NCBI GenBank assembly: GCA_013391385.1 | Contig: JACBFI010000012.1 | Coordinates: 1 to 64,000 of the forward strand | DNA length: 64,000 bases | Reading direction: 5' to 3' | DNA from: Sediminibacterium sp. Gen4 | GTDB lineage: Bacteria; Bacteroidota; Bacteroidia; Chitinophagales; Chitinophagaceae | Shown here: positions 1 through 64,000 of the stretch, one piece after another | Layout: every line of letters begins with the position of its first letter | How positions within the stretch are numbered: position 1 is the first letter of the stretch | Position numbers and translations under genes: made by a program | The notes under the pieces: model-generated | Database searches by the model: none | Told to the model about the DNA's origin: nothing | Seen by the model: the letters and a program-made list of their open reading frames with translations, nothing else

Positions 1-30
1 TAGAACAGGAAAACCAGCTTTCTTTTTCAT
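1..30 (-). CDS. possible start of a gene running off the left edge (partial)
   Basis: Reading the minus strand from position 30 gives ATG followed by nine sense codons (MKKKAGFPVL) up to the window edge. The start is lysine-rich, like a Sec signal or cytoplasmic start, and an AT-rich stretch lies upstream, as expected of a promoter region. Ten codons are too few to name a family. It would be divergent from the DUF2723 gene. It could equally be a chance open frame. Confidence 0.3.
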   Translation of the reverse strand, partial: MKKKAGFPVL

Positions 31-302
31 AAATTGCATTTAAGGATTAATTAAAATGCAGTGCTATCAGTTCTTTAGAAGAACATATATAATCTCTTAA
101 ACGGGGTTAGCATAAGCTACCACCAAAAATTGGTTGTCATTTAAAGAACTTTGCCAAACTTGATATCGGGTTCGTAACACCAAATCAAAAGAACGGCATG
201 TGGTAGCACTGCTTTTACAAGTTACTTTATCAGGTTTGGAGTTCCTACTGCTAATCACTTGATAAAAAAAGTAACCCTCCAAAGGCGGACAAGCAAAAAA
301 AT

Positions 303-393
303 CTCCAAAGGAGTCCTTCGGACAAGGCTTCAGAAAAAAAGCTAAAATTTCCTTCGTTACGCTACAAAAGATGTCCGAAGGACTCCTGTGGAG
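303..393. repeat. inverted pair of a REP-like palindrome (GTCCTTCGGAC)
   Basis: AGGAGTCCTTCGGACA at 309-324 is exactly reverse-complementary to 372-387. Each copy has its own small hairpin, GTCC-TTC-GGAC. The flanks (TCCAAAGG and TCCTGTGGA) are also similar. This looks like a dispersed palindromic repeat present as two opposite copies. The open frame across this stretch on the minus strand is not convincing as a protein. Confidence 0.6.
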
Positions 394-640
394 AAGTCTA
401 AAGCCCAACGTTTGTTCCTTGATTAAGCGAAGCTGTGCTTCAGCTATTGGATATATCTAAGCATCATCTTTTGCTTAACGCTTCACTACGTAAATTTCTT
501 AACGCTTTTTTTCTAAGGCCGGTAAATTGAAACAATAGTGATAAATGTTCGTGTTTATTCTGCTTAATTCTGAATCAGAAAATAAAGAGACATAAAAAAA
601 CTGCAAAACATAAGGATGTTAAAATAAATAATTTTTAATC

Positions 641-768
641 AGTCCCTGTGGACGGGCCTCATTGGGGTCGGTGTCAAGCGCAGCGAAGACAGATCATCCG
701 CCGCGGCGGATGATCAGAGGCCAATGTCCGCCTGAGGCGGAGGAACAGGGACGGGGCCATTCGGCCCA
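641..768. repeat. GC-rich nested palindrome block
   Basis: This block is far richer in G and C than its surroundings. It contains a perfect 24-bp palindrome at 692-715 centred on CCGCCGCGGCGG, an imperfect one at 728-740 (CCGCCT-G-AGGCGG), and a hairpin at 754-767 (GGGCC-ATTC-GGCCC). The outer ends GTCCCTGT (642-649) and ACAGGGAC (745-752) are also complementary. There is no open frame of note. It probably belongs to a dispersed repeat family. No transposase is nearby. Confidence 0.65.
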
Positions 769-925
769 GGAGTAATATAGAGTTTCGACAATTAGAGTGA
801 TTTTAAATAGTACAACACGTTACTGATTATTCACTTTAAAATGGTTATTTATAGACTTGGTTACTAACATTTTCTTAAAAAAACCGATTCTCCGGCTCCC
901 ATTTTCAATTTTAGCATTAATAAGG

Positions 926-933
926 TATGTTTG
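926..933 (+). promoter_or_regulatory. -7 promoter box TAnnTTTG for the DUF2723 gene
   Basis: TATGTTTG matches the Bacteroidota -7 consensus exactly and ends 25 bases before the ATG at 959. This favours 959 over the in-frame ATG at 857, which would lie upstream of the transcription start. Confidence 0.5.
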
Positions 934-958
934 CCAGTCTTTAAAAACCAAAACCAAT

Positions 959-3900
959 ATGCAGTTTACCCGTATTAATAATCTGGTCGGTTGGGTCGTA
1001 TGTTTCATTGCCTGTACCGTGTATATTTTAACAGCAGAAGCTGGTGGCAGTCTTTGGGATTGCGGCGAGTTTGTGAGTAGTTGTTTCCGTCTGCAGATTC
1101 CGCACCCACCGGGCGCACCCTTGTTTGTGATATTGGGTCGCATATTCATTATACTTTTTGGCGATAATCCCATGGCGGCTGCTAAAGCAGTGAATATCAT
1201 GAGTGCACTAGCCAGCGGATTTACCATTTTATTTCTGTTCTGGACCATCACCCATTTTGCTCGTAGAATCGTGAGTGTTAAAACCACAGATACCATTAGC
1301 GGTGCACAATTGTGGAGTATCATGGGTGCGGGTGTTGTAGGAGCGTTGGCGTATACCTTCAGTGATTCTTTCTGGTACAGCGCTGTTGAAGGGGAAGTAT
1401 ATGCATTGTCTTCTTTCTTTACGGCCATCGTTTTCTGGGCCATTTTGAAATGGGAAAACCATGCCGATGAACCCGGAGCCGATCGTTGGATCGTCTTCAT
1501 CTTCTTTATGATGGGTCTCTCCATCGGCGTTCACTTATTGAACCTCTTGACCATTCCGGCGATCGTCATGGTGTATTATTTCCGTAAGCGTGATAATTTC
1601 AAATATGAATTATTACGCAAATGGTTTTTACGTTTGGTAGCCATTGGTGGCGTTCTGGCTTTTATTGGTGCACTGGTTGTAGCAAAAGGAGAAGTTTCGG
1701 ATAGAAATCCTTCGATGGACAGTACACTGGCTGGATTAATGATTTTAGGTACTGCAGCAGCGATTGGACTTTTATTCCTTGTAGAAGGATTGAATAAACA
1801 GAAAAAAGCCGTTTATGGCGGTATCTATATCTTCTTTGTATTGGCCTGTGTAATTACAGGGGTAGTACAGGTAGGAGTGATTCAATACACTGTAAAATTT
1901 GCCGGTACGTTCGACCGTTGGTTTGTCAACGGTTTCGGATTGCCATTCTTCTCAGGCTTCGCATTTTTCTTCTTGTTACTTGCCGGATTGATCTGGTATG
2001 GTTTAAAATATGCAGCTCGTAAGAACTGGGCATATTTACGTTTAGGTTTATGGTGTATCACTTTCATGCTGATAGGATACAGTACTTATGTAACTACCAT
2101 GATTCGCAGTAATGCCAATCCATCTGTAGATATGTACAACGTAGATAATCCGATCAGCTTGGTGGGTTATCTGGGTCGTGAGCAGTATGGTGATTTTCCA
2201 TTATTGTATGGACAGAAATTTACTTCTCGTCCGATTGATCTGAAGACAACGGGTACGCGTTATCAAAAAGCAAGAGATCAATACATCAGTTTAGGGGAAG
2301 ACAGAAGATATGTGTTTGCGGCAGAAGATAAAATGGTCTTTCCTCGTGTATGGGATATCAGCAATGATCAAAGCCATCAGGACTACTATGCTTTTTATTT
2401 AGGCATCAATAGAATGAATGATGGAAGTTGGGAGCGTGAACCCAATCAGGCTGATAATATTAAATTCTTCTTTGGTTATCAGATCAACTGGATGTATTTC
2501 CGCTATTTTATGTGGAACTTCTCCGGTAAACAAAATGATAACCAGGGTCTCTTTACTGGCAATGTTCGTGATGGTAACTGGATCACCGGTATTCCGGTGG
2601 TAGATAAAGTGATTTATGGGGATCAAAGTCTGATGCCTGATTCTTTAAAGAATAACAAAGCCAATAACAAACTCTTTGCGCTGCCATTGATTTTGGGATT
2701 GTTGGGATTGTTCTACCACTACAAGAAACGCGGTGATGATTTTGGTGTGAATTTCCTCATGTTCTTCTTCACAGGCTTCGCCATTGTACTCTACCTCAAT
2801 CAACCCGGTTATCAACCTCGTGAGCGTGATTATGCTTACGTAGGTAGCTTCTATGCTTTTGCCGTATGGATTGGATTGGGTGTGTTGAAAGTAGGAGACT
2901 GGCTGAACAAAGCAGTAAAGCAAGCAAGTATGAGTGCGATGCTGGCTGCCATTATTTGCTTATTTGCAGTACCGGTTTTGATGGCTCAGCAAGAATGGGA
3001 TGATCATGACAGAAGCAAGAAAACAGTAGCGCCAGATGTAGCTCGTGATTACCTGGAAAGCTGTGCGCCGAATGCGATCTTATTTACGTTTGGTGATAAC
3101 GATACTTACCCACTTTGGTATGCTCAGGAAGTAGAAGGTGTAAGACGAGATGTTAGAGTGATCAACTATAGTTTATTGGGTATCGATTGGTACATCAATC
3201 AACTGCGTTATAAAGTGAACGAAAGTGCTCCGATAGATGTGATCTGGACAGCAGAACAAATTGAAGGGGGCAAGCGTGATTATATTGAATACAGACCCGA
3301 TCCGAATATTCCGGAGAATCGTTATTACGACCTGTATGACCTTATGAAAAATTATGTAGGAGCAGATAATCCAGAGAACAGCTACAGTTATCCGGTGAAG
3401 AAAGTTTCTCTTCCTGTTGATCGTGAAAATGTCATCAAGAACGGAACGGCTAATGCTACTGATAGTATTGTGAATGAGCTTCGTTTTGAAATCGGTAGAA
3501 ATACCTTGATGAAAAATGATCTGGCAGTATTGAATATCATTGCAGCGAATAAATGGCAGCGTCCGATTTATTTCACATCTCCATCACTGGAGAATATGGG
3601 CTTTGAGCAGTTCTTGCGTAGAGATGGTTTAACATACAGACTGGTGCCTGTTGAGAATGATCGTGTGAATACTGATTATATGCTTGATAAAGTATCCAAC
3701 AAATTCAAGTTTGGTAGCGCGAATGTACCAGGTGTGTATTTCGACGAAGAGAACCGTCGTCAGTTGAATACCATACGTACTGCTTATGCAGATCTAGCAT
3801 TGGATCTGGCCAGCAAGAATCGTAAGGAGGATGCTAAAAAAGTATTGAACCAGATCGATAAAATGATGCTGGATGAAAACATGCCTTATGGTATGGCGAG

Positions 3901-4186
3901 TCGCGGTAACTCACATAACAGAAACTCATTGTTATTCTTAGAAGCTTGTTATCTGGCAGGAGATACGACTTTAGCGAACAAAGTATCCAACTCAGTGAAA
4001 AAAGATTTGGAACAACAGATCAGGTTCTACAATTCATTAACAGGCCGCAAGTCCGAACTAATGGAAGCTGAGAAACGTGGATCTGAGAATTATTTGCAGG
4101 CGATCTCACAAATGCAAACCATCTACAACCCAAAATTGCAAATACCCGGTAAAATGATGGCGGCTGATTCGGCTGCTCAAAAATAA
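959..4186 (+). CDS. DUF2723 family polytopic membrane protein (TMEM260-like)
   Basis: A 1075-residue membrane protein with an N-terminal half of many hydrophobic segments and a large C-terminal soluble part. Near the N-terminus it carries the acidic motif LWDCGEF (Asp34, Glu37) followed by a PHPPGAP loop, which is characteristic of DUF2723 and resembles the acidic first loop of GT-C mannosyltransferases. The eukaryotic relative TMEM260 is an O-mannosyltransferase, so a role in protein or envelope glycosylation is plausible but is inference. The segment around ERDYAYVGSF is also typical of the family. The frame is open from an ATG at 857, but I chose 959 because conserved sequence begins there and a -7 box lies between the two. 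A strong terminator follows. Confidence 0.85.
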   Translation: MQFTRINNLVGWVVCFIACTVYILTAEAGGSLWDCGEFVSSCFRLQIPHPPGAPLFVILGRIFIILFGDNPMAAAKAVNIMSALASGFTILFLFWTITHFARRIVSVKTTDTISGAQLWSIMGAGVVGALAYTFSDSFWYSAVEGEVYALSSFFTAIVFWAILKWENHADEPGADRWIVFIFFMMGLSIGVHLLNLLTIPAIVMVYYFRKRDNFKYELLRKWFLRLVAIGGVLAFIGALVVAKGEVSDRNPSMDSTLAGLMILGTAAAIGLLFLVEGLNKQKKAVYGGIYIFFVLACVITGVVQVGVIQYTVKFAGTFDRWFVNGFGLPFFSGFAFFFLLLAGLIWYGLKYAARKNWAYLRLGLWCITFMLIGYSTYVTTMIRSNANPSVDMYNVDNPISLVGYLGREQYGDFPLLYGQKFTSRPIDLKTTGTRYQKARDQYISLGEDRRYVFAAEDKMVFPRVWDISNDQSHQDYYAFYLGINRMNDGSWEREPNQADNIKFFFGYQINWMYFRYFMWNFSGKQNDNQGLFTGNVRDGNWITGIPVVDKVIYGDQSLMPDSLKNNKANNKLFALPLILGLLGLFYHYKKRGDDFGVNFLMFFFTGFAIVLYLNQPGYQPRERDYAYVGSFYAFAVWIGLGVLKVGDWLNKAVKQASMSAMLAAIICLFAVPVLMAQQEWDDHDRSKKTVAPDVARDYLESCAPNAILFTFGDNDTYPLWYAQEVEGVRRDVRVINYSLLGIDWYINQLRYKVNESAPIDVIWTAEQIEGGKRDYIEYRPDPNIPENRYYDLYDLMKNYVGADNPENSYSYPVKKVSLPVDRENVIKNGTANATDSIVNELRFEIGRNTLMKNDLAVLNIIAANKWQRPIYFTSPSLENMGFEQFLRRDGLTYRLVPVENDRVNTDYMLDKVSNKFKFGSANVPGVYFDEENRRQLNTIRTAYADLALDLASKNRKEDAKKVLNQIDKMMLDENMPYGMASRGNSHNRNSLLFLEACYLAGDTTLANKVSNSVKKDLEQQIRFYNSLTGRKSELMEAEKRGSENYLQAISQMQTIYNPKLQIPGKMMAADSAAQK

Positions 4187-4211
4187 TCGCTTACCGGAAT
4201 GATAGCATAAG

Positions 4212-4250
4212 GCCCCGATTGGTAGTATCGCCAATCGGGGCTTTCTTTTA
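4212..4250 (+). terminator. rho-independent terminator after the DUF2723 gene
   Basis: GCCCCGATTGG (4212-4222) pairs perfectly with CCAATCGGGGC (4231-4241) across an 8-base loop. A T-rich tail follows. It lies 25 bases after the stop codon. Confidence 0.9.
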
Positions 4251-4271
4251 TCCATATTATTAGCCCCTGCC

Positions 4272-4295
4272 TTTGCTGGTCGCCTGACCAGCAAA
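4272..4295. repeat. REP-like palindrome related to the repeats inside lipB
   Basis: TTTGCTGGTC (4272-4281) and GACCAGCAAA (4286-4295) form a 10-bp perfect stem with loop GCCT. The core GCTGGTCGCCTGACCAGC differs from the copies in lipB (GTTGGTCGCCTGACCAAC) by one T-to-C and one A-to-G change that together preserve a base pair. It lies between the terminator of the DUF2723 gene and the VWA gene. Confidence 0.7.
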
Positions 4296-4352
4296 TTTCT
4301 TTTACGTATATCGCAAACCATCCTGTTCGTTTGCTTGTTAAATTGCAATAAG

Positions 4353-5450
4353 ATGCTAGGACACCGATTTATACATTTTGATCCCAGTGAGAATGGACAA
4401 ACCAAGTTTGAACAGCTATTGAATCTGTTCATGCAACTGCTCACGTATACCAATGGAGATGCTTCAGAGGCTTTACAATGGCTCAATGAACTCGATAAAC
4501 AATACAAGCTTACCGATAAAGATTATGGAATGGGGGATTTTATTGAAGACCTCAAACAAAATGGCTATTTATCGGAAGATCCTGCCAGTGGAAGTTTCTC
4601 CATCACCGCCAAATCAGAACAAACCATCCGGAAGAAAAGTCTGGAAGAGATCTTCGGGAAATTGAAGAAAAGCAGACAGGGCAATCATCAAACTTTTAAA
4701 CCCGGACAGGGTGATGAGATCAATCCGGATACCCGACCCTTTCAGTTTGGTGATATGTTGGAGCAAATTGATTTTACAGAGAGTATTCGCAATGCACAGA
4801 TCAATAGAGGAGTAGAGAGTTTCTCGATGCAAGAGGAGGATCTTCAAATCAGAGAAAGCGATTTCAAAACGCAGACATCAACAGTGCTTATGATCGATAT
4901 TTCTCATTCCATGATTTTATATGGAGAAGATCGGATCACGCCTGCGAAAAAAGTGGCAATGGCATTGAGTGAGTTGATCACAACCAAATATCCAAAAGAC
5001 ACATTGGATATTGTAGTGTTTGGGAATGACGCATGGAGTATTGAGATCAAAGACCTGCCGTATTTACAAGTAGGACCTTATCATACCAATACCGTTGCAG
5101 GTTTGGAGTTGGCAATGGATCTGTTACGCAGACGAAAAAATCCAAACAAACAAATTTTCATGATCACAGATGGTAAACCCACTTGTTTGAAGATTGGAGG
5201 AAAATATTATAAGAACAGTTTTGGGTTAGACAGAAAAGTAGTCAACAGGTGTATCAATTTGGCAGCACAATGTAAAAAATTGAAAATACCGATCACGACT
5301 TTTATGATTGCTTCTGATCCTTATCTGCAAAGCTTTGTACAAGAGTTTACCGAAATGAATAATGGCAAAGCATTTTTTGCCAGCCTAGATAAATTGGGAG
5401 CATTTATCTTCAAAGATTTCGAAAGCGGAAAAAGAAGAACTGTCTATTAA
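4353..5450 (+). CDS. VWA domain protein, partner of a MoxR/MgChl-type AAA+ ATPase
   Basis: A 365-residue soluble protein without a signal peptide. The C-terminal half is a von Willebrand factor A domain with a complete metal-dependent adhesion site: the DxSxS motif MIDISHSM (Asp182, Ser184, Ser186), a Thr near 247 in HTNTVAG, and Asp273 in ITDGKP. The N-terminal 170 residues are acidic and helical-looking and I do not recognise them. The next gene encodes an AAA+ protein of the magnesium chelatase I/MoxR type. Such VWA-AAA+ pairs act as metal-insertion or assembly chaperones in known systems, but the client here is unknown. I start at ATG 4353; a TTG six codons upstream is also possible. Confidence 0.85.
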   Translation: MLGHRFIHFDPSENGQTKFEQLLNLFMQLLTYTNGDASEALQWLNELDKQYKLTDKDYGMGDFIEDLKQNGYLSEDPASGSFSITAKSEQTIRKKSLEEIFGKLKKSRQGNHQTFKPGQGDEINPDTRPFQFGDMLEQIDFTESIRNAQINRGVESFSMQEEDLQIRESDFKTQTSTVLMIDISHSMILYGEDRITPAKKVAMALSELITTKYPKDTLDIVVFGNDAWSIEIKDLPYLQVGPYHTNTVAGLELAMDLLRRRKNPNKQIFMITDGKPTCLKIGGKYYKNSFGLDRKVVNRCINLAAQCKKLKIPITTFMIASDPYLQSFVQEFTEMNNGKAFFASLDKLGAFIFKDFESGKRRTVY

Positions 5451-5552
5451 TGAACGACTCTGCGCAATCTCTTTTCTTCTTTCTCTTTGTTTAAAAAAGA
5501 TCCAAAATTATTGACTTCAAAAAAAGCATTTCACAAATAAGAATAAGACATA

Positions 5553-7088
5553 ATGAAGATACAGCACATCAACACACTGGGAGAACTAAAGAAAAGTGGT
5601 TATCAATCACGTTCCGTAAAAGATGAGGTCAGAGAAAATCTGATTCGCTCTATTCAAGAAAAGGAAAATCCTTTTGCAGGTATCATTGGGTATGAGGACA
5701 CCGTGATTCCTGATACAGAGCGGGCCATATTGAGCAGACACAATATGCTTTTTCTCGGATTGAGAGGACAAGCCAAAACAAGAATGGCTAGACAAATGGT
5801 GGATTTGCTGGACGAATATATTCCCATTGTTGCCGGCTCAGAAGTAAATGACGATCCGCTGCAACCCATGAGTAAATTTGCCAAAGACCTGATTGCAGAA
5901 CATGGAGATGATACCCCCATCCAATGGATACACCGCAGCGAACGATATGGAGAAAAATTAGCCACACCTGATGTGAGTGTTGCCGATTTGATTGGTGATA
6001 TTGATCCTATTAAAGCAGCAAATTTAAAATTGAGTTTCGCCGATGAGAAAGTGATTCACTATGGAATCATTCCGAGAAGCAACAGAGGAATTTTTGTGAT
6101 CAATGAATTACCGGATTTACAAGCAAGAATTCAGGTAGCACTATTCAATATCTTACAAGAAGGCGATATTCAGATCAGAGGTTTCAAGCTGCGTATGCCG
6201 CTGGATATTTTATTCGTCTTCACCGCTAATCCGGAAGATTATACCAACAGAGGCAGCATTGTAACACCTTTGAAAGACCGTATACAAAGTCAGATACTTA
6301 CCCATTATCCCAAAACCATTGAAAACTCACTGGCGATTACTGAACAAGAAGCAAGAATACCTGCAGATCAGGCTTCAAAAGTAGAAGTGAGTGATTTGGT
6401 GAAACGATTGATTGAGCAGGTTGCTTTTGAAGCACGTAACAATGAGTATGTAGATAAAAAAAGTGGGGTGAGTGCCCGCTTAACCATTGCAGCTTTTGAA
6501 AATGCGGTGAGCAGTGCGGAAAGAAGGGCTTTGATTCATCAAGAAAAACAAACCCAAATATGGATCAGTGACCTGAGTGGGATTATTCCGGCGATCACGG
6601 GAAAGATAGAACTAGTGTACGAAGGAGAGCAGGAGGGACCTTATCAGGTAGCGTTGAATCTGGTAGACAAAGCGATTCGTTCACAGTTTGTTCAATACTT
6701 CCCGAATCCGGATCAGATCAAGAAAAAAAGAAGTGCAGGTAAAAAATCAGTGGAAGAAAAAGAGCCGGAGAATCCTTATAAATCTATTATTCGCTGGTTT
6801 GATGGCGGGAATCATGTGGATTTGTTGACAGATATGAAAGATGAAGCACGTATCAATGCTTTATACCAGGTTGATGGATTATACGCTTTCGTAAAAAAGT
6901 ATTTTCCGCAAGCCAGTAAGCAACAAAATGCCTTATTGATGGAATTTGTATTGCATGGTTTGGCTGCTTATTCACTCATCAGTAAGAAAACAATTGAGGG
7001 TAGGATAGAGTTTAAAGATTTGATCGGAAGTATGATGAATCTTGGAGAGATGAATTTTGATGTAGCGGATGAGGAGGATTATAGCTGA
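5553..7088 (+). CDS. AAA+ ATPase, magnesium chelatase ChlI/MoxR-like
   Basis: A 511-residue cytoplasmic ATPase. Walker A is GLRGQAKT (residues 69-76). The Walker B position reads GIFVINE (179-185), with Asn where the usual Asp stands; a NELPDL form is, as I recall it, usual in this ChlI-like branch, so activity is not excluded. A conserved block ANPEDYTNRG follows, then PLKDR as a sensor-like motif. The family remodels protein complexes together with VWA proteins, and a VWA gene lies 102 bases upstream on the same strand, so the two are probably co-transcribed and act together. The substrate is unknown. The gene is followed by a block of intergenic repeats and a bidirectional terminator. Confidence 0.85.
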   Translation: MKIQHINTLGELKKSGYQSRSVKDEVRENLIRSIQEKENPFAGIIGYEDTVIPDTERAILSRHNMLFLGLRGQAKTRMARQMVDLLDEYIPIVAGSEVNDDPLQPMSKFAKDLIAEHGDDTPIQWIHRSERYGEKLATPDVSVADLIGDIDPIKAANLKLSFADEKVIHYGIIPRSNRGIFVINELPDLQARIQVALFNILQEGDIQIRGFKLRMPLDILFVFTANPEDYTNRGSIVTPLKDRIQSQILTHYPKTIENSLAITEQEARIPADQASKVEVSDLVKRLIEQVAFEARNNEYVDKKSGVSARLTIAAFENAVSSAERRALIHQEKQTQIWISDLSGIIPAITGKIELVYEGEQEGPYQVALNLVDKAIRSQFVQYFPNPDQIKKKRSAGKKSVEEKEPENPYKSIIRWFDGGNHVDLLTDMKDEARINALYQVDGLYAFVKKYFPQASKQQNALLMEFVLHGLAAYSLISKKTIEGRIEFKDLIGSMMNLGEMNFDVADEEDYS

Positions 7089-7274
7089 TGTCTGATGTCA
7101 GATCGCAGATGTTAGATTTTATTGTTTATAGGCTATGGTCGATAGTCCATGGCCCATAGACCATAGTTGATGGTGAAAAATGTAATTTTCATCACCAAAT
7201 CAGAAATCCTAAATCTGCGATCTGCGATATGTTTGATTTTTAGTCTTCATGGTACGTAGTCCATGGTCCATAGT
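7088..7274. repeat. compound intergenic repeat block (TCTGAT-type and CTATGG-type units)
   Basis: Two repeat families are nested here. TCTGAT/GCAGAT-type units at 7088-7120 pair with units at 7197-7230; for example AGATCGCAGAT at 7100-7110 is the reverse complement of ATCTGCGATCT at 7213-7223. CTATGG/CCATAG-type units lie at 7131-7167 and 7249-7274. Both families recur elsewhere in the window. There is no open frame. The block lies between convergent genes, just before a terminator hairpin. Confidence 0.7.
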
Positions 7275-7320
7275 AAAAGAAAGGGGCTGTCTCAGATTTG
7301 TGATACAGCCCCTTTCTTTT
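7275..7320. terminator. bidirectional terminator between convergent genes
   Basis: AAAAGAAAGGGGCTGT (7275-7290) and ACAGCCCCTTTCTTTT (7305-7320) form a 16-bp perfect stem with A-rich and T-rich ends on either strand. It serves the AAA+ gene on the plus strand and the barrel gene on the minus strand, whose stop codon begins at the edge of the stem. Confidence 0.85.
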
Positions 7321-7811
7321 TAGAATTTGAAACCGAAAGAGATACCTCCATAAAAGGGGAAGACGCCTGCACCTGTGATGAGGGGAGAGACAAATACCCT
7401 GCCCGTGAATCCATTTTTCTCTGGTTGGTAACGGTATCCGAAATTGAGGTAGCCAAAAACGGTGGAAGAACTGTTTTCAAAGAAATCTTCCCCATCTGTA
7501 ATAGTGATAGCACTGGCTCCGGCTCCTAGTTCAAGATAATGTCCATTGCTTCCGGATAAATAATTAAGTCCAACAGGGATTGCGAATACTCCTGAAGTTA
7601 AAAATCCAATTCCACCGGCTCCTACGCGAAATCCCAAGCCTTTTTGTCCTTTGAAACGCTGGTCATAGTTCAATGAAAGAATACCCGGACCTCCAATCTC
7701 TCCATAGATGTTTTTGGCAGGAGGCAGCGGTAAGTCACTATTGTCTCTTTGAGCGGTAACAGTCGTATGAATACTCGCAGCAAGCGCGAATAAAAGCAAA
7801 AGTCTTTTCAT
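7320..7811 (-). CDS. small secreted protein, probable outer-membrane beta-barrel
   Basis: A 163-residue protein with a Sec signal peptide (MKRLLLLFALAASIHTTVTA, cut before QRD). The mature part alternates short Gly- and aromatic-rich strands and ends in FGFKF, the terminal Phe pattern expected of outer-membrane barrels. I do not recognise a named family. A -7 box lies 27 bases upstream of the start. It may be a single-copy relative of the remnant near 54550-54645, which ends similarly and has a related hairpin behind it. Confidence 0.7.
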   Translation of the reverse strand: MKRLLLLFALAASIHTTVTAQRDNSDLPLPPAKNIYGEIGGPGILSLNYDQRFKGQKGLGFRVGAGGIGFLTSGVFAIPVGLNYLSGSNGHYLELGAGASAITITDGEDFFENSSSTVFGYLNFGYRYQPEKNGFTGRVFVSPLITGAGVFPFYGGISFGFKF

Positions 7812-7838
7812 GAGTGGTTTTATTTATTTCTTGACAGA

Positions 7839-7846
7839 CAAAACTA
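7839..7846 (-). promoter_or_regulatory. -7 promoter box for the small barrel gene
   Basis: On the minus strand the sequence is TAGTTTTG, an exact TAnnTTTG, ending 27 bases before the ATG at 7811. Confidence 0.45.
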
Positions 7847-7906
7847 AACTATGGCTGCATGCATGTGTCACCGTTCATCAACATCACATATTTATGTGTA
7901 AGATGC

Positions 7907-9034
7907 TTAGATCATTTCTTTGAGCTGCTCTACCACATGATCAATCTCTGCTTTGGTATTGTGCTTGGAGAATGAGAAACGAACAGTCACCTGATTGGGG
8001 TTATTATTGATAGCCCTGATGACATGTGAACCTTGATCAGCCCCGCTGGTACAGGCACTGCCTCCGCTGGCGCAGATATTATTAATATCCAGATTGAACA
8101 AAATCATCTCACTTTTTTCTGTTTTGGGGAAGCTTGCGCTCAACACTGTATACAAAGAGCGACCCAAAGTATCACCATTAAAAGCAACTCCTTTGATATG
8201 CTTTTTCAACTGCTCCATCATGTATATTTTCAACCCTTTGATGTAAGTGCTATCTTGTTCATAGTTGGCTGTTGCGAGTTCTAATGCTTTGGCAAAACCT
8301 ACAATGCCATATAGGTTTTCTGTTCCCGCACGCATATTTCTTTCCTGACTACCGCCATGCACAAAAGGTTTGATCTTTACATTCTCATTGATATACAGCA
8401 ATCCAACCCCTTTCGGACCATGAAATTTATGACTGGCGCCGGTAATAAAATGCACAGGGGTATTACGCAGATCAAAAGGAAAATGTCCAACTGTTTGAAC
8501 CGTATCACTATGGAAAATAGCGCCATACAATTTGCACAGTTCTCCAACGGCATGGATGTCCATGATATTACCGATTTCATTGTTGGCATGCATCAGCGTC
8601 ACCAAACATTTTTCTTCACTCTCTGCCAATAAACGTTCCAGATCTTCCAGATCGATATGTCCATTCGGCAGCAGCTTTACATAACTCAAAGCCGCTTCTC
8701 CTGAATGGTACAAAAATTCAACGGTATGTGTAGTAGCATGGTGTTCGATCACGGAAGAGATGATGTGTTTACATCCCAGATCACGAACTGCGGCGGTAAT
8801 AGCCGTATTACTGCTCTCCGTACCACCACTGGTAAAGAAGATCTCTGCCGGATGAGCATTCAATATTTTAGCCACCGTTTTACGCGCATTCTCAATCGCC
8901 AATCTACTTTCTCTTCCATAACTGTAAATAGAAGAAGGATTACCAAACTGACTGGTCAAATAAGGCATCATAGCCTCTAATACCAATGGGTCTAATGCGG
9001 TAGTAGCTGCATTATCGAGATAGATTCTTTCCAT
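7907..9034 (-). CDS. cysteine desulfurase, NifS/IscS family
   Basis: A 375-residue fold-type I PLP enzyme that removes sulfur from L-cysteine as a protein-bound persulfide for Fe-S clusters, thiamine or tRNA thiolation. The N-terminal YLDNAATT motif is typical. The PLP Lys is Lys203 in SHKFHGPKG, with the cofactor-binding His in VIEHHA (near residue 98) and Asp177 in HSDTVQ. The catalytic Cys is Cys328 in SGGSACTSG. The short loop around the Cys places it with NifS/IscS rather than SufS. The -7 box ends only four bases before the ATG, so the message may be leaderless. No iscU or other Fe-S gene is adjacent. Confidence 0.92.
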   Translation of the reverse strand: MERIYLDNAATTALDPLVLEAMMPYLTSQFGNPSSIYSYGRESRLAIENARKTVAKILNAHPAEIFFTSGGTESSNTAITAAVRDLGCKHIISSVIEHHATTHTVEFLYHSGEAALSYVKLLPNGHIDLEDLERLLAESEEKCLVTLMHANNEIGNIMDIHAVGELCKLYGAIFHSDTVQTVGHFPFDLRNTPVHFITGASHKFHGPKGVGLLYINENVKIKPFVHGGSQERNMRAGTENLYGIVGFAKALELATANYEQDSTYIKGLKIYMMEQLKKHIKGVAFNGDTLGRSLYTVLSASFPKTEKSEMILFNLDINNICASGGSACTSGADQGSHVIRAINNNPNQVTVRFSFSKHNTKAEIDHVVEQLKEMI

Positions 9035-9038
9035 GGGG

Positions 9039-9046
9039 CAAAGGTA
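9039..9046 (-). promoter_or_regulatory. -7 box four bases before the cysteine desulfurase start
   Basis: The minus strand reads TACCTTTG, then CCCC, then ATG (9034). It is an exact TAnnTTTG. With the usual short distance from this box to the transcription start, the message would begin at or next to the start codon. Confidence 0.5.
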
Positions 9047-9061
9047 GGGAAAGGGAGGAAG

Positions 9062-9149
9062 TCAAAAGTGAAAAGTGAAAGGTGAAAAGTGAAAAGTGAA
9101 AAGTGAAAGGGACAATTTTTCACTTTTCACCTTTCACCTTTCACTTTTC
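9062..9149. repeat. intergenic hairpin of AAAAGTGA-type 8-mer units
   Basis: The left arm (about 9063-9109) holds about six tandem copies of AAAAGTGA with A/G variants. The right arm (about 9115-9149) holds about four copies of the complementary unit TCACTTTT or TCACCTTT. Together they can form a long imperfect stem with a very short loop. The block fills the gap between the cysteine desulfurase and glmM genes. A related one-armed copy precedes ispE at 63562. Confidence 0.8.
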
Positions 9150-9151
9150 CA

Positions 9152-10534
9152 TCACATCACTTCCTGAATATCCTTAATCAGTTTATTGGCAATATTTGCG
9201 GCAACGGTTTCGGAGTTGCTTTCTGCGTAGATACGGATAATAGGTTCTGTATTGCTGGTGCGCAAGTGTACCCAATCATTCTCAAACTCTATTTTCAAGC
9301 CGTCTTCGGTATTGATGGGATGTTGTTTGTACTTCTTTTTGATATGTTCAAATATTTTCTTGAGATCGAATCCGGCCGTGAGCTCAATTTTATTTTTGCT
9401 CATGAAATAATCGGGATAGCTATTTCTCAATTGCTTGGCTGATTTCTTTTCCAAAGCCATGTGTGACAAGAATAATGCAATGCCGATCAGCGCATCTCTG
9501 CCATAATGCAGATCAGGAACAATAATGCCACCATTCCCTTCGCCACCAATCACTGCATTCACGGCTTTCATTTTATTCACGACGTTCACTTCACCAACAG
9601 CACTGGGTGTATAAGTTCCACCATGTTTGATCGTAACATCTTTTAAAGCGCGTGTGGAAGACATATTGCTGACAGTATTTCCCTTTCTGTTTTTTAATAC
9701 ATAATCCGCAACAGCAACAAGGGTGTATTCTTCGCCAAACAAAGAACCGTCTTCACAAACGAAACACAAACGATCTACATCAGGATCTACAGCGATACCA
9801 ATGTCTGCTTTTTGTTTGTTGACTTCGTTACAAAGTTCTCTTAAATGCTCAGGTAAAGGTTCCGGATTGTGAGCGAATTTCCCGTTCACTTCACCGTTCA
9901 ATACCGTAATATCTTTAACGCCTAATGCTTTTAATAGGGCAGGAACAGCAATGGCTCCGGTACTGTTGATGGCATCTAATACCACTTTGAACTTTGCTTT
10001 TTTGATAGCAGCAATATCTACCAAAGGGTAGGCCAATACCGCGTCGATGTGTTGTTGGAGTGCTGTCTCATTAACAGTATATCCACCGAGTTTGTCTACT
10101 GATGCAAACGTAAAATCATCTTTGGCAGCAATCTCTAATAAAGCGGCTCCATCTTCTCCACTAATGAATTCTCCTTTCTCATTCAATAATTTTAATGCAT
10201 TCCATTCTTTTGGATTATGACTGGCAGTGAGGATAATACCACCTGCTGCTTTTTCGAAAACGACGGCCATTTCTACCGTTGGAGTGGTGCTCAATCCAAG
10301 ATCTACCACATCCAATCCCAGTGCGTTCAAGGTACTTACCACCAGGCGTTGAACCATTTCTCCGCTGATGCGTCCGTCGCGACCAATGACCACTTTTTGG
10401 TTGTCGCCAGCCCTTTTAGAAAGCCAGGTTCCATAAGCTGCGGTAAAGCGAACAACGTCCAGTGGACTTAATGTATCGCCGGGTTTGCCGCCAATCGTTC
10501 CTCTGATACCTGAAATGCTCTTGATGAGTGCCAT
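9152..10534 (-). CDS. glmM: phosphoglucosamine mutase (alpha-D-phosphohexomutase family)
   Basis: A 460-residue enzyme of the phosphohexomutase superfamily, most likely converting glucosamine 6-phosphate to glucosamine 1-phosphate for UDP-GlcNAc, peptidoglycan and lipid A. The phosphoserine loop is TASHNP (Ser105). The metal loop is DPDVDR (Asp250, Asp252, Asp254). The sugar-binding motif GGEGNGG and the C-terminal phosphate-binding RTSNTEP are present. The start SISGIRGTIGG is typical of Bacteroidota members annotated as GlmM; a phosphomannomutase activity cannot be excluded. I start at ATG 10534 rather than an ATG 12 codons upstream, because conservation begins there and the -7 box at 10557-10564 overlaps the longer version. 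Confidence 0.88.
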   Translation of the reverse strand: MALIKSISGIRGTIGGKPGDTLSPLDVVRFTAAYGTWLSKRAGDNQKVVIGRDGRISGEMVQRLVVSTLNALGLDVVDLGLSTTPTVEMAVVFEKAAGGIILTASHNPKEWNALKLLNEKGEFISGEDGAALLEIAAKDDFTFASVDKLGGYTVNETALQQHIDAVLAYPLVDIAAIKKAKFKVVLDAINSTGAIAVPALLKALGVKDITVLNGEVNGKFAHNPEPLPEHLRELCNEVNKQKADIGIAVDPDVDRLCFVCEDGSLFGEEYTLVAVADYVLKNRKGNTVSNMSSTRALKDVTIKHGGTYTPSAVGEVNVVNKMKAVNAVIGGEGNGGIIVPDLHYGRDALIGIALFLSHMALEKKSAKQLRNSYPDYFMSKNKIELTAGFDLKKIFEHIKKKYKQHPINTEDGLKIEFENDWVHLRTSNTEPIIRIYAESNSETVAANIANKLIKDIQEVM

Positions 10535-10556
10535 ATTGCCTGATATTTTGCGGCTG

Positions 10557-10564
10557 CAAACATA
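10557..10564 (-). promoter_or_regulatory. -7 promoter box for glmM
   Basis: The minus strand reads TATGTTTG, an exact TAnnTTTG, 22 bases before the ATG at 10534. It overlaps the start of the longer frame, which argues against that longer start. Confidence 0.5.
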
Positions 10565-10591
10565 ATTCAATTTTTGTAGCGCTGCTTCATG

Positions 10592-10599
10592 TAATTTTG
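10592..10599 (+). promoter_or_regulatory. -7 promoter box for the divergent methyltransferase gene
   Basis: TAATTTTG is an exact TAnnTTTG, ending 18 bases before the ATG at 10618. It lies 28 bases from the opposing glmM box, so the two promoters are divergent and close. Confidence 0.5.
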
Positions 10600-10617
10600 C
10601 GCTATCAATGTGTTTTT

Positions 10618-11361
10618 ATGCCGGATAAAGCGTGGTTTAGGGATTGGTTTAATTCTCATTATTATCATTTATTGTATCAGCACAGGGACGATCGTGAGGC
10701 GATGGATTTTATCGCTACGCTGATTCAATACCTGCAACCCAAATCAGGCTCTCGTATGCTGGATGTTGCCTGTGGTAAGGGACGTCATAGTAAGGCCTTG
10801 GCGGATATGGGTTTTGATGTAACAGGTATCGATCTTTCTGCCGCATCTATCATTGCTGCCAAAGAGCAGGAAACAGAAAGTTTACATTTTTATCAGCACG
10901 ACATGCGTTTGCCTTTTTGGGTGAACTATTATGATTATGCATTTAACTTTTTTACCAGCTTCGGTTATTTCAAAACACGCCGTGAGCATGACAGCGCCAT
11001 TCGAACCGTTGCGCAAAGTTTACAACATGGTGGTTATTTCGTGATTGATTATCTGAATGTACATTATGCGGAAGATCATTTAGAAAAATCAACCATTATG
11101 CACGCGGGAGAAGTGCTGTTTCATATCAGTAAATGGCATGATGAAGATCATTTCTTTAAGCAAATACAGATTACAGATCCTACACATCCTACGCCGCATC
11201 ACTTGTATACAGAACGAGTAGCAAAATTTTCATTGGGCGATTTTACAGATATGCTGGCTTATCAAGGCATGCAGGTACAGGAAGTATTTGGCGATTACCA
11301 ATTGGGCAGGTATGATGTACGTAAATCTCCCAGAATGATTATTCTGGCGAAGAAATCTTAA
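10618..11361 (+). CDS. class I SAM-dependent methyltransferase
   Basis: A 247-residue protein with the Rossmann methyltransferase motif I LDVACGKGRHS (about residues 49-59), an acidic residue ending strand 2 (VTGIDLS), and the motif FNFFTSFGYF in place of motif IV. The substrate is unknown; small-molecule methylation is usual for this Methyltransf_25/11 type. I start at ATG 10618 because the in-frame ATG at 10528 lies inside the opposing glmM gene and upstream of the -7 box. Confidence 0.85.
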   Translation: MPDKAWFRDWFNSHYYHLLYQHRDDREAMDFIATLIQYLQPKSGSRMLDVACGKGRHSKALADMGFDVTGIDLSAASIIAAKEQETESLHFYQHDMRLPFWVNYYDYAFNFFTSFGYFKTRREHDSAIRTVAQSLQHGGYFVIDYLNVHYAEDHLEKSTIMHAGEVLFHISKWHDEDHFFKQIQITDPTHPTPHHLYTERVAKFSLGDFTDMLAYQGMQVQEVFGDYQLGRYDVRKSPRMIILAKKS

Positions 11362-11368
11362 GGCTTAG

Positions 11369-11785
11369 TTACTCTTTGGTAGGGGTACTATTTTTTTCAG
11401 AAGCTGCTACATTTTGATTCCTAACTACAGTGACAAATCGAGGTACATGTACACGCACCTGGTTTTTATCATAAGCGAAAGTGCCGGGCATATTAAAAAC
11501 ATAATCACTGCCAGGAGACCAAACTGGAATGCTATTAGTAATGATTGGTTGCATTCCTTTCCTTAAAAGTCCTTTTCTTAACGAATCTGACAAAGTAATT
11601 TGTCGGGGATATTCCTTTACAGTAAGTGGTTCTACTAAAATACCCTGCTTCTGTTTTTCATTCAACTTCAGAAATTTTTTCAAATGTGAACTGGGTGTTA
11701 CATGAATGGTCTTCTTTTCAGTTTGCTGAGCAAAAGATAACATACAAGAAAAGAATAGCAGTAGTAGAAGCAGTATCTTTTTCAT
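11369..11785 (-). CDS. small secreted protein of unknown function
   Basis: A 138-residue protein with a strong signal peptide (MKKILLLLLLFFSCMLSFAQ) and no recognised domain. The mature part is basic in its middle and ends in a polar tail. It faces the methyltransferase gene with only 7 bases between the two stops. The reading frame and signal peptide make it a likely real gene. Confidence 0.6.
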   Translation of the reverse strand: MKKILLLLLLFFSCMLSFAQQTEKKTIHVTPSSHLKKFLKLNEKQKQGILVEPLTVKEYPRQITLSDSLRKGLLRKGMQPIITNSIPVWSPGSDYVFNMPGTFAYDKNQVRVHVPRFVTVVRNQNVAASEKNSTPTKE

Positions 11786-11881
11786 ACTTTAAATTAATCA
11801 TTTTTAAGATAGGTGCTCCTATTTTCAAAGGATATTTTGTTAAAGGTTTATTAACGGCACATAGTGTAACTTTATCCGCTC

Positions 11882-12520
11882 ATGGTTGACTACTTTTTAT
11901 TACAGTCTTTTTTTCATCGCCTGCTTCAAACAATACTGGAGTGGGATAGTTGGTTGTTCTTGAAAATCAATACAATACTCACTCATCCATTGCTCGATAA
12001 GATTTTCCCGCTGTGGCGTGATTCGGAATTATGGGTGCCTTTTTATTTGTTTTTGATTGTATTGGCCATTGTGAATTTTGGTAAAAAAGCGGGGTCTTGG
12101 ATTTTATTTGCGATCATCAATGTTGCGCTGACAGATCAGGCAAGTAGTTCATTGATTAAGAATTGGTTTGCTAGAATACGCCCATGTAACGAAGAATTAT
12201 TAGTGGGTAAAATGCGGTTATTACTAGAGCATTGCTCAGGTGGATTCAGTTTTACATCCTCCCATGCTACCAATCATTTTGGGTTTGCCATGTTTGTTTT
12301 TCTAACTACCCGACATCTTTTCGGAAAATGGGGGAAATGGTTATTTGTGTGGGCTGCTACCATCAGTTATGGTCAGGTATATGTGGGGGTGCATTATCCC
12401 ATTGATATTGTATTTGGAGCATTACTGGGTTCGGGTATAGGAGCCTTAACAGCAGGTTATTACAATCGTAAAATAGGTCCCATTACTTTATCGCAAAATG
12501 AAACCTCTCTTGCACAATGA
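11882..12520 (+). CDS. PAP2 superfamily phosphatase (membrane)
   Basis: A 212-residue membrane protein with about five hydrophobic segments and the PAP2/acid phosphatase signatures: KNWFARIRP (Lys93 to Pro101), SSHAT (His128), and GVHYPID (His171, Asp175). Such enzymes dephosphorylate undecaprenyl diphosphate, phosphatidate or lipid A. The third motif normally reads SRxxxxxH; here the Arg position is Gln165 (YGQVYVGVH), so phosphate binding may be altered. Its stop overlaps the start of a GT39-type transferase (ATGA), implying translational coupling and a shared role in lipid-linked sugar or lipid A modification. Confidence 0.82.
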   Translation: MVDYFLLQSFFHRLLQTILEWDSWLFLKINTILTHPLLDKIFPLWRDSELWVPFYLFLIVLAIVNFGKKAGSWILFAIINVALTDQASSSLIKNWFARIRPCNEELLVGKMRLLLEHCSGGFSFTSSHATNHFGFAMFVFLTTRHLFGKWGKWLFVWAATISYGQVYVGVHYPIDIVFGALLGSGIGALTAGYYNRKIGPITLSQNETSLAQ

Positions 12521-14196
12521 GCGACCGATTATTTAAAGGAATTTTAGTAGCCTGTCTTGTGGTATACCTACTCGCTATGTGGAGTATCCCCGTTATTGAT
12601 ATCGATGCTGCACAATATGCATCGATGAGTAGAGAAATGCTTGAGAATAATAGCTTTCTCAAGTTGTACGATTTAGGGCATGATTATTTGGATAAACCTC
12701 CCATGCTTTTCTGGCTCTCTTCACTCAGTATGCGTTTCTTGGGCGTGTATGATTGGGCGTACCGAATTCCCTCTGTATTGATGTTGTTATTGGCTATTTA
12801 TGCTACCTACCGATTGGCCTTGCTTTTTTATAGCCAAACCATTGCTCAGTTGTCTGCCATTATACTGGCTTCCTCACAAGCCGTTTTTTTAATGGTACAT
12901 GATGTTCGCTGCGATACCATGTTATTGGGTTGGGTAACATTTAGTTTGTGGCAACTGGCAGCCTGGTATGAAAATAATCGATGGAAACATTTGATCTGGG
13001 CATTTGTGGCAATAGCAGGGGGTATGATGACCAAAGGCCCTATCGCACTCATGGTTCCGGCTTTTGCATTCATTCCTCATTTTGTATTACGAAGGGAGTG
13101 GAAACAGTTTTTTAGATGGGAATATATCATCGGTCTATTAATAGTGGCTGTCTTATTGGTACCCATGAGTATTGGATTATACCAACAGTATGATCTGGAA
13201 CCGGGTAAAATCTTTCATGGCAAACCTGTGAACTCCGGTCTTCGTTTTTATTATTGGACGCAAAGCTTTGGGAGATATACCGGTGAAAATGTATTCAATG
13301 AAATGAATCATTTTACGTTTCTTCTTGAAAACATGTTGTGGAGTTTTCTGCCATGGATCTTTTTCTTTTTTGGAGGATTGATCTTTGCCGTTCGGGAGCT
13401 GTGGATGAAACGATTCCGAATATCCGGTAAAGAAGAATGGATGACAGCTGGTGGTTTCATCATTACCTATTGTATTCTGGCAAGAAGCCAAGCGCAATTA
13501 CCTCATTATATTTTTGTAGTGTTGCCATTAGCAGCTATTATCGCTGCGCGTTTTCTGCATCGTATGCTTTTTGAACAGCAATGGCCGGTTTGGAGAAAGC
13601 TGTTCAATTGGGTACATGGGTTTATTTTTTTACTCTTATGGGTTGCCGTGATCGTTTTGATTTTCTGGCCTTTCCCGGAAATTCCGATGGCATTAAAACT
13701 GTTGGCAATTATAGGATGTCTGGGTTTTATTGGATTACTTTTTCGAACCCACAAGCAACCTAAGTCTCTTTTTATATGGGCGCTCTATACCGTCATAGGC
13801 GTTAATTTTCTGTTGGCAACAGGGTTTTATCCTCAGTTATTGAAATATCAATTGGGTAATACAGCAGCATCCGTTATTCATCAATCGCAACTGGATAAAA
13901 ACAAAGTGATCCTCTATGAAATTGATGAAAGTAGGGCCCTTCACTTCTATGGTAAACATATTTTCCAAAGAAAAATAGCGCTGGATTCTTTGGTCGATGA
14001 TGAAGTGGTTTTAACCAGAAAATCAACAGTCCCAACGCTACAACAACGCTTTCCCAATCTGAGTACTATATTTGAGGGAGAATATTTCGGGGTAAGTATG
14101 CTGACCTTGCCTTTTTTGAATCCAAAAACAAGATCAAAAGAAACCGTTTCTTATGTCCTCGTAGATCTGGATGGACAAAAAAATAAGAAACAATAA
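12517..14196 (+). CDS. GT39/ArnT-like membrane glycosyltransferase
   Basis: A 559-residue polytopic protein of the GT-C fold. The first periplasmic loop carries the acidic motif IDIDAAQYA, followed by DKPPMLFW and a second loop acidic motif VRCDT, as in the dolichyl-phosphate-mannose mannosyltransferase/ArnT (PMT_2) family. It probably transfers a sugar from a polyprenyl phosphate donor to lipid A or protein on the periplasmic face. It is coupled by a 4-base overlap to the PAP2 gene and followed after one base by a CorC-type gene, so the three form one operon. Confidence 0.85.
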   Translation: MSDRLFKGILVACLVVYLLAMWSIPVIDIDAAQYASMSREMLENNSFLKLYDLGHDYLDKPPMLFWLSSLSMRFLGVYDWAYRIPSVLMLLLAIYATYRLALLFYSQTIAQLSAIILASSQAVFLMVHDVRCDTMLLGWVTFSLWQLAAWYENNRWKHLIWAFVAIAGGMMTKGPIALMVPAFAFIPHFVLRREWKQFFRWEYIIGLLIVAVLLVPMSIGLYQQYDLEPGKIFHGKPVNSGLRFYYWTQSFGRYTGENVFNEMNHFTFLLENMLWSFLPWIFFFFGGLIFAVRELWMKRFRISGKEEWMTAGGFIITYCILARSQAQLPHYIFVVLPLAAIIAARFLHRMLFEQQWPVWRKLFNWVHGFIFLLLWVAVIVLIFWPFPEIPMALKLLAIIGCLGFIGLLFRTHKQPKSLFIWALYTVIGVNFLLATGFYPQLLKYQLGNTAASVIHQSQLDKNKVILYEIDESRALHFYGKHIFQRKIALDSLVDDEVVLTRKSTVPTLQQRFPNLSTIFEGEYFGVSMLTLPFLNPKTRSKETVSYVLVDLDGQKNKKQ

Positions 14197-14197
14197 C

Positions 14198-15472
14198 ATG
14201 ACAGAAGTTTTAATTATACTCGGTTTAATCATTCTGAATGGTTTTTTTTCCATGGCAGAAATTGCATTGGTATCAGCCAGAAAAGCAAGGCTGGAGGCAC
14301 AGGCAGCTAAAGGTGATGCAGATGCAAAAAGAGCTTTAGACCTTGCCAATCATCCTGATACTTTCTTATCCACCATACAAATCGGTATTACACTGGTAGG
14401 GGTGTTAACGGGTATCTACTCAGGCGATACGTTTAAAGAGCCCCTAAAAAACTGGCTTTCTCAATATGGTACATTTGGGGAATATGCCAGTACTGTTGCC
14501 ACGATCATCATTGTCATCATTGTTACTTACCTCTCTTTGGTATTGGGAGAACTGGTGCCAAAAAGAATCGGACTTAGTAATCCGGAAGGCATTGCTAAAT
14601 CCGTGGCGGGCCCAATGCGCGTCGTAACCTGGATCACATTTCCATTTATCTGGTTATTAAGTAAGTCATCGCATATCATCATTCGCTTGCTGAACATGAA
14701 GCCCAATGATAATCAAGTGACCGAAGAAGAGATCAAAGCGATTATCAGTGAAGGAACAGAACAGGGGACAATTGAAGAAGCAGAGCAGGAAATTATTGAA
14801 CGTGTATTTCATTTGAGTGATCGAAATATCACTTCACTCATGACTCATAGAAGTGATATTGTTTGGTTGGAAGTAGATGATACTGTTGCTAGGGTAAGAG
14901 GAGAAGTGATGGAAAATATGCATTCCGTATATCCTGTTTGTGAGAAGGATATTGATCATATCAAAGGGGTGGTCTCTCTCAAAGATTTATTTGCAGCCCA
15001 TACTGATGCCACTATCAGCAGTTTGATGAAAGATGCGATGTATGTGCCGGAAAATAACACTGCTTATCAGGTATTGGAAAAATTCAAGCAAACCAAAATT
15101 CATCATTGTTTTATTGTAGATGAATATGGTTCTGTATTGGGTTTAATTACCCTTAACGATATTTTAGAAGCCATCGTTGGTGATATACCACAGGAAGAAG
15201 ATGAAGCGTATGAAATTCTGGAAAGAGCGGATGGTAGCTTCCTGGTAGATGCTCAGATTCCTTTCTACGATTTTCTTACCCATTTTGATAAAACAGAATG
15301 GATGATGGAAGGAGATCGGGATTTTGATACACTGGCAGGTTTTATCATTCATGAACTCGAAAAAATACCGGTTACCGGAGATACCATGGAATGGAAAATG
15401 TTCCGTTTTGAGATCATCGATATGGACCAGCACCGCATCGATAAAATTTTGGTCAGCATTATTGATGCATAG
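14198..15472 (+). CDS. CNNM/CorC (HlyC) family transporter with CBS domains
   Basis: A 424-residue protein with an N-terminal DUF21/CNNM membrane domain (about four segments, including NGFFSMAEIALVSAR), a cytoplasmic CBS pair (about 200-330) and a C-terminal CorC/HlyC domain. The family is linked to magnesium and cobalt efflux; hemolysin is an old name and not a likely role. I prefer ATG 14198, one base after the preceding stop. An ATG nine codons upstream would overlap the preceding gene. Confidence 0.88.
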   Translation: MTEVLIILGLIILNGFFSMAEIALVSARKARLEAQAAKGDADAKRALDLANHPDTFLSTIQIGITLVGVLTGIYSGDTFKEPLKNWLSQYGTFGEYASTVATIIIVIIVTYLSLVLGELVPKRIGLSNPEGIAKSVAGPMRVVTWITFPFIWLLSKSSHIIIRLLNMKPNDNQVTEEEIKAIISEGTEQGTIEEAEQEIIERVFHLSDRNITSLMTHRSDIVWLEVDDTVARVRGEVMENMHSVYPVCEKDIDHIKGVVSLKDLFAAHTDATISSLMKDAMYVPENNTAYQVLEKFKQTKIHHCFIVDEYGSVLGLITLNDILEAIVGDIPQEEDEAYEILERADGSFLVDAQIPFYDFLTHFDKTEWMMEGDRDFDTLAGFIIHELEKIPVTGDTMEWKMFRFEIIDMDQHRIDKILVSIIDA

Positions 15473-15473
15473 C

Positions 15474-15962
15474 CTAAAACCGGAAGCTGGTTTCTCTTTT
15501 CGGATAATCCAATTTGTAGGTTTTCTGTACACCCTTTGTTTTCACATGAACAATATTTACCTGATTCGACTCATAATCGTACAATAAGCTACAATTGACA
15601 TCTACAGTATTGACCAAGGGTTGATTTTCTACTTCAAAATAACACCAGGTACTTTCCATTTGTTGTTCATATCCCAGTATGCGAAAATTCACGGGTTTGC
15701 CGTTTACATTCAGTTTGAGTCGCTGTGAAACATAAGCCTGCAATTGTTTTTCGATCAATTCTTTTTGCGCAGGGTTTAAGATGTCAATCTTTTGTTTGCT
15801 GAATTGTTGTAAGGTTTTTTCCAGGTCATCACTAAATACGCGAACACTAATTTCCAGTGTTGCATCTTTGGCGTTATGGTTGATGTCAATAACCGACATA
15901 AAAAATGGATGTGCCACATTGAGCAATCCAATCAACATCCACTGAATCATTATATTTACCAT
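15474..15962 (-). CDS. DUF6702 family protein
   Basis: About 162 residues with a short hydrophobic N-terminus. The region HPFFMSVIDINHNAKDATLEIS and the downstream LGYEQQMESTWCYF are typical of DUF6702, a Bacteroidota family of exported proteins of unknown function. It is commonly found beside HupE/UreJ-like genes or peptidase M1 genes, and that is the case here: it is divergent from the HupE-like gene. I start at ATG 15962; a longer frame from 15989 would run through the palindrome at 15977-15990, and ATG 15950 is also possible. It is convergent with the CorC gene, with one base between the stops. Confidence 0.75.
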   Translation of the reverse strand: MVNIMIQWMLIGLLNVAHPFFMSVIDINHNAKDATLEISVRVFSDDLEKTLQQFSKQKIDILNPAQKELIEKQLQAYVSQRLKLNVNGKPVNFRILGYEQQMESTWCYFEVENQPLVNTVDVNCSLLYDYESNQVNIVHVKTKGVQKTYKLDYPKRETSFRF

Positions 15963-15976
15963 CTCAAAATCTTGCT

Positions 15977-15990
15977 TTTGTATATACAAA
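15977..15990. promoter_or_regulatory. 14-bp perfect palindrome between divergent genes
   Basis: TTTGTATATACAAA is a perfect palindrome lying between the DUF6702 gene and the HupE-like gene, 26 bases before the latter's ATG. It could be an operator, or overlapping divergent promoter elements, since each half contains TTTG. No regulator gene is adjacent. Confidence 0.4.
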
Positions 15991-16016
15991 GGTCACAATA
16001 AAATTACAATTCACCT

Positions 16017-16598
16017 ATGGATCAATTTATTGTCTATTTTGAAACAGGGTTCCGGCATATAGCCGACCTGAAAGGTATCGATCATATTCTGTTTGTGATG
16101 GCACTCTGTATCCGGTATCAGTTTAGTGATTGGAAAAAGCTATTGATCCTCATCACCTCTTTTACGATCGGCCATTCTATCACACTGGCTTTAAGCGTAT
16201 TCAATGTGGTGAATTATTCTGTTGCCTGGATCGAATTTTTGATCCCCGTGACCATTGTCATTACGGCTATCAGCAATCTGTTTGTCACCAAATTCACCTT
16301 CAAAAGCAAATTTCCGTTGATCTATTTCTTTGCTCTTTTTTTTGGATTGATCCATGGTTTGGGCTTCAGTAACTACCTGAAAAGCATGTTGGGAAAGGAT
16401 GAGAGTATTATTGGTCAGTTACTGGCGTTCAATTTAGGATTGGAGGCCGGACAGATCATAATCGTGCTGGCAATTTTACTCATTTCATTTATATTCGTCC
16501 AACTTTTGAAGTGGAATCGCAGAGAGTTTCTCTTGTTTATAACAGGAGGGGTATTTGCAGTAGCACTTCTCATGGCATTAGAAAGAATACCACAATAA
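16017..16598 (+). CDS. HupE/UreJ-like membrane protein
   Basis: A 193-residue protein with about six hydrophobic segments and the family signatures GIDHILFV near the N-terminus, TIGHSITLA, and FGLIHGLGFS. HupE/UreJ proteins are linked to nickel or metal uptake, but this branch is common in Bacteroidota without hydrogenase or urease, so the substrate is unknown. The M1 peptidase gene begins 10 bases downstream, so the two are probably co-transcribed. Confidence 0.8.
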   Translation: MDQFIVYFETGFRHIADLKGIDHILFVMALCIRYQFSDWKKLLILITSFTIGHSITLALSVFNVVNYSVAWIEFLIPVTIVITAISNLFVTKFTFKSKFPLIYFFALFFGLIHGLGFSNYLKSMLGKDESIIGQLLAFNLGLEAGQIIIVLAILLISFIFVQLLKWNRREFLLFITGGVFAVALLMALERIPQ

Positions 16599-16608
16599 AA
16601 ACGAAACG

Positions 16609-18975
16609 ATGAAAAAACTTGCTTCACTAGTAGTGGCTATTGGTATGTTCTGCTCTGTTCAAGCGCAGAACATCATGAATAATCCCACTTCTAATCATGG
16701 AAACAAATTTGAACAGTTGGGTACCATTCTGCCTACTCCGAATGAGTACCGTACTGCCAGTGGTGCACCCGGACCAAAATATTGGCAGCAGCGTGCAGAT
16801 TACAACATCAAAGCTGAGTTGGATGAAGCCAACCTCAAACTCAAAGGAAGTGAAACAGTTACTTACTACAACAACTCTCCGGATATACTGACCTATATCT
16901 GGTTACAGCTGGATGAAAACGAGCATAGCTCTGTGAACAATGCTGGATATGAAGATGCCAGCTCACTCCGTCAGGTAACTGTGAATTCACTGGATAATAT
17001 GCAAGAGCGTAAGTCTGATAATGGCTACGGACATATCATCAGCAAACTGACAGATGCTACCGGTAAAAACTTGAAATATACCATCAACCGCACCATGATG
17101 CGTATTGATTTGCCAACACCATTGAAACCCGGACAAAAATTCGTGTTTAATCTGGATTGGAGTTATAAGATTGCAGATAGAATGACTAAAGGCGGTCGTG
17201 GTGGTTATGAACTGGTAGATGGTAATCATCTTTTTACCATGGCACAGTGGTTCCCTCGTTTATGTGTATACAGTGATTTCCAGGGATGGCAGAACCATCA
17301 GTTCACCGGAAGAGGAGAATTTGCCTTGACGTTTGGTAATTACAATGTACAGGTTACTGTTCCTGCTGACCATGTTGTATTGAGTACAGGGGAGTGTCAA
17401 AACTATGCACAGGTTTTAACACCTGCGCAATTGGCTCGCTGGAATCAGGCACAATCTGCCAAAGAGCCCGTTGAAATCGTAACCTTGGAAGAAGCTAAAA
17501 AAGCTGAGCAAGGTAAGAGCACACAAAAGAAAACTTGGATTTACAAGGCCGATAATGTTCGTGACTTCGCATGGACTTCCAGTCGTAAATATGTATGGGA
17601 TGCCATGCCTGCCTATATTGAGGGTAAGAAAGTGATGTGTATGAGCGGTTACGGTAAAGAAGCATATGGCTTATACAGAAAATATTCTACCAAAGCGGTA
17701 GCACATACCATTAAGAGCTATTCTAAATTCTCAATTCCTTATCCGTACCCTGTTGCACAAAGTATTGAAGCATCCAATGGTATGGAATACCCAATGATCT
17801 GTTTCAACTACGGAAGAACCAATCCTGATGGTACTTATAGCGAAGCAACCAAATATGGTATGCTGGGTGTGATTATTCATGAGGTAGGGCACAATTTCTT
17901 CCCAATGATCGTAAACAGTGACGAACGTCAGTGGTCATGGATGGATGAGGGCTTGAATACTTTTGTTCAATACCTGTCTGAAGAGTTGTGGGATAATAAA
18001 TATCCTTCACGTCGTGGGCCAGCCTGGGCAATTGTAGATTATATGAAATCTCCGAAAGAGCAGTTAGAGCCGATCATGACCAATAGTGAAAACATCATTC
18101 AGTTTGGTCCCAATGCGTATTCAAAACCTGCTACTGGTTTGAATATTCTTCGTGAAACCATCATGGGTAGAGAGCTCTTTGATTTTGCATTCCGTGAGTA
18201 TGCACGTCGCTGGGCATTTAAACATCCAACACCTGCTGATCTTTTCCGTACTATGGAAGATGCCAGCGCAGTAGACCTGGATTGGTTCTGGAGAGGCTGG
18301 TTCTATAGTATCGATGCTTGTGATATTGCTATTGATACCGTTCGTTATGCAGTATTCGATCCAAATGCACAGCCACAACAACGTGCTTCAACAGAAGGTC
18401 GCACTATGCCGATTGACAAACCCGTACTAAATGCTTTTGAAGATATTTCTAAGATCCGTAACAGAGAAGATAAAAGCATCGTATTCCAAACAGATGTAGA
18501 TACTTCTTTGCGTGATTTTTACTGGAGATATGCTCGCGGACTCGAGCCTTACGATTCTGTAACAAGAGTGCCCGTGCCTTCTTTCGGAACGCCTGAAGTA
18601 TTAACTGATGCTGAAAAAGCAAAATACAAAGACATGCATTTGTATGAGATCACTTTCAGCAATAAAGGCGGATTGGTAATGCCATTGATCGTTGAGTTTA
18701 CTTTTGAAGATGGTACCACAGAAACAGAACGTATCTCTGCGCAAATCTGGAGAAAGAATGAAAACAAAGTAACCCGCTTGTTCATGACTAAGAAAAAAGC
18801 GGTGAGTATCAAACAAGATCCAATGCGTGAGACTGCTGATATCAATGAGAATAACAATAAGTGGCCTGCAGTAGCTGAGCCTACTAAATTCCAGTTGTTC
18901 AAATTACGTGCAGCTGCTCGTGGACAATCACAAGGAGTGAATCCTATGCAGAATGCACAACAAAAGAAAAATTAA
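16609..18975 (+). CDS. M1 family zinc metallopeptidase, secreted
   Basis: A 788-residue protein with a signal peptide (MKKLASLVVAIGMFCSVQAQ). The zinc site HEVGH (His424, Glu425, His428) is followed 19 residues later by Glu447 in WMDEGLN, giving the gluzincin HExxH-x18-E pattern. The exopeptidase motif is not a plain GAMEN but reads NGMEYPM (near residue 391). M1 peptidases remove N-terminal amino acids; this exported version probably trims peptides in the periplasm or outside. The C-terminus is polar with a Gln/Asn tail. Confidence 0.9.
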   Translation: MKKLASLVVAIGMFCSVQAQNIMNNPTSNHGNKFEQLGTILPTPNEYRTASGAPGPKYWQQRADYNIKAELDEANLKLKGSETVTYYNNSPDILTYIWLQLDENEHSSVNNAGYEDASSLRQVTVNSLDNMQERKSDNGYGHIISKLTDATGKNLKYTINRTMMRIDLPTPLKPGQKFVFNLDWSYKIADRMTKGGRGGYELVDGNHLFTMAQWFPRLCVYSDFQGWQNHQFTGRGEFALTFGNYNVQVTVPADHVVLSTGECQNYAQVLTPAQLARWNQAQSAKEPVEIVTLEEAKKAEQGKSTQKKTWIYKADNVRDFAWTSSRKYVWDAMPAYIEGKKVMCMSGYGKEAYGLYRKYSTKAVAHTIKSYSKFSIPYPYPVAQSIEASNGMEYPMICFNYGRTNPDGTYSEATKYGMLGVIIHEVGHNFFPMIVNSDERQWSWMDEGLNTFVQYLSEELWDNKYPSRRGPAWAIVDYMKSPKEQLEPIMTNSENIIQFGPNAYSKPATGLNILRETIMGRELFDFAFREYARRWAFKHPTPADLFRTMEDASAVDLDWFWRGWFYSIDACDIAIDTVRYAVFDPNAQPQQRASTEGRTMPIDKPVLNAFEDISKIRNREDKSIVFQTDVDTSLRDFYWRYARGLEPYDSVTRVPVPSFGTPEVLTDAEKAKYKDMHLYEITFSNKGGLVMPLIVEFTFEDGTTETERISAQIWRKNENKVTRLFMTKKKAVSIKQDPMRETADINENNNKWPAVAEPTKFQLFKLRAAARGQSQGVNPMQNAQQKKN

Positions 18976-18993
18976 TCTGATCTAAATTTTTAT

Positions 18994-19033
18994 AAAGCCG
19001 TTTCTTGCGATGAGTTAGAAACGGCTTTTTTAT
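18994..19033 (+). terminator. rho-independent terminator after the M1 peptidase gene
   Basis: AAAGCCGTTTCT (18994-19005) pairs perfectly with AGAAACGGCTTT (19017-19028) and is followed by TTTT. Confidence 0.9.
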
Positions 19034-19042
19034 GTTAAATAA

Positions 19043-19870
19043 ATGTCTATGCGATTATCTTTTTCATTGCTGTTTTTCCTGTTATCGATGCAAGTATTTG
19101 CCGCATCAGTAGATACGGTCACTATTTATAGCAAAGCGATGCGTAAAAATATCAAGACGGTTGTGATCAAACCGGAAGGATATGAAACGCAGGGTGCCAA
19201 AAAATATCCGGTAGTGTATTTATTGCATGGTCATGGAGGCAATTACAGGAATTGGATTACCCGAGTTCCTCATGTCAAAACCCTTGCCGACCAACATCAA
19301 ATGATGATTGTTTGTCCGGACGGCGCTATCGGTAGCTGGTATTTTGATAGTCCAATTGATAGCAATTATCGATATGAAACTTTTGTAAGTAGGGAAGTTC
19401 CTGATTTTATTGATAGTGTGTATCACACCATCGCAGAAAGAAAGGGTAGGGTGATTACCGGGTTGAGTATGGGTGGACATGGAGGTATGTTCATTGGGTT
19501 CAGACATGCAGATCGTTTTAGTGGTTGTGGCAGTATGAGTGGAGCTTTGCATGTATCTGTGATCACCAATGGATATGATGTGGAGAAAAGATTGGGTGAT
19601 ACTGCAGCTAATAAAAAGTACTGGCAGGATTGGAGTGTGTTGAAAGTAGTAGAGCAATATCCAAAAGATTCTTTATCGATTTTGATCGATTGTGGTATAC
19701 AAGACAGGATTATTGGAATGAGTAGGGCAGCACATGATAAAATGCTAAAACTGAATATTCCACATGATTATATTGAAAGACCGGGTGCCCATGATTGGGC
19801 TTATTGGAGAACGGCGATTGATTATCAACTGTTATTTTTCCGAAAACATTTTGATAAGATGCTTAAATAA
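19043..19870 (+). CDS. secreted esterase, alpha/beta-hydrolase (esterase D/feruloyl esterase-like)
   Basis: A 275-residue protein with a signal peptide (cut near AFAAS). The motif LLHGHGGN forms the oxyanion region, the nucleophile is Ser142 in GLSMGG, an Asp is in DCGIQD, and the catalytic His is in GAHDWAYW. This is the putative esterase family that includes tributyrin esterases, feruloyl esterases and mycolyltransferase relatives. The substrate is unknown. ATG 19049 is an alternative start two codons later. Confidence 0.88.
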   Translation: MSMRLSFSLLFFLLSMQVFAASVDTVTIYSKAMRKNIKTVVIKPEGYETQGAKKYPVVYLLHGHGGNYRNWITRVPHVKTLADQHQMMIVCPDGAIGSWYFDSPIDSNYRYETFVSREVPDFIDSVYHTIAERKGRVITGLSMGGHGGMFIGFRHADRFSGCGSMSGALHVSVITNGYDVEKRLGDTAANKKYWQDWSVLKVVEQYPKDSLSILIDCGIQDRIIGMSRAAHDKMLKLNIPHDYIERPGAHDWAYWRTAIDYQLLFFRKHFDKMLK

Positions 19871-19876
19871 AAAAGA

Positions 19877-19905
19877 AAGCAACCTCCTTGCCTGAGGTTG
19901 CTTCT
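19877..19905. terminator. terminator between convergent genes
   Basis: AAGCAACCTC (19877-19886) pairs with GAGGTTGCTT (19894-19903) across a 7-base loop. There is an A-run before and a T-rich stretch after, so it can act on both strands for the esterase and the cytochrome lipoprotein. Confidence 0.8.
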
Positions 19906-19933
19906 TACTGCATGCTATACAGTTTACCCGTTA

Positions 19934-20548
19934 TCAGTCTGTGTATTTACCGCCTGCCGTAATCCAATCTGTTATTTTCTTTTTATCAGTAGCACTTAAT
20001 TGTCCACCCTGTGGCATGAAAGATGGGTTTCCATCTACTGCTCTAGCTTTGATTCGTGCTGCTGCGCTGATAATACTGCAATCTGTACTCAAAGAGATAC
20101 CACCTTGTGCAGAAGCACCTGAATGACAGCTCACACAATTGGTATTGATCACTGCTTTCACAGCTGCAAATAAAGCACCACTAGGAGAAGCATTAACCGT
20201 TACGCTGCCTGATTTGGTACAACCTTCACTATCTCTTGCAATAATCGTATGGTTTCCTGCAGCTACATTGTTGAATACATTGGATGCCTGAAAAGTACCT
20301 CCATCAATATTATAAGTGAATCCTGTACTTCCCGCAGCTGTTACGGTTACTGAACCGCCCGCACAACCTGCTGCATCGGTAGAAGCCAGTGTAACTGTGA
20401 TATTTTTACTGGCACAACTATTCCCGGCTGGAGGTGGAGGGTTGCCGCCTGTTGATGGACTATCTCCCCCTTTGCTACAGGCTACAATGATGCTGGCTGT
20501 GCCTGCTATCATCATTAGTCCGATTATGCTTTTGCGAATTTGATTCAT
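19934..20548 (-). CDS. lipoprotein with SprB-like repeat and a cytochrome c motif
   Basis: A 204-residue lipoprotein (lipobox IVAC, Cys24). A low-complexity Gly/Pro linker is followed by one SprB-like beta repeat (about 46-120: FTYNIDGGTFQASN, then NHTIIARDSEGCT) and a C-terminal domain with one heme c site, CVSCH (Cys138, Cys141, His142), and a candidate distal Met178 in FMPQGG. It looks like a small surface or periplasmic monoheme cytochrome. It lies 29 bases downstream of the ECF sigma/barrel pair on the same strand and may belong to that operon. Confidence 0.78.
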   Translation of the reverse strand: MNQIRKSIIGLMMIAGTASIIVACSKGGDSPSTGGNPPPPAGNSCASKNITVTLASTDAAGCAGGSVTVTAAGSTGFTYNIDGGTFQASNVFNNVAAGNHTIIARDSEGCTKSGSVTVNASPSGALFAAVKAVINTNCVSCHSGASAQGGISLSTDCSIISAAARIKARAVDGNPSFMPQGGQLSATDKKKITDWITAGGKYTD

Positions 20549-20577
20549 ATAGTAGTTTTAGATTTATCTTATATACG

Positions 20578-21885
20578 TTACTTCTTCTTGTTTGGTTGCC
20601 TGAATTGATAAGAAAAATAAATTCCGAAACTGCTCAGCTTTGCACTACCAAATCCCAAACCGCTCAATGGCAGGTTAGCAAAGGGTTCAACTACTAGGGA
20701 ACTGCTTTTATGGGTCTCCCGAATCCAGCCTGCAGATAATTTTAGGATAGAGAAAGGATGCGTTTTCCCATCCGGATAATTGGCATTTCTTCTTACAGGT
20801 GATCCGTTAAAATAATAGAAGTAATTGTAGTTTTCACGGGTCATGAGGTAAGAAGAGAGTCCACCGCTAATAAATGCCCTGTTTTTTGTTTTGGTATCGA
20901 AAGTATAACGAGCCAATAAAGGGATTTCCCACATCGTACAAAAACCATCTACTGTTTCTAGTTTATAATTGGCCACCCAGCTACCGGTAGGGGCTTTAAA
21001 ATCGTTACCGGCCATCTTATAATTTTTACGTGTGTACAACCCTCCGGTATGGATTGACCAATGGCGATTGAAGTGATACCCAATGAGAACGCCTCCTGAT
21101 AAACTGGCTCTATCGGTATACCTGAACTTCACGGTTGTGGCATCGATTCCTGCTACCACTGCCCAACTAAAAGCAGCTTTTTCTTTTTTGTTTTTAGACG
21201 CAATGGAGTCTTTAGTGGATATTGTTATGGGTTCTTGAACATTCATTATGGATACGGGTGTACTATCTTTCGCTGTATGGATACTGCTATCAGTTACATT
21301 GTTGCCTGTATCTATGGGTAGACCTATGATTTCTTTATTGTCTGTAGAAGATGAAGCTGTGTTTGCAGCAGCTATGATCGTATCTTTTTGTATGGATGCA
21401 ATGGCAGAAGATGGTTGGGCATTCTTGAATGATGATGGTATTTTTTCCTGTTGTTCTATTGCTGAAGCTGTTATTGCTTTATAGGATGAGGGCTGTTTTT
21501 GCTTGCTACCTTTGAAAATTTTATTTGGCAGTTTAGCATCAGATATCAATGGTATGGATGCTGTCTTTTCTTTTTCCAAAATTGGCTGTATAGGGTTGTC
21601 TGTGTTGGGTTCTTTATGGGTGCCATTTTGTTGGGTTACAGAAGCTGTTCTTGCTTGATCAACTGCTTGGGTATGCATCGTATACCAAAGGATGGATACT
21701 ATCATCAATAGACCTGGAATGATCCACCAAAAAAGAAAAGGTCTTTTTTTCTTTTTCTCAGTAGGTAATATCTTATCAAGCTCTCTTTCCATTTTATCCC
21801 AGGAAGGAGAGGCCTTCACCGTATAGCGATCTGCTGCTTCACGGCTCAGCTGCTCAAGTCTGCTATCGTTTTCCGGATTAGACAT
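20578..21885 (-). CDS. ECF partner: inner-membrane anchor fused to outer-membrane beta-barrel domain
   Basis: A 435-residue protein with an unusual layout. Residues 1-47 are soluble and charged (EQLSREAADRYTV, WDKMERELDKIL), like a short anti-sigma segment. There is one membrane helix at about 50-69. A Ser/Thr/Asn-rich linker spans about 75-235, and a C-terminal beta-barrel-like region spans about 238-432 (for example VLIGYHFNRHWSIHTGGLYTRKNY, a run of alternating strands) and ends FSYQFRQPNKKK. The start overlaps the ECF sigma stop by 8 bases, so the pair is coupled. I infer an anti-sigma factor reaching across the periplasm to an outer-membrane sensor. No zinc-binding anti-sigma motif is seen. 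Confidence 0.7.
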   Translation of the reverse strand: MSNPENDSRLEQLSREAADRYTVKASPSWDKMERELDKILPTEKKKKRPFLFWWIIPGLLMIVSILWYTMHTQAVDQARTASVTQQNGTHKEPNTDNPIQPILEKEKTASIPLISDAKLPNKIFKGSKQKQPSSYKAITASAIEQQEKIPSSFKNAQPSSAIASIQKDTIIAAANTASSSTDNKEIIGLPIDTGNNVTDSSIHTAKDSTPVSIMNVQEPITISTKDSIASKNKKEKAAFSWAVVAGIDATTVKFRYTDRASLSGGVLIGYHFNRHWSIHTGGLYTRKNYKMAGNDFKAPTGSWVANYKLETVDGFCTMWEIPLLARYTFDTKTKNRAFISGGLSSYLMTRENYNYFYYFNGSPVRRNANYPDGKTHPFSILKLSAGWIRETHKSSSLVVEPFANLPLSGLGFGSAKLSSFGIYFSYQFRQPNKKK

Positions 21886-22459
21886 AATTGGTAGGGATGT
21901 TTCTTTGTGAAATAATTTTTCTCAGATTACTCTTGGCCTTCGACAAATTCGATTTGGAAGCACCTACACTGATTCCCAATGTCTGCGCAATTTCATCATG
22001 ACTAAAACCTTCAATAACAAAAAGATTAAAAACCGTTCTATAAACTGGTGTCAATTGTCTGATGGCTTCTATAATCTCCTGATAGGCCATTTTATCTAAA
22101 CCTGTTTCCTGTGTATCTCCTATATGATCATAATCACTGTCATTTTCCGGATGTATGATATTCAATTGCACTTTTCTGAGTTGGTCAATACAAGTATTAA
22201 CAATGATGCGTTTGAACCAGCCTTTGAATAGCGCTTCTGTATCTCCATCACGTAGTACATCAAACCGATCAATATTTTTATAGAGTTTGATAAATGATTC
22301 ATGTACCATTTCTTCTGCTTCTTCCTGCTGATGGATATAGCGAAAAGCGATTTTCATGGCATAATCAAATAATCCCTCATACAACATACGTTGAGAGTTA
22401 CGATCATTCTGAGAACAACCTTTAATCAGGGTTATTATGGAGGCAGTCTGGGTTGACAA
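21878..22459 (-). CDS. ECF sigma-70 factor
   Basis: A 193-residue sigma factor with region 2 (FDYAMKIAFRYIHQQEEAEEMVHESFIKLYKN, residues about 31-62) and region 4 (LTPVYRTVFNLFVIEGFSHDEIAQTLGIS, then KSNLSKAKSNLRK). It should direct RNA polymerase to promoters under control of the partner encoded just downstream. The frame begins with TTG at 22459. No ATG or GTG gives a full region 1.2/2 start, so TTG is accepted with caution. Confidence 0.88.
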   Translation of the reverse strand: MSTQTASIITLIKGCSQNDRNSQRMLYEGLFDYAMKIAFRYIHQQEEAEEMVHESFIKLYKNIDRFDVLRDGDTEALFKGWFKRIIVNTCIDQLRKVQLNIIHPENDSDYDHIGDTQETGLDKMAYQEIIEAIRQLTPVYRTVFNLFVIEGFSHDEIAQTLGISVGASKSNLSKAKSNLRKIISQRNIPTNYV

Positions 22460-22568
22460 AACGGGCAGTAAAAGACTTTAGCCTTTCTGTTAAACTACAA
22501 TAAATGAATAGAATACGCAATCTATGTGATAGGGGTTGCCTCAGATATCAGAAATATTTTAAACAGCA

Positions 22569-23261
22569 TTATCCGCCGGTTCTACCATCTCTTACCTGTA
22601 CTTTTTTCTTTCCGGAGTTCTTTTTTTCGAAGTCGAGCACTTCTTTGGGCTTGGTTTTTACCGATGAAGTATCCTTTTTTACCGACGTGCTGTCCGCTTT
22701 TTTACCCCCTTTTTCCGGATTTCCGGGTTCTTTTCCGGGCTCAACGATCTGATCAAGAAACCAGTGTTCTGTTTTGATCAGTTCACCTGTCATGGGATAA
22801 AAAAAACGCCAGCGACCATGTTTAAGTGCATTGCCACTCGTTTTAATGATCACCATTTCATTCTTATTCGGGTCGATGACATCTTGTACTTCGATGGTAT
22901 CAAATTGTTTGGCAGGATTCACCGCTCTCCAGCCTTCTTCCCGCTCTAGGCCTGCAATGGTGTAGTATCGGCACTGTCCGTCTTTCAATCCCCATTTATA
23001 ATTTTCAACGGCCAAAAGATCGCCCATGAGGTTGAATTTTCGCCAGGTACCTTCTTTTTTTCCATTGATAAATAGACCTTCTTCTTCATAACCTCTCTCG
23101 CCTCTTAAAGGGGGCATTTCAACCTTCCAACGACCTTGTTTGAGTCCATTTTTATCGGTGCAATTGATTGTATCGCGTTTAGAAGTGAGCTTAAAAGTCA
23201 CACACTGAGCCGTAGAAGCCAAGGAAAAGAAAATGAACAATGGCAAGGTCAGAAAACGCAT
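22569..23261 (-). CDS. secreted MORN-like repeat protein
   Basis: About 230 residues with a signal peptide (MRFLTLPLFIFFSLASTAQ). The mature part carries MORN/YwqK-type repeats: NGLKQGRWKVE, NGKKEGTWRKF, WGLKDGQCRYY, NALKHGRWRFF. Such repeats are also found in proteins called YwqK antitoxins, but no toxin gene is adjacent and the signal peptide argues against an antitoxin. The C-terminal 45 residues are Lys/Ser/Gly-rich and probably unstructured. ATG 23279 lies six codons upstream and is a possible start. Confidence 0.72.
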   Translation of the reverse strand: MRFLTLPLFIFFSLASTAQCVTFKLTSKRDTINCTDKNGLKQGRWKVEMPPLRGERGYEEEGLFINGKKEGTWRKFNLMGDLLAVENYKWGLKDGQCRYYTIAGLEREEGWRAVNPAKQFDTIEVQDVIDPNKNEMVIIKTSGNALKHGRWRFFYPMTGELIKTEHWFLDQIVEPGKEPGNPEKGGKKADSTSVKKDTSSVKTKPKEVLDFEKKNSGKKKVQVRDGRTGG

Positions 23262-23306
23262 ATTCACTAAATTGAGCATCCCAAATTACCAACTATTTAT
23301 TTTAGT

Positions 23307-25793
23307 ATGAGAAAATTAACAACTGCTTGCTTCCTGTTATGGTCTTTGATCGGATTGGCACAGGTTAAGCCTACATCAGCTGATGAGCGCATGAAAGGCG
23401 TTCAACAAAGAAAAGTGATGCAACAACAGTCGCCCATCAACAACACGAGTTTCCGCAATATCGGACCCAGTGTCATGAGTGGAAGGGTTGTAGATATGGA
23501 AGTGAATCCGGAAGATCCTACTGAATTTTATGTGGCGTATGCATCCGGAGGTTTATGGCATACGACTAATAACGGGATCAGTTTCAATTCCATTTTTGAT
23601 ACGGAGGATATTATGACCATTGGTGATATAGCCATGGACTGGAAAAGCCGTACCCTTTGGGTAGGAACCGGGGAAGTCAATAGCAGCCGTTCGAGTTATG
23701 CCGGAATTGGTGTCTATAAATCTAATAACAATGGCAAGTCTTGGGAGTATCTCGGACTTCCTGAAAGCCATCACATTGGAGAAATCAAATTACATCCCAC
23801 AGATGTGAATACTGCATGGGTGGCAGTACTTGGGCATTTGTATTCTCCCAATAAAGAAAGAGGGGTGTACAAAACAACTGATGGCGGTAAAAACTGGAAA
23901 CAGACTTTATATGTAGATAATAATACGGGTGCTGTTGATATTGATATCAACCCTAAGAATCCCAATGAATTGTTTGCGGCCATGTGGTATCGCACACGTT
24001 CCGCTTTCAATTTTGAAGAGGGAGGTAAAACCAGTGGCATCTACAAAAGCACTGATGGTGGTGAGAACTGGCAACTGATGTCAAAAGAAGGTTCAGGGTT
24101 CCCTTTTGGTGATGGCGTGGGAAGAATTGGATTGATGGTATATCCTTCTAATCCATCTACCATTTTTGCGGTGGTGGATAATAATTTCCGTCAGCCAGCG
24201 AATGCCAGACAAAACCAAGGCGATACCAGTCGTTATGTTTTAGCCGATTTTAAAGAGCTCACAAAAGATCAATTCCTCGCATTGAATGATAACAAGCTGA
24301 ATGCATTCATTCGTTCACCGAGAAATGGAATACCGCAGAAATATACTGCCGCATCTCTGAAAGAAGCAGTGAGCAATGGCACCCTTGCTCCAACAGCCAT
24401 TTGGGATTATTTATATGATGCCAATACTGCTTTGTTTGAAACACCCATCTATGGTGCACAATTATACCGTAGCGATGATGGCGGTACTAGCTGGAAAATG
24501 ACGCACAAAGATGCCATTCCCAACCTCTATAGTACGTATGGGTATTATTTTGGTAAAGTATGGGTAAGTCCGGTAGATGATAAAAAAATCATTCTTACTG
24601 GTGTTGGATTGCTGCTGAGTACAGATGGAGGTGCCACATTTAAGCAAATAGGAAAAGAAAACGTACACTCTGATCACCATTATGTATGGATCAACCCCCA
24701 ACGCGATAGTCATATCATCAATGGTAATGATGGAGGTTGTAATATCACATATGATAACGGAGAACATTGGTTCAAAGCGAATACGCCACCTGTTGGACAA
24801 TTCTACAATATCGCAGTAGATATGGCTCGTCCATACAATGTATACGGTGGTTTGCAGGATAACGGTACCTGGTTTGGAGCCAGTACTACCAGAGAAAACT
24901 ATGACTGGTATGATAGTGGTCATAACCCGTACACTGCTATTGGTGGAGGTGATGGTATGCAGGTGCAAGTTGATTGGAGAGATAACAAAACAGTGTACAG
25001 TGGTTCTCAGTTCGGCGCTTACAGCAGACAAACAATCGGTACAAGAGAAAGAAAAAGTGTTCGTCCGGCGAGAGATTTGGGTGAAACACCTTTGCGTTAC
25101 AATTGGCAGACACCTATCTTACTCAGTCGCCATAATCAAGATGTATTTTATTATGGCAGTAACAAGTTTCACCGTAGTATGAATCGTGGGGATAGTTTAG
25201 TGACCATGAGTGCTGATTTGACCACCAATCCTAAACAAGGAGATGTTCCATTTGGTACTTTAACCACCATGAGTGAAAGCCCTCTTCGTTTTGGTTTGAT
25301 CTATGTAGGATCTGATGATGGTAATATTCAAGTGTCTAAAGACGGCGGTAATACCTGGACACTGATCAATAAAAAATTGCCCAAGGGGTTGTATGTAAGT
25401 CGTGTTACCGCTAGTGCATTTAGTGAGTCGCGTGTATATGTTTCTTTGAATGGATATCGTAATGATCACTTCACAGCTTATGTGTATGTGAGTGATGATT
25501 ATGGTACTACATGGAGACCTATCATGACTGATTTACCTGCAGAGCCGGTGAATGTGGTGAAAGAAGATACGGAAGATGGAAATATTATTTACGTAGGAAC
25601 CGATGGTGGTTTGTATGTAAGTGTTAATGGAGGAAACAGCTCTATGTTATGGAATAAAGGCATGCCTAGCAGTATTCCTGTACATGATGTAGTAATACAT
25701 CCGAGAGATGGCGAAATTGTTGTAGGGACACATGGACGTAGTTTGTATATCGCCAAACTTGATGAACTCCGTAAGCTCGCGAAGAAGAAGTAA
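23307..25793 (+). CDS. secreted Asp-box (BNR) beta-propeller protein, sortilin/glycosidase-like
   Basis: An 828-residue protein with a signal peptide (MRKLTTACFLLWSLIGLAQ). Many Asp-box motifs are visible: TTNNGISF, SNNNGKSW, TTDGGKNW, STDGGENW, SDDGGTSW, STDGGATF, SKDGGNTW, SDDYGTTW. They indicate two beta-propellers of the sortilin/xyloglucanase type. Bacteroidota relatives are annotated as glycosyl hydrolases without proof. No catalytic pair can be assigned by eye. The start is ATG 23307, divergent from the MORN gene. Confidence 0.85.
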   Translation: MRKLTTACFLLWSLIGLAQVKPTSADERMKGVQQRKVMQQQSPINNTSFRNIGPSVMSGRVVDMEVNPEDPTEFYVAYASGGLWHTTNNGISFNSIFDTEDIMTIGDIAMDWKSRTLWVGTGEVNSSRSSYAGIGVYKSNNNGKSWEYLGLPESHHIGEIKLHPTDVNTAWVAVLGHLYSPNKERGVYKTTDGGKNWKQTLYVDNNTGAVDIDINPKNPNELFAAMWYRTRSAFNFEEGGKTSGIYKSTDGGENWQLMSKEGSGFPFGDGVGRIGLMVYPSNPSTIFAVVDNNFRQPANARQNQGDTSRYVLADFKELTKDQFLALNDNKLNAFIRSPRNGIPQKYTAASLKEAVSNGTLAPTAIWDYLYDANTALFETPIYGAQLYRSDDGGTSWKMTHKDAIPNLYSTYGYYFGKVWVSPVDDKKIILTGVGLLLSTDGGATFKQIGKENVHSDHHYVWINPQRDSHIINGNDGGCNITYDNGEHWFKANTPPVGQFYNIAVDMARPYNVYGGLQDNGTWFGASTTRENYDWYDSGHNPYTAIGGGDGMQVQVDWRDNKTVYSGSQFGAYSRQTIGTRERKSVRPARDLGETPLRYNWQTPILLSRHNQDVFYYGSNKFHRSMNRGDSLVTMSADLTTNPKQGDVPFGTLTTMSESPLRFGLIYVGSDDGNIQVSKDGGNTWTLINKKLPKGLYVSRVTASAFSESRVYVSLNGYRNDHFTAYVYVSDDYGTTWRPIMTDLPAEPVNVVKEDTEDGNIIYVGTDGGLYVSVNGGNSSMLWNKGMPSSIPVHDVVIHPRDGEIVVGTHGRSLYIAKLDELRKLAKKK

Positions 25794-25813
25794 TATCTGA
25801 TGTCAGATTTTTG

Positions 25814-25911
25814 AACTCCGTGCAACTTCGTGCCAAACTCTGTGACCTCTGTGGTTTTATTCTGATATTTAACCACAGAGGTCACAGAGTTTGGCGCAGA
25901 GTTACACGGTT
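25814..25911. repeat. long intergenic hairpin of CCACAGAG-type repeat
   Basis: Positions 25833-25856 (ending CTCTGTGGTT) are the exact reverse complement of 25871-25894 (beginning AACCACAGAG), a 24-bp perfect stem with a 14-base loop. Imperfect pairing continues on both sides. It lies between the convergent propeller and methyltransferase genes. A short TCTGA-TG-TCAGA unit precedes it at 25797. A second member of the family is at 30098-30184. Confidence 0.85.
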
Positions 25912-25936
25912 TACTTTAATAATGTAAATCAAAAAA

Positions 25937-26728
25937 TCAAACTTTCTTCTTTCTCAGTATCCATAAATCTTGTTTACCCGCTTTGTTTGGATGCTGTTCT
26001 CCATCCCAGTATTCTAGTATCTCAAATTTTTCTTTTAATAACATCCCTAATTTTTCAGGTAGGTGATAGGTAGACATCATTCGATGTCCTTTTTTAGCGA
26101 AAGGGGTATGGTATATTCCTTCTGATTTAATTTGTTGTTGCTGTTGTTTGGATAGTTTTTTGATGAAATGATTTCCATGCGTAGTGATCCAAATAATACC
26201 ATTGGATTTTGTGATTCGATTCAATTCATCGATCCATTTTTGTTGATCATCACTGGCGATATGGGTGAGTACTGAAAAGCCAATGACCAGATCAAAATAG
26301 GCATCTTCAAATGGTAGTGGTGGATATGCCTCCTGAACTTTGAAATGGACACCGGGTATATGCTTTTGATTCCATACAATGGTATCAATGTTTGGATCAG
26401 AGGCAAAAATATTGGCTGATGGAGTTAATTTTTGCAGGTGTCTGGTGATTCTGGAAGGTCCGCAGCCCCAATCAAGTATCGTAGGTGAATTGGGTAAATA
26501 TTGTTGTACGGACTCCCATATTTCATGGGTGGTCAACTCTCCGTCTTCGATAAATTTTTGATAATCCAGAACATAAGATTCATATAATGTATAGTCATCC
26601 GGGAAAGCTATTCCTGGGTGCTTTTTTCGGTATTGAAAATTTGAATATCCATATTGGAGTTGTTGCCAACGAAAAATCAGTTGGTCAAATAGGCTGAGGG
26701 GTATGATCTTTTTTAATCGGTTCAACAT
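25937..26728 (-). CDS. class I SAM-dependent methyltransferase
   Basis: A 263-residue protein with motif I ILDWGCGPSRITRHL (about residues 83-97), a strand-2 acidic residue in FASDPN, and the motif FDLVIGFSVLTHI. The N-terminal 75 residues are an extra basic segment. It resembles Methyltransf_11/23 enzymes acting on small molecules or sugars. The substrate is unknown. Confidence 0.85.
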   Translation of the reverse strand: MLNRLKKIIPLSLFDQLIFRWQQLQYGYSNFQYRKKHPGIAFPDDYTLYESYVLDYQKFIEDGELTTHEIWESVQQYLPNSPTILDWGCGPSRITRHLQKLTPSANIFASDPNIDTIVWNQKHIPGVHFKVQEAYPPLPFEDAYFDLVIGFSVLTHIASDDQQKWIDELNRITKSNGIIWITTHGNHFIKKLSKQQQQQIKSEGIYHTPFAKKGHRMMSTYHLPEKLGMLLKEKFEILEYWDGEQHPNKAGKQDLWILRKKKV

Positions 26729-26795
26729 CCAATAACAAGATAAAGTAGTGAACTAATAAATAAGTAACTTACGATAAATCATTCAATCTGCATTT

Positions 26796-28544
26796 ATGCG
26801 AACTTCAGCATCTGCAATTTTTCATGTAATTTTTATGGTAGGTATGGCAGTAGGATGTAAAACCGACAAAACTGCTGATATAACAAAAAACAGTGAAGGT
26901 CCTCAGTGGTGGAAAGAAGAAATCATTTATCAATTGTATCCACGTAGTTTTCAGGATAGTGATGGAGATGGAGTCGGGGATTTAAAAGGCATCATTGCTC
27001 GATTAGATTATCTGCAAAGCTTGGGAATCACTGCTGTATGGCTCAATCCGATTTATAGTTCTCCGAATGATGATAATGGCTATGATGTTAGTGACTATCG
27101 AAATATCATGAAAGATTTCGGTACCATGGATGATTTCGATCAATTATTAAAAGGGCTACATGATCGGAACATTAAGTTGATCATGGATCTGGTGGTGAAT
27201 CATAGCAGTGATGAACATGAATGGTTCAAACAGAGTAGAAGTTCAAGAGATAATCCGTATAGAAACTATTACCACTGGTGGAATGCAGAGAAGAGAAAAC
27301 CTCCATATCGTTACAGCTTATTTGATGTGAATCATGATGCATGGATGTATGATTCTCTTACCAATGCTTATTATCTCCACTATTTTTCTCGTAAACAACC
27401 CGACCTCAATTGGGAAAATCCAAAACTGCGTGAAGAAGTGTATGATATCATGAAATTTTGGGCTGAGAAGGGAATTGATGGATTTAGACTGGATGCTTTT
27501 CAGTTTGCAGCCAAGGATACCAGTTACCCTGCTTTCCCGGAAGGCTATGAGAAGAATTTTACCAAGTATTACGCCATGCAAGGTAACCTGCATGGTTATC
27601 TGAAAGAGATGAATGAAAAAGTATTTAGTAAATATAAAGTACTCAGTGTAGCCGAAGGTGCAGGTAACTCATTTGAGGATGCACATAAGCTTGTAGATGC
27701 AGATAGAAAGGAATTGCATATGGCTTATGCATTTGAAGGAGTAGATATTGCCAAGCCGGAAGGGTATAGTCTTTTGGTTTTTAAAGAAGTATTCTCCAGA
27801 TGGGATAGTGCTTTTGCGGAAAAAGGCTGGTTGTCAATTTTTCTTGGCAATCATGATCAGGCCAGAATGGTCAGCAGATTTGGGAATGATGATCCGGCAT
27901 ATCGATCTGCATCTACGTCTATGCTCAATACGTTTATCATGACCATGCGAGGAACGCCGTATATCTACAATGGTGATGAGTTAGGTATGACTAATGCCGG
28001 ATTCACAAGTATCCATGAATTTAGAGATGTACAAACCCTGAATGAATACAAGCGTTTACAATTGTCAAATGGTGATCTGGCTGCTTATCTTAAAAAATTA
28101 CAAGCATCCAGCAGAGACAATGGAAGAACGCCTTTTCAGTGGGATGGTAGTAAAAATGCAGGATTTACAACAGGAACACCCTGGATCAAAGTCAATTCAA
28201 ACCATGTCGATATTAATGTTGCTCTACAAGAAAAAGACCACAGTAGTTGCTTGAACTATTTTAAAAAACTGGTACAACTCCGTAAAGATCATGTCGCTTC
28301 ATTGGTGTATGGGCAGTATACTTTGTTGGATAAAAATAATCCGGATATATATGCATATACAAGAGAGAGTGATGGTGAGAAGTTACTGATCGTACTTAAT
28401 TTTTCTAAAGAAACAAGGTCACTAAATCCGGGATTCGATTTGCAAAAAGCACAACTGCTTTTGTCAAACCTCAGCACCAATCCTGTTATTGGAAACGAAA
28501 CGATTCAACTCGCTCCATATCAGGCTGTGATTTATAAACTGTAA
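26796..28544 (+). CDS. GH13 alpha-glucosidase/alpha-amylase family lipoprotein
   Basis: A 582-residue lipoprotein (lipobox AVGC, Cys21). The GH13 barrel begins with IIYQLYPRSFQDSDGDGVGDL. Catalytic residues are visible: the nucleophile Asp in GFRLDAFQF, the acid Glu in SVAEGAG, and the third Asp in LGNHDQAR. DLVVNHSSDEH is the first conserved region, and QPDLNWENP is typical of the oligo-1,6-glucosidase/alpha-glucosidase subfamily (GH13_31-like). It probably releases glucose from malto- or isomalto-oligosaccharides at the outer membrane or in the periplasm. No susCD pair is adjacent. Confidence 0.9.
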   Translation: MRTSASAIFHVIFMVGMAVGCKTDKTADITKNSEGPQWWKEEIIYQLYPRSFQDSDGDGVGDLKGIIARLDYLQSLGITAVWLNPIYSSPNDDNGYDVSDYRNIMKDFGTMDDFDQLLKGLHDRNIKLIMDLVVNHSSDEHEWFKQSRSSRDNPYRNYYHWWNAEKRKPPYRYSLFDVNHDAWMYDSLTNAYYLHYFSRKQPDLNWENPKLREEVYDIMKFWAEKGIDGFRLDAFQFAAKDTSYPAFPEGYEKNFTKYYAMQGNLHGYLKEMNEKVFSKYKVLSVAEGAGNSFEDAHKLVDADRKELHMAYAFEGVDIAKPEGYSLLVFKEVFSRWDSAFAEKGWLSIFLGNHDQARMVSRFGNDDPAYRSASTSMLNTFIMTMRGTPYIYNGDELGMTNAGFTSIHEFRDVQTLNEYKRLQLSNGDLAAYLKKLQASSRDNGRTPFQWDGSKNAGFTTGTPWIKVNSNHVDINVALQEKDHSSCLNYFKKLVQLRKDHVASLVYGQYTLLDKNNPDIYAYTRESDGEKLLIVLNFSKETRSLNPGFDLQKAQLLLSNLSTNPVIGNETIQLAPYQAVIYKL

Positions 28545-28549
28545 TACTT

Positions 28550-29014
28550 ATGAAAGCTATTATTTTCAGATTGCAAATAATTGTAGTGGTTTCTTTGTTA
28601 TTAACAAGCTGTACCAATCAGCAGGAAGTTGTAATTGGTAATAGTGAAGTGATAGAAGAAGATCCCGGCGATGTCATGTATACCAACTCTACTATCATTA
28701 TTCAACTTACTTCATTACAGCTAGATAGTCTTGAAAAAAAAGTAGGAACATCTAACTTTCATATCGGACAAGGGGATTATGTCTTTTATGCAAACGCAAT
28801 GACCGGATTCTTTAAGGATAAAAATGTGGTCAATTATACTTTTTCAGGAGTTCATTCGCTGCGTTATAAAAATGCGGAAGGTAAGGTCATGCAATATGAT
28901 CTTGAACAGAATGGAGAGTCATGGCAACTCTATTTCTATTCACCAGAAAAAGGGTTTCGTCGTATTGATTTTGTAGACTACGAGTCAGCGTTTGAAGAAT
29001 TTTTTAACCAATAA
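28550..29014 (+). CDS. small lipoprotein of unknown function
   Basis: A 154-residue protein with a lipobox (LLTSC, Cys21) and no recognised domain. It starts 5 bases after the GH13 stop, so it is probably co-transcribed with it. The body alternates polar and aromatic residues and ends EEFFNQ. It may be a periplasmic accessory of the glycosidase; this is inference from position only. Confidence 0.7.
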   Translation: MKAIIFRLQIIVVVSLLLTSCTNQQEVVIGNSEVIEEDPGDVMYTNSTIIIQLTSLQLDSLEKKVGTSNFHIGQGDYVFYANAMTGFFKDKNVVNYTFSGVHSLRYKNAEGKVMQYDLEQNGESWQLYFYSPEKGFRRIDFVDYESAFEEFFNQ

Positions 29015-29033
29015 TTCATTTGCTGCTGATAGT

Positions 29034-30035
29034 TTACGACGCTACCATCTCATGCAGATACTGCTTGCTTTCTTCTTTAAATGCTTTTCTTGGTTTCAAA
29101 CCCAGTAATTGGAACATTTGATTGTCTTCATCAAACGATGGGTTAGGAGTAGTCAATAATTTATCTCCGGCAAAAATGGAATTAGCTCCGGCCATAAAAC
29201 ACAGCGCCTGATCGGAAACACTCATTTCTGTTCTGCCTGCACTCAAACGAACCATGGTCTTAGGCATCAGTATTCTTGCGGTAGCAATCATCCGTACCAT
29301 ATCCCATACATCTACTTTGGAATTATGCTCCAAAGGAGTTCCTGGAATGGCTACCAATGAATTGATAGGTACACTTTCAGGATGTTCGGGCATGGTGGCC
29401 AATGTATGCAACATACCTATTCTATCTTCATGTGTTTCTCCCAATCCAATAATACCACCACAACAAACGGTAACACCAGCCTTACGTACGTTTTCCAAAG
29501 TTTCTAATCTGTCTTCATAGGTACGTGTAGTGATGATTTCACCATAATGTTCTTTACTCGTATCTAAATTGTGGTTGTATGCATACAATCCGGCATCAGC
29601 CAGCTTTTGGGCCTGGTCTTCGGTCAGCATACCCAGTGTACAACATACTTCCATGCCCATTTCATTCACACCTTTCACCATATCCAATACACGGTCAAAA
29701 TCACGATTATCTCTCACTTCACGCCAAGCAGCACCCATACAAAAACGAGTAGAACCTGCTTCTTTTGCTTTCTGGGCATATGCCAATACTTCATCTTTTT
29801 TCATCAGGGCTTGAACATCAATACCGGTATTGTAACGGGCAGCTTGTGGACAATAAGCGCAGTCTTCACTACAGCCCCCTGTTTTAATACTCAATAGCGT
29901 ACATACCTGTACTTCCGCTGTGTCATTATACTTTCTATGTAATTCCGCTGCACGAAACACCAGTTCGAGCAAGGGCATGTTGTAGATATCGTAAATTTCT
30001 TCTTTGGTCCAGTTATGACGGATGTCGATAGACAT
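29034..30035 (-). CDS. bioB: biotin synthase
   Basis: A 333-residue radical SAM enzyme that inserts sulfur into dethiobiotin. The 4Fe-4S/SAM motif CxxxCxxC is at Cys55, Cys59 and Cys62 ([12 protein letters not shown]). The second-cluster cysteines are present in RFCMGAAW and EVCCTLGM, and the conserved YNHNLDTS and the Arg ligand in [10 protein letters not shown] are present. I start at ATG 30035, because a longer frame from 30077 would overlap the -7 box at 30054-30061. No other bio gene is adjacent. Confidence 0.95.
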
Positions 30036-30053
30036 AAAAATCGATTTAGGGTA

Positions 30054-30061
30054 CAAATATA
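30054..30061 (-). promoter_or_regulatory. -7 promoter box for bioB
   Basis: The minus strand reads TATATTTG, an exact TAnnTTTG, 18 bases before the ATG at 30035. It overlaps the longer reading frame and so supports the shorter start. Confidence 0.5.
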
Positions 30062-30097
30062 TAGGAACAAGCAACAACAGAAGAGCTTTTCATATTA

Positions 30098-30184
30098 CAA
30101 TCTCTGTGTAACTCCGTGGTTTATTGATTAGCATTTTTAACCACAGAGTGTCGCAGAGTTTGGCACAGAGTTTCACGGAGATTG
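30098..30184. repeat. intergenic hairpin, second copy of the CCACAGAG-type repeat
   Basis: The left arm at 30098-30121 (CTCTGTGTAACTCCGTGGTT) and the right arm at 30139-30184 (AACCACAGAG to CACGGAGATT) are complementary with the middle of one arm missing. It shares units with 25814-25911. It is followed at 30217-30268 by a one-armed run of TTTCCTGTTTCT-type units that reaches the end of the rluD gene. Confidence 0.75.
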
Positions 30185-30216
30185 GTAAAAGGGAACAAAA
30201 ATCATTTACTTGCTCA

Positions 30217-30268
30217 TTCCCTGTTTCCTATTTCTTGTTTCCTGTTTCTTATTTCTTATTCATCATTC
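30217..30268. repeat. low-complexity TTTCCTGTTTCT/TATTTCTT repeat
   Basis: A run of degenerate 7-8-base units (TTCCCTG, TTTCCTA, TTTCTTG, TTTCCTG, TTTCTTA, TTTCTTA) with no opposite arm. It differs in sequence from the other intergenic families but has the same degenerate tandem style. It touches the 3' end of the rluD gene. Confidence 0.6.
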
Positions 30269-31315
30269 CTCTGTTTTCCTATGTTGAATATAATTCCTCC
30301 ACTTTTCAATGACTTTCTGCATATCATCCGGTAGTGGGGCTTCAAAATGCATGGGTTGTTTGGTTACGGGATGAATAAATCCAAGCGTCTGCGCGTGCAA
30401 TGCACAGCGTGGACAAATATCAAAGCAGTTGTCTACGAATTGCTTGTATTTGGTGTAGATGGTACCCTTTAAAATTTTATCGCCTCCATATTCCCAATCA
30501 TTAAAGAGTGTATGTCCGATATGCTTCATATGCACACGAATTTGATGTGTGCGTCCGGTTTCTAAAACACATTCTACTAATGACACATAATTGAATCGCT
30601 CGAGTACTTTGTAATGTGTGATGGCATGTTTCCCGATTTCTCCTTCGGGATAGGCATCAAACATTTTACGATGCTGACGATGACGGGCAATATGCGCTTC
30701 AATCGTTCCACTGTCTTCTTGTACATCACCCCATACCAATGCGACATATTTTCTATTCACGGTATGATTGAAAAATTGTTTGGCTAAATGAGCAGCCGCA
30801 TCACCGGTTTTTGCCAATACGATTAATCCGGTAGTATTCTTATCAATTCGATGTACCAATCCAAAACGAGGGAGTGATTCTTCGTCTAGATTCGGATTCT
30901 GTTGCAGGAAATGATAGGCGACACCATTTAACATCGTACCGGTAAAATTGCCGATGCCGGGGTGTACTACCATATTTGCCGGTTTGTTGAGTACCATCAC
31001 TGCATCATCCTCATACACAATATTCAAGGGAATATTTTCCGGTTTCAGTTCGGTATGTTCAGGATTAATGAGACTCATCAACACAATCTCATCACCCGGC
31101 TTGATCTTATAATTGCTTTTAACAACCTGTCCATTAACGGTCAAAAAACCGGCATCAATACCTTTTTGAACCTTGTTACGGGTAGCTCCTTCAATACGTC
31201 CTTGTACCCATTTGTCAATGCGTAAAGGTTCCTGACCTTTATCTACTTTAAAAGTCTTTCGTTCATAAAGTTCCTCAGTGCCTTCTTCAGGCTGGAGATC
31301 CAAATCTTCCTGCAT
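30263..31315 (-). CDS. rluD: 23S rRNA pseudouridine synthase, RluD-like (RluA family)
   Basis: A 350-residue protein with an N-terminal S4 RNA-binding domain (about residues 30-85: LRIDKWVQGRI to GDEIVLMS) and a RluA catalytic domain with HRIDKNTTG (catalytic Asp158). It should convert uridines to pseudouridine in helix 69 of 23S rRNA if it is the RluD orthologue; RluA-family paralogues cannot be told apart with certainty. I start at ATG 31315. A frame from 31375 would extend upstream through the -7 box. Confidence 0.87.
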   Translation of the reverse strand: MQEDLDLQPEEGTEELYERKTFKVDKGQEPLRIDKWVQGRIEGATRNKVQKGIDAGFLTVNGQVVKSNYKIKPGDEIVLMSLINPEHTELKPENIPLNIVYEDDAVMVLNKPANMVVHPGIGNFTGTMLNGVAYHFLQQNPNLDEESLPRFGLVHRIDKNTTGLIVLAKTGDAAAHLAKQFFNHTVNRKYVALVWGDVQEDSGTIEAHIARHRQHRKMFDAYPEGEIGKHAITHYKVLERFNYVSLVECVLETGRTHQIRVHMKHIGHTLFNDWEYGGDKILKGTIYTKYKQFVDNCFDICPRCALHAQTLGFIHPVTKQPMHFEAPLPDDMQKVIEKWRNYIQHRKTEE

Positions 31316-31319
31316 CCTG

Positions 31320-31327
31320 CAAAAATA
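31320..31327 (-). promoter_or_regulatory. -7 box four bases before the rluD start
   Basis: The minus strand reads TATTTTTG, then CAGG, then ATG (31315). The exact TAnnTTTG at this distance suggests a leaderless or near-leaderless message. Confidence 0.5.
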
Positions 31328-31377
31328 GCAGAAACCATCCAAGCGCATTAAAATGAAAGGATATCCGCTTTCCATAC

Positions 31378-31385
31378 TAATTTTG
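31378..31385 (+). promoter_or_regulatory. -7 box four bases before the lipB start
   Basis: TAATTTTG, then CAAG, then ATG (31390). It is an exact TAnnTTTG and divergent from the rluD box 50 bases away. The same four-base gap is seen at rluD and at the cysteine desulfurase gene. Confidence 0.5.
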
Positions 31386-31389
31386 CAAG

Positions 31390-32229
31390 ATGCAGTCAGT
31401 ACTATTCAGGGATTTGGGATTCAGGTCTTATCAATCGGTTTGGGATGAGCAGGAAGCCATGCTTAAAGAGAAGGTGGATATGAAGTCGGCTGCAAGAATG
31501 AGGGATCATGTTGGTCAGGCGACCAACACGGGTAATGGAGATCATGTTGGTCAGGCGACCAACATGGGCAACCAGAAAATGGAGACCGCCATGGTGGGGC
31601 ACCTAGCCCATCATACAATTGATACAGCTATTGTTGGTCGCCTGACCAACCATACAATCCCCCACCATCTTTTATTGGTGGAACACTCGCCGGTATACAC
31701 CCTCGGTAAGAGTGGGAAAACCGAACATATTTTGATTTCAGAACAGGAAATGCAGGAGAGAGGCATTGATTATTTTCATATCAATCGCGGTGGCGACATT
31801 ACTTTTCATGGTCCCGGACAAATCGTAGGTTATCCGATCTTAGACCTGGAACAATTTAAAACAGATCTTGGGTGGTATTTACGAAGTCTGGAAGAAGTGA
31901 TGATCCTAACAATGGCACATTATGGCTTAAAAGGAGATAGGAGCAAAGGAGAAACAGGTGTTTGGCTAGATCCGGATATTCCCGGAAAAGAAAGAAAGAT
32001 CTGTGCCATGGGTATTAAATGCAGTCGATGGATCACCATGCACGGTTTTGCGTTCAATGTAAATACTGATCTCACCTATTTTGATCATATTGTGCCTTGT
32101 GGAATTGTAGGTAAGCAAGTGACTTCATTGGAAAAGGAATTAGGATATGCTGTTCCTTTCGAAGAAGTAAAAACATTGGTGAAAAAGAACTTTGAAAAAG
32201 TTTTTGATATTGTATTGATAGATGGCTAA
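31390..32229 (+). CDS. lipB: octanoyltransferase LipB with a repeat-derived internal expansion
   Basis: A 279-residue enzyme that transfers octanoyl from acyl carrier protein to lipoyl domains. Family motifs are intact: LLLVEHSPVYTLGKSG, RGGDITFHGPGQ, the Lys210 region AMGIKCSRW and catalytic Cys237 in HIVPCGI. Usual LipB proteins are about 200-240 residues. Residues about 39-90 are extra here: two 12-residue units (DHVGQATNTGNG, DHVGQATNMGNQ) and two 13-residue units (ETAMVGHLAHHTI, DTAIVGRLTNHTI), all encoded by palindromic DNA repeats and all in frame. The insertion sits before the first conserved strand, where LipB length varies, so the enzyme is probably active. It overlaps the next convergent gene by 4 bases. 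Confidence 0.92.
   Translation: MQSVLFRDLGFRSYQSVWDEQEAMLKEKVDMKSAARMRDHVGQATNTGNGDHVGQATNMGNQKMETAMVGHLAHHTIDTAIVGRLTNHTIPHHLLLVEHSPVYTLGKSGKTEHILISEQEMQERGIDYFHINRGGDITFHGPGQIVGYPILDLEQFKTDLGWYLRSLEEVMILTMAHYGLKGDRSKGETGVWLDPDIPGKERKICAMGIKCSRWITMHGFAFNVNTDLTYFDHIVPCGIVGKQVTSLEKELGYAVPFEEVKTLVKKNFEKVFDIVLIDG
31504..31656. repeat. palindromic repeats inside the lipB coding sequence
   Basis: A 36-bp unit is repeated in tandem at 31504-31539 and 31540-31575, each holding GTTGGTCAGGCGACCAAC (31510-31527, 31546-31563). The same 18-mer in opposite orientation, GTTGGTCGCCTGACCAAC, is at 31633-31650. A diverged copy with a GGGC/GCCC stem lies at about 31592-31610. The last two form a 39-bp direct repeat. 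All unit lengths are multiples of three. Confidence 0.9.
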
Positions 32230-33242
32230 TCTTTCTGTAGAAAGAATTTATTTTTTTCAATCAGTTCATTGTTCTTATAAAGCTCAAAATCATACCAGCC
32301 ACTCTTTTTGAAATTGGCTTTATCCATGATCAATTCATGTTCTTTTAATTGATTGATCCTGAAAAGTTCTTTTCCCTCCATATCAAAGAATACAATCCGG
32401 TATTGTTGAAAGTCTTTTTCCGGTACGGATATATTCAGGTAGCCGGATGATTTGGTATAAATAAATTTAGAAGGCTTCCATACTTGTTTGGGTACAAAGC
32501 GATGTAATTCAGCTCTAAAAGTCGTGATCTGATAAATTGTGTCTTTTGTTGTATTGGTCACAGAATCCTTGAAACGCTTATAGAATGGTAGTTCTATCTG
32601 TATCAGTAAAGTATCTTTTACAAATACACTTACATATTCTTTCGGTTTTGGAATAAAAGGATTCCAATTGATCTCACCTGGTCTGATTACAGATAAGGAG
32701 TCTTGTGTGAACTTAATCAGCGAGTCACGGAAGTTTCGATAGGCAGTGGTTGATAATTGAAACGCAGGTTGCCCTCTTTTATAAATTTGAATGTACTTTT
32801 CTGTAGGGGTAGTCGTCAGACTATCTTTTTTAATATCCGTTTTAGACATGTCAATACGGGCATCGATATTATCAGTAGCGATTTCTGCACCAACAGTGTT
32901 GGATTCTTCCCCGGGTGATTTGATATCAGTAAAAAAATAATTACCCCCTTTCAATACATAAAAAATGCGGTAATAAATACGTGGGGCTAAAGGAAGCTTT
33001 TGATCAATGTATCCATTGGAGGGAAGTTCAGGCGATTGCGCAGAAAAAACAGTACGAAAGTTAATGCCATCAGTAGAACGTTGTACTGCCAATTGATTAC
33101 AAGATGGATATGGATTGATCCAACTGATACTCACTTTACCCTTACCAATCTCTTTTACAGTAAAGCCGGGTAATGCTCTTTGTGATAAAGCTTGGTGGGT
33201 CATCAATATCCATACAAGGATCAGTAAAATTCTTCCATTCAT
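32226..33242 (-). CDS. secreted protein with fibronectin-like and sorting-like C-terminal regions
   Basis: A 338-residue protein with a signal peptide (MNGRILLILVWILMTHQALSQ). Residues about 24-105 look like a fibronectin III-type domain (KVSISWINPYPSCNQLAVQRSTDG, a typical exported Bacteroidota pattern). The C-terminal 90 residues (GYLNISVPEKDFQQYRIVFFDMEGKELFRI and onward) resemble a type IX secretion-like beta domain, but the family is not certain. The last codons overlap the end of lipB on the other strand. A -7 box ends five bases before the ATG. Confidence 0.7.
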   Translation of the reverse strand: MNGRILLILVWILMTHQALSQRALPGFTVKEIGKGKVSISWINPYPSCNQLAVQRSTDGINFRTVFSAQSPELPSNGYIDQKLPLAPRIYYRIFYVLKGGNYFFTDIKSPGEESNTVGAEIATDNIDARIDMSKTDIKKDSLTTTPTEKYIQIYKRGQPAFQLSTTAYRNFRDSLIKFTQDSLSVIRPGEINWNPFIPKPKEYVSVFVKDTLLIQIELPFYKRFKDSVTNTTKDTIYQITTFRAELHRFVPKQVWKPSKFIYTKSSGYLNISVPEKDFQQYRIVFFDMEGKELFRINQLKEHELIMDKANFKKSGWYDFELYKNNELIEKNKFFLQKD

Positions 33243-33247
33243 GATAG

Positions 33248-33255
33248 CAAATATA
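33248..33255 (-). promoter_or_regulatory. -7 box five bases before the start of the secreted protein gene
   Basis: The minus strand reads TATATTTG, then CTATC, then ATG (33242). It is an exact TAnnTTTG in the same close arrangement as at lipB and rluD. Confidence 0.5.
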
Positions 33256-33270
33256 AAGGCAGTAGGCTAA

Positions 33271-34164
33271 TTAAAAAGGAAGGATATGTGGGGGTAAGGA
33301 TCTGTTACCCTGTAAGCCACCACTATGGATCAGCAATAATCGGCTGCCTGATGTAAAAAATTCCTTTTGTATCAAATCATGAACCGCATAGAGCATTTTA
33401 GCAGTGTAGACAAAATCAGTAGGTATTTTTTCAGCCAACCAGAACTGCTGCATAAAACTTAAAAGTTCAGGCGGGTGTTTTGCATACCCTCCCCAATCAT
33501 AACCATGTAAACATTGGAAATCAGAGTTCTTTTTTGGAGACAGCATGATGATTTGTTCTATTTCTTTCGTAATGCTGAAATGATTTTTAAGTACACTGAT
33601 GCCTATGATTTCCTGTGAGGGGTTTGCGCTCATCCGAAGTCCGGCCATCATTGTACCTGTACCTACGGCACAAATAATATGTGTATAGTTGCTTGTATCC
33701 TGTATGTTTAAAATATCAGCCGCACCTTTTGCTCCTAATAAACCATAACCGCCTTCAGGAATCCAATACCATCCCGACTGATGATAAGTATCCTGTATTT
33801 GTTGCTTATCGCGATAATCAGTCCTGTTGACGAATTGCAGTTCCATGCCATAGCTTACTGCTTCTTTAAGTGTTGGGGATAACGCTGTATCACCATCACC
33901 ACGAATAAAACCGATTGTAGGAATGCCGGCTTCTTTTCCAGCCAAAGCCAGGGCAACGATATGGTTAGAATAAGCACCACCAAAACTTGCCAGTTTGTTG
34001 GCGTTGGTTGTCAATGCTTCGTCGAGATAATATTTAAGCTTAAACCATTTGTTACCACTGATCACAGGATGTATCAGATCCAATCTCAGTATATCAGTAT
34101 GAACATCTTGATTGGAAAGCGTTTTGACTGATTGAATATGAATATTTTGAATATTTATCAACAT
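33271..34164 (-). CDS. PLP-dependent deaminase, D-cysteine desulfhydrase/ACC deaminase family
   Basis: A 297-residue fold-type II PLP enzyme. The PLP Lys lies in SGNKWFKLKYYL, followed by SFGGAYSNH, which binds the cofactor phosphate region, and by GTGTMMAGL. The family deaminates 1-aminocyclopropane-1-carboxylate or D-cysteine; which substrate applies cannot be said, since the discriminating residues were not compared. I start at ATG 34164. The frame continues upstream to a TTG at 34209, which is less likely. Confidence 0.82.
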   Translation of the reverse strand: MLINIQNIHIQSVKTLSNQDVHTDILRLDLIHPVISGNKWFKLKYYLDEALTTNANKLASFGGAYSNHIVALALAGKEAGIPTIGFIRGDGDTALSPTLKEAVSYGMELQFVNRTDYRDKQQIQDTYHQSGWYWIPEGGYGLLGAKGAADILNIQDTSNYTHIICAVGTGTMMAGLRMSANPSQEIIGISVLKNHFSITKEIEQIIMLSPKKNSDFQCLHGYDWGGYAKHPPELLSFMQQFWLAEKIPTDFVYTAKMLYAVHDLIQKEFFTSGSRLLLIHSGGLQGNRSLPPHILPF

Positions 34165-34218
34165 CTGTTCTTTTGGTACTGCTGAAAGTTTTAGTTTCGT
34201 TGCTCTCAAAAGGATATT

Positions 34219-35121
34219 ATGAAACCTACATTAGTCATTTTAGCCGCAGGGATGGCCAGCCGATATGGAAGTATGAAACAGATCCAGTCTTTTGGTCCCG
34301 ATGGCGAAACTATCATGGATTATTCAATTTACGACGCTATCCGTGCAGGATTTGGAAAAGTTGTTTTTATTATACGGGAAGAATTTGCCGAACAGTTCAA
34401 AGCGATTTTCGAACCTAAACTAAACGGGAAAATTGCAACTGATTATGTATACCAGCATTTATCCGCTTTTACCAATGGCTATGCAGTTCCCACAGATCGC
34501 ACCAAGCCATGGGGTACAGGGCATGCGGTATTATGTTGTAAGGGGAAGGTGAATGAACCATTTGCAGTGATCAATGCAGATGATTTTTATGGGAAAGATG
34601 CATTTGCAAAAGCCTATGCTTTTTTAACAACGCAATGTAACGAACAGACTTACTGCATCATTGGCTATCAGTTACGCAATACTTTAAGCGATAATGGAAC
34701 CGTGAGTAGGGGCGTTTGTGATGTAGATGCTTCGGGTAATTTAACGGATATTAATGAACGTACTAAGATTTTCGCAAGACCCGAGGGTGATATTGTGTAT
34801 GAAGAAAATGATCAACTAACCGTATTGCCGGAGCATAGCTTGGTTAGTATGAACTATCTCTGTTTTGCACCCGGATTTATTGGTCTGGCAGAAAGCTTAT
34901 TCAATGATTTTCTGGAAAAACAGGGACAAGAATTGAAATCAGAATTTTATATCCCAACGGTAACCAAACATTTTGTTCAATCCGGTAAAGGAGTAGTAAA
35001 AGTGATTCCAACCTCTTCTCAATGGTTTGGGGTTACTTATAAGGAAGATGCTCCGGGGGTACAAGCTAGCATCAATGCCTTGGTGGCTGCGGGAGAATAT
35101 CCAAGTAGTCTTTGGAAATAA
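34219..35121 (+). CDS. nucleotidyltransferase family protein (sugar-1-phosphate type)
   Basis: A 300-residue protein with the N-terminal nucleotide-binding motif LVILAAGMASRYGSMKQIQ, the PWGTGHAVLCCKG loop, and VINADDFYG, which supplies the metal-binding Asp. It belongs to the NTP_transferase superfamily that activates sugar 1-phosphates. The substrate is unknown. No sugar pathway genes are adjacent. It ends before a repeat and a terminator. Confidence 0.82.
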   Translation: MKPTLVILAAGMASRYGSMKQIQSFGPDGETIMDYSIYDAIRAGFGKVVFIIREEFAEQFKAIFEPKLNGKIATDYVYQHLSAFTNGYAVPTDRTKPWGTGHAVLCCKGKVNEPFAVINADDFYGKDAFAKAYAFLTTQCNEQTYCIIGYQLRNTLSDNGTVSRGVCDVDASGNLTDINERTKIFARPEGDIVYEENDQLTVLPEHSLVSMNYLCFAPGFIGLAESLFNDFLEKQGQELKSEFYIPTVTKHFVQSGKGVVKVIPTSSQWFGVTYKEDAPGVQASINALVAAGEYPSSLWK

Positions 35122-35126
35122 TGGTG

Positions 35127-35166
35127 GATGGCAGATGTCTGATTTCGGATGTCTGATTTATGATTT
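35127..35166. repeat. TCTGATTTC/GGATGTC-type intergenic repeat
   Basis: Degenerate units GATGTCTGATTT, CGGATGTCTGATTT and ATGATTTGA follow the nucleotidyltransferase stop. The complementary units (AGAAATC) occur 60 bases downstream, past the terminator, so the two parts could pair across it. Confidence 0.65.
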
Positions 35167-35185
35167 GAAATTATTGTAAAAAAAT

Positions 35186-35222
35186 AAAGCGGCGAACACA
35201 ATAAAAATGTTCGCGGCTTTGT
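35186..35222 (+). terminator. terminator after the nucleotidyltransferase gene
   Basis: AAAGC-G-GCGAACA (35186-35198) pairs with TGTTCGC-G-GCTTT (35208-35220) with a single G/G mismatch. Its ends are A-rich and T-rich, so it could act in both directions. Confidence 0.75.
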
Positions 35223-35229
35223 TGTATTC

Positions 35230-35287
35230 AGAAATCAGAAATCAGAAATCAGAAATCAGAAATCAGAAATCAGAAATCAGAAATCAA
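35230..35287. repeat. eight tandem copies of the 7-mer AGAAATC
   Basis: Eight exact copies of AGAAATC lie at 35230-35285, immediately before the stop codon of the protease gene on the minus strand. A perfect 7-bp tandem array is prone to slippage. There are no spacers, so it is not a CRISPR array. Confidence 0.95.
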
Positions 35288-35294
35288 ACATCAA

Positions 35295-36398
35295 CTACTT
35301 CGCAAAAGCCTTCACATAAAACACACATTCTTCCACTTCAGCAATCTGCTGTTTGCGTTGTGTGCCTTTTAAGGTTGATTTAGAAGGCAGTTTGATTTTT
35401 TCTGCTGTATCTGTTTTGCGAAATGCATCTACCAATCTGAAAATATTTCTTGATTTCACAGCAAATACAACACCTTCTGCTGAAGACTGTCGGGTGCTTA
35501 GTACGCCAATGATTTCACCATTTTTATTTAAGACAGGTGCCCCTGAGTTGCCCGGATTGGCACTCATTTGTAATTGATAAGAAAGTGAGTCGCCATCAAA
35601 ACCGCTACGTGCACTTAGATACCCCATTCCGTATACAATTTCATTGCGAGGATATCCAAGGGTATAGATTTCTTCACCTAGGTCTGAAGCAGTTTTTCGG
35701 ATACCATAGGGTAGACTCTTGCGCTGAATAAACTCTTTATCTGTTATCTTCAAAATCGCCAGATCTTTTTCCTGGTCAATATGAACGATATCGGCATTGA
35801 ATTCTTTCCCTTTATTATTGACAACAATGGCGCCTGAGCCTTTCAAAACGTGGGCATTGGTAATGATGAATCCTTTAGGATCGATTAAAAATCCGGAGCC
35901 GCCACTTACAAAGCGAACACCCTCAGGTAATTTACTTTTTACCTCATTGATCAGATTGCCTTGAACTTGCTGGTTCTTTTTGATGACAGCAATATCATTG
36001 CTCAGTTGTTGTAATTGATTGCCATTGACAGAAGGTGCAAAATACATCACCAATCCACTGATGAACAGGGCTATAACGCCACCAACGCTGGCGGCGATGG
36101 CTGTTACACGTTTGTATTTGTTCCAAAGTTGGATCACTTTGCCGCGGGTACTGATGGCTCCACCTTCATTGATGTCTCCACGATCCAGCAAGTGCTGGTG
36201 AGCTTCATGTAAACCATGTTTCAGGTTACGGTGCGCTGAATACATATCCATTTGATGGAGGAACATATTGTGTTCTACCACCATCTGGTCTATTTCAGGG
36301 GTATTTTTACGAAGCGTCTCAAAATAGGTACGCTCTTCAGCGCTCATGTCGCCGCTGAGGTATCTTTCGATGGCTTCTAATAATAAAATGTCATCCAT
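35295..36398 (-). CDS. anti-sigma-like domain fused to a periplasmic trypsin-like serine protease
   Basis: A 367-residue protein. Residues 1-60 (LLEAIERYLSGDMSAEERTYFETL) resemble the helical N-terminus of Bacteroidota anti-sigma factors. One membrane helix lies at about 99-119, then a short coiled linker, then a chymotrypsin-fold protease of the S1C/DegP-like type with His183 (TNAHVL), Asp212 (KDLAILKI) and Ser285 (NPGNSGAP). There is no PDZ domain. The C-terminal tail, about 40 residues, is basic. The sigma factor gene ends 5 bases upstream, so the pair is coupled. I infer an anti-sigma factor whose periplasmic part is itself a protease sensing envelope stress. Confidence 0.82.
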   Translation of the reverse strand: MDDILLLEAIERYLSGDMSAEERTYFETLRKNTPEIDQMVVEHNMFLHQMDMYSAHRNLKHGLHEAHQHLLDRGDINEGGAISTRGKVIQLWNKYKRVTAIAASVGGVIALFISGLVMYFAPSVNGNQLQQLSNDIAVIKKNQQVQGNLINEVKSKLPEGVRFVSGGSGFLIDPKGFIITNAHVLKGSGAIVVNNKGKEFNADIVHIDQEKDLAILKITDKEFIQRKSLPYGIRKTASDLGEEIYTLGYPRNEIVYGMGYLSARSGFDGDSLSYQLQMSANPGNSGAPVLNKNGEIIGVLSTRQSSAEGVVFAVKSRNIFRLVDAFRKTDTAEKIKLPSKSTLKGTQRKQQIAEVEECVFYVKAFAK

Positions 36399-36403
36399 GG
36401 TAC

Positions 36404-36970
36404 TTACTCTCCGATATTATATTGCGTAAAGAACAATTTCTTTAAGCGCATTAAACATTTATACTTCTGGTTTTTGGCATTATCGGCATTGGTATAACCA
36501 AATTCACGTGCCAATTCCTGCATTCCCATTTTTTTCAGGTAATACCCTTCCAATAAACTCTTACAAGGCTCACCCAAACTATTCATTGCCCGGTCCATGA
36601 TGGCGAAAGCAGCGTTTCGTTTTTCATGATTTTCGAGATCTTCCTCCACCGGGATAGTCTCTTCCAGGCTATCCACTTGATTCGAATATCTTCCCAGTTG
36701 TTGTAATCGTTTAAGCCATAAACGCCTGCATATGGAATATACATAGGTTTTAATTTGACAGGTTAAGACAAATGATTCGCTTTGTGCTTTTTCATACAGC
36801 GCAATCATAGCTTCCTGAAAAATATCCCTGGCGTCGTCATAAGAACCATTGTTGTTCAATATGAAAGCCTGAATGGTATTGAAATTATCCCTATAGATGG
36901 TTTCAATTGCCTTGGAATCGTTATTGGCCAGTCCTTTCAGTAATGCTTGCTCGTTGGTATCGGCTTTCAC
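36404..36970 (-). CDS. ECF sigma-70 factor
   Basis: A 188-residue protein with region 2 (YDDARDIFQEAMIALYEKA) and region 4 (CKSLLEGYYLKKMGMQELAREFGY, then NAKNQKYKCLMRLKKLF). The frame is open to a TTG at 37012, but I start at GTG 36970 because conserved residues begin there and because the region upstream holds one half of an inverted repeat that looks regulatory. It is coupled to the anti-sigma/protease gene and divergent from a small lipoprotein gene. Confidence 0.85.
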   Translation of the reverse strand: MKADTNEQALLKGLANNDSKAIETIYRDNFNTIQAFILNNNGSYDDARDIFQEAMIALYEKAQSESFVLTCQIKTYVYSICRRLWLKRLQQLGRYSNQVDSLEETIPVEEDLENHEKRNAAFAIMDRAMNSLGEPCKSLLEGYYLKKMGMQELAREFGYTNADNAKNQKYKCLMRLKKLFFTQYNIGE

Positions 36971-36996
36971 TATTGTTCTTTTAATACGGTGTAGAG

Positions 36997-37067
36997 GATA
37001 AAAGTAACCCAAAATAAACCTAAAATATTTTTTGAAAAAAACGAGTTACCCAGGGTTACCTTTTATC
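36997..37067. promoter_or_regulatory. inverted repeat between the sigma factor and the lipoprotein gene
   Basis: GATAAAAGTAACCC (36997-37010) and GGGTTACCTTTTATC (37053-37067) are reverse complements apart from one inserted base. A further GGGTAACTCG-like half (minus strand, about 37042-37052) adjoins the right copy. The AAC-containing halves resemble the -35 elements of ECF promoters and face both genes, so this may be where the sigma factor acts on itself and on the lipoprotein gene. Confidence 0.45.
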
Positions 37068-37110
37068 ATAACCGGGTATTAACCTTAAAATCACTCAAAA
37101 AAAACACACA

Positions 37111-37299
37111 ATGAAAAAATTATTATTCGTTCTGGCACTGGGCGTATTCGCTGCTTGCGGTAACGCTGAAAACAAAGAAGCTGCAACTGATTCAACTGCT
37201 GTTGCTCCTGTATCTACTGATAGCGCTGCTACCGCTACTCCTGATAGCGCTGCTGCTACTACTGCAGATAGCTCTGCTGCTGCTCCAGCTGCTCATTAA
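37111..37299 (+). CDS. small Ala/Ser/Thr-rich lipoprotein
   Basis: A 62-residue protein with a lipobox (FAAC, Cys16) and a mature part of only 47 residues made almost entirely of Ala, Thr, Ser, Asp and Pro (repeats such as TDSAATATPDSAAATTADSS). It looks like a flexible surface or periplasmic tether. Its divergent position opposite the ECF sigma factor, across an inverted repeat, suggests it is a target of that sigma factor. The family is unknown. Confidence 0.75.
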   Translation: MKKLLFVLALGVFAACGNAENKEAATDSTAVAPVSTDSAATATPDSAAATTADSSAAAPAAH

Positions 37300-37428
37300 T
37301 TTGAACGCAGAACCCGTGATGAAGATCATGAAGCGCCCGCTTGCCGGCCGATAGGGTTCTCTAAAGAGTTTTTCATATGGCAAGCAATCGTTAGAGGCCG
37401 CTCCGTTTCCACGGAGGGGCTTTTTTTT
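37300..37428 (+). ncRNA. possible structured RNA or 3' UTR with interleaved stems
   Basis: The stretch is richer in G and C than its neighbours and ends in a strong terminator. AGAACCC (37309-37315) can pair with GGGTTCT (37354-37360), and GCTTGCC (37339-37345) with GGCAAGC (37379-37385). These stems interleave, as in a pseudoknot. It follows the lipoprotein stop directly, so it may simply be a structured 3' UTR. No known RNA family was recognised. Confidence 0.3.
37396..37428 (+). terminator. rho-independent terminator after the small lipoprotein gene
   Basis: GCC plus CTCCGT (37401-37406) pairs with ACGGAG (37411-37416) plus GGC across the tetraloop TTCC. Eight T residues follow at 37421-37428. 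Confidence 0.9.
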
Positions 37429-37660
37429 CTTCGTCACGTTCCGATCGGAGATTGGAAGTTCCTCAGAACGACGGGTTCTTTTGTAGATAGGGAAGAACGA
37501 ACTTTTAGGTGGTATTACCTCGAATAGCATGATTGTACATTTTATCGACGATCGTCATCCCGAGGAGTGTTTCATCCTCTGGATAAAACATACGACGAGA
37601 GAAACTAAGGTTTGTTAGCTAAATATTTTTTTCAGGATTGATGGTTCATATGTTTTCATG
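37429..37660. other. non-coding stretch with possible dispersed-repeat fragments
   Basis: No convincing gene. The segment contains GTTCCTCAGAACGACGGG and CGTCATCCCGAGGAG, patterns resembling short dispersed intergenic repeats, but no second copy is present in this window. The right end is AT-rich and leads into the leader-peptide promoter. Confidence 0.35.
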
Positions 37661-37663
37661 TTC

Positions 37664-37671
37664 TATATTTG
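37664..37671 (+). promoter_or_regulatory. -7 box for the aromatic leader transcript
   Basis: TATATTTG is an exact TAnnTTTG, ending five bases before the leader-peptide ATG at 37677. If used, the message would start at about that ATG. In-frame ATGs at 37641 and 37650 lie upstream of it and would need another promoter. Confidence 0.5.
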
Positions 37672-37676
37672 ATTCA

Positions 37677-37766
37677 ATGAACACAACAACAAACAATACC
37701 TGGTTTTATTTTTTCTTTTACTACTTCTTTAATCAAAGGAGCCGGGTAGTATTTGTTAAAGCTTAA
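37677..37766 (+). CDS. aromatic amino acid attenuator leader peptide (29 aa)
   Basis: A 29-codon ORF reading MNTTTNNT, then WFYFFFYYFF, then NQRSRVVFVKA and TAA. Ten consecutive codons are aromatic (one Trp, six Phe, three Tyr). It lies directly upstream of a terminator and of pheA, the first gene of an aromatic amino acid unit. The design matches leader peptides such as PheL and TrpL of enterobacteria, although the sequence is unrelated. Ribosome stalling at any scarce aromatic tRNA would be sensed. The frame is open upstream, with ATG also at 37650 and 37641; I chose 37677 because of the -7 box. Confidence 0.82.
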   Translation: MNTTTNNTWFYFFFYYFFNQRSRVVFVKA

Positions 37767-37819
37767 GCGAACAACAACAATCAACATACAGTCCCGGCCA
37801 ATTGGTCGGGATTTTTTTT
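37724..37819 (+). promoter_or_regulatory. transcription attenuator of the pheA unit
   Basis: Three competing stems can be drawn. Stem 1:2 pairs CTTCTTT (37724-37730, the last aromatic codons) with AAAGGAG (37735-37741). Stem 2:3 pairs GCCGGG (37741-37746) with CCCGGC (37793-37798), with further pairing of 37749-37757 to 37783-37789. Stem 3:4 is the terminator at 37792-37811. If the ribosome stalls on the aromatic codons, region 1 is covered, 2:3 forms and transcription continues. If it does not stall, 1:2 and 3:4 form and transcription stops. Confidence 0.75.
37792..37819 (+). terminator. attenuator terminator before pheA
   Basis: A 20-base self-complementary stretch at 37792-37811 (outer arms TCCCG and CGGGA, centre CCAATTGG, two G-U pairs) is followed by eight T residues. 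It ends 14 bases before the pheA ATG, with no gene other than the leader ORF upstream of it on this transcript. Confidence 0.88.
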
Positions 37820-37833
37820 GACGTATAACGAAG

Positions 37834-38700
37834 ATGACAAAACAGGGAAACATAACAACAAACACAAATAACGGTATTGCCATACAAGGCTATGAGGGTA
37901 GCTTTCACCAGGTAGCCGCTCGTTCTTTTTTTGGTAAAACTGTTACCGTCATTCCCTGTGCCAGTTTTCGTGAACTGATACAGATCGCAGGAGATGCAAA
38001 ACAATCAGCAGGGGCTGTAATGGCCATTGAAAACTCAATCGCAGGAAGTATTCTGCCGAATTATAATCTCTTACAAAAAAGTAAACTCAAAGTAGTAGGA
38101 GAAATTTACCTCTCCATCAGTCAAAATTTATTGGTGAATCCGGGTGTTCGATTGGAAGAGATCAAGGAAGTACATAGTCATCCAATGGCCATTCTTCAAT
38201 GTTTGGATTATCTGGAACAATATCCATGGAAATTGGTAGAAACAGAAGATACCGCTTTGAGTGCAAAATTGTTGCATCAACATAGAAGTAAACATACGGC
38301 TGCGATTGCCAGTAAATTGGCTGCAGAGTTGTTTCAATTGGAAATAATTGGTCCTGATATCCATACCATGAAAAACAATATCACCCGTTTTCTGGTATTG
38401 AAAAGAGCCGGCACTTTTGAAGCAGATATCAATGCGAATAAAGCTTCAGTCTATTTTCAAACCAGCCATGATAAAGGCGCATTGTCCAAAGTACTCACCA
38501 AAATTGCAGCAGGCGGAATCAATCTCAGTAAACTACAAAGTATGCCCATACCCGGTAGTCATTTCAAATATGGTTTTTATGCTGATATGGAATTTGATCA
38601 TCAAAAACAATTCAATCAAGTACTCATGTCTATTGAGTCTTTAACCAATAATGTCAAAATATTCGGTGTCTATACAAAAGGAAAACTTATCAAAGGATAA
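37834..38700 (+). CDS. pheA: prephenate dehydratase with ACT domain
   Basis: A 288-residue enzyme converting prephenate to phenylpyruvate, the committed step to phenylalanine. The substrate-binding dehydratase domain has QGYEGSFHQVAA and the catalytic NNITRFLVL (Thr184-Arg185-Phe186). The C-terminal ACT domain (about 205-283) has GALSKVL and LSKLQSMPIPG, the position where ESRP contributes to Phe feedback inhibition in other enzymes. It lacks a chorismate mutase domain; that activity is fused to the DAHP synthase at 42618. It is the first structural gene after the attenuator and overlaps the next start by one base. Confidence 0.95.
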   Translation: MTKQGNITTNTNNGIAIQGYEGSFHQVAARSFFGKTVTVIPCASFRELIQIAGDAKQSAGAVMAIENSIAGSILPNYNLLQKSKLKVVGEIYLSISQNLLVNPGVRLEEIKEVHSHPMAILQCLDYLEQYPWKLVETEDTALSAKLLHQHRSKHTAAIASKLAAELFQLEIIGPDIHTMKNNITRFLVLKRAGTFEADINANKASVYFQTSHDKGALSKVLTKIAAGGINLSKLQSMPIPGSHFKYGFYADMEFDHQKQFNQVLMSIESLTNNVKIFGVYTKGKLIKG

Positions 38701-39863
38701 TGATGGAAATAAAAACAGCCAGTAGATTAGAAGGGATCGGTGAATATTATTTCTCACAAAAATTGAGAGAAATTGAATCACTGAACAAGGAAGGTAAAGA
38801 TATCCTGAACCTGGGCATTGGCAGTCCGGATTTGCCGCCGCATCCGGAAGTCATTCGCATGTTGCAAGACACTGCCGCAAAAGATCATGTACATGCGTAC
38901 CAGAGTTATAAGGGTTCGCCCATACTGCGCAATGCCATCAGTCAATGGTATCAAACATGGTATGGAGTAGCACTGAATCCAGATACAGAAGTATTACCAT
39001 TGATCGGTAGCAAAGAAGGGATCATGCATATTTGTATGACCTATTTGGATAAAGGTGATGAAGCGCTGATACCGGATCCGGGATATCCCACATACAGCAG
39101 TGCAGTGAAACTGGCAGGAGGTACGCCTGTTACCTATCAGTTATCAGAAGCACATCAATGGCAGCCTGATCTGGAAGCACTTTCCCAAAGGGATCTTTCT
39201 AAGGTTAAATTAATGTGGGTGAATTATCCGCATATGCCTACGGGACAACTACCATCTGCTGATTTTTATGCGTCGTTGATTGCATTTGCCAAACAGCATG
39301 AAATATTGATTTGCCATGATAACCCTTATAGTTTTATTCTGAATGATCATCCATCCAGTTTATTAAGTGCTCCGGGAGCCAAAGAAGTGGTGTTGGAACT
39401 CAACTCACTTAGTAAAAGTGCGAATATGGCTGGATGGAGAGTGGGGATGTTATGTGCTGCTAAAGAAAGAATTGATGAAGTGTTACGTTTTAAAAGTAAT
39501 ATGGATAGTGGCATGTTCCTGCCTGTTCAATTGGCGGCGGCAAAAGCATTGGAGTTGGGAAAAGATTGGTATGATGAGGTCAATACAATATATGCAGCCA
39601 GGCGTGAAAAAGTATTTGAGTTGCTGACACAATTGAACTGTCGTTTTTCAAAAGATCAAGTAGGCATGTTTGTATGGGCTGCTGTTCCTGATTCGTTGAA
39701 AGATGGTTATGAAATGAGCGACCGCGTATTATACGGCGCTGCTGTCTTCATTACCCCCGGTGGTATTTTTGGGGAAGCAGGAAAAAAATATATCCGTGTC
39801 AGCCTTTGCGGAAGCATCGAGAAATTCGAAGAAGCCATTCACAGAATTCAAACCCGATTATAA
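38700..39863 (+). CDS. class I/II aminotransferase (aromatic/aspartate type)
   Basis: A 387-residue fold-type I PLP enzyme. The PLP Lys lies in NSLSKSANMAGWR, the cofactor-binding motif is LIPDPGYPTY, and the C-terminal Arg that binds the substrate carboxylate is in YIRVSLCGS. Given its place between pheA and tyrA, it most likely transaminates phenylpyruvate and 4-hydroxyphenylpyruvate (or prephenate) to the amino acids. LL-diaminopimelate or aspartate aminotransferase relatives look similar. ATG 38700 overlaps the pheA stop; ATG 38703 is equally possible. Confidence 0.87.
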   Translation: MMEIKTASRLEGIGEYYFSQKLREIESLNKEGKDILNLGIGSPDLPPHPEVIRMLQDTAAKDHVHAYQSYKGSPILRNAISQWYQTWYGVALNPDTEVLPLIGSKEGIMHICMTYLDKGDEALIPDPGYPTYSSAVKLAGGTPVTYQLSEAHQWQPDLEALSQRDLSKVKLMWVNYPHMPTGQLPSADFYASLIAFAKQHEILICHDNPYSFILNDHPSSLLSAPGAKEVVLELNSLSKSANMAGWRVGMLCAAKERIDEVLRFKSNMDSGMFLPVQLAAAKALELGKDWYDEVNTIYAARREKVFELLTQLNCRFSKDQVGMFVWAAVPDSLKDGYEMSDRVLYGAAVFITPGGIFGEAGKKYIRVSLCGSIEKFEEAIHRIQTRL

Positions 39864-39864
39864 G

Positions 39865-40704
39865 ATGAAAATAACGATCATAGGAACCGGATTAATTGGC
39901 GGATCACTGTCATTGACATTGCGAGAGAAAGAATGGGTTACACATGTAATAGGCGTGGACAATAACCCTATTCATGCGGCACGTGCATTGGAGTTGCAAC
40001 TGGTGGATGAAATCGCAGATCTGACAACAGCCATCGCAAAATCAGATCTGATCATCTTATCAACACCCATCAATGCCGCAGAAGATATGTTGCCACAGAT
40101 ATTAGATCAGATCACCCATCAGGTGGTGATGGATGTAGGTTCCACCAAAAAAATAATCTGTGAATCTGTGGCTGATCATCCAAAGCGTGGTCGATTTGTA
40201 GCCACACACCCCATGTGGGGAACAGAATACAGTGGTCCGGATGCTGCCGTAAGGGCTGCATTTGCCAATAAAGCCACAGTGATCTGTTCTAAAGAAGAGA
40301 GCGATGAAGATGCAGTACAAAAAGTGGAAGAGCTATATAAGACACTGGGTATGCATATTCTGTATATGAAAGCAGATGATCATGATGTACATGTGGCATA
40401 TGTGAGTCATATTTCACATATCACTTCATTTGCGCTGGCCAATACCGTATTGGAGAAGGAAAGAGAAGAAGATGCCATTTTTGAGCTGGCCAGCGGTGGT
40501 TTTGAGAGCACCGTACGATTGGCCAAGAGTAATCCCGCCATGTGGGTGCCCATTTTCATGCAAAACCGTGATAATGTGTTAGATGTACTGAATGAACATA
40601 TTGCCCAGCTCAGGAAATTCAAAGCTTGTTTGGAAAAAGAGAATTATGACTATTTACAGGAGTTGATTGAGAATGCGAATGGGATTAAGCGGATTCTTCG
40701 CTAG
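39865..40704 (+). CDS. tyrA: prephenate dehydrogenase
   Basis: A 279-residue NAD(P)-dependent enzyme converting prephenate to 4-hydroxyphenylpyruvate. The Rossmann motif is IIGTGLIGGS (residues 4-13), with ATHPMWGTEYSGP and YVSHISH supplying catalytic histidines. No ACT domain is seen. It starts one base after the preceding stop (TAA-G-ATG), so it is co-transcribed. The frame continues upstream into the aminotransferase gene, which I reject as the start. A large hairpin of intergenic repeat follows. Confidence 0.93.
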   Translation: MKITIIGTGLIGGSLSLTLREKEWVTHVIGVDNNPIHAARALELQLVDEIADLTTAIAKSDLIILSTPINAAEDMLPQILDQITHQVVMDVGSTKKIICESVADHPKRGRFVATHPMWGTEYSGPDAAVRAAFANKATVICSKEESDEDAVQKVEELYKTLGMHILYMKADDHDVHVAYVSHISHITSFALANTVLEKEREEDAIFELASGGFESTVRLAKSNPAMWVPIFMQNRDNVLDVLNEHIAQLRKFKACLEKENYDYLQELIENANGIKRILR

Positions 40705-40778
40705 GCGTATAGCGTATGGCTAATAGATCATAGTAAAACAATTTACTATTCGCTATGAACCATTAGCCATACGCTAAA
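40703..40778. repeat. intergenic hairpin of GCGTATGGCTAATAG-type repeat
   Basis: TAGCGTATGGCTAAT (40710-40724) pairs perfectly with ATTAGCCATACGCTA (40762-40776). An inner stem TAGTAAA/TTTACTA (40731-40737, 40742-40748) closes a four-base loop. It belongs to the loose CTATGG/CATAG family also at 7131 and 54370. It separates tyrA from the helicase gene and could act as a terminator or processing site, although it lacks a T-run. Confidence 0.85.
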
Positions 40779-40813
40779 ACCCAAATAAAACCAGCAAAGC
40801 CCCCTATATTAGG

Positions 40814-40821
40814 TAACTTTG
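40814..40821 (+). promoter_or_regulatory. -7 promoter box for the DEAD-box helicase gene
   Basis: TAACTTTG is an exact TAnnTTTG, ending 16 bases before the ATG at 40838. Together with the hairpin upstream, it suggests that the helicase has its own promoter inside the aromatic cluster. Confidence 0.5.
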
Positions 40822-40837
40822 CACAAATTTTTTATAC

Positions 40838-42529
40838 ATGACGACATTTGAAGCGTTGGGAATTGATGCAAGATTGATTCAGGCAACGAATGAGTTGGGG
40901 TATGTGAACCCAACCGCAATACAAGAACAAGCGATACCCGTACTGCTTAGTGGTACGAAAGATTTTATTGGGCTCGCTCAAACAGGAACAGGTAAAACGG
41001 CAGCATTTGGATTACCCTTACTGCACGTGATTGACGCAAAGGCAAAACATCCACAGGCGCTGGTTGTTTGTCCAACCCGCGAACTCTGTTTACAAATCGT
41101 AAAAGAGTTAGAACTGTTCAAGAAATACATGACCGGAGTTTCTGTAGTAGCTGTATATGGTGGTGCATCCATCGGATTACAGATACGCGATTTAAAAAGA
41201 GGAACTCAAATTGTAGTAGCAACACCCGGTAGATTGATTGATCTGATCGAAAGAAAGGCGATCAATTTGGAGGAGATCAAGTATGTAGTATTAGATGAAG
41301 CAGATGAAATGCTGAACATGGGTTTCCAGGATGATATTGAATTCATCCTGAAAAATACCCCTCAGCGTGAAAGTACATGGCTCTTCAGTGCAACCATGCC
41401 TCCCGAGATCAGAAAAGTGAGTAAGCGTTACATGAAAGATCCTGCTGAAGTAACAGTAGGAAAAGTGAACACAGCTAATAAGAGTATCGATCACCAATAT
41501 TATGTAACCAGTTCACATCATCGCTATGAGACATTGAAACGCATCATCGATTTCAATCCGGGTATCTATGGTATCATTTTTACCAGAACTAAAATTGATG
41601 CACAAGAAATCTCTGAACGATTAACACGTGAAGGATATGATATTGATGCCTTACATGGTGATCTGACCCAAGGTCAAAGAGACAAAGTGATGGGACAGTT
41701 CAGGGATAAGAGTTTGCAACTGTTGATTGCTACTGATGTGGCGGCTAGAGGTATCGATGTACAAGGCATCACACACGTGATCAACTATGAGTTGCCCGAT
41801 GATGTAGAGGTATACACACACAGAAGCGGAAGAACCGGCCGCGCAGGTAATGTAGGTATTTGTATTTCCATCGTGCATAGCAAGGAAATGTATCGATTGA
41901 AACAGATCGAAAGAATCAACAATTCTAAATTCCATAAGCTGGATATTCCAAGCGGAAAAGATGTATGTCGCAAACAGTTCTTCCATTTCATGGATAAATT
42001 GTTATCGGCAGATATCAGTCATGGTGATTATGAAACCTATGTTCCAATGCTGGCTGAAAAGTTCGCTGAAGTGAGCAAAGAAGATGTGCTGAAGCGTGTG
42101 GCGGCTATGGAATTTGATCGTTTTCTGAAATACTATGAAAATGCAGAAGACCTCAATTTCCGTGAAAGAAACAGAAGAGAATACAATGATGCGCCGGATC
42201 AAGGCAGACGCAGAGATGCAGGAAAAGGAGATAGCCGTAAAGAATACAAACGCGGAGGAGGTTACAGCCGTTTGTTTGTAAACCTTGGTACCAAAGATGG
42301 TTTTTATAAAGCGAGTTTCCTGCAGTTCATCCTCGATATGAGCGATCTTAAAAAAGATGTATTGGGTAAGATCGACATGAAAGACATGAACAGCTGGGTA
42401 GAAATCGAAAAAGGAGCTGCCAATCAAATGATCCGTGCATTAGATGGAAAGAATTACAAAGGAAGAAGAATCAGGATGAATGATGCGGATTCAGGAGGAG
42501 TGAGGAAACCGAGGAAGGGAGAAGAGTAA
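40838..42529 (+). CDS. DEAD-box RNA helicase with DbpA-like RNA-binding domain
   Basis: A 563-residue ATP-dependent RNA helicase. Motifs in order: the Q-motif (PTAIQEQAIP), Walker A AQTGTGKT, PTREL, GGASIG, TPGR, DEAD (VLDEADEML), SAT, and in domain 2 HGDLTQGQRD, ARGIDV and HRSGRTGRAG. The C-terminal region from about 485 (RLFVNLGTKDGFYKASFLQFI) is a DbpA-type RNA-binding domain, preceded by a basic RGG-like linker. It resembles DeaD/CsdA/DbpA helicases active in ribosome assembly and cold adaptation. It sits inside the aromatic amino acid cluster, but no functional link is known. Confidence 0.92.
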   Translation: MTTFEALGIDARLIQATNELGYVNPTAIQEQAIPVLLSGTKDFIGLAQTGTGKTAAFGLPLLHVIDAKAKHPQALVVCPTRELCLQIVKELELFKKYMTGVSVVAVYGGASIGLQIRDLKRGTQIVVATPGRLIDLIERKAINLEEIKYVVLDEADEMLNMGFQDDIEFILKNTPQRESTWLFSATMPPEIRKVSKRYMKDPAEVTVGKVNTANKSIDHQYYVTSSHHRYETLKRIIDFNPGIYGIIFTRTKIDAQEISERLTREGYDIDALHGDLTQGQRDKVMGQFRDKSLQLLIATDVAARGIDVQGITHVINYELPDDVEVYTHRSGRTGRAGNVGICISIVHSKEMYRLKQIERINNSKFHKLDIPSGKDVCRKQFFHFMDKLLSADISHGDYETYVPMLAEKFAEVSKEDVLKRVAAMEFDRFLKYYENAEDLNFRERNRREYNDAPDQGRRRDAGKGDSRKEYKRGGGYSRLFVNLGTKDGFYKASFLQFILDMSDLKKDVLGKIDMKDMNSWVEIEKGAANQMIRALDGKNYKGRRIRMNDADSGGVRKPRKGEE

Positions 42530-42533
42530 ACAA

Positions 42534-42609
42534 TGTCTGATTTCTGATGTCGGATGTCTGATATAAATATCCAATCAGACATCCGACATCAGAAATCAGA
42601 AATCAGAAA
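42534..42609. repeat. intergenic 24-bp perfect inverted repeat (TCTGAT-type)
   Basis: Positions 42539-42562 are the exact reverse complement of 42574-42597, with an 11-base AT-rich loop. Units are GATTTCTGATGTCGGATGTC and variants; two extra AGAAATC units extend the right arm. It is the same family as 7088, 35127 and 35230. It fills the gap between the helicase gene and the DAHP synthase gene; no other promoter is evident there. Confidence 0.9.
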
Positions 42610-42617
42610 TACATTTT

Positions 42618-43703
42618 ATGGAGCAAGCAATCGAACAAAAGACAAATGTGGATGCTTTATTGCAGAAGCGCCCATTGATCATTTCAGGTCCGTGCAGTGC
42701 CGAGACCGAAGAGCAAGTGATTCAAACGGCTACCAGATTGGCAGCAACCGGTAAAGTAGATATCCTGCGTGCCGGTATTTGGAAACCTCGTACTCGTCCG
42801 GGTAGTTTTGAAGGCATTGGCACCAAGGGATTGCCTTGGTTGCAACAAGCACGTAAAGCATCCGGATTACCAGTTGCTGTAGAAGTGGCAACGGGTAAGC
42901 AGGTGGAAGATGCTCTGCATTTTGATGTGGATGTACTATGGATCGGTGCACGAACTACAGTTAACCCTTTTAGCGTTCAGGAAGTAGCAGATGCATTGAA
43001 GGGTGTAGATGTACCAGTACTCATCAAAAATCCCATCAATCCAGATCTGGAATTATGGATTGGCGCAGTTGAGCGTGTAGCAAAAGCCGGTATTAAAAAT
43101 ATTGGATTGATCCATCGTGGATTTAGTTCCTATGGTAATACAGAATATCGCAATGCACCTATGTGGCATCTCGCTATTGAAATGAAAAGACGTAATCCGG
43201 ATATGTTGTTGATCAATGATCCTTCACATATCTGCGGAAGAAGAGATATTCTCATGGATGTGGCACAAAAAGCCATCGATCTTGATTTTGATGGATTGAT
43301 CATTGAAAGTCATATCGATCCCGATAATGCTTGGAGTGATGCGAAGCAACAAGTAACTCCCGAGCGACTGGGTGAAATGATCAGCTCTATTATCTGGCGT
43401 AAGGAAGATATCAGTTCAGAAGAGTTGCATGCTGCCATGGAAAAAATGCGTCAGCAGATCAATCAACTGGATGATGAGTTGTTGCAACTGCTTGGACAAA
43501 GAATGAAAGTAGCAGATAAGATCGGACAATATAAAAAGGATAACAATATCACCATCCTGCAAACCAATCGTTGGAATGCTATTCTTGACAGAGCTTTTGC
43601 AAAAGGAGAGCAATTGGGATTGAGTCGTGAGTTCATCACCAAGTATTTTGATGCTGTACACATGGAGAGTATCAATCATCAGAACAAGATCATGAATGCC
43701 TAG
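42618..43703 (+). CDS. bifunctional DAHP synthase / chorismate mutase
   Basis: A 361-residue fusion. Residues 1-260 form a class I DAHP synthase of the AroG-beta/KDO8P-like type (GPCSAET, KPRTRPGSFEGIG, then SHICGRRD and HIDPDNAWSD) that joins erythrose 4-phosphate and phosphoenolpyruvate. Residues about 268-355 form an AroQ chorismate mutase (MRQQINQLDDELLQLLGQRM, then KVADKIGQYK). The mutase converts chorismate to prephenate, the substrate of the pheA and tyrA products encoded upstream, and in such fusions it serves as the feedback site. This is the usual Bacteroidota arrangement. Start ATG 42618. Confidence 0.94.
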   Translation: MEQAIEQKTNVDALLQKRPLIISGPCSAETEEQVIQTATRLAATGKVDILRAGIWKPRTRPGSFEGIGTKGLPWLQQARKASGLPVAVEVATGKQVEDALHFDVDVLWIGARTTVNPFSVQEVADALKGVDVPVLIKNPINPDLELWIGAVERVAKAGIKNIGLIHRGFSSYGNTEYRNAPMWHLAIEMKRRNPDMLLINDPSHICGRRDILMDVAQKAIDLDFDGLIIESHIDPDNAWSDAKQQVTPERLGEMISSIIWRKEDISSEELHAAMEKMRQQINQLDDELLQLLGQRMKVADKIGQYKKDNNITILQTNRWNAILDRAFAKGEQLGLSREFITKYFDAVHMESINHQNKIMNA

Positions 43704-43708
43704 TGGTT

Positions 43709-44728
43709 ATGAAGAAAAAAGCAGTATCATTTCCGGGTAAGATCGTACAATATTACTTTGATGCATCCTTCGATCATTTGCAGAAAATAGTCGATAAAGA
43801 AAAAGTAGTATTGATCACGGATGAGCATGTTTTCTCGTCACATCAAAAGAAATTCAAAGGATGGAATACCATCGTTCTAAAACCAGGAGAAGCCTATAAA
43901 GTGCAACAAACAGTTGATATGATCATTGATCAACTGATAGAGATGGGAGCAGATCGGAAAACAATCTTAGTAGGCGTTGGAGGCGGTGTCATCACAGATA
44001 TTACAGGGTATGTAGCCGGAATATTTATGCGTGGCATCGATGTGGGTTATGTGCCTACCAGTTTATTGGCAATGGTAGATGCTGCGATCGGAGGAAAAAA
44101 TGGAATTGATGTGGGCGTTTATAAAAATATGGTAGGATTGATTCGTCAGCCTTCTTTCCTTTTGTATGATTATAGTTTTTTGAAAACACTTCCGTTGGCT
44201 GAATGGCAGAATGGTTTTGCAGAGATCATTAAACATGCTTGTATCAAAGATGCAGCCATGTTCAAAGAGTTGCAACAGCATCGATTAAGCGATTATAAAA
44301 AAGATGTATCATTATTGAAAAAATTGATAGAGCGAAATGTCATGCTGAAAACAAAAGTGGTATTGGCCGATGAGCGGGAACAAGGGGAAAGAAAATTATT
44401 GAATTTCGGACATACACTCGGACATGCCATTGAGAATATGTATGAGTTGAGTCACGGACAGGCGATCAGTATTGGGATGACTTATGCAACAATTATCTCA
44501 CAGCAATTGAAAGGCTTCAAGGATACAGATGCGGTGGTGAGCTTATTAGCCAATTATGGGTTACCCACATTTGCAGGTTTTGATGCAAAAAAAGCTTTTC
44601 GGGTATTACAAAAAGACAAAAAAAAGGATGATGTAAGTATTCATTATATCCTTCTTGAAAAAACAGGCAAAGCGGTAGTACAACCCTTACTGTTCGTACA
44701 ACTCAAAGAAATTTTCAAACAGTTTTAA
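43709..44728 (+). CDS. aroB: 3-dehydroquinate synthase
   Basis: A 339-residue NAD-dependent enzyme closing DAHP to 3-dehydroquinate. GVGGGVITDITGYVA binds NAD, and the zinc ligands include the histidines of FGHTLGHAIE and the Glu of AEIIKHACI. AMVDAAIGGKNGID is the substrate loop. I start at ATG 43709; a GTG at 43703 overlapping the upstream stop is possible. It is co-transcribed with the upstream DAHP synthase. Confidence 0.94.
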   Translation: MKKKAVSFPGKIVQYYFDASFDHLQKIVDKEKVVLITDEHVFSSHQKKFKGWNTIVLKPGEAYKVQQTVDMIIDQLIEMGADRKTILVGVGGGVITDITGYVAGIFMRGIDVGYVPTSLLAMVDAAIGGKNGIDVGVYKNMVGLIRQPSFLLYDYSFLKTLPLAEWQNGFAEIIKHACIKDAAMFKELQQHRLSDYKKDVSLLKKLIERNVMLKTKVVLADEREQGERKLLNFGHTLGHAIENMYELSHGQAISIGMTYATIISQQLKGFKDTDAVVSLLANYGLPTFAGFDAKKAFRVLQKDKKKDDVSIHYILLEKTGKAVVQPLLFVQLKEIFKQF

Positions 44729-44756
44729 TCTTTTAATCATACCGCAGCACGCTGCG

Positions 44757-46049
44757 ATGATGCATGATAGTATGTCTACCCAGGTAAAAATAAATCCATC
44801 CGCCATCCAGGGAGCTATTCGGGCTGCTGCCGGGAAGAGTAGTATGCAAAGAGCCTGTGCAGCAGCTTTGTTGCGTAAAGGAGAGACTTTGATCATCAAC
44901 CCGGGAAAAAGCAATGATGATTTAGCAGCTATTGATGTCATTCAAAAGTTAGGGGCTACTATTCGTTATACTAATGAGGGAGATTTGCATATTACTTCGA
45001 ATGGGCTATCACCCATTGATTCTGAAATCAGTTGTGGCGAAAGTGGTTTGGGTATCAGAATGTTTACACCCATTGCAGCGCTAAGTGAAAAACCACTCAC
45101 CATTCATGGAACGGGTAGTTTGGTCAATCGTCCGATGCATTTTTTTGATGAGATACTACCTGCATTGCAAGTTCAAATCAAGTCAAATGAGGGCAAAGTG
45201 CCGTTACAATTACAAGGACCTTTACGTCCGGCAAATATTGAAGTAGATGGATCATTGAGTTCTCAGTTCCTCACCGGATTGCTGATGGCTTATGCGGCAG
45301 CTGGTGCTGATGGTGTTACCATTCAAGTGAAAGATTTAAAAAGTAAACCCTATATCGATTTGACATTAGCGGTGATGGCTGATTTTGGATGGAAAGTAAC
45401 ACATGAGAATCACGAATATTTCCATTTTCATGGAACTACATCGTCGAAAGAGGGACTGCTCAACTATCAAGTGGAGGGTGATTGGAGTGGGGCGGCTTTC
45501 TTATTAGTTGCCGGTGCTATTGCCGGACCTGTACGCGTTACGGGTTTGGATGTATTTTCCACCCAAGCAGATAAAGCCATATTGCAAGCATTGATGGATA
45601 CCGGTTGTCGGATGTCCATCACCGATGCTCATATCGATATTTCACCTTTACCCCTAAAAGCATTTCATTTTAATGCAACGGATTGTCCGGATCTGTTTCC
45701 TCCACTGGTAGCTTTGGCAGCTTGCTGCGAAGGGACTACTGTTATTGAGGGCGTGAGCAGACTTTCTCATAAAGAAAGTGACAGAGGGATTACCTTACAG
45801 GAAGAGTTTGGTAAATTGGGGATTGAAATCAGCTTACAAGATGATCTGATGGTCATTAAAGGCGGAACGGGTATCAAAATGGCAAGGGTTCATTCACATC
45901 ATGATCATCGTATAGCCATGGCTTGTGCGGTAGCAGGATTGTGTGCAGATGGAGAAGTAATTATAGCAGATGCGGATGCCATCAATAAATCCTATCCAGA
46001 TTTTTATGATCACCTTCAGCAATTAGGTGCTGATATTGTCAAATTATAA
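44757..46049 (+). CDS. aroA: 3-phosphoshikimate 1-carboxyvinyltransferase (EPSP synthase)
   Basis: A 430-residue enzyme joining shikimate 3-phosphate and phosphoenolpyruvate. The N-terminal AGKSSMQR motif (Lys binding PEP), a GESGLGIRMFTPI block, SSQFLTGLLMA, and the C-terminal RLSHKESDR and HDHRIAMACAV are typical. Three in-frame ATGs lie close together (44757, 44760, 44772). Conserved sequence begins just after 44772, so that start is also acceptable. It lies 28 bases after aroB and 11 bases before aroC. Confidence 0.93.
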   Translation: MMHDSMSTQVKINPSAIQGAIRAAAGKSSMQRACAAALLRKGETLIINPGKSNDDLAAIDVIQKLGATIRYTNEGDLHITSNGLSPIDSEISCGESGLGIRMFTPIAALSEKPLTIHGTGSLVNRPMHFFDEILPALQVQIKSNEGKVPLQLQGPLRPANIEVDGSLSSQFLTGLLMAYAAAGADGVTIQVKDLKSKPYIDLTLAVMADFGWKVTHENHEYFHFHGTTSSKEGLLNYQVEGDWSGAAFLLVAGAIAGPVRVTGLDVFSTQADKAILQALMDTGCRMSITDAHIDISPLPLKAFHFNATDCPDLFPPLVALAACCEGTTVIEGVSRLSHKESDRGITLQEEFGKLGIEISLQDDLMVIKGGTGIKMARVHSHHDHRIAMACAVAGLCADGEVIIADADAINKSYPDFYDHLQQLGADIVKL

Positions 46050-46060
46050 ATAAAAAGACT

Positions 46061-47053
46061 GTGAACTCGATCGGACGTATATTCAGGATACACATCATTG
46101 GAGAATCGCATGGCGAATGTGTTGGGGTGATCATCGATGGTTGTCCGGCCGGACTGCCCATAGCCGTTACCGATTTTGAAAAAGATCTGGAAAGGAGAAA
46201 AGGTGGCACTCAAAAAGGGACAACCCCTCGTAAGGAGGATGATATCCCTTTGATCAAAACGGGTGTTTTCAATGGAAAAACAACAGGAACTCCCATCACC
46301 ATTTTGTTTGAAAATAACAATACCCGTAGTGGTGATTATGAAAAGCAAAAAGCGATTCCACGTCCGGGGCATGCAGATTTTACAGCCGGGGTGAAGTATG
46401 GTGGGTATGAAGATTATAGAGGTGGTGGACATTTCAGTGGTCGTTTAACGGTTGGTTTGGTAGCAGCAGGAGTGATCGCGAAAAAATTATTACAAGCAGC
46501 TATACCGGTCGCTAATATTTTGGAAATAGGCGGGGAGGCAGATATAGAAAAAGGGTTACAAAAGGCGATTGATCAAAAAGACAGTATTGGGGGTATTGTG
46601 GAATGTAGGGTGAGTGGATTACCAGCCGGGCTGGGTGAACATTTTTTTGATTCGGTGGAATCTGTACTGGCACATGCAGTCTTTTCCATTCCTGCGATTA
46701 AAGGGATAGAATTTGGGGCGGGATTTTCAGCAGCAAGAATGTTCGGGTCTGATCATAACGACTCTATTCTGGATGCAACCGGTAAAACCGGCTCAAACCA
46801 TGCCGGTGGAGTGGTAGGAGGAATCACCAATGGAAATGAATTGGTATTCCGGGTGGCAGTGAAGCCTACCTCTTCAACACCCAAGGAGCAGACCACTTGG
46901 AATAGAGAAACGGAGCAATTAGATACACTTTCGGTAAAGGGGAGACATGATCTTTGTATCGCACTCAGGGTTCCGGTGGTATTGGAAGCGGTGACAGCAG
47001 TTGTACTGACAGACCTAATGCTCTTGGAGCAAAAAATTAATAAAATTTTATAA
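46061..47053 (+). CDS. aroC: chorismate synthase
   Basis: A 330-residue FMN-dependent enzyme that makes chorismate. GESHGECVGVIIDG is the N-terminal signature; RPGHADFTAGVKYGGYEDYRGGG and SDHNDS follow, with GGITNGNELVFRVAVKPTSS near the end. It starts with GTG at 46061, since no ATG is available near the conserved start. It is somewhat shorter than E. coli AroC, as is normal for Bacteroidota. It is the last aromatic gene of the cluster; aroE, aroK and aroQ are not in the window. Confidence 0.94.
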   Translation: MNSIGRIFRIHIIGESHGECVGVIIDGCPAGLPIAVTDFEKDLERRKGGTQKGTTPRKEDDIPLIKTGVFNGKTTGTPITILFENNNTRSGDYEKQKAIPRPGHADFTAGVKYGGYEDYRGGGHFSGRLTVGLVAAGVIAKKLLQAAIPVANILEIGGEADIEKGLQKAIDQKDSIGGIVECRVSGLPAGLGEHFFDSVESVLAHAVFSIPAIKGIEFGAGFSAARMFGSDHNDSILDATGKTGSNHAGGVVGGITNGNELVFRVAVKPTSSTPKEQTTWNRETEQLDTLSVKGRHDLCIALRVPVVLEAVTAVVLTDLMLLEQKINKIL

Positions 47054-47074
47054 ATAATTAAATATCAAATAATT

Positions 47075-47392
47075 GTGAGTAATCAATCAGAATTTATTTA
47101 TCATATTACCACGGCTGATCAATGGGAAAAAGCCAAATCGGTTGGATTCTATGAGGCTGACAGTCTGGCTGTGGAAGGATTTATTCATTGTAGTACAGAA
47201 GATCAGGTGGCTGGTGTATTGGAGCGTTATTATAAGGGGCAGACCGGTTTGGTGAAGCTTACGATAGATCGTCAGAAGGTAGACAGGCCTGTTATTTTTG
47301 AGTTGGCGGGGTCTATCAATGAGGTTTTCCCTCATATTCACGGGGTATTGAATTTGGATGCAGTGGTAGATATAACTCCGGTTCATGGATAA
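47075..47392 (+). CDS. DUF952 family protein
   Basis: A 105-residue small soluble protein with the DUF952 pattern: YHITTADQWEKAK, EGFIHCSTEDQV and FPHIHGVLNLDAV. The function is unknown; some members resemble glutathione-S-transferase-like or antitoxin-like folds but no activity is known to me. It starts with GTG, 21 bases after aroC, so it is likely in the same transcript. It overlaps the next gene by 8 bases. Confidence 0.82.
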   Translation: MSNQSEFIYHITTADQWEKAKSVGFYEADSLAVEGFIHCSTEDQVAGVLERYYKGQTGLVKLTIDRQKVDRPVIFELAGSINEVFPHIHGVLNLDAVVDITPVHG

Positions 47393-47693
47393 TCATAGCT
47401 ATATCGTTAGTGCATCTTTGCAATTGGTGCCGATCATCCCCGGAGCTAAGCATCCTTATGAGTGGATTGATGAAGTGATTGCCATAATAAAAGCGTCAGG
47501 ACTGCAATATGAAGTAGGGGCTTTTTCAACTTCAGTAGAGTCTGATTATAAGTCAGTTATGCGTCTTATTGATAATATTAACAGCTTTCTTTTCGCGCAA
47601 AATTGTCCTGAATGGGTATTGCAGGTGCAGTTGCAGCTTCGTTCCGGAGCCCATATGACTTCCAGTGAAAAGATCGATAAGCATCGAGATTGA
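47385..47693 (+). CDS. UPF0045/thiamine-binding-like protein (MTH1187 family)
   Basis: A 102-residue protein with the UPF0045 fold pattern (VSASLQLVPI, GLQYEVGAFSTSVES, WVLQVQLQLRSG). Relatives bind thiamine or other small molecules in YkoF-like dimers; the ligand here is not known. It overlaps the DUF952 gene by 8 bases. Confidence 0.75.
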   Translation: MDNHSYIVSASLQLVPIIPGAKHPYEWIDEVIAIIKASGLQYEVGAFSTSVESDYKSVMRLIDNINSFLFAQNCPEWVLQVQLQLRSGAHMTSSEKIDKHRD

Positions 47694-47766
47694 TACTAGT
47701 CCCTGCTTTTGTCAACTTTGTTTTGTTTAGCCAATTTTAATTTCTTGATTCTTCATTTTGACTTAT

Positions 47767-47824
47767 TAATTGATTATCAATTAGTTATAATATTTTAACT
47801 CAACTAATAATTGAGTCATTTTTT
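47767..47824 (+). terminator. AT-rich hairpins, probable terminator after the aromatic cluster
   Basis: TAATTGAT and ATCAATTA (47767-47783) form an 8-bp stem around one base. Further on, ACTCAA (47798-47803) pairs with TTGAGT (47811-47816), followed by CATTTTTTC. The second one looks like a weak terminator for the aroC transcript. No gene is found between 47694 and 47946. Confidence 0.5.
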
Positions 47825-47946
47825 CATTTCTGGCATGGTGTTTGGTTAATGGGGTCTGACCGTATGTGCATATCCTCATTTGTATTTGGGGAGTAGGATG
47901 AGTAATATTACTTGTATGAACGAAAGATGGTACGGTACTAAACAGC

Positions 47947-48471
47947 ATGAAAATTTTAATATATATCATTGGTGCTTTGTATTTTTTGCTTCCCTCGGGA
48001 AAGCCTATGGCTTCTGTAGGGGCATCTCAGACAGACACCATCCCTGTTCAAGACACGATTCCTACTCTGAAAACCGGGTTGGATAGTCTTGAATTGTACA
48101 AAGACTCGATACCGGATAGTATAGACCTATTAGGAGATTCCTTGGTGCCTCAAGGTAAATTGATCAAAGGGGTAGCTAGTTATTACAGTTCTAAATTTGA
48201 GGGTAGAAAAACGGCTATGGGAACCATTTTTAGAAACGCCGGTATGACCGGGGCCAGTAATCATTTTAAGTTAAACACCCTTGTTTTGGTCACCAATTTA
48301 AGAAATAACAAAAGCGTAATAGTGCTCATAACAGACCGAATGCACGCAAGAATGAAAAAGAAAGGGAGGGTGATTGATTTGACCCGCAACGCTGCAAAAC
48401 AGCTAGATTTCATTCAAAGAGGGTTGGTGAAAGTTTCGGTTCAGCCAATTGTTCCTTTAGCAAAAAATTGA
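47947..48471 (+). CDS. RlpA-like septal ring lytic transglycosylase family protein
   Basis: A 174-residue protein with an N-terminal signal-like hydrophobic stretch (MKILIYIIGALYFLLPSG) and a DPBB/RlpA domain: GVASYYSSKFEGRKTAMGTIF, NTLVLVTNLRNNKSVIVLITDR, then GRVIDLTRNAAKQLDFIQRG. The catalytic Asp of RlpA enzymes lies in TDR here, but the His of the usual AAH is shifted (ASNHFK), so activity is uncertain. RlpA acts on denuded peptidoglycan strands at the septum; this member lacks a SPOR domain. Confidence 0.82.
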   Translation: MKILIYIIGALYFLLPSGKPMASVGASQTDTIPVQDTIPTLKTGLDSLELYKDSIPDSIDLLGDSLVPQGKLIKGVASYYSSKFEGRKTAMGTIFRNAGMTGASNHFKLNTLVLVTNLRNNKSVIVLITDRMHARMKKKGRVIDLTRNAAKQLDFIQRGLVKVSVQPIVPLAKN

Positions 48472-48533
48472 ATGGGAATAAGTTCGGAATAACTTAAAGT
48501 TATCATAATTTTCGGAAAATCAGTTTCACCATG

Positions 48534-48541
48534 TATTTTTG
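48534..48541 (+). promoter_or_regulatory. -7 promoter box for the ompA-like gene
   Basis: TATTTTTG is an exact TAnnTTTG, ending 22 bases before the ATG. A TTCG at 48511-48514, 19 bases upstream of the box, matches three of four bases of the TTTG -33 element. This is the best candidate for a complete promoter in the window. Confidence 0.55.
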
Positions 48542-48563
48542 TGCCAATCAATAAAAAACTGTT

Positions 48564-49925
48564 ATGAAGAAACTTCTTTTTTCCCTGATAGCCAGTTGTT
48601 TGGTAATCGTTGCATTCGCTCAGACCACTCCGATTAGCTATAAAAAAAGACCCTCATTAGGGATTAGTTTTGTTTTGAAAGACATGTACACTTCTGATGC
48701 TATCAGTAGAACTTCATTGTCATCTGTTATTTCTAACAAACAATGGACTCCATTTAATAGAATGGATCCGGGATTGAATATTCAATATTTCCAGGGATTG
48801 ACTGAGTATGTCGATTTTCAAACAACCCTTTCCGGGTCATTCGTGAGATATCCTTTTTACCCTAGAGCGGGAGTTGCACAATCTACCAATAGTAAGTTTC
48901 TTCTTGAAATAGACGCTGCAGCAAACATCAAATTATTGACAGATAAGTATACTGTGGTTCCTTATTTAAGTTTTGGTCTGGGTGCTTCTATGTATTCAGG
49001 TACATATTTTGCCGCCTATGCACCAGCAGGTATGGGATTGCAATTCAATTTAGGTCAGGAGACTTTTCTTAATACGCAATTCGTTCATAGATCAGCTATT
49101 TCCAATTTAGCTGTTAATAACTTGGCTTACTCAATCGGACTGACTTCTCCATTAACCGATAAAAAAGAGCCCGTTAAAGTAACTCCTCCGCCACCTCCAC
49201 CTCCGGTTGAGAAAGACACAGATGGTGATGGTATTCTTGATAGTAAAGACAAATGCCCAACTGTAGCAGGTGTTGCTAAATATGATGGATGTCCTGTTCC
49301 TGATACAGATGGTGATGGTATTAATGATGACAATGATAAATGTCCAACTGTTAAAGGTCTGGCAAAATATGACGGTTGTCCAATACCTGATACAGATAAA
49401 GATGGTATCAATGATGAAGAAGATAAGTGTCCAACAGTTGCAGGTGTTGCTCGTTACCAAGGTTGTCCTGTACCTGATACAGATAAAGATGGTATCAATG
49501 ATGAAGAAGATAAATGTCCAACTGTACCTGGTGTAAGAGAAAACAATGGTTGTCCTGCCATCAAAGAAGAAGTTGTAAAGAAGGTAACAGCTAGTGCTAA
49601 GAATGTGTTCTTTGTTACCGGTAGTGCAAAATTGCAGACTAAATCATTCAAGGCCTTGGATCAGGTAGTGGCTATTCTAAATGAAGATGCAGCTTTGAAA
49701 TTAGATATTGAAGGTCATACCGATAATACCGGTACTGATAAAATCAACGTTCCATTGAGTCAGAACCGTGCTAAAGCGGTACATGATTATCTTGTTGGTA
49801 AAGGTATCGATGCTGCAAGACTCAGTTCTGAAGGATTTGGTTCTTCTAAGCCTGTTGCTGATAATAAGACAGCTGCTGGCCGCACTTTGAATAGAAGAGT
49901 AGAAATGAAGCTCAAATATTATTAA
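48564..49925 (+). CDS. OmpA family outer-membrane protein with TSP3 repeats
   Basis: A 453-residue protein with a signal peptide (MKKLLFSLIASCLVIVAFAQ). An N-terminal beta-barrel (about 20-200) is followed by a PPPPPPP hinge, four thrombospondin type 3 calcium repeats (DTDGDGI and DTDKDGINDEEDKCPTV types) with a 29-residue period, and a C-terminal OmpA peptidoglycan-binding domain (DIEGHTDNTG, LSQNRAKAVHDYL, NRRVEM). It should anchor the outer membrane to peptidoglycan. It has its own promoter and a perfect terminator palindrome, so it is probably monocistronic and highly expressed. Confidence 0.93.
   Translation: MKKLLFSLIASCLVIVAFAQTTPISYKKRPSLGISFVLKDMYTSDAISRTSLSSVISNKQWTPFNRMDPGLNIQYFQGLTEYVDFQTTLSGSFVRYPFYPRAGVAQSTNSKFLLEIDAAANIKLLTDKYTVVPYLSFGLGASMYSGTYFAAYAPAGMGLQFNLGQETFLNTQFVHRSAISNLAVNNLAYSIGLTSPLTDKKEPVKVTPPPPPPPVEKDTDGDGILDSKDKCPTVAGVAKYDGCPVPDTDGDGINDDNDKCPTVKGLAKYDGCPIPDTDKDGINDEEDKCPTVAGVARYQGCPVPDTDKDGINDEEDKCPTVPGVRENNGCPAIKEEVVKKVTASAKNVFFVTGSAKLQTKSFKALDQVVAILNEDAALKLDIEGHTDNTGTDKINVPLSQNRAKAVHDYLVGKGIDAARLSSEGFGSSKPVADNKTAAGRTLNRRVEMKLKYY
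49386..49525. repeat. 87-bp internal repeat of TSP3 units in the ompA-like gene
   Basis: Runs of about 50 bases starting at 49386 and 49473 are nearly identical (CCTGATACAGATAAAGATGG onward). They encode two consecutive 29-residue TSP3 units. The near identity at the DNA level suggests recent duplication. Confidence 0.85.
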
Positions 49926-49970
49926 GAAGTGACAAGAATGAAGTTTCAAGGAACATGTAAATGTTTCTGA

Positions 49971-50004
49971 TGAAAAAGCTCCGAACATGTTCGGAGCTTT
50001 TTCA
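49971..50004. terminator. perfect 34-bp palindrome, bidirectional terminator
   Basis: The stretch from TGAAAAAGCTCC to GGAGCTTTTTCA is a perfect palindrome centred on ACATGT. It lies between the convergent ompA-like and murB genes, and the A and T runs on each side make it work both ways. Confidence 0.88.
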
Positions 50005-50052
50005 TTAACATGATTATGAAGATCAATGATGAATAGCGTCAATTATAAAGAA

Positions 50053-51090
50053 CTAAACAATATTCACTTCTCTTTCTAAATGAATACCGAATTTTTCAAA
50101 GACAGATTGCATGATATCTGTAGATAGTTTAAAAACATCGGCACCTGTTGCATGACCATAATTCACTAATACCAGGGGTTGCTTTTCATGACATCCTACA
50201 TCTCCTTTTCGAAATCCCTTCCAACCACATTGTTCAATTAACCAGGCTGCAGCAATTTTTACTTTCTGTTCGCTCACGGCATGTCCCACTATCAGCGGAA
50301 ATTTTTCTTCCAAGGTTTTAAATCTATTCAGCGATATAATTGGGTTTTTAAAAAAGCTCCCGGCATTGCCTAATTTTTCTGGATCAGGTAATTTTGATTG
50401 TCTGATTCGAATAACTGCATCAGAAATGGCTTTGATACTTAAATCTTTGATCTGCATTTTCTCCAGTTCTTGATTGATCGCTCCGTATGATGTATGGAAC
50501 TCCGGTACTTTTTTCAATCGATAAGTAACGCTGGTAATGATAAATCGATTACGGTATTTCTCCTTGAATACACTTTCTCGATAACCAAATTCACAATCTT
50601 TGAGGTAGAAAATTTCTTTGTGTTTTTCATTGATATGCCAGGCTTCTAATGAATGAAAAACATCCTTGATCTCAACGCCATACGCACCAATGTTTTGCAT
50701 GGGAGAAGCGCCCACACTACCGGGTATTAAACTCAGGTTCTCTAAACCGGCATAGCCATTTTCGATACAATACATCACAAACTGGTGCCAGTTTTCACCG
50801 GCCATGGCTTTTACGTAGAAGTAATCCTTATCCTCATCAATCAATTCAAACCCCTTAAGGTCATTCTTCAGCACCAAGCCATCCACATCTCTTGTAAACA
50901 GAATATTGCTTCCTCCACCCAGGATGAGTAATGGCATGTACGGAAGTTCATTATAATGTTCCAGCATTTCTAAAAGAGCTTCCATGCTGTTGAATGATGC
51001 GAATAAACGGGCATGAACATCTATTCCAAAACTGTTAAAAGCCTTGAGTGATCGATCAGGTGTAAACAGTGTTCCATGATACATAAGCAT
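50053..51090 (-). CDS. murB: UDP-N-acetylenolpyruvoylglucosamine reductase
   Basis: A 345-residue FAD enzyme of peptidoglycan synthesis. FAD-binding motifs LILGGGSNILF and LIPGSVGASPMQNIGAYGVEI are present, as are the catalytic Ser region NAGSFFKNP and the terminal Glu region LEREVNIV. Its length and the CEFGYRESVFK motif place it with type I MurB. It begins 14 bases after the priA stop and is probably co-transcribed with priA. Confidence 0.94.
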   Translation of the reverse strand: MLMYHGTLFTPDRSLKAFNSFGIDVHARLFASFNSMEALLEMLEHYNELPYMPLLILGGGSNILFTRDVDGLVLKNDLKGFELIDEDKDYFYVKAMAGENWHQFVMYCIENGYAGLENLSLIPGSVGASPMQNIGAYGVEIKDVFHSLEAWHINEKHKEIFYLKDCEFGYRESVFKEKYRNRFIITSVTYRLKKVPEFHTSYGAINQELEKMQIKDLSIKAISDAVIRIRQSKLPDPEKLGNAGSFFKNPIISLNRFKTLEEKFPLIVGHAVSEQKVKIAAAWLIEQCGWKGFRKGDVGCHEKQPLVLVNYGHATGADVFKLSTDIMQSVFEKFGIHLEREVNIV

Positions 51091-51103
51091 TACATTTTCC
51101 TGG

Positions 51104-53539
51104 CTATAATGGATCTACATTCAATACGACCCTTACCGTTTTATACCTTTTATTGGATTGTATGATGACGATCTGCTGCATGATCTCCCGCTTACACTGC
51201 TGGATCTTTTGTACATCTTTTGGTAATTTAATCAACACTTCCCAAAGATATTGGTTTCTGATTCTATCCACTACGGGTTGTGCCGGTCCGCTCATTTCCT
51301 TTAAAAAATTGCCGGCCATTCCTTGCATCAATATATGTGCAGCTTCTTCTGCCAGATGTTTCTCTTTGTGCTTGAATGTAAGTTGAATCAATCGGCTGAA
51401 GGGTGGATATCCGAATTGTTTTCTATTCTCTATTTCATACTGATACAAAGCTTCATACTGATGTTGTTGTACGAATGCTAATACCGGATGCCGGGTATTA
51501 CTTACCTGTATCAATACTTTACCCAATTGGTCTTTTCTACCAGCCCGGCCACTCACTTGTTCCATTAACTGATACGCTTTTTCATTGACCCTGAAGTCCG
51601 TAAATCCTAATATCCCATCTGCATCAATAATACCGACGAGGTTCACATGATCGAAGTCTAAACCTTTCACAACCATTTGTGTACCCACTAAAATATCCAG
51701 TCTTTGTTGTTCAAATAGTTTGATCAGTGCATCATGATCATGTTTTCCTCTCACACTGTCATAATCCATTCGAGCAATTCTGGCATCGGGAAAAAACTCG
51801 TTTAATAGTTCTTCTATTTGTTCAGTCCCAAAATTTTTCTGTGTGAAATCATGACTTCCACAAGCTGCACAGGTTTGTATGACCGGATAATGAGTGCCAC
51901 AGTAATGACAGGTGAGTTTGTTTTGAAATTTATGATAGGTGAGTGTTACATCACAATTTTTGCACTGAGGAATCCAGCCACAGGTATTACAGATCTGGTA
52001 AGGGGCATAGCCTCTACGGTTTTGAAAAAGAATCACCTGTTTTTGTTGGTCAAGTGATTGACGGATAGCTTCCAAGAGTGGCTCCGTAAATGCCACTTTA
52101 GCTTTTTGCTGAAATTTTTTGACATCAATCAATGCTATCTCCGGTAATTGTGCGTCTCCATAACGTTCTGTCAATTGTACAAGTCCGTATTTATTTTGTT
52201 GACAGTTGAAATAACTTTCTATTGAGGGCGTAGCACTTCCCAATAAAACCTTAGCATGAAATAGATTGGCATAGTAAATAGCGGCATCTCGTGCATGATA
52301 GCGAGGAGCAGGATCTTGCTGTTTATAGGAGCCGTCATGCTCTTCATCTGCGATGATCAAAGAAAGATTTTTGAATGGCAGAAACAGCGAAGATCTGGCA
52401 CCAAGTACAATTTTGATCTCTCCATTTTTTACTTTATTCCAGATCTCAACCCGTTCATTCGCATTGAATTTGGAATGATAAATAGCAATATATCCACCAA
52501 AGTACTCCTGTAACCTTCTGATGATTTGAGCTGTTAAAGCGATCTCGGGCAACATATATAAAACCTGTTTGCCCTCTTTGATCTGTTCTTCGATGAGTTT
52601 GGTATAGATCTGTGTTTTACCACTGGCAGTAACGCCATGCAGTAAACAAACAGATTTCTCTGTAAACTGCGTCTGAATGGCTGATAATGCTTTTTCCTGA
52701 GCAGGAGAGAGTATGAAGGGAATATTTACTGATGGGGTACCATAGTGAATTCTGTCACTGCTTCTTTTTTCGGAAAGAAGAATGCCTTTGTCTATCAACC
52801 CTTTTAACTGGGCATTGGTAGCATTTGATTTTTTTAATAATTCATTTTGCACTACCTCGCCCTCTGTTCTATGTAAATGCAGAAAAGCCAGAAGTAATTC
52901 CATTTGCTTGGGTGCTTTTGACCAGCTATTGAGAAGTTCTGCAAGTTTTTCTTCTTCCCTATACGTAGGATGTAAAGTGATGTAGGTCTGCTTTTTTTCT
53001 TTATACTTTTCTTTCAATTCTTCCCATACATAACAAACTTCTTTGTCGATCAGTTTTTTGATAATGGGATATACGTTTGCTATATCCAGTAATTCCTGTA
53101 CTTCATTCAATCGAAGCTCTTTTTTTAATTCTAAAGCCTCTGCAACAATGTATTCACTGTCAGATAAGTCGCTGAAATCGATGCTGCGTTCTTCATTCCA
53201 AACCAGGATACTTTCACTGGATAATTTCAGGTTGGCAGGAATGGCAGCTTGCATAATCTCACCTTCACTACACATATAATAGTTCGCCATCCACTCCCAA
53301 AAGCGCAATTGTTCCGGATGAACAATGGGTTCTTGATCCAGAATATTGATGATATCTCTCGGATCAAAAGCTTCCGGCTTGTTATGATGAAGTCTTTTGA
53401 TGATGCCAGCATACTTTTTAGTTTTCCCCAACATCACTTCCACCCGAATGCCTGGCTGTACCTTATCCTGCAAAGCAGACGGAATTGCCCAAGTATAATT
53501 GAGCGGTAAGGCAAGTGGTATGATGATTTCTGCGTACAC
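51104..53539 (-). CDS. priA: primosomal protein N', replication restart helicase PriA
   Basis: An 811-residue DNA helicase that reloads the replisome. It has the N-terminal DNA-binding domain (AEIIIPLALPLNYTW), Walker A GVTASGKTQIY, the DEEH box (IIADEEHDGSYKQ), a zinc-binding region with eight cysteines (CNTCGWIPQCKNCD, then CHYCGTH, then CAACGS), and QVSGRAGRKDQ. The frame is open to a TTG at 53557, but the -7 box at 53555-53562 overlaps it, so I start at GTG 53539, seven residues before conserved sequence. Confidence 0.94.
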   Translation of the reverse strand: MYAEIIIPLALPLNYTWAIPSALQDKVQPGIRVEVMLGKTKKYAGIIKRLHHNKPEAFDPRDIINILDQEPIVHPEQLRFWEWMANYYMCSEGEIMQAAIPANLKLSSESILVWNEERSIDFSDLSDSEYIVAEALELKKELRLNEVQELLDIANVYPIIKKLIDKEVCYVWEELKEKYKEKKQTYITLHPTYREEEKLAELLNSWSKAPKQMELLLAFLHLHRTEGEVVQNELLKKSNATNAQLKGLIDKGILLSEKRSSDRIHYGTPSVNIPFILSPAQEKALSAIQTQFTEKSVCLLHGVTASGKTQIYTKLIEEQIKEGKQVLYMLPEIALTAQIIRRLQEYFGGYIAIYHSKFNANERVEIWNKVKNGEIKIVLGARSSLFLPFKNLSLIIADEEHDGSYKQQDPAPRYHARDAAIYYANLFHAKVLLGSATPSIESYFNCQQNKYGLVQLTERYGDAQLPEIALIDVKKFQQKAKVAFTEPLLEAIRQSLDQQKQVILFQNRRGYAPYQICNTCGWIPQCKNCDVTLTYHKFQNKLTCHYCGTHYPVIQTCAACGSHDFTQKNFGTEQIEELLNEFFPDARIARMDYDSVRGKHDHDALIKLFEQQRLDILVGTQMVVKGLDFDHVNLVGIIDADGILGFTDFRVNEKAYQLMEQVSGRAGRKDQLGKVLIQVSNTRHPVLAFVQQHQYEALYQYEIENRKQFGYPPFSRLIQLTFKHKEKHLAEEAAHILMQGMAGNFLKEMSGPAQPVVDRIRNQYLWEVLIKLPKDVQKIQQCKREIMQQIVIIQSNKRYKTVRVVLNVDPL

Positions 53540-53554
53540 AACTACTAATTTGAT

Positions 53555-53562
53555 CAAAAATA
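53555..53562 (-). promoter_or_regulatory. -7 promoter box for priA
   Basis: The minus strand reads TATTTTTG, an exact TAnnTTTG, 15 bases before the GTG at 53539 and five bases after the plsC stop. Confidence 0.45.
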
Positions 53563-53566
53563 AGGC

Positions 53567-54325
53567 TTATGCTGTTGGGTATGCTCTATATCTGCGCAGA
53601 CCTGCATCCATGATATCGTATACCTTTTCTCTTAGAAAGGGGATGTCTTTCATGGTTAAACCTTGCACAGGAATTTCATCCAGAAAAATGACTCTATTAT
53701 TGCCCGGAGTCAATGAAAAAATGCTGTTATAGTGTAATCGATCCAATGTGTCGACCAGTAAAACTGGTTTAATAGGTGTTTCTGTTTCTATGGCAATGCG
53801 AAAAGCGCCATCAAAAAAGTTTTTCAATGGGGTAGTACCCATATTGAAAGTGCCTTCAGGAAAAATAAAAATAGAAATGCCATGTCTTAATGCTGATTTC
53901 AAAGCACGAACGCTTTTAGATCGGGTCTCCGCATTTTTTCTATCTACCAATACAACGGCAGCTCTATAAATCCAACCAAAGACAGGTATTTTAACCATTT
54001 CATACTTGCCCAATATTCGGATGGGTTGATGTGCAATTAACACCAGTGGTGGAATATCCATATAGGAGATATGGTTGGCAACAAAAATGTATTGTTTGGT
54101 AGGATCATGTGGGTACTCATAAATTTCTTGATGTGAAACCCCAATCAAAAAGTACCAGACTTTAGCCCAAATCATGCATAATTTGTAAATGAGATTGCCA
54201 CCTGTTAGCTTTCCAAATAAAAGTGCTAGCATGACGAATGGGAAAACGACCAACATGATGATGACAAAAAGAATAAAAGCATAAACGCAGTATAGCAACT
54301 GTAGCAGTCTGACCAGCGGATTCAT
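53567..54325 (-). CDS. plsC: 1-acyl-sn-glycerol-3-phosphate acyltransferase
   Basis: A 252-residue membrane acyltransferase. There are two N-terminal hydrophobic segments, the catalytic NHISYMD (NHx4D motif, His and Asp), then FPEGTF for glycerol phosphate binding, and VILGK- and KPVLLVDTL-type downstream blocks. It makes phosphatidic acid from lysophosphatidate. Alternatives are other PlsC-family acyltransferases such as those acting on ornithine lipid. The repeat region upstream separates it from the amt/glt block. Confidence 0.88.
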   Translation of the reverse strand: MNPLVRLLQLLYCVYAFILFVIIMLVVFPFVMLALLFGKLTGGNLIYKLCMIWAKVWYFLIGVSHQEIYEYPHDPTKQYIFVANHISYMDIPPLVLIAHQPIRILGKYEMVKIPVFGWIYRAAVVLVDRKNAETRSKSVRALKSALRHGISIFIFPEGTFNMGTTPLKNFFDGAFRIAIETETPIKPVLLVDTLDRLHYNSIFSLTPGNNRVIFLDEIPVQGLTMKDIPFLREKVYDIMDAGLRRYRAYPTA

Positions 54326-54369
54326 CTATCGAACTTAAGCAAATAATGGGATAAATGAAAAGAGGGGGG

Positions 54370-54442
54370 CTTATAGTTTATGGCTTATGGTTCATAGTCC
54401 ATAGACCATGGACCATGGACTATGGTCTATGGTCTATAGTAA
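54370..54442. repeat. intergenic CTATGGAC-type repeat
   Basis: About nine degenerate units: TTATGGC, TTATGGT, TCATAGTCC, ATAGACC, ATGGACC, ATGGACTATGG, TCTATGG, TCTATAG. Both orientations occur, so many alternative stems are possible. It is the same loose family as 7131-7167 and 40703-40778. It lies upstream of plsC and downstream of the amt gene. Confidence 0.8.
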
Positions 54443-54549
54443 AAGAAGGACGTGGTGTTGACAATAAAATATAGATACTGATATTGGGTTGAATAGAAAG
54501 AGGCTGCATCTGAATTTTGATACAGTTCTTTATGCATGTAGGTTGTTTT

Positions 54550-54645
54550 CTAAAATTTATAGACAGCTGCTATTACAAATGCTAGGTTTTTTTTGACGGG
54601 TACAGTATGACCCTTTAAAAATAGTTCTCTGACTGAATTGTCCAT
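54550..54645 (-). pseudogene. short ORF, probable remnant of an outer-membrane protein gene
   Basis: A 31-codon frame from ATG 54645 ends in LAFVIAAVYKF and TAG, like the C-terminus of an outer-membrane barrel protein (terminal Phe). About 20 bases further (54495-54531) there is a degraded hairpin that resembles the perfect one at 7275-7320 behind the small barrel gene: AAAGAGGCTG versus AAAGGGGCTG, and GATACAG. A stop codon lies just before the ATG. It may be the tail of a decayed paralogue of the 7320-7811 gene, or a chance ORF. Confidence 0.35.
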
Positions 54646-54812
54646 TCAAAACTTCGGAATAATGGTGAGGTTTTATAATTAATAAACAGATAGAGAGCTA
54701 TATCTGGTCAGAGGGTTATTATATAGCTGTACCTTATTTTCTTTTGTAACTCGATGATAGAAAAACATACTGCAATCAATGGGTCAATATTTTTTGCAGT
54801 AGGATGAATGAA
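54646..54812. other. AT-rich non-coding stretch upstream of the remnant
   Basis: No open frame of note and no clear hairpin. It may be the decayed 5' part of the outer-membrane remnant. It follows the stop of the amt gene, which has no obvious terminator. Confidence 0.4.
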
Positions 54813-56207
54813 TTAGTCGGTGAGCATACTTTCTTTCAAGTAACCGTTTTCTTCTACCAATAGAGTGCCTTGCACATATTTTTCATTGTGTTGGGTAGCA
54901 TCCAATCCCAGTAATTCTTCTTCAGAGCTAACACGTAGGGGTAGAATGAAATTGATGAATTTGAAGATGCTGAAAGACACAACAAAACTGTAGGCTACAA
55001 CAATTCCCAAAGCTTTGACTTGCGTAAAGAAGAATGCAGCGTTTCCGTAAAACAGACCATCTGCTCCCGCGCTGTTTACTGTTTTAGTGGCGAAGATGCC
55101 GGTGAGCAGCATACCCACCATACCGCCTATACCATGACATGGGAATACATCCAATGTGTCATCTAGCTTAGACTTGGATTTGTAATACACGGCTATATTG
55201 GAAATGATAGCAGAAAGTACGCCAATAAAAATAGATTGCGGTACGGCTACAAATCCAGCCCCGGGTGTGATAGCTACGAGTCCGATTACCGCACCAATGC
55301 AAAAACCTAATACGGATGGTTTTTTCCCGCGTAATACATCAAAAAACATCCACGATAAACCAGCGGCAGCCGCAGCAGTATTGGTAGTGGCGAAAGCGGA
55401 AACAGCCAATGCGTTGGCGCCAAGAGCTGAGCCGCCGTTAAATCCGAACCATCCAAACCATAATAGACCGGTACCTATTAATACATATGGAATGTTAGCC
55501 GGAGGTATTTCTTTCTGATCAACGTGTGCTTGTCTGCGTTTTAATACCATGGCACCCGCAAGAGCTGCACATCCTGCTGATATGTGAACAACGGTTCCGC
55601 CCGCAAAATCCAATGCCCCCATTTTAAAGAGAAATCCTTCGGGATGCCAAGTCCAATGTGCAATAGGGGCATACACTAAAACACTGAAGAGAGCAATGAA
55701 AACAATATAAGAGGTGAACTTTATTCTTTCTGCTACTGCGCCTACTACCAACCCGGGTGTAATGATGGCAAACATTAACTGAAACATCGCAAATAGGGTG
55801 ATAGGAATGGTGGGAGCAAGGCTCCAGGGTGCTCCTGAAGTAATTCCTTTGAAAAATAGATGCGTAGTTGGGTTTCCAATAAAGCCGCCTAAAGATTCTC
55901 CGAAACACAGACTGAAAACAACAGTTACCCAAAGAATGCTTACTACTCCGGTAGCAACCACACTCTTGATCATGGTTGAAATCACATTTTTGCGATGTAC
56001 CATTCCACCGTAAAAGAAGGCGAGTCCCGGCGTCATTAAAAAAACCAGTGCCGTTGCCACTAAGAGCCAAGTGATATCTGCTGCATTGTATGATCCTGAC
56101 TCATCTATAAAATTGGGTAGTGAAGGCACAAATAAGGCTGCTAGTGCCACTATTACCAAGGCTGTAAATGGAGCAATCTTTTGGAAGGTCATTTTTCTCA
56201 TACGCAC
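54813..56207 (-). CDS. amt: ammonium transporter, Amt family
   Basis: A 464-residue channel with about 11-12 membrane segments. Family signatures are GGMVHRKN, DFAGGTVVHISAG (first pore His), WFGWFGFNGGSALGAN, and DVFPCHGIGGMVG (second pore His). The C-terminal cytoplasmic tail (LGLDATQHNEKYVQG onward) is the part that binds GlnK in other bacteria; no glnK/glnB gene is adjacent. The 210-base AT-rich region upstream separates it from gltD. Confidence 0.94.
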   Translation of the reverse strand: MRMRKMTFQKIAPFTALVIVALAALFVPSLPNFIDESGSYNAADITWLLVATALVFLMTPGLAFFYGGMVHRKNVISTMIKSVVATGVVSILWVTVVFSLCFGESLGGFIGNPTTHLFFKGITSGAPWSLAPTIPITLFAMFQLMFAIITPGLVVGAVAERIKFTSYIVFIALFSVLVYAPIAHWTWHPEGFLFKMGALDFAGGTVVHISAGCAALAGAMVLKRRQAHVDQKEIPPANIPYVLIGTGLLWFGWFGFNGGSALGANALAVSAFATTNTAAAAAGLSWMFFDVLRGKKPSVLGFCIGAVIGLVAITPGAGFVAVPQSIFIGVLSAIISNIAVYYKSKSKLDDTLDVFPCHGIGGMVGMLLTGIFATKTVNSAGADGLFYGNAAFFFTQVKALGIVVAYSFVVSFSIFKFINFILPLRVSSEEELLGLDATQHNEKYVQGTLLVEENGYLKESMLTD

Positions 56208-56417
56208 CTTAATATATTATATTTTTATAATTAATTAAATATCTGATCTAAAATACTATTTTTTTCAGAAAAATTATAAAAATAATAAAATATAAAAAAT
56301 TACTATTTGATTGTGGTGCGATTTTAATCTAGTTCTGGTCTATTTTAAGTGTAATTAGTATTAAAAACTACTTTATATTGTATGAGATAGGCTTTTCATG
56401 TTAGATGAGAAAAAAAA
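56208..56417. other. AT-rich region between gltD and amt
   Basis: Very AT-rich, with runs such as AAAATTATAAAAATAATAAAATA. No gene and no clear terminator hairpin. It probably holds the amt promoter, but no exact TAnnTTTG is seen. Confidence 0.5.
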
Positions 56418-57890
56418 TTATGTATTAATTAAGTAACTTTGATCCTTTGATTCCAGCACTGATGTGCCCATTAAGTACTGATCAACCCTTCGTGCACATT
56501 CTCTTCCCTCGCTGATCGCCCACACGACCAAGGATTGTCCTCTTCGCATATCGCCCGCAGCAAATACCTTGGGAATGCTGGTCTGATAGTATTTTTCATT
56601 CGCCCTAACATTTCCTCTTTCATCCAACTCTACACCTAACTCTGCAATCAATCCTTGATGCTGTGGATGCACAAACCCCATCGCCAATAAAGCCAGTGTA
56701 CAAGGTATTTCCCTTTCCGTACCGGGTATCTCCTCAAATCCTGCTGCTGTTGTATCAGTAGAAGCTTTCCACTGTAAGTCTGCGATTAAAATGGATTGCA
56801 GGTTCTCATTTTCATCACCTTTGAATGCTTTTGTAACTACAGCCCATTGTCTATTCGCGCCCTCTTCATGTGAAGAAGTAGTCTTTAATAGCATGGGATA
56901 AGTAGGCCATGGCATCGCTGCAGTTCTTTTTTCAGGTGGCTTGGGCATCAATTCCAATTGTGTAACCGATAAAGCACCTTGTCTGTTGGAAGTGCCTACG
57001 CAGTCACTACCCGTATCTCCTCCGCCAATCACAACTACATGCCGTTCTGTGGCCAACAAATCTTCTGTCTTAATCGTCTCGCCCGATACACGTTGATTTT
57101 GCTGCTTCAAAAAATCCATCGCAAAATGCACGCCCTTCAATTCCCGACCGGGGATATTCAAATCTCTTGGAATCGTAGATCCTCCTGCTAAAACAATGGC
57201 CTGGTATTCTCGTAGCAGATCATTGATACTAATATCCACGCCCACATGTGCGTTGCATTTGAAAACAATCCCTTCTTCCGCTAACAATGCAACCCTTCTT
57301 TCCACTACCCATTTCTCTAACTTAAAATCAGGAATGCCATAACGTAATAGTCCACCCGGATAGGCGTCTCGTTCAAACACCGTCACCTGATGTCCTGCAT
57401 AGTTCAATTGAGCAGCCGCCGCCAAACCTGCCGGACCAGAACCGACTACCGCTACTTTTTTTCCGGTTCTTAAATTGGGCTTTCTGGGTTGTACAAATCC
57501 TTTTTCAAAAGCAGTCTCAATGATATGTTTCTCTATCTCTTCAATCGCTACTGGGTTTTGGTTGATGCCTAATACGCATGCACTCTCACATGGGGCCGGA
57601 CAAATACGTCCGGTAAATTCAGGGAAATTATTGGTGGCACTTATCAGTTCATACGCTTCATGCCAATTTTGGCGATAGACGGCATCATTGAATTCAGGAA
57701 TGATATTGCCCAATGGACAACCGCTATGACAAAAGGGAACGCCACAGTTCATGCAGCGAGCGGATTGTTGATTCAATTGATCATCCGTCATTCGTTCCAC
57801 AAATTCTTTATAGTCGCCAATTCTCTCTTGCGGCGATCGCTTGGATGGATGGATTCTGTCGAATTCTATAAAGCCGGTTGGTTTTCCCAT
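56418..57890 (-). CDS. gltD: glutamate synthase small subunit
   Basis: A 490-residue protein with an N-terminal Fe-S domain (CMNCGVPFCHSGCP: Cys46, Cys49, Cys54, Cys58), an FAD-binding site GSGPAGLAAAAQL and an NADPH-binding site VIGGGDTGSDCVG. It passes electrons from NADPH to the large subunit, which makes glutamate from glutamine and 2-oxoglutarate. It begins 17 bases after the gltB stop, so the two are in one operon. Confidence 0.95.
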   Translation of the reverse strand: MGKPTGFIEFDRIHPSKRSPQERIGDYKEFVERMTDDQLNQQSARCMNCGVPFCHSGCPLGNIIPEFNDAVYRQNWHEAYELISATNNFPEFTGRICPAPCESACVLGINQNPVAIEEIEKHIIETAFEKGFVQPRKPNLRTGKKVAVVGSGPAGLAAAAQLNYAGHQVTVFERDAYPGGLLRYGIPDFKLEKWVVERRVALLAEEGIVFKCNAHVGVDISINDLLREYQAIVLAGGSTIPRDLNIPGRELKGVHFAMDFLKQQNQRVSGETIKTEDLLATERHVVVIGGGDTGSDCVGTSNRQGALSVTQLELMPKPPEKRTAAMPWPTYPMLLKTTSSHEEGANRQWAVVTKAFKGDENENLQSILIADLQWKASTDTTAAGFEEIPGTEREIPCTLALLAMGFVHPQHQGLIAELGVELDERGNVRANEKYYQTSIPKVFAAGDMRRGQSLVVWAISEGRECARRVDQYLMGTSVLESKDQSYLINT

Positions 57891-57907
57891 AAAAATGCTT
57901 GAATGGT

Positions 57908-60900
57908 TTAATATCCTTGAGTTACGGTTGCTTTCTTTTGTAATGCTTTTTTATAATCTCCCGGAAATACTTTCACAAAGTTTTTGAGTTGATGATCGAA
58001 GTCATCCAAAATAAATCTGGCAACTGTGCTGTTGGTATAAGTGTGGTGTTGTGTAATCATTTCTTTCAAATAAATACTATCATCTGTTTCCAATGGATCG
58101 AGTGCTACCATTTCCATATTGCATTTTTCAGCAAATGAACCTTCCACATCATAGATGTAAGCAATACCTCCGCTCATGCCTGCTGCAAAATTTCTTCCTG
58201 TGCTGCCTAATATAATGGCTTTGCCACCTGTCATGTATTCGCAACCATGATCTCCAACACCTTCCACTACCACTTCGGCTCCTGAATTTCGCACGGCAAA
58301 TCGTTCGCCTGCTTTTCCTCTGATGAATGCTTTTCCGGATGTGGCTCCATATAACGCCACATTACCAATGATGATATTCTCTTCAGGAACAAAGGCGGAT
58401 GCTTTTGCCGGATACACAATCAACGTAGCACCACTCAAACCTTTTCCGAAATAATCATTGGCATCTCCTTCCAGTTCTAACGTAATGCCTTTGGTATTGA
58501 AAGCACCAAAACTTTGTCCGGCCGTTCCTTGGAAACTAAAATGAATCGTATCATCCGGAAGTCCTGCAGCTCGGTATTTTTTTGTGATCTCATTGGAAAG
58601 AATCGTTCCTACAGTTCGATCTGTATTTTTGATTTCTACATTGGCACGCACTTTTTCTTTTTGATCAATAGCCGGTTTCGCTAACGCTAATAATTTCCAG
58701 TCCAATACACTACTCAATCCATGATCCTGTTCTTCCTGTTGGTACAATCCTGTGTACAGTGACTCTGGCTCTTTGAAAAGAATGGCTGAGAGATCAAGCT
58801 TATCATATTTCCAATGGGTAATACCCTCTCTCATTTCCAAATCGTCAACTTGTCCTACCATCTCATTTACGGTTCTATAACCTAATTCTGCCATGATCTC
58901 TCTCAATTCTTGCGTAATGAATTTGAAAAAGTGAACAACATGATCTGGGTCTCCCGCAAATCGTTTTCTTAATTCGGGGTCTTGTGTTGCAACACCAACC
59001 GGACAAGTATTCAAATGACATTTACGCATCATGATACAACCTTCTACAATCAGTGCGGCAGTGGCAACGCCCCATTCTTCAGCGCCTAATAAAGTGGCAA
59101 TAGCAATATCTCTTCCCGTTTTCATTTGTCCATCAGCCTGTACCACAATACGACTTCTCAATTTATTTTTCACCAAGGTCTGATGTGTTTCTGCCAATCC
59201 CAATTCCCAGGGTAAGCCCGCGTGTTTGATGGAGCTGATCGGAGAAGCGCCTGTTCCACCATCATGACCTGATATCAATACCACATCCGCTTTGGCTTTT
59301 GCTACACCTGCTGCAATGGTTCCTACGCCTGCTTTAGACACCAGCTTCACATTGATACGTGCTTTCCTGTTGGCATTCTTCAAATCAAAAATCAATTGCG
59401 CAAGATCTTCAATGGAATAAATATCATGGTGTGGTGGGGGAGAGATCAATCCTACGCCGGGTGTTGCATGTCTGGTTTTGCCAATCCATTCGTCTACTTT
59501 ATGTCCGGGTAATTGTCCGCCCTCGCCCGGTTTGGCTCCTTGTGCCATTTTAATTTGTAATTCATCTGCTTCTGTCAAATACAAACTCGTAACGCCAAAT
59601 CTTGCTGATGCTACTTGTTTGATGGAGGAGCGCATAGAATCTCCATTGGGTAAGGGTTGATATCGGATTTCATCTTCTCCGCCTTCTCCCGTATTACTCT
59701 TGCCGCCCAATCTATTCATGGCAATGGCCAGTGTAGTATGTGCTTCCCAGGAGATAGAACCAAACGACATAGCGCCGGTTGCAAACCTTTTATAAATATT
59801 TTCTGCAGGTTCTACTTCATCTATGGATATGGATGGACGATTTTTTCGGAATTGAAATAAGCTGCGTAAAGTGCATGCTTTTTCTGATTGATCATTGATG
59901 AGTTTGGAGTATTTTTTGAAAGTAGCGTAATCATTGCTTTTTGTAGCATGTTGTAATAAGTGAATCGTTTGTGGGTTGAACAAATGAAATTCACCTTTTC
60001 TTTTCCATTGATAGATACCACCCACTGGTAATCGGTCTACTGAAATTTCTTTTTTACCAAAGGCAAAGAAATGTTTCGCCAATGTTTCTTTAGCGATCTC
60101 ATCCAATCCCATACCTTCTATTCTGGAAGTGGCTCCGGTGAAATAAGTATCCACCACTTTTTTATTCAAACCAATGATCTCAAAAATTTGTGCGCCTTGG
60201 TATGATTGCAAAGTAGAGATGCCCATTTTAGAAAATACTTTCAGCAAACCTTCATTCACCGCTTTGATGTAATTTTTCTTGAGCTGATCGGCGTCTATGT
60301 CCGTTTGTAATTTGTTGCTCAGCTTCATATCTCTGATAGAAGATAATGCGAGGTAAGGATTGATGGCAGTGGCGCCAAATGCGATCAAACAAGCAAAATG
60401 ATGTACTTCCCAAACATCACCTGCTTCTACAATAATACCCACTTGTCCACGATATCCCTTCCGTATCAAATGATGATGCACTGCTGCGGTTGCCAATAAA
60501 GATGGGATCTGTGCATGATCGGAGTCAATAGCTCTATCTGTTAGGATCAATACTTCAAATCCATCTTCAACAGCGTCTGCCGCATACCTGCAAATTCTGT
60601 CGAGTCCCGCTTTCAAAGAACCCGGTTTACCATCTGCACGGAAATAAGTTTGTAATGTTTTGGCCTGAAAGATTCCGGTATCAATACTTCTGATTTTTTC
60701 CAACTCATAATTATTCAAGACCGGATGTTTGAGCGCTACGCTATGACAAGCCAATGGCTCCTCAACTAATAAATTGCCATTGCTTCCTGCAAATGTGGCG
60801 AGTGACATTACCATTCTTTCCCGAATGGGATCAATAGGTGGATTGGTCACCTGTGCAAACAATTGTTTGAAATAGCTACTGAGGTGTTGTGGTTGTTCGC

Positions 60901-62431
60901 TTAATACGGCCAGTGGTGTATCGGTTCCCATGGAGCCAATCGGTTCTTTTCCGTCCAGTGCCATTGGAGCAATAATTGTATCCAAATCTTCGGTAGAATA
61001 TCCAAATGCTTTCTGGTATTTGAATACCTGATCATGTTCTAAATGCGTGAACATCACTCTGGGTTCTGGTAATTCTTCCAGTCTGATTTTATATTTGTTC
61101 AACCACTCTCCATAAGGTTTTTGAGAACAGATCTGTTGTTTCAATTCTTCATCACTGATAATGCGACCCTGTTCCATATCCACTACAAACATTTTCCCGG
61201 GTTGTAGTCTTCCTTTTTCTTTGATCAATGAAGGGTCGATGGGAAGTGTGCCTGTCTCAGAAGCCATGATCACACGATCATCTGTGGTAACACAATAGCG
61301 TGATGGACGTAATCCGTTTCTATCCAAAGTAGCACCGATGATCTTTCCATCTGTAAAGGAAATGGAAGCGGGGCCATCCCAAGGTTCCATCATACAAGCA
61401 TGGTATTCATAAAAAGCTTTCTTCACGGGGGCCATCTGATCATTACCGTCCCATGCTTCCGGGATCAGCATCATCATCACATGTGGTAAGGATCTGCCGG
61501 TGAGGGTGAGTAACTCGATCATATTATCCAAACAAGCGGAATCTGATTGTCCGTGGGTAACAATTGGTAAGAGCATATCCATTTCTTCTCTCGTGAAATA
61601 GGGAGAAGTAAATCCTTTCTCACTTGTTCTTAACCAGTTCAGGTTTCCTTGTAGTGTATTGATCTCGCCATTGTGTGCGATGTATCGGAAAGGCTGTGCC
61701 AGTTTCCAGGAAGGAAAAGTATTGGTTGCAAAACGGGAGTGAACGAGTCCGAATGTAGACACTACACGTTTATCATTCAGGTCAGGAAAATAGCCACGTA
61801 CTTGCGTGCTGGTGAGCTGGCCTTTGTACACAATGGTTTTATGCGAAAGCGATGCCAGGTAAAATCCGATCTCATCTTTTTTAACGGTGTTGTTGATCGT
61901 ATGTGTAGCATAATTGCGCAGAACAAATAATTTTCTTTCAAAGTCAACCGGATTGGTCAAATGATCCGGACAAGCAATGAAAACTTGTTCCATGAAGGGT
62001 TCTACGGATAATGCTGTTTTGCCAATGTCAGTTGTGTTGACAGGAACTTTTCGATAGCAAAGAATATCGAGACCCAGTTTTTCTGCAGAGCGATTGAAGA
62101 TGTCGCGACATTCTTCACGAAGTCGCAATTCTTTGGGGAAGAAGATAAATCCCACACCATATTTTCCATAAGCAGGAAGGTGTACCCCCTGGCGAATACA
62201 TTCATCAAAAAAGAATTCGTGTGGAATTTGGATCATGATTCCCGCACCATCGCCTGTATTGCTCTCGCAACCACAGGCACCACGGTGTTCCATATTTTCC
62301 AATACCGTCAATGCATCTGCAATGTGCTGATGTGATTTACTGCCTTTGATGTTGGCTACGAATCCAATGCCACAAGCATCATGTTCGAAGCTGGGGTCAT
62401 ACAGACCCGTGCTGTTGTTAGAAACAAGCAT
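57908..62431 (-). CDS. gltB: glutamate synthase large subunit
   Basis: A 1507-residue enzyme. The N-terminal glutaminase domain starts at Cys20 ([10 protein letters not shown]) after a short propeptide that is probably removed so that Cys becomes the N-terminal nucleophile. The central and FMN domains follow ([27 protein letters not shown]), with the 3Fe-4S motif [14 protein letters not shown], and a C-terminal GXGXG-repeat domain. I start at ATG 62431; the TTG two codons upstream is less likely. Together with gltD it forms the GOGAT arm of ammonium assimilation next to an ammonium channel. Confidence 0.95.
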
Positions 62432-62574
62432 GTGCAACCGAATTAAAGTTCAGGAAATAGAATGGCAGGCAATCAGCAGTAAGTTAATCAATAAAAGCGT
62501 AGAAAAGAAAATAGTTATTCAATAAATATGAACATTGATTAAATATTGTTCAATAAATAGAAAAATATAGGCTT

Positions 62575-62610
62575 AATCATTCAAAACAAACGTTAGTTTT
62601 TTGAATGATT
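62575..62610. promoter_or_regulatory. 12-bp inverted repeat upstream of gltB
   Basis: AATCATTCAAAA and TTTTGAATGATT are exact reverse complements around a 12-base loop, about 145 bases before the gltB start. It could be an operator, or the terminator of ispE (it lies downstream of that gene on the minus strand). Confidence 0.45.
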
Positions 62611-62683
62611 GTCATCCCCATTATAGTTGTCACACATGTAATCATCAACTAAAATTGCCCATATTTCTCTAAACAGTAAAATC

Positions 62684-62720
62684 TTGCAGCCTGCAGCATG
62701 CAGCTTGAAGCTTGCAGCTC
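62684..62720. repeat. GCAGCTTG-type intergenic repeat, first copy
   Basis: Overlapping palindromic units TGCAGCCTGCA, GCATGC, CAGCTTGAAGCTTG and GCAGCTCG lie just after the ispE stop on the minus strand. A second copy lies at 63632-63681, so the ispE gene is flanked by the family. Confidence 0.75.
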
Positions 62721-62733
62721 GTACCCCATCCCC

Positions 62734-63561
62734 TCAATCAACCAAATCTCTATACACAAAGTAGTGTTCCGGAAAGGAGAGGGTAATTTTTGTTTCTTTT
62801 TTGAAAATGCCATACACAGTACTGCCTGTACCTGTCATAGATGCGTATACGGCACCATGTTGGTATAATCTGTCTTTGAGCTCTCGAATCTCTGGATAAG
62901 CACTCATGACCGAAGTTTCAAAATCATTGATCAATTGATCATGCCAAGTTGAAGGATCTTGTGTAACGATCTGTTCACAACTGATGGAAGGGATAGCTGG
63001 GTTTAGTTGTCCGAAAGCCCAACCGGTAGGAACATGGATACCGGGATTTACTAATACAAATTGGTAGGCACTGAGATCTAATGACAATGGCTTCATGATT
63101 TCACCTCTACCTGTAGCAAAACAGGGTTGGTTCAAAATAAAGAATGGACAATCACTTCCCAATTGCAGTGCATATTGAATCAATTGCTCTTGCGTTAGTC
63201 CCAATTGAAATTGTTGATTTAGCAATCGTAGTGTAAAAGCACCATCAGCACTACCACCGCCCAATCCCGCGCCCATGGGAATGGTTTTATGCAGGTGCAT
63301 TTGAATCGCAGGTAAAGTAGGGAAATCTTGTTTCAGTAAAGTATAAGCTTTTACACAAAGATTTTGATGCGTCTCGCCTTGAACAGGAAGTCCTGTCATA
63401 TTGAAGTCAACAGGAGTATCTGTCGCACCACGCACCATCTCCAATGCATCTCTCAATCCATGTATCGGATAAAATACCGTTTCAATATCATGATACCCAT
63501 CTTCCCGCTTACGCACCACCCGTAAACCCAGATTGATTTTCGCGTTAGGAAAGAGGATCAT
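62734..63561 (-). CDS. ispE: 4-diphosphocytidyl-2-C-methyl-D-erythritol kinase
   Basis: A 275-residue GHMP kinase of the MEP isoprenoid pathway. It starts MILFPNAKINLGL, with the ATP-binding loop PMGAGLGGGSADGAF and the C-terminal motif MTGTGSTVYG. The frame stays open 38 codons upstream to 63675, but those codons are the translated AGGTGAAA-type and AGCTTG-type repeats, so I start at ATG 63561. The repeat ends at the start codon and forms its 5' leader. Confidence 0.94.
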   Translation of the reverse strand: MILFPNAKINLGLRVVRKREDGYHDIETVFYPIHGLRDALEMVRGATDTPVDFNMTGLPVQGETHQNLCVKAYTLLKQDFPTLPAIQMHLHKTIPMGAGLGGGSADGAFTLRLLNQQFQLGLTQEQLIQYALQLGSDCPFFILNQPCFATGRGEIMKPLSLDLSAYQFVLVNPGIHVPTGWAFGQLNPAIPSISCEQIVTQDPSTWHDQLINDFETSVMSAYPEIRELKDRLYQHGAVYASMTGTGSTVYGIFKKETKITLSFPEHYFVYRDLVD

Positions 63562-63590
63562 AGAGGTGAAAGGTGAAAGGTGAAAGGAAA
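63562..63590. repeat. AGGTGAAA-type repeat directly before ispE
   Basis: Three copies of AGGTGAAA (63564-63587, with a final G variation) plus trailing units touch the ispE start codon. It is the same family as 9062-9149 but one-armed. Copy-number changes here would alter the ispE leader. Confidence 0.75.
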
Positions 63591-63631
63591 ATAGTGAATA
63601 GTGAGTAGTTAGTATTTTATTAAACTTACTT

Positions 63632-63681
63632 GTAGCTTGCAGCCTGTAGCTAGGAGCTAGAAGCTTGAAGCTCATAGCTTA
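63632..63681. repeat. GCAGCTTG-type intergenic repeat, second copy
   Basis: Overlapping units TAGCTTGCAGCCTGTAGC, TAGGAGCTAGAAGCTTG and AAGCTCATAGCTT. The last bases overlap the stop codon (63679-63681) of the next gene on the minus strand. Same family as 62684-62720. Confidence 0.75.
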
Positions 63682-64000
63682 CTTCCTCTTATTCATCTCA
63701 TCCCTAATCGCAATCGCTCTGATATAATCTTCGTGTTCGAGTACATCATTGAGTAAGGTTTGCAATTCTTCTAGGCTCATATTGCTGAGGTCTTCCCGTC
63801 CGCTGCCACTTTCTTCTACACCTACGGCTTCTGCTTTTTGTTTTTTACCGGTACCACCATCTTCCATGAGAATACCTGCATTTTCAAGGATATGTTCATA
63901 GGTATAGATGGGACATCCGAAACGAACCGCCAATGCCAATGCATCACTGGTTCTACTATCTATTTCAACGGTATCATGTTCTGTGAAACACACCAGCTTG
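63679..64000 (-). CDS. bifunctional nuclease (DUF151/BFN) family protein, 5' end missing
   Basis: The frame is open from the window's right edge to the stop at 63679, giving the last 106 residues. VEIDSRTSDALALAVRFGCPIYTYEHILENAGI is the BFN (DUF151) signature, and the C-terminal LEELQTLLNDVLEHEDYIRAIAIRDEMNKRK is a UVR-type helical motif. Bacteroidota members have exactly this BFN-UVR layout. A DNase activity is known for some relatives, so the nuclease name is provisional. The gene continues past position 64000. Confidence 0.85.
   Translation of the reverse strand, partial: KLVCFTEHDTVEIDSRTSDALALAVRFGCPIYTYEHILENAGILMEDGGTGKKQKAEAVGVEESGSGREDLSNMSLEELQTLLNDVLEHEDYIRAIAIRDEMNKRK

Follow-up and report, generated by a model that had tools for sequence, protein, structure and literature searches.

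The window analysed here, a 64,000-nucleotide stretch of contig JACBFI010000012.1 in the 3.5 Mb genome of Sediminibacterium sp. Gen4, holds a pheA-aminotransferase-tyrA operon behind an aromatic leader, with all features below on the forward (+) strand unless stated otherwise. The prephenate dehydratase gene pheA (37834..38700; PF00800, E 4.6e-54) is followed by a class I/II aminotransferase gene (38700..39863; PF00155) that overlaps it by 1 nt, and then by the prephenate dehydrogenase gene tyrA (39853..40704; NF006307 above cut-off, PF02153/PF20463) that overlaps the aminotransferase gene, neighbours in this trio thus sharing a few bases. The Pfam matches PF00800, PF00155 and PF02153/PF20463 bear out the identities that a first-pass annotation of the sequence had given to these three genes. 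Past tyrA the gene order is a DEAD-box helicase, a DAHP synthase/chorismate mutase-like gene scoring under the NCBIfam cut-offs, and aroB, which scores over its own cut-off. Comparison of PheA placed the closest named relatives in the Chitinophagaceae, with Sediminibacterium goheungense among them at 83%, and the genus and class labels used for the compared loci follow from this placement.

A leader ORF of 29 codons (37677..37766), encoding the peptide MNTTTNNTWFYFFFYYFFNQRSRVVFVKA, runs from an ATG at 37677 to a TAA stop codon at 37764-37766. Direct reading confirmed the ten aromatic codons in succession (WFYFFFYYFF) reported for it by the first-pass annotation; the regulatory codons, a W and then FYFFFYYFF, occupy 37701..37730, and the ORF is in this way enriched in codons for the products of the operon behind it. 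In-frame starts farther upstream (TTG 37638, ATG 37641 and ATG 37650) were rejected because they precede the −7 box described below. To gauge chance occurrence, a detector calling an aromatic leader (at least 7 aromatic residues in 12) plus a terminator was applied, and it fired on 81/81 genus-like pheA upstream regions, some genomes being present twice from two collections, compared with 1/81 reverse complements, 0/243 shuffles and 0/~200 random pieces of the window. The earlier statement that such an aromatic density is very unlikely by chance is thus borne out by controls near zero.

Between the leader and pheA lies an intrinsic terminator, formed by pairing of segment 3 (37786..37799; AUAC at 37786-37789 plus GUCCCGGCC at 37791-37799) with segment 4 (37804..37819; GGTCGGGAT plus a T8 tract). 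Its 9-bp stem (37791-37799/37804-37812; −15.6 kcal/mol) is accompanied by eight T residues at 37812-37819, and the pheA ATG at 37834 is 14 nt past the last of them, as the first-pass annotation had it. Segment 3 can alternatively pair with segment 2 (37741..37757; GCCGGG..GUAUUUGUU), the 5' part of the antiterminator according to pairing comparisons, in a 2:3 stem that joins GCCGGG at 37741-37746 to CCCGGC at 37793-37798 and is extended by GUAU/AUAC. Segment 2 in turn faces two upstream partners. Segment 1b (37724..37730; CTTCTTT) pairs with AAAGGAG at 37735-37741 in the predicted fold and in genus comparison. Segment 1a (37688..37703), the putative protector, pairs at 37688-37693/37752-37757 and 37697-37703/37742-37748 in the minimum-free-energy fold and is addressed by the 1:2 comparison outside the genus. 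All three competing stems originally proposed therefore exist, but the 1:2 stem given as CTTCTTT/AAAGGAG was incomplete, since 37688-37703 also pairs with segment 2.

The leader region folds with a z-score of −3.41, and 0/200 shuffles folded equally well. Fold prediction, which had been suggested as a check on the alternative stems, was run and returned both of them. Without a ribosome the minimum-free-energy structure is the 1:2 stem plus the terminator, and with a ribosome placed on the run and segment 4 absent the 2:3 stem is predicted to form (−15.6 kcal/mol). When segment 4 is present along with the stalled ribosome, the equilibrium fold still favours 3:4 over 2:3, so the antiterminator has to prevail kinetically, by being made before the terminator. 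In the window the start of the antiterminator follows the last aromatic codon by 10 nt. If the ribosome front reaches approximately 12 nt ahead of the start of its A-site codon, stalling at any codon of the run would keep segment 2 free. A T-box or other riboswitch was rejected, as no Rfam family of that kind matched the 64 kb window at gathering score.

We consider it very likely that the pheA-aminotransferase-tyrA operon is under a ribosome-mediated transcription attenuator sensing charged tRNA-Phe and tRNA-Tyr. The data on which this reading rests are the sequence, its conservation and its alternative pairings, and from them we infer a start site, stalling, termination, kinetic competition and an effect on expression as follows. 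RNA polymerase would start approximately 1 nt before the leader ATG, causing the ribosome to load on a leaderless RNA. Under a shortage of Phe or Tyr, the ribosome would stall in the run with its A-site at 37704-37728 and its front edge just short of segment 2 (37741), disturbing segment 1, and segment 2 would then pair with segment 3 before segment 4 exists, allowing the polymerase to continue into pheA. When both amino acids are plentiful, the ribosome would reach the stop codon at 37764 and cover part of segment 2, resulting in the 3:4 terminator. If the leader were untranslated, the 1:2 stem would form and termination would be the default. Stalling near the end of the run would expose segment 1a behind the ribosome, a situation beyond this simple model.

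Comparison with related Chitinophagaceae, likewise suggested by the first-pass annotation, was carried out on 72 same-genus (Sediminibacterium-like) pheA loci, of which 4 are cut by contig ends less than 190 nt from pheA. An aromatic leader and a terminator were found in 68/68 of the remainder, representing 65 distinct leader sequences, while of five places added later one is cut by the contig end and the other four (G070, G002, G023 and G053; outside the W, alignment and pairing counts) all carry leader, terminator and −7 box, bringing the total with the aromatic run and terminator kept to 72/72 readable loci. Loci dropped because of contig ends were L015, L032, L035, L065 and L225; G062 and gene-internal fragments of G015 and G023 are likewise outside the counts. 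No pheA match was obtained in 15 genus genomes. Among all loci collected, L139 repeats the own genome and L140 the position of L077, and L087 gave no tblastn match. The leader of the culturable Sediminibacterium goheungense DSM 28323 is near-identical to that of the window. Within this set segment 2 hardly varies (GCCGGG in 64/67) and all seven pairs of segment 1b are intact in 51/67 distinct leaders. One locus (L064) shows a triple compensatory change, with GCCAGG/CCTGG/CCAGG replacing GCCGGG/CCCGG/CCGGG. Where the run ends, the choice of F or Y codon tracks its RNA partner, CTTCTTT occurring with AAAGGAG or AAAGAAG and CTACTTT mostly with AAAGTAG, and the F/Y switch column is paired in 62/67 leaders; this covariation comes down to approximately 5 changes on the tree, too few for significance when they are treated as independent pairs. 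Among seven genus clusters, a cluster's own pairing exceeded the mean swap in 7 (1:2), 5 (2:3) and 5 (3:4), a weak test because there is too little divergence within the genus. In three loci (L070, L071 and L008) the leader stop codon has shifted into segment 2 or immediately ahead of it while segment 2 and the terminator are retained, as if masking of segment 2 alone matters.

A further 59 pheA upstream regions from outside the genus combine an order sample and a class sample and are no census. The class sample yielded a prephenate dehydratase match (E 1e-15) in 44/158 genomes, pointing to many auxotrophs or to a limit of the search; one locus (L110) belongs to another phylum. With a threshold of at least 5 aromatic residues in 12, leader plus terminator was found in 38/59 regions (for example MNTITQNTCFCFFFYFYGKWE and MKSFTYAYYFFFYFYFYHKVEREFVCIK), compared with 0/59 reverse complements and 5/177 shuffles, and at 7/12 in 31/59, 0/59 and 0/177, respectively; the other 21/59 regions lack the leader or the terminator at the lower threshold. 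The leaders' own 2:3 pairing averages −15.9 kcal/mol versus −7.8 for shuffled (p 1e-11) and −9.7 for partners swapped between species (p 3e-10), with a shuffle p<0.05 in 32/38. Their own 1:2 pairing averages −16.5 kcal/mol versus −11.6 and −11.7 for the shuffled and swapped controls, with a shuffle p<0.05 in 18/37, the doubtful locus L077, where the script had picked a wrong terminator, being excluded from the 1:2 and geometry tests. In 37 outside leaders the antiterminator starts 4-16 nt past the last aromatic codon, close to the front edge expected for a stalled ribosome if the footprint given above applies. Mutually exclusive antiterminator, terminator and 1:2 stems have thus been kept through divergence outside the genus, the evidence within the genus being weak. 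Taken together, the genus and class comparisons support the classical attenuation reading well.

That a W heads the run in the window raises the possibility of joint Phe, Tyr and Trp sensing by one leader, which the first-pass annotation had supposed. This variant of the same mechanism could draw on the presence of W at the head of the run in 49/68 genus leaders and on the DAHP synthase-like and aroB genes, which start approximately 2 kb beyond tyrA. However, W is missing from 19/68 genus leaders and 26/37 outside leaders, the residue counts being 461 F, 203 Y and 49 W in the former and 162 F, 125 Y and 11 W in the latter. The W codon may instead have been kept because TGG at 37701-37703 pairs with segment 2 in the modelled fold. 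Moreover, trpE has a leader of its own. In the genome of the window a WWW leader (MIRTLNIQWWWHTNSNRGM) and a terminator precede trpE (L156:1294-1353, C16), and a His leader (MKQFAHIHHHHYLPIG, HIHHHH) and a terminator precede hisG (L155 reverse strand, approximately 1224-1340, C24). The genus trpE loci examined showed the WWW leader in 28/28 and a terminator at least 25 nt past the stop codon in 28/28, and the hisG loci showed the His leader in 30/30 and such a terminator in 29/30 (L191 fails). This distance was used as the criterion, another hairpin lying 9-14 nt past the stop codon in nine his and two trp loci. The DNA ahead of two trp loci (L167 and L169) was too short, no trp locus was found in G037 and no his locus in G029, and a weak second TrpE match (L157) has no Trp leader; ilvD sits inside an operon and so offers no leader to judge. 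Because W is often absent and trpE has its separate WWW leader, a Phe/Tyr sensor fits the sequences better than an all-aromatic sensor, and we regard joint sensing of the three residues as unsupported and rather unlikely.

Control of the terminator could also be exerted by nascent-chain arrest on the aromatic peptide, as for TnaC and antibiotic leaders, rather than by codon starvation. Good conservation of the peptide in the genus, its C-terminal half included, would agree with arrest, but that half overlaps RNA segment 2. In addition, F and Y interchange, the run varies widely across the class, and the trp and his leaders follow this plan with runs of W and H, which together make arrest a very improbable explanation. 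The reading that the ORF is incidental, with a real promoter and a fixed terminator merely lowering pheA expression, agrees with an equilibrium fold that favours 3:4 whenever segment 4 is present, yet it is hardly credible given detector controls near zero, antiterminator pairing kept outside the genus and a leader conserved in 72/72 readable genus loci.

Translation of the Phe/Tyr leader also appears to begin at the 5' end of its message. A predicted −7 box (TATATTTG, TAnnTTTG) lies at 37664..37671 by direct reading and genus comparison, and such a box is placed at −12 to −5 relative to the transcription start in the available text on Flavobacterium psychrophilum (PMC9723704). The predicted start is thereby 37676, with a 5'UTR of approximately 1 nt. 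Across the genus the distance from a TAnnTT[TC]G box to the leader start is 4-8 nt in 64/68 loci and 6-7 nt in 4/4 of the added loci, giving 68/70 readable loci when two of the four box-less ones, cut at contig ends, are set aside; this spacing implies a 5'UTR of 0-4 nt. The strict box at 4-9 nt was seen at 4/47 large ORFs of the window (5/47 when any of the first 8 starts is allowed) and at 9/2856 ATGs, the comparison being tilted toward a leaderless reading by the script's preference, among several possible starts, for the one beside a −7 box. A second promoter between the terminator and pheA was rejected, since 37791-37833 contains no TAnnTTTG. We consider a leaderless start of the leader probable on this pattern. 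Attenuation requires close coupling between ribosome and polymerase. If the leaderless start is true, this coupling would operate from the first nucleotides with no Shine-Dalgarno step, and a leaderless leader without Shine-Dalgarno initiation would make it directly testable in the culturable S. goheungense (L095).

The his leaders have a box 4-9 nt away in 29/30 genus loci, and the trp leaders have the strict box at this distance in 11/28, or in 22/28 allowing CAnnTT[TC]G and 3-10 nt. Outside the genus the box lies at 7-8 nt in 4/38 leaders and at 15-35 nt in 17 (L077 included), with no box within 45 nt in 17/38. We lean toward a genus rule of attenuation on leaderless messages, in which the predicted transcription start coincides with the beginning of the Phe/Tyr, the His and most of the Trp leaders, whereas many other class members seem to use a 5'UTR of approximately 11-29 nt for the pheA leader. 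If true, the leaderless form would be a solution recurring throughout the lineage, within a phylum where Shine-Dalgarno sites are hardly used. Leaderless mRNAs are put at 5.5% of those examined in F. psychrophilum in the available text of PMC9723704.

The Rfam Phe_leader model (RF01859) aligns over positions 1-125 of 125 with 27.4 bits against a gathering score of 55 (E 0.033), short of membership in that family. The enterobacterial pheA leader (pheL) consists of a Phe-rich ORF, competing stems and a terminator just before the prephenate dehydratase gene. The leader described here shares this plan, but differs in its mixed Phe/Tyr codons, in the presence of tyrA in the operon, in its predicted leaderless start and in a PheA without a chorismate mutase domain. 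Closer at hand, strong hints that leader peptides attenuate amino acid operons were noted in F. psychrophilum in 2021, along with 5' elements before pheA and hisG that are present in other Flavobacteriaceae and have no Rfam match (PMC9723704). That pheA element resembles ours in being structured, preceding pheA and belonging to the same phylum, and so the feature is not unprecedented there; the accessible text, confined to Flavobacteriaceae, gives neither a peptide nor a stem model nor a leaderless start for it. Within the text available for each, leader-peptide-like ORFs are mentioned in general for Bacteroides thetaiotaomicron (PMC7366714), and leader genes in Bacteroidetes are treated for reinitiation only (PMC4833913). 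Leaderless attenuators are described in the accessible parts of two other reports. In the Corynebacterium glutamicum ilvBNC attenuator the transcription start and the start codon of the leader are one nucleotide apart (PMC11857589), a likeness of description and not of sequence to the start predicted here, whereas that system concerns branched-chain amino acids in another phylum. In Sinorhizobium meliloti trpL the 5' end of the RNA (rnTrpL) is the leader ATG (PMC7298713), again as predicted here, but it responds to Trp, and its released RNA and peptide act in trans. Among the papers listed, judged by titles and abstract openings and with subscription journals mostly uncovered, none described a leaderless attenuator in Bacteroidota or a Phe/Tyr attenuator spread across the class. 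On that literature the attenuator is ordinary in principle, and its class-wide spread was found to be only partly reported before. The phylum literature retrieved in this way documents leader-peptide attenuation only briefly and Rfam has no model reaching threshold. The comparative evidence presented here indicates that aromatic amino acid synthesis is commonly controlled by leader-peptide attenuation in the class.

Two further stretches near the locus are recorded as side observations. On the minus strand, 37032-37107 gives a sub-threshold match (25.3 versus 56 bits) to the Rfam family BTncRNA_FopS of Bacteroidetes paralogous small RNAs. Window positions 37369-37428, approximately 60 nt ending in a terminator-like hairpin and without an Rfam match at gathering score, are 85-100% identical (often above 95%) across many loci of the genus at which PheA is merely about 70-78% identical. 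In addition to the window copy, two diverged copies (86% and 77%) occur in the same genome, and five are found in G251; judged by sequence, the stretch may represent a family of paralogous small RNAs.
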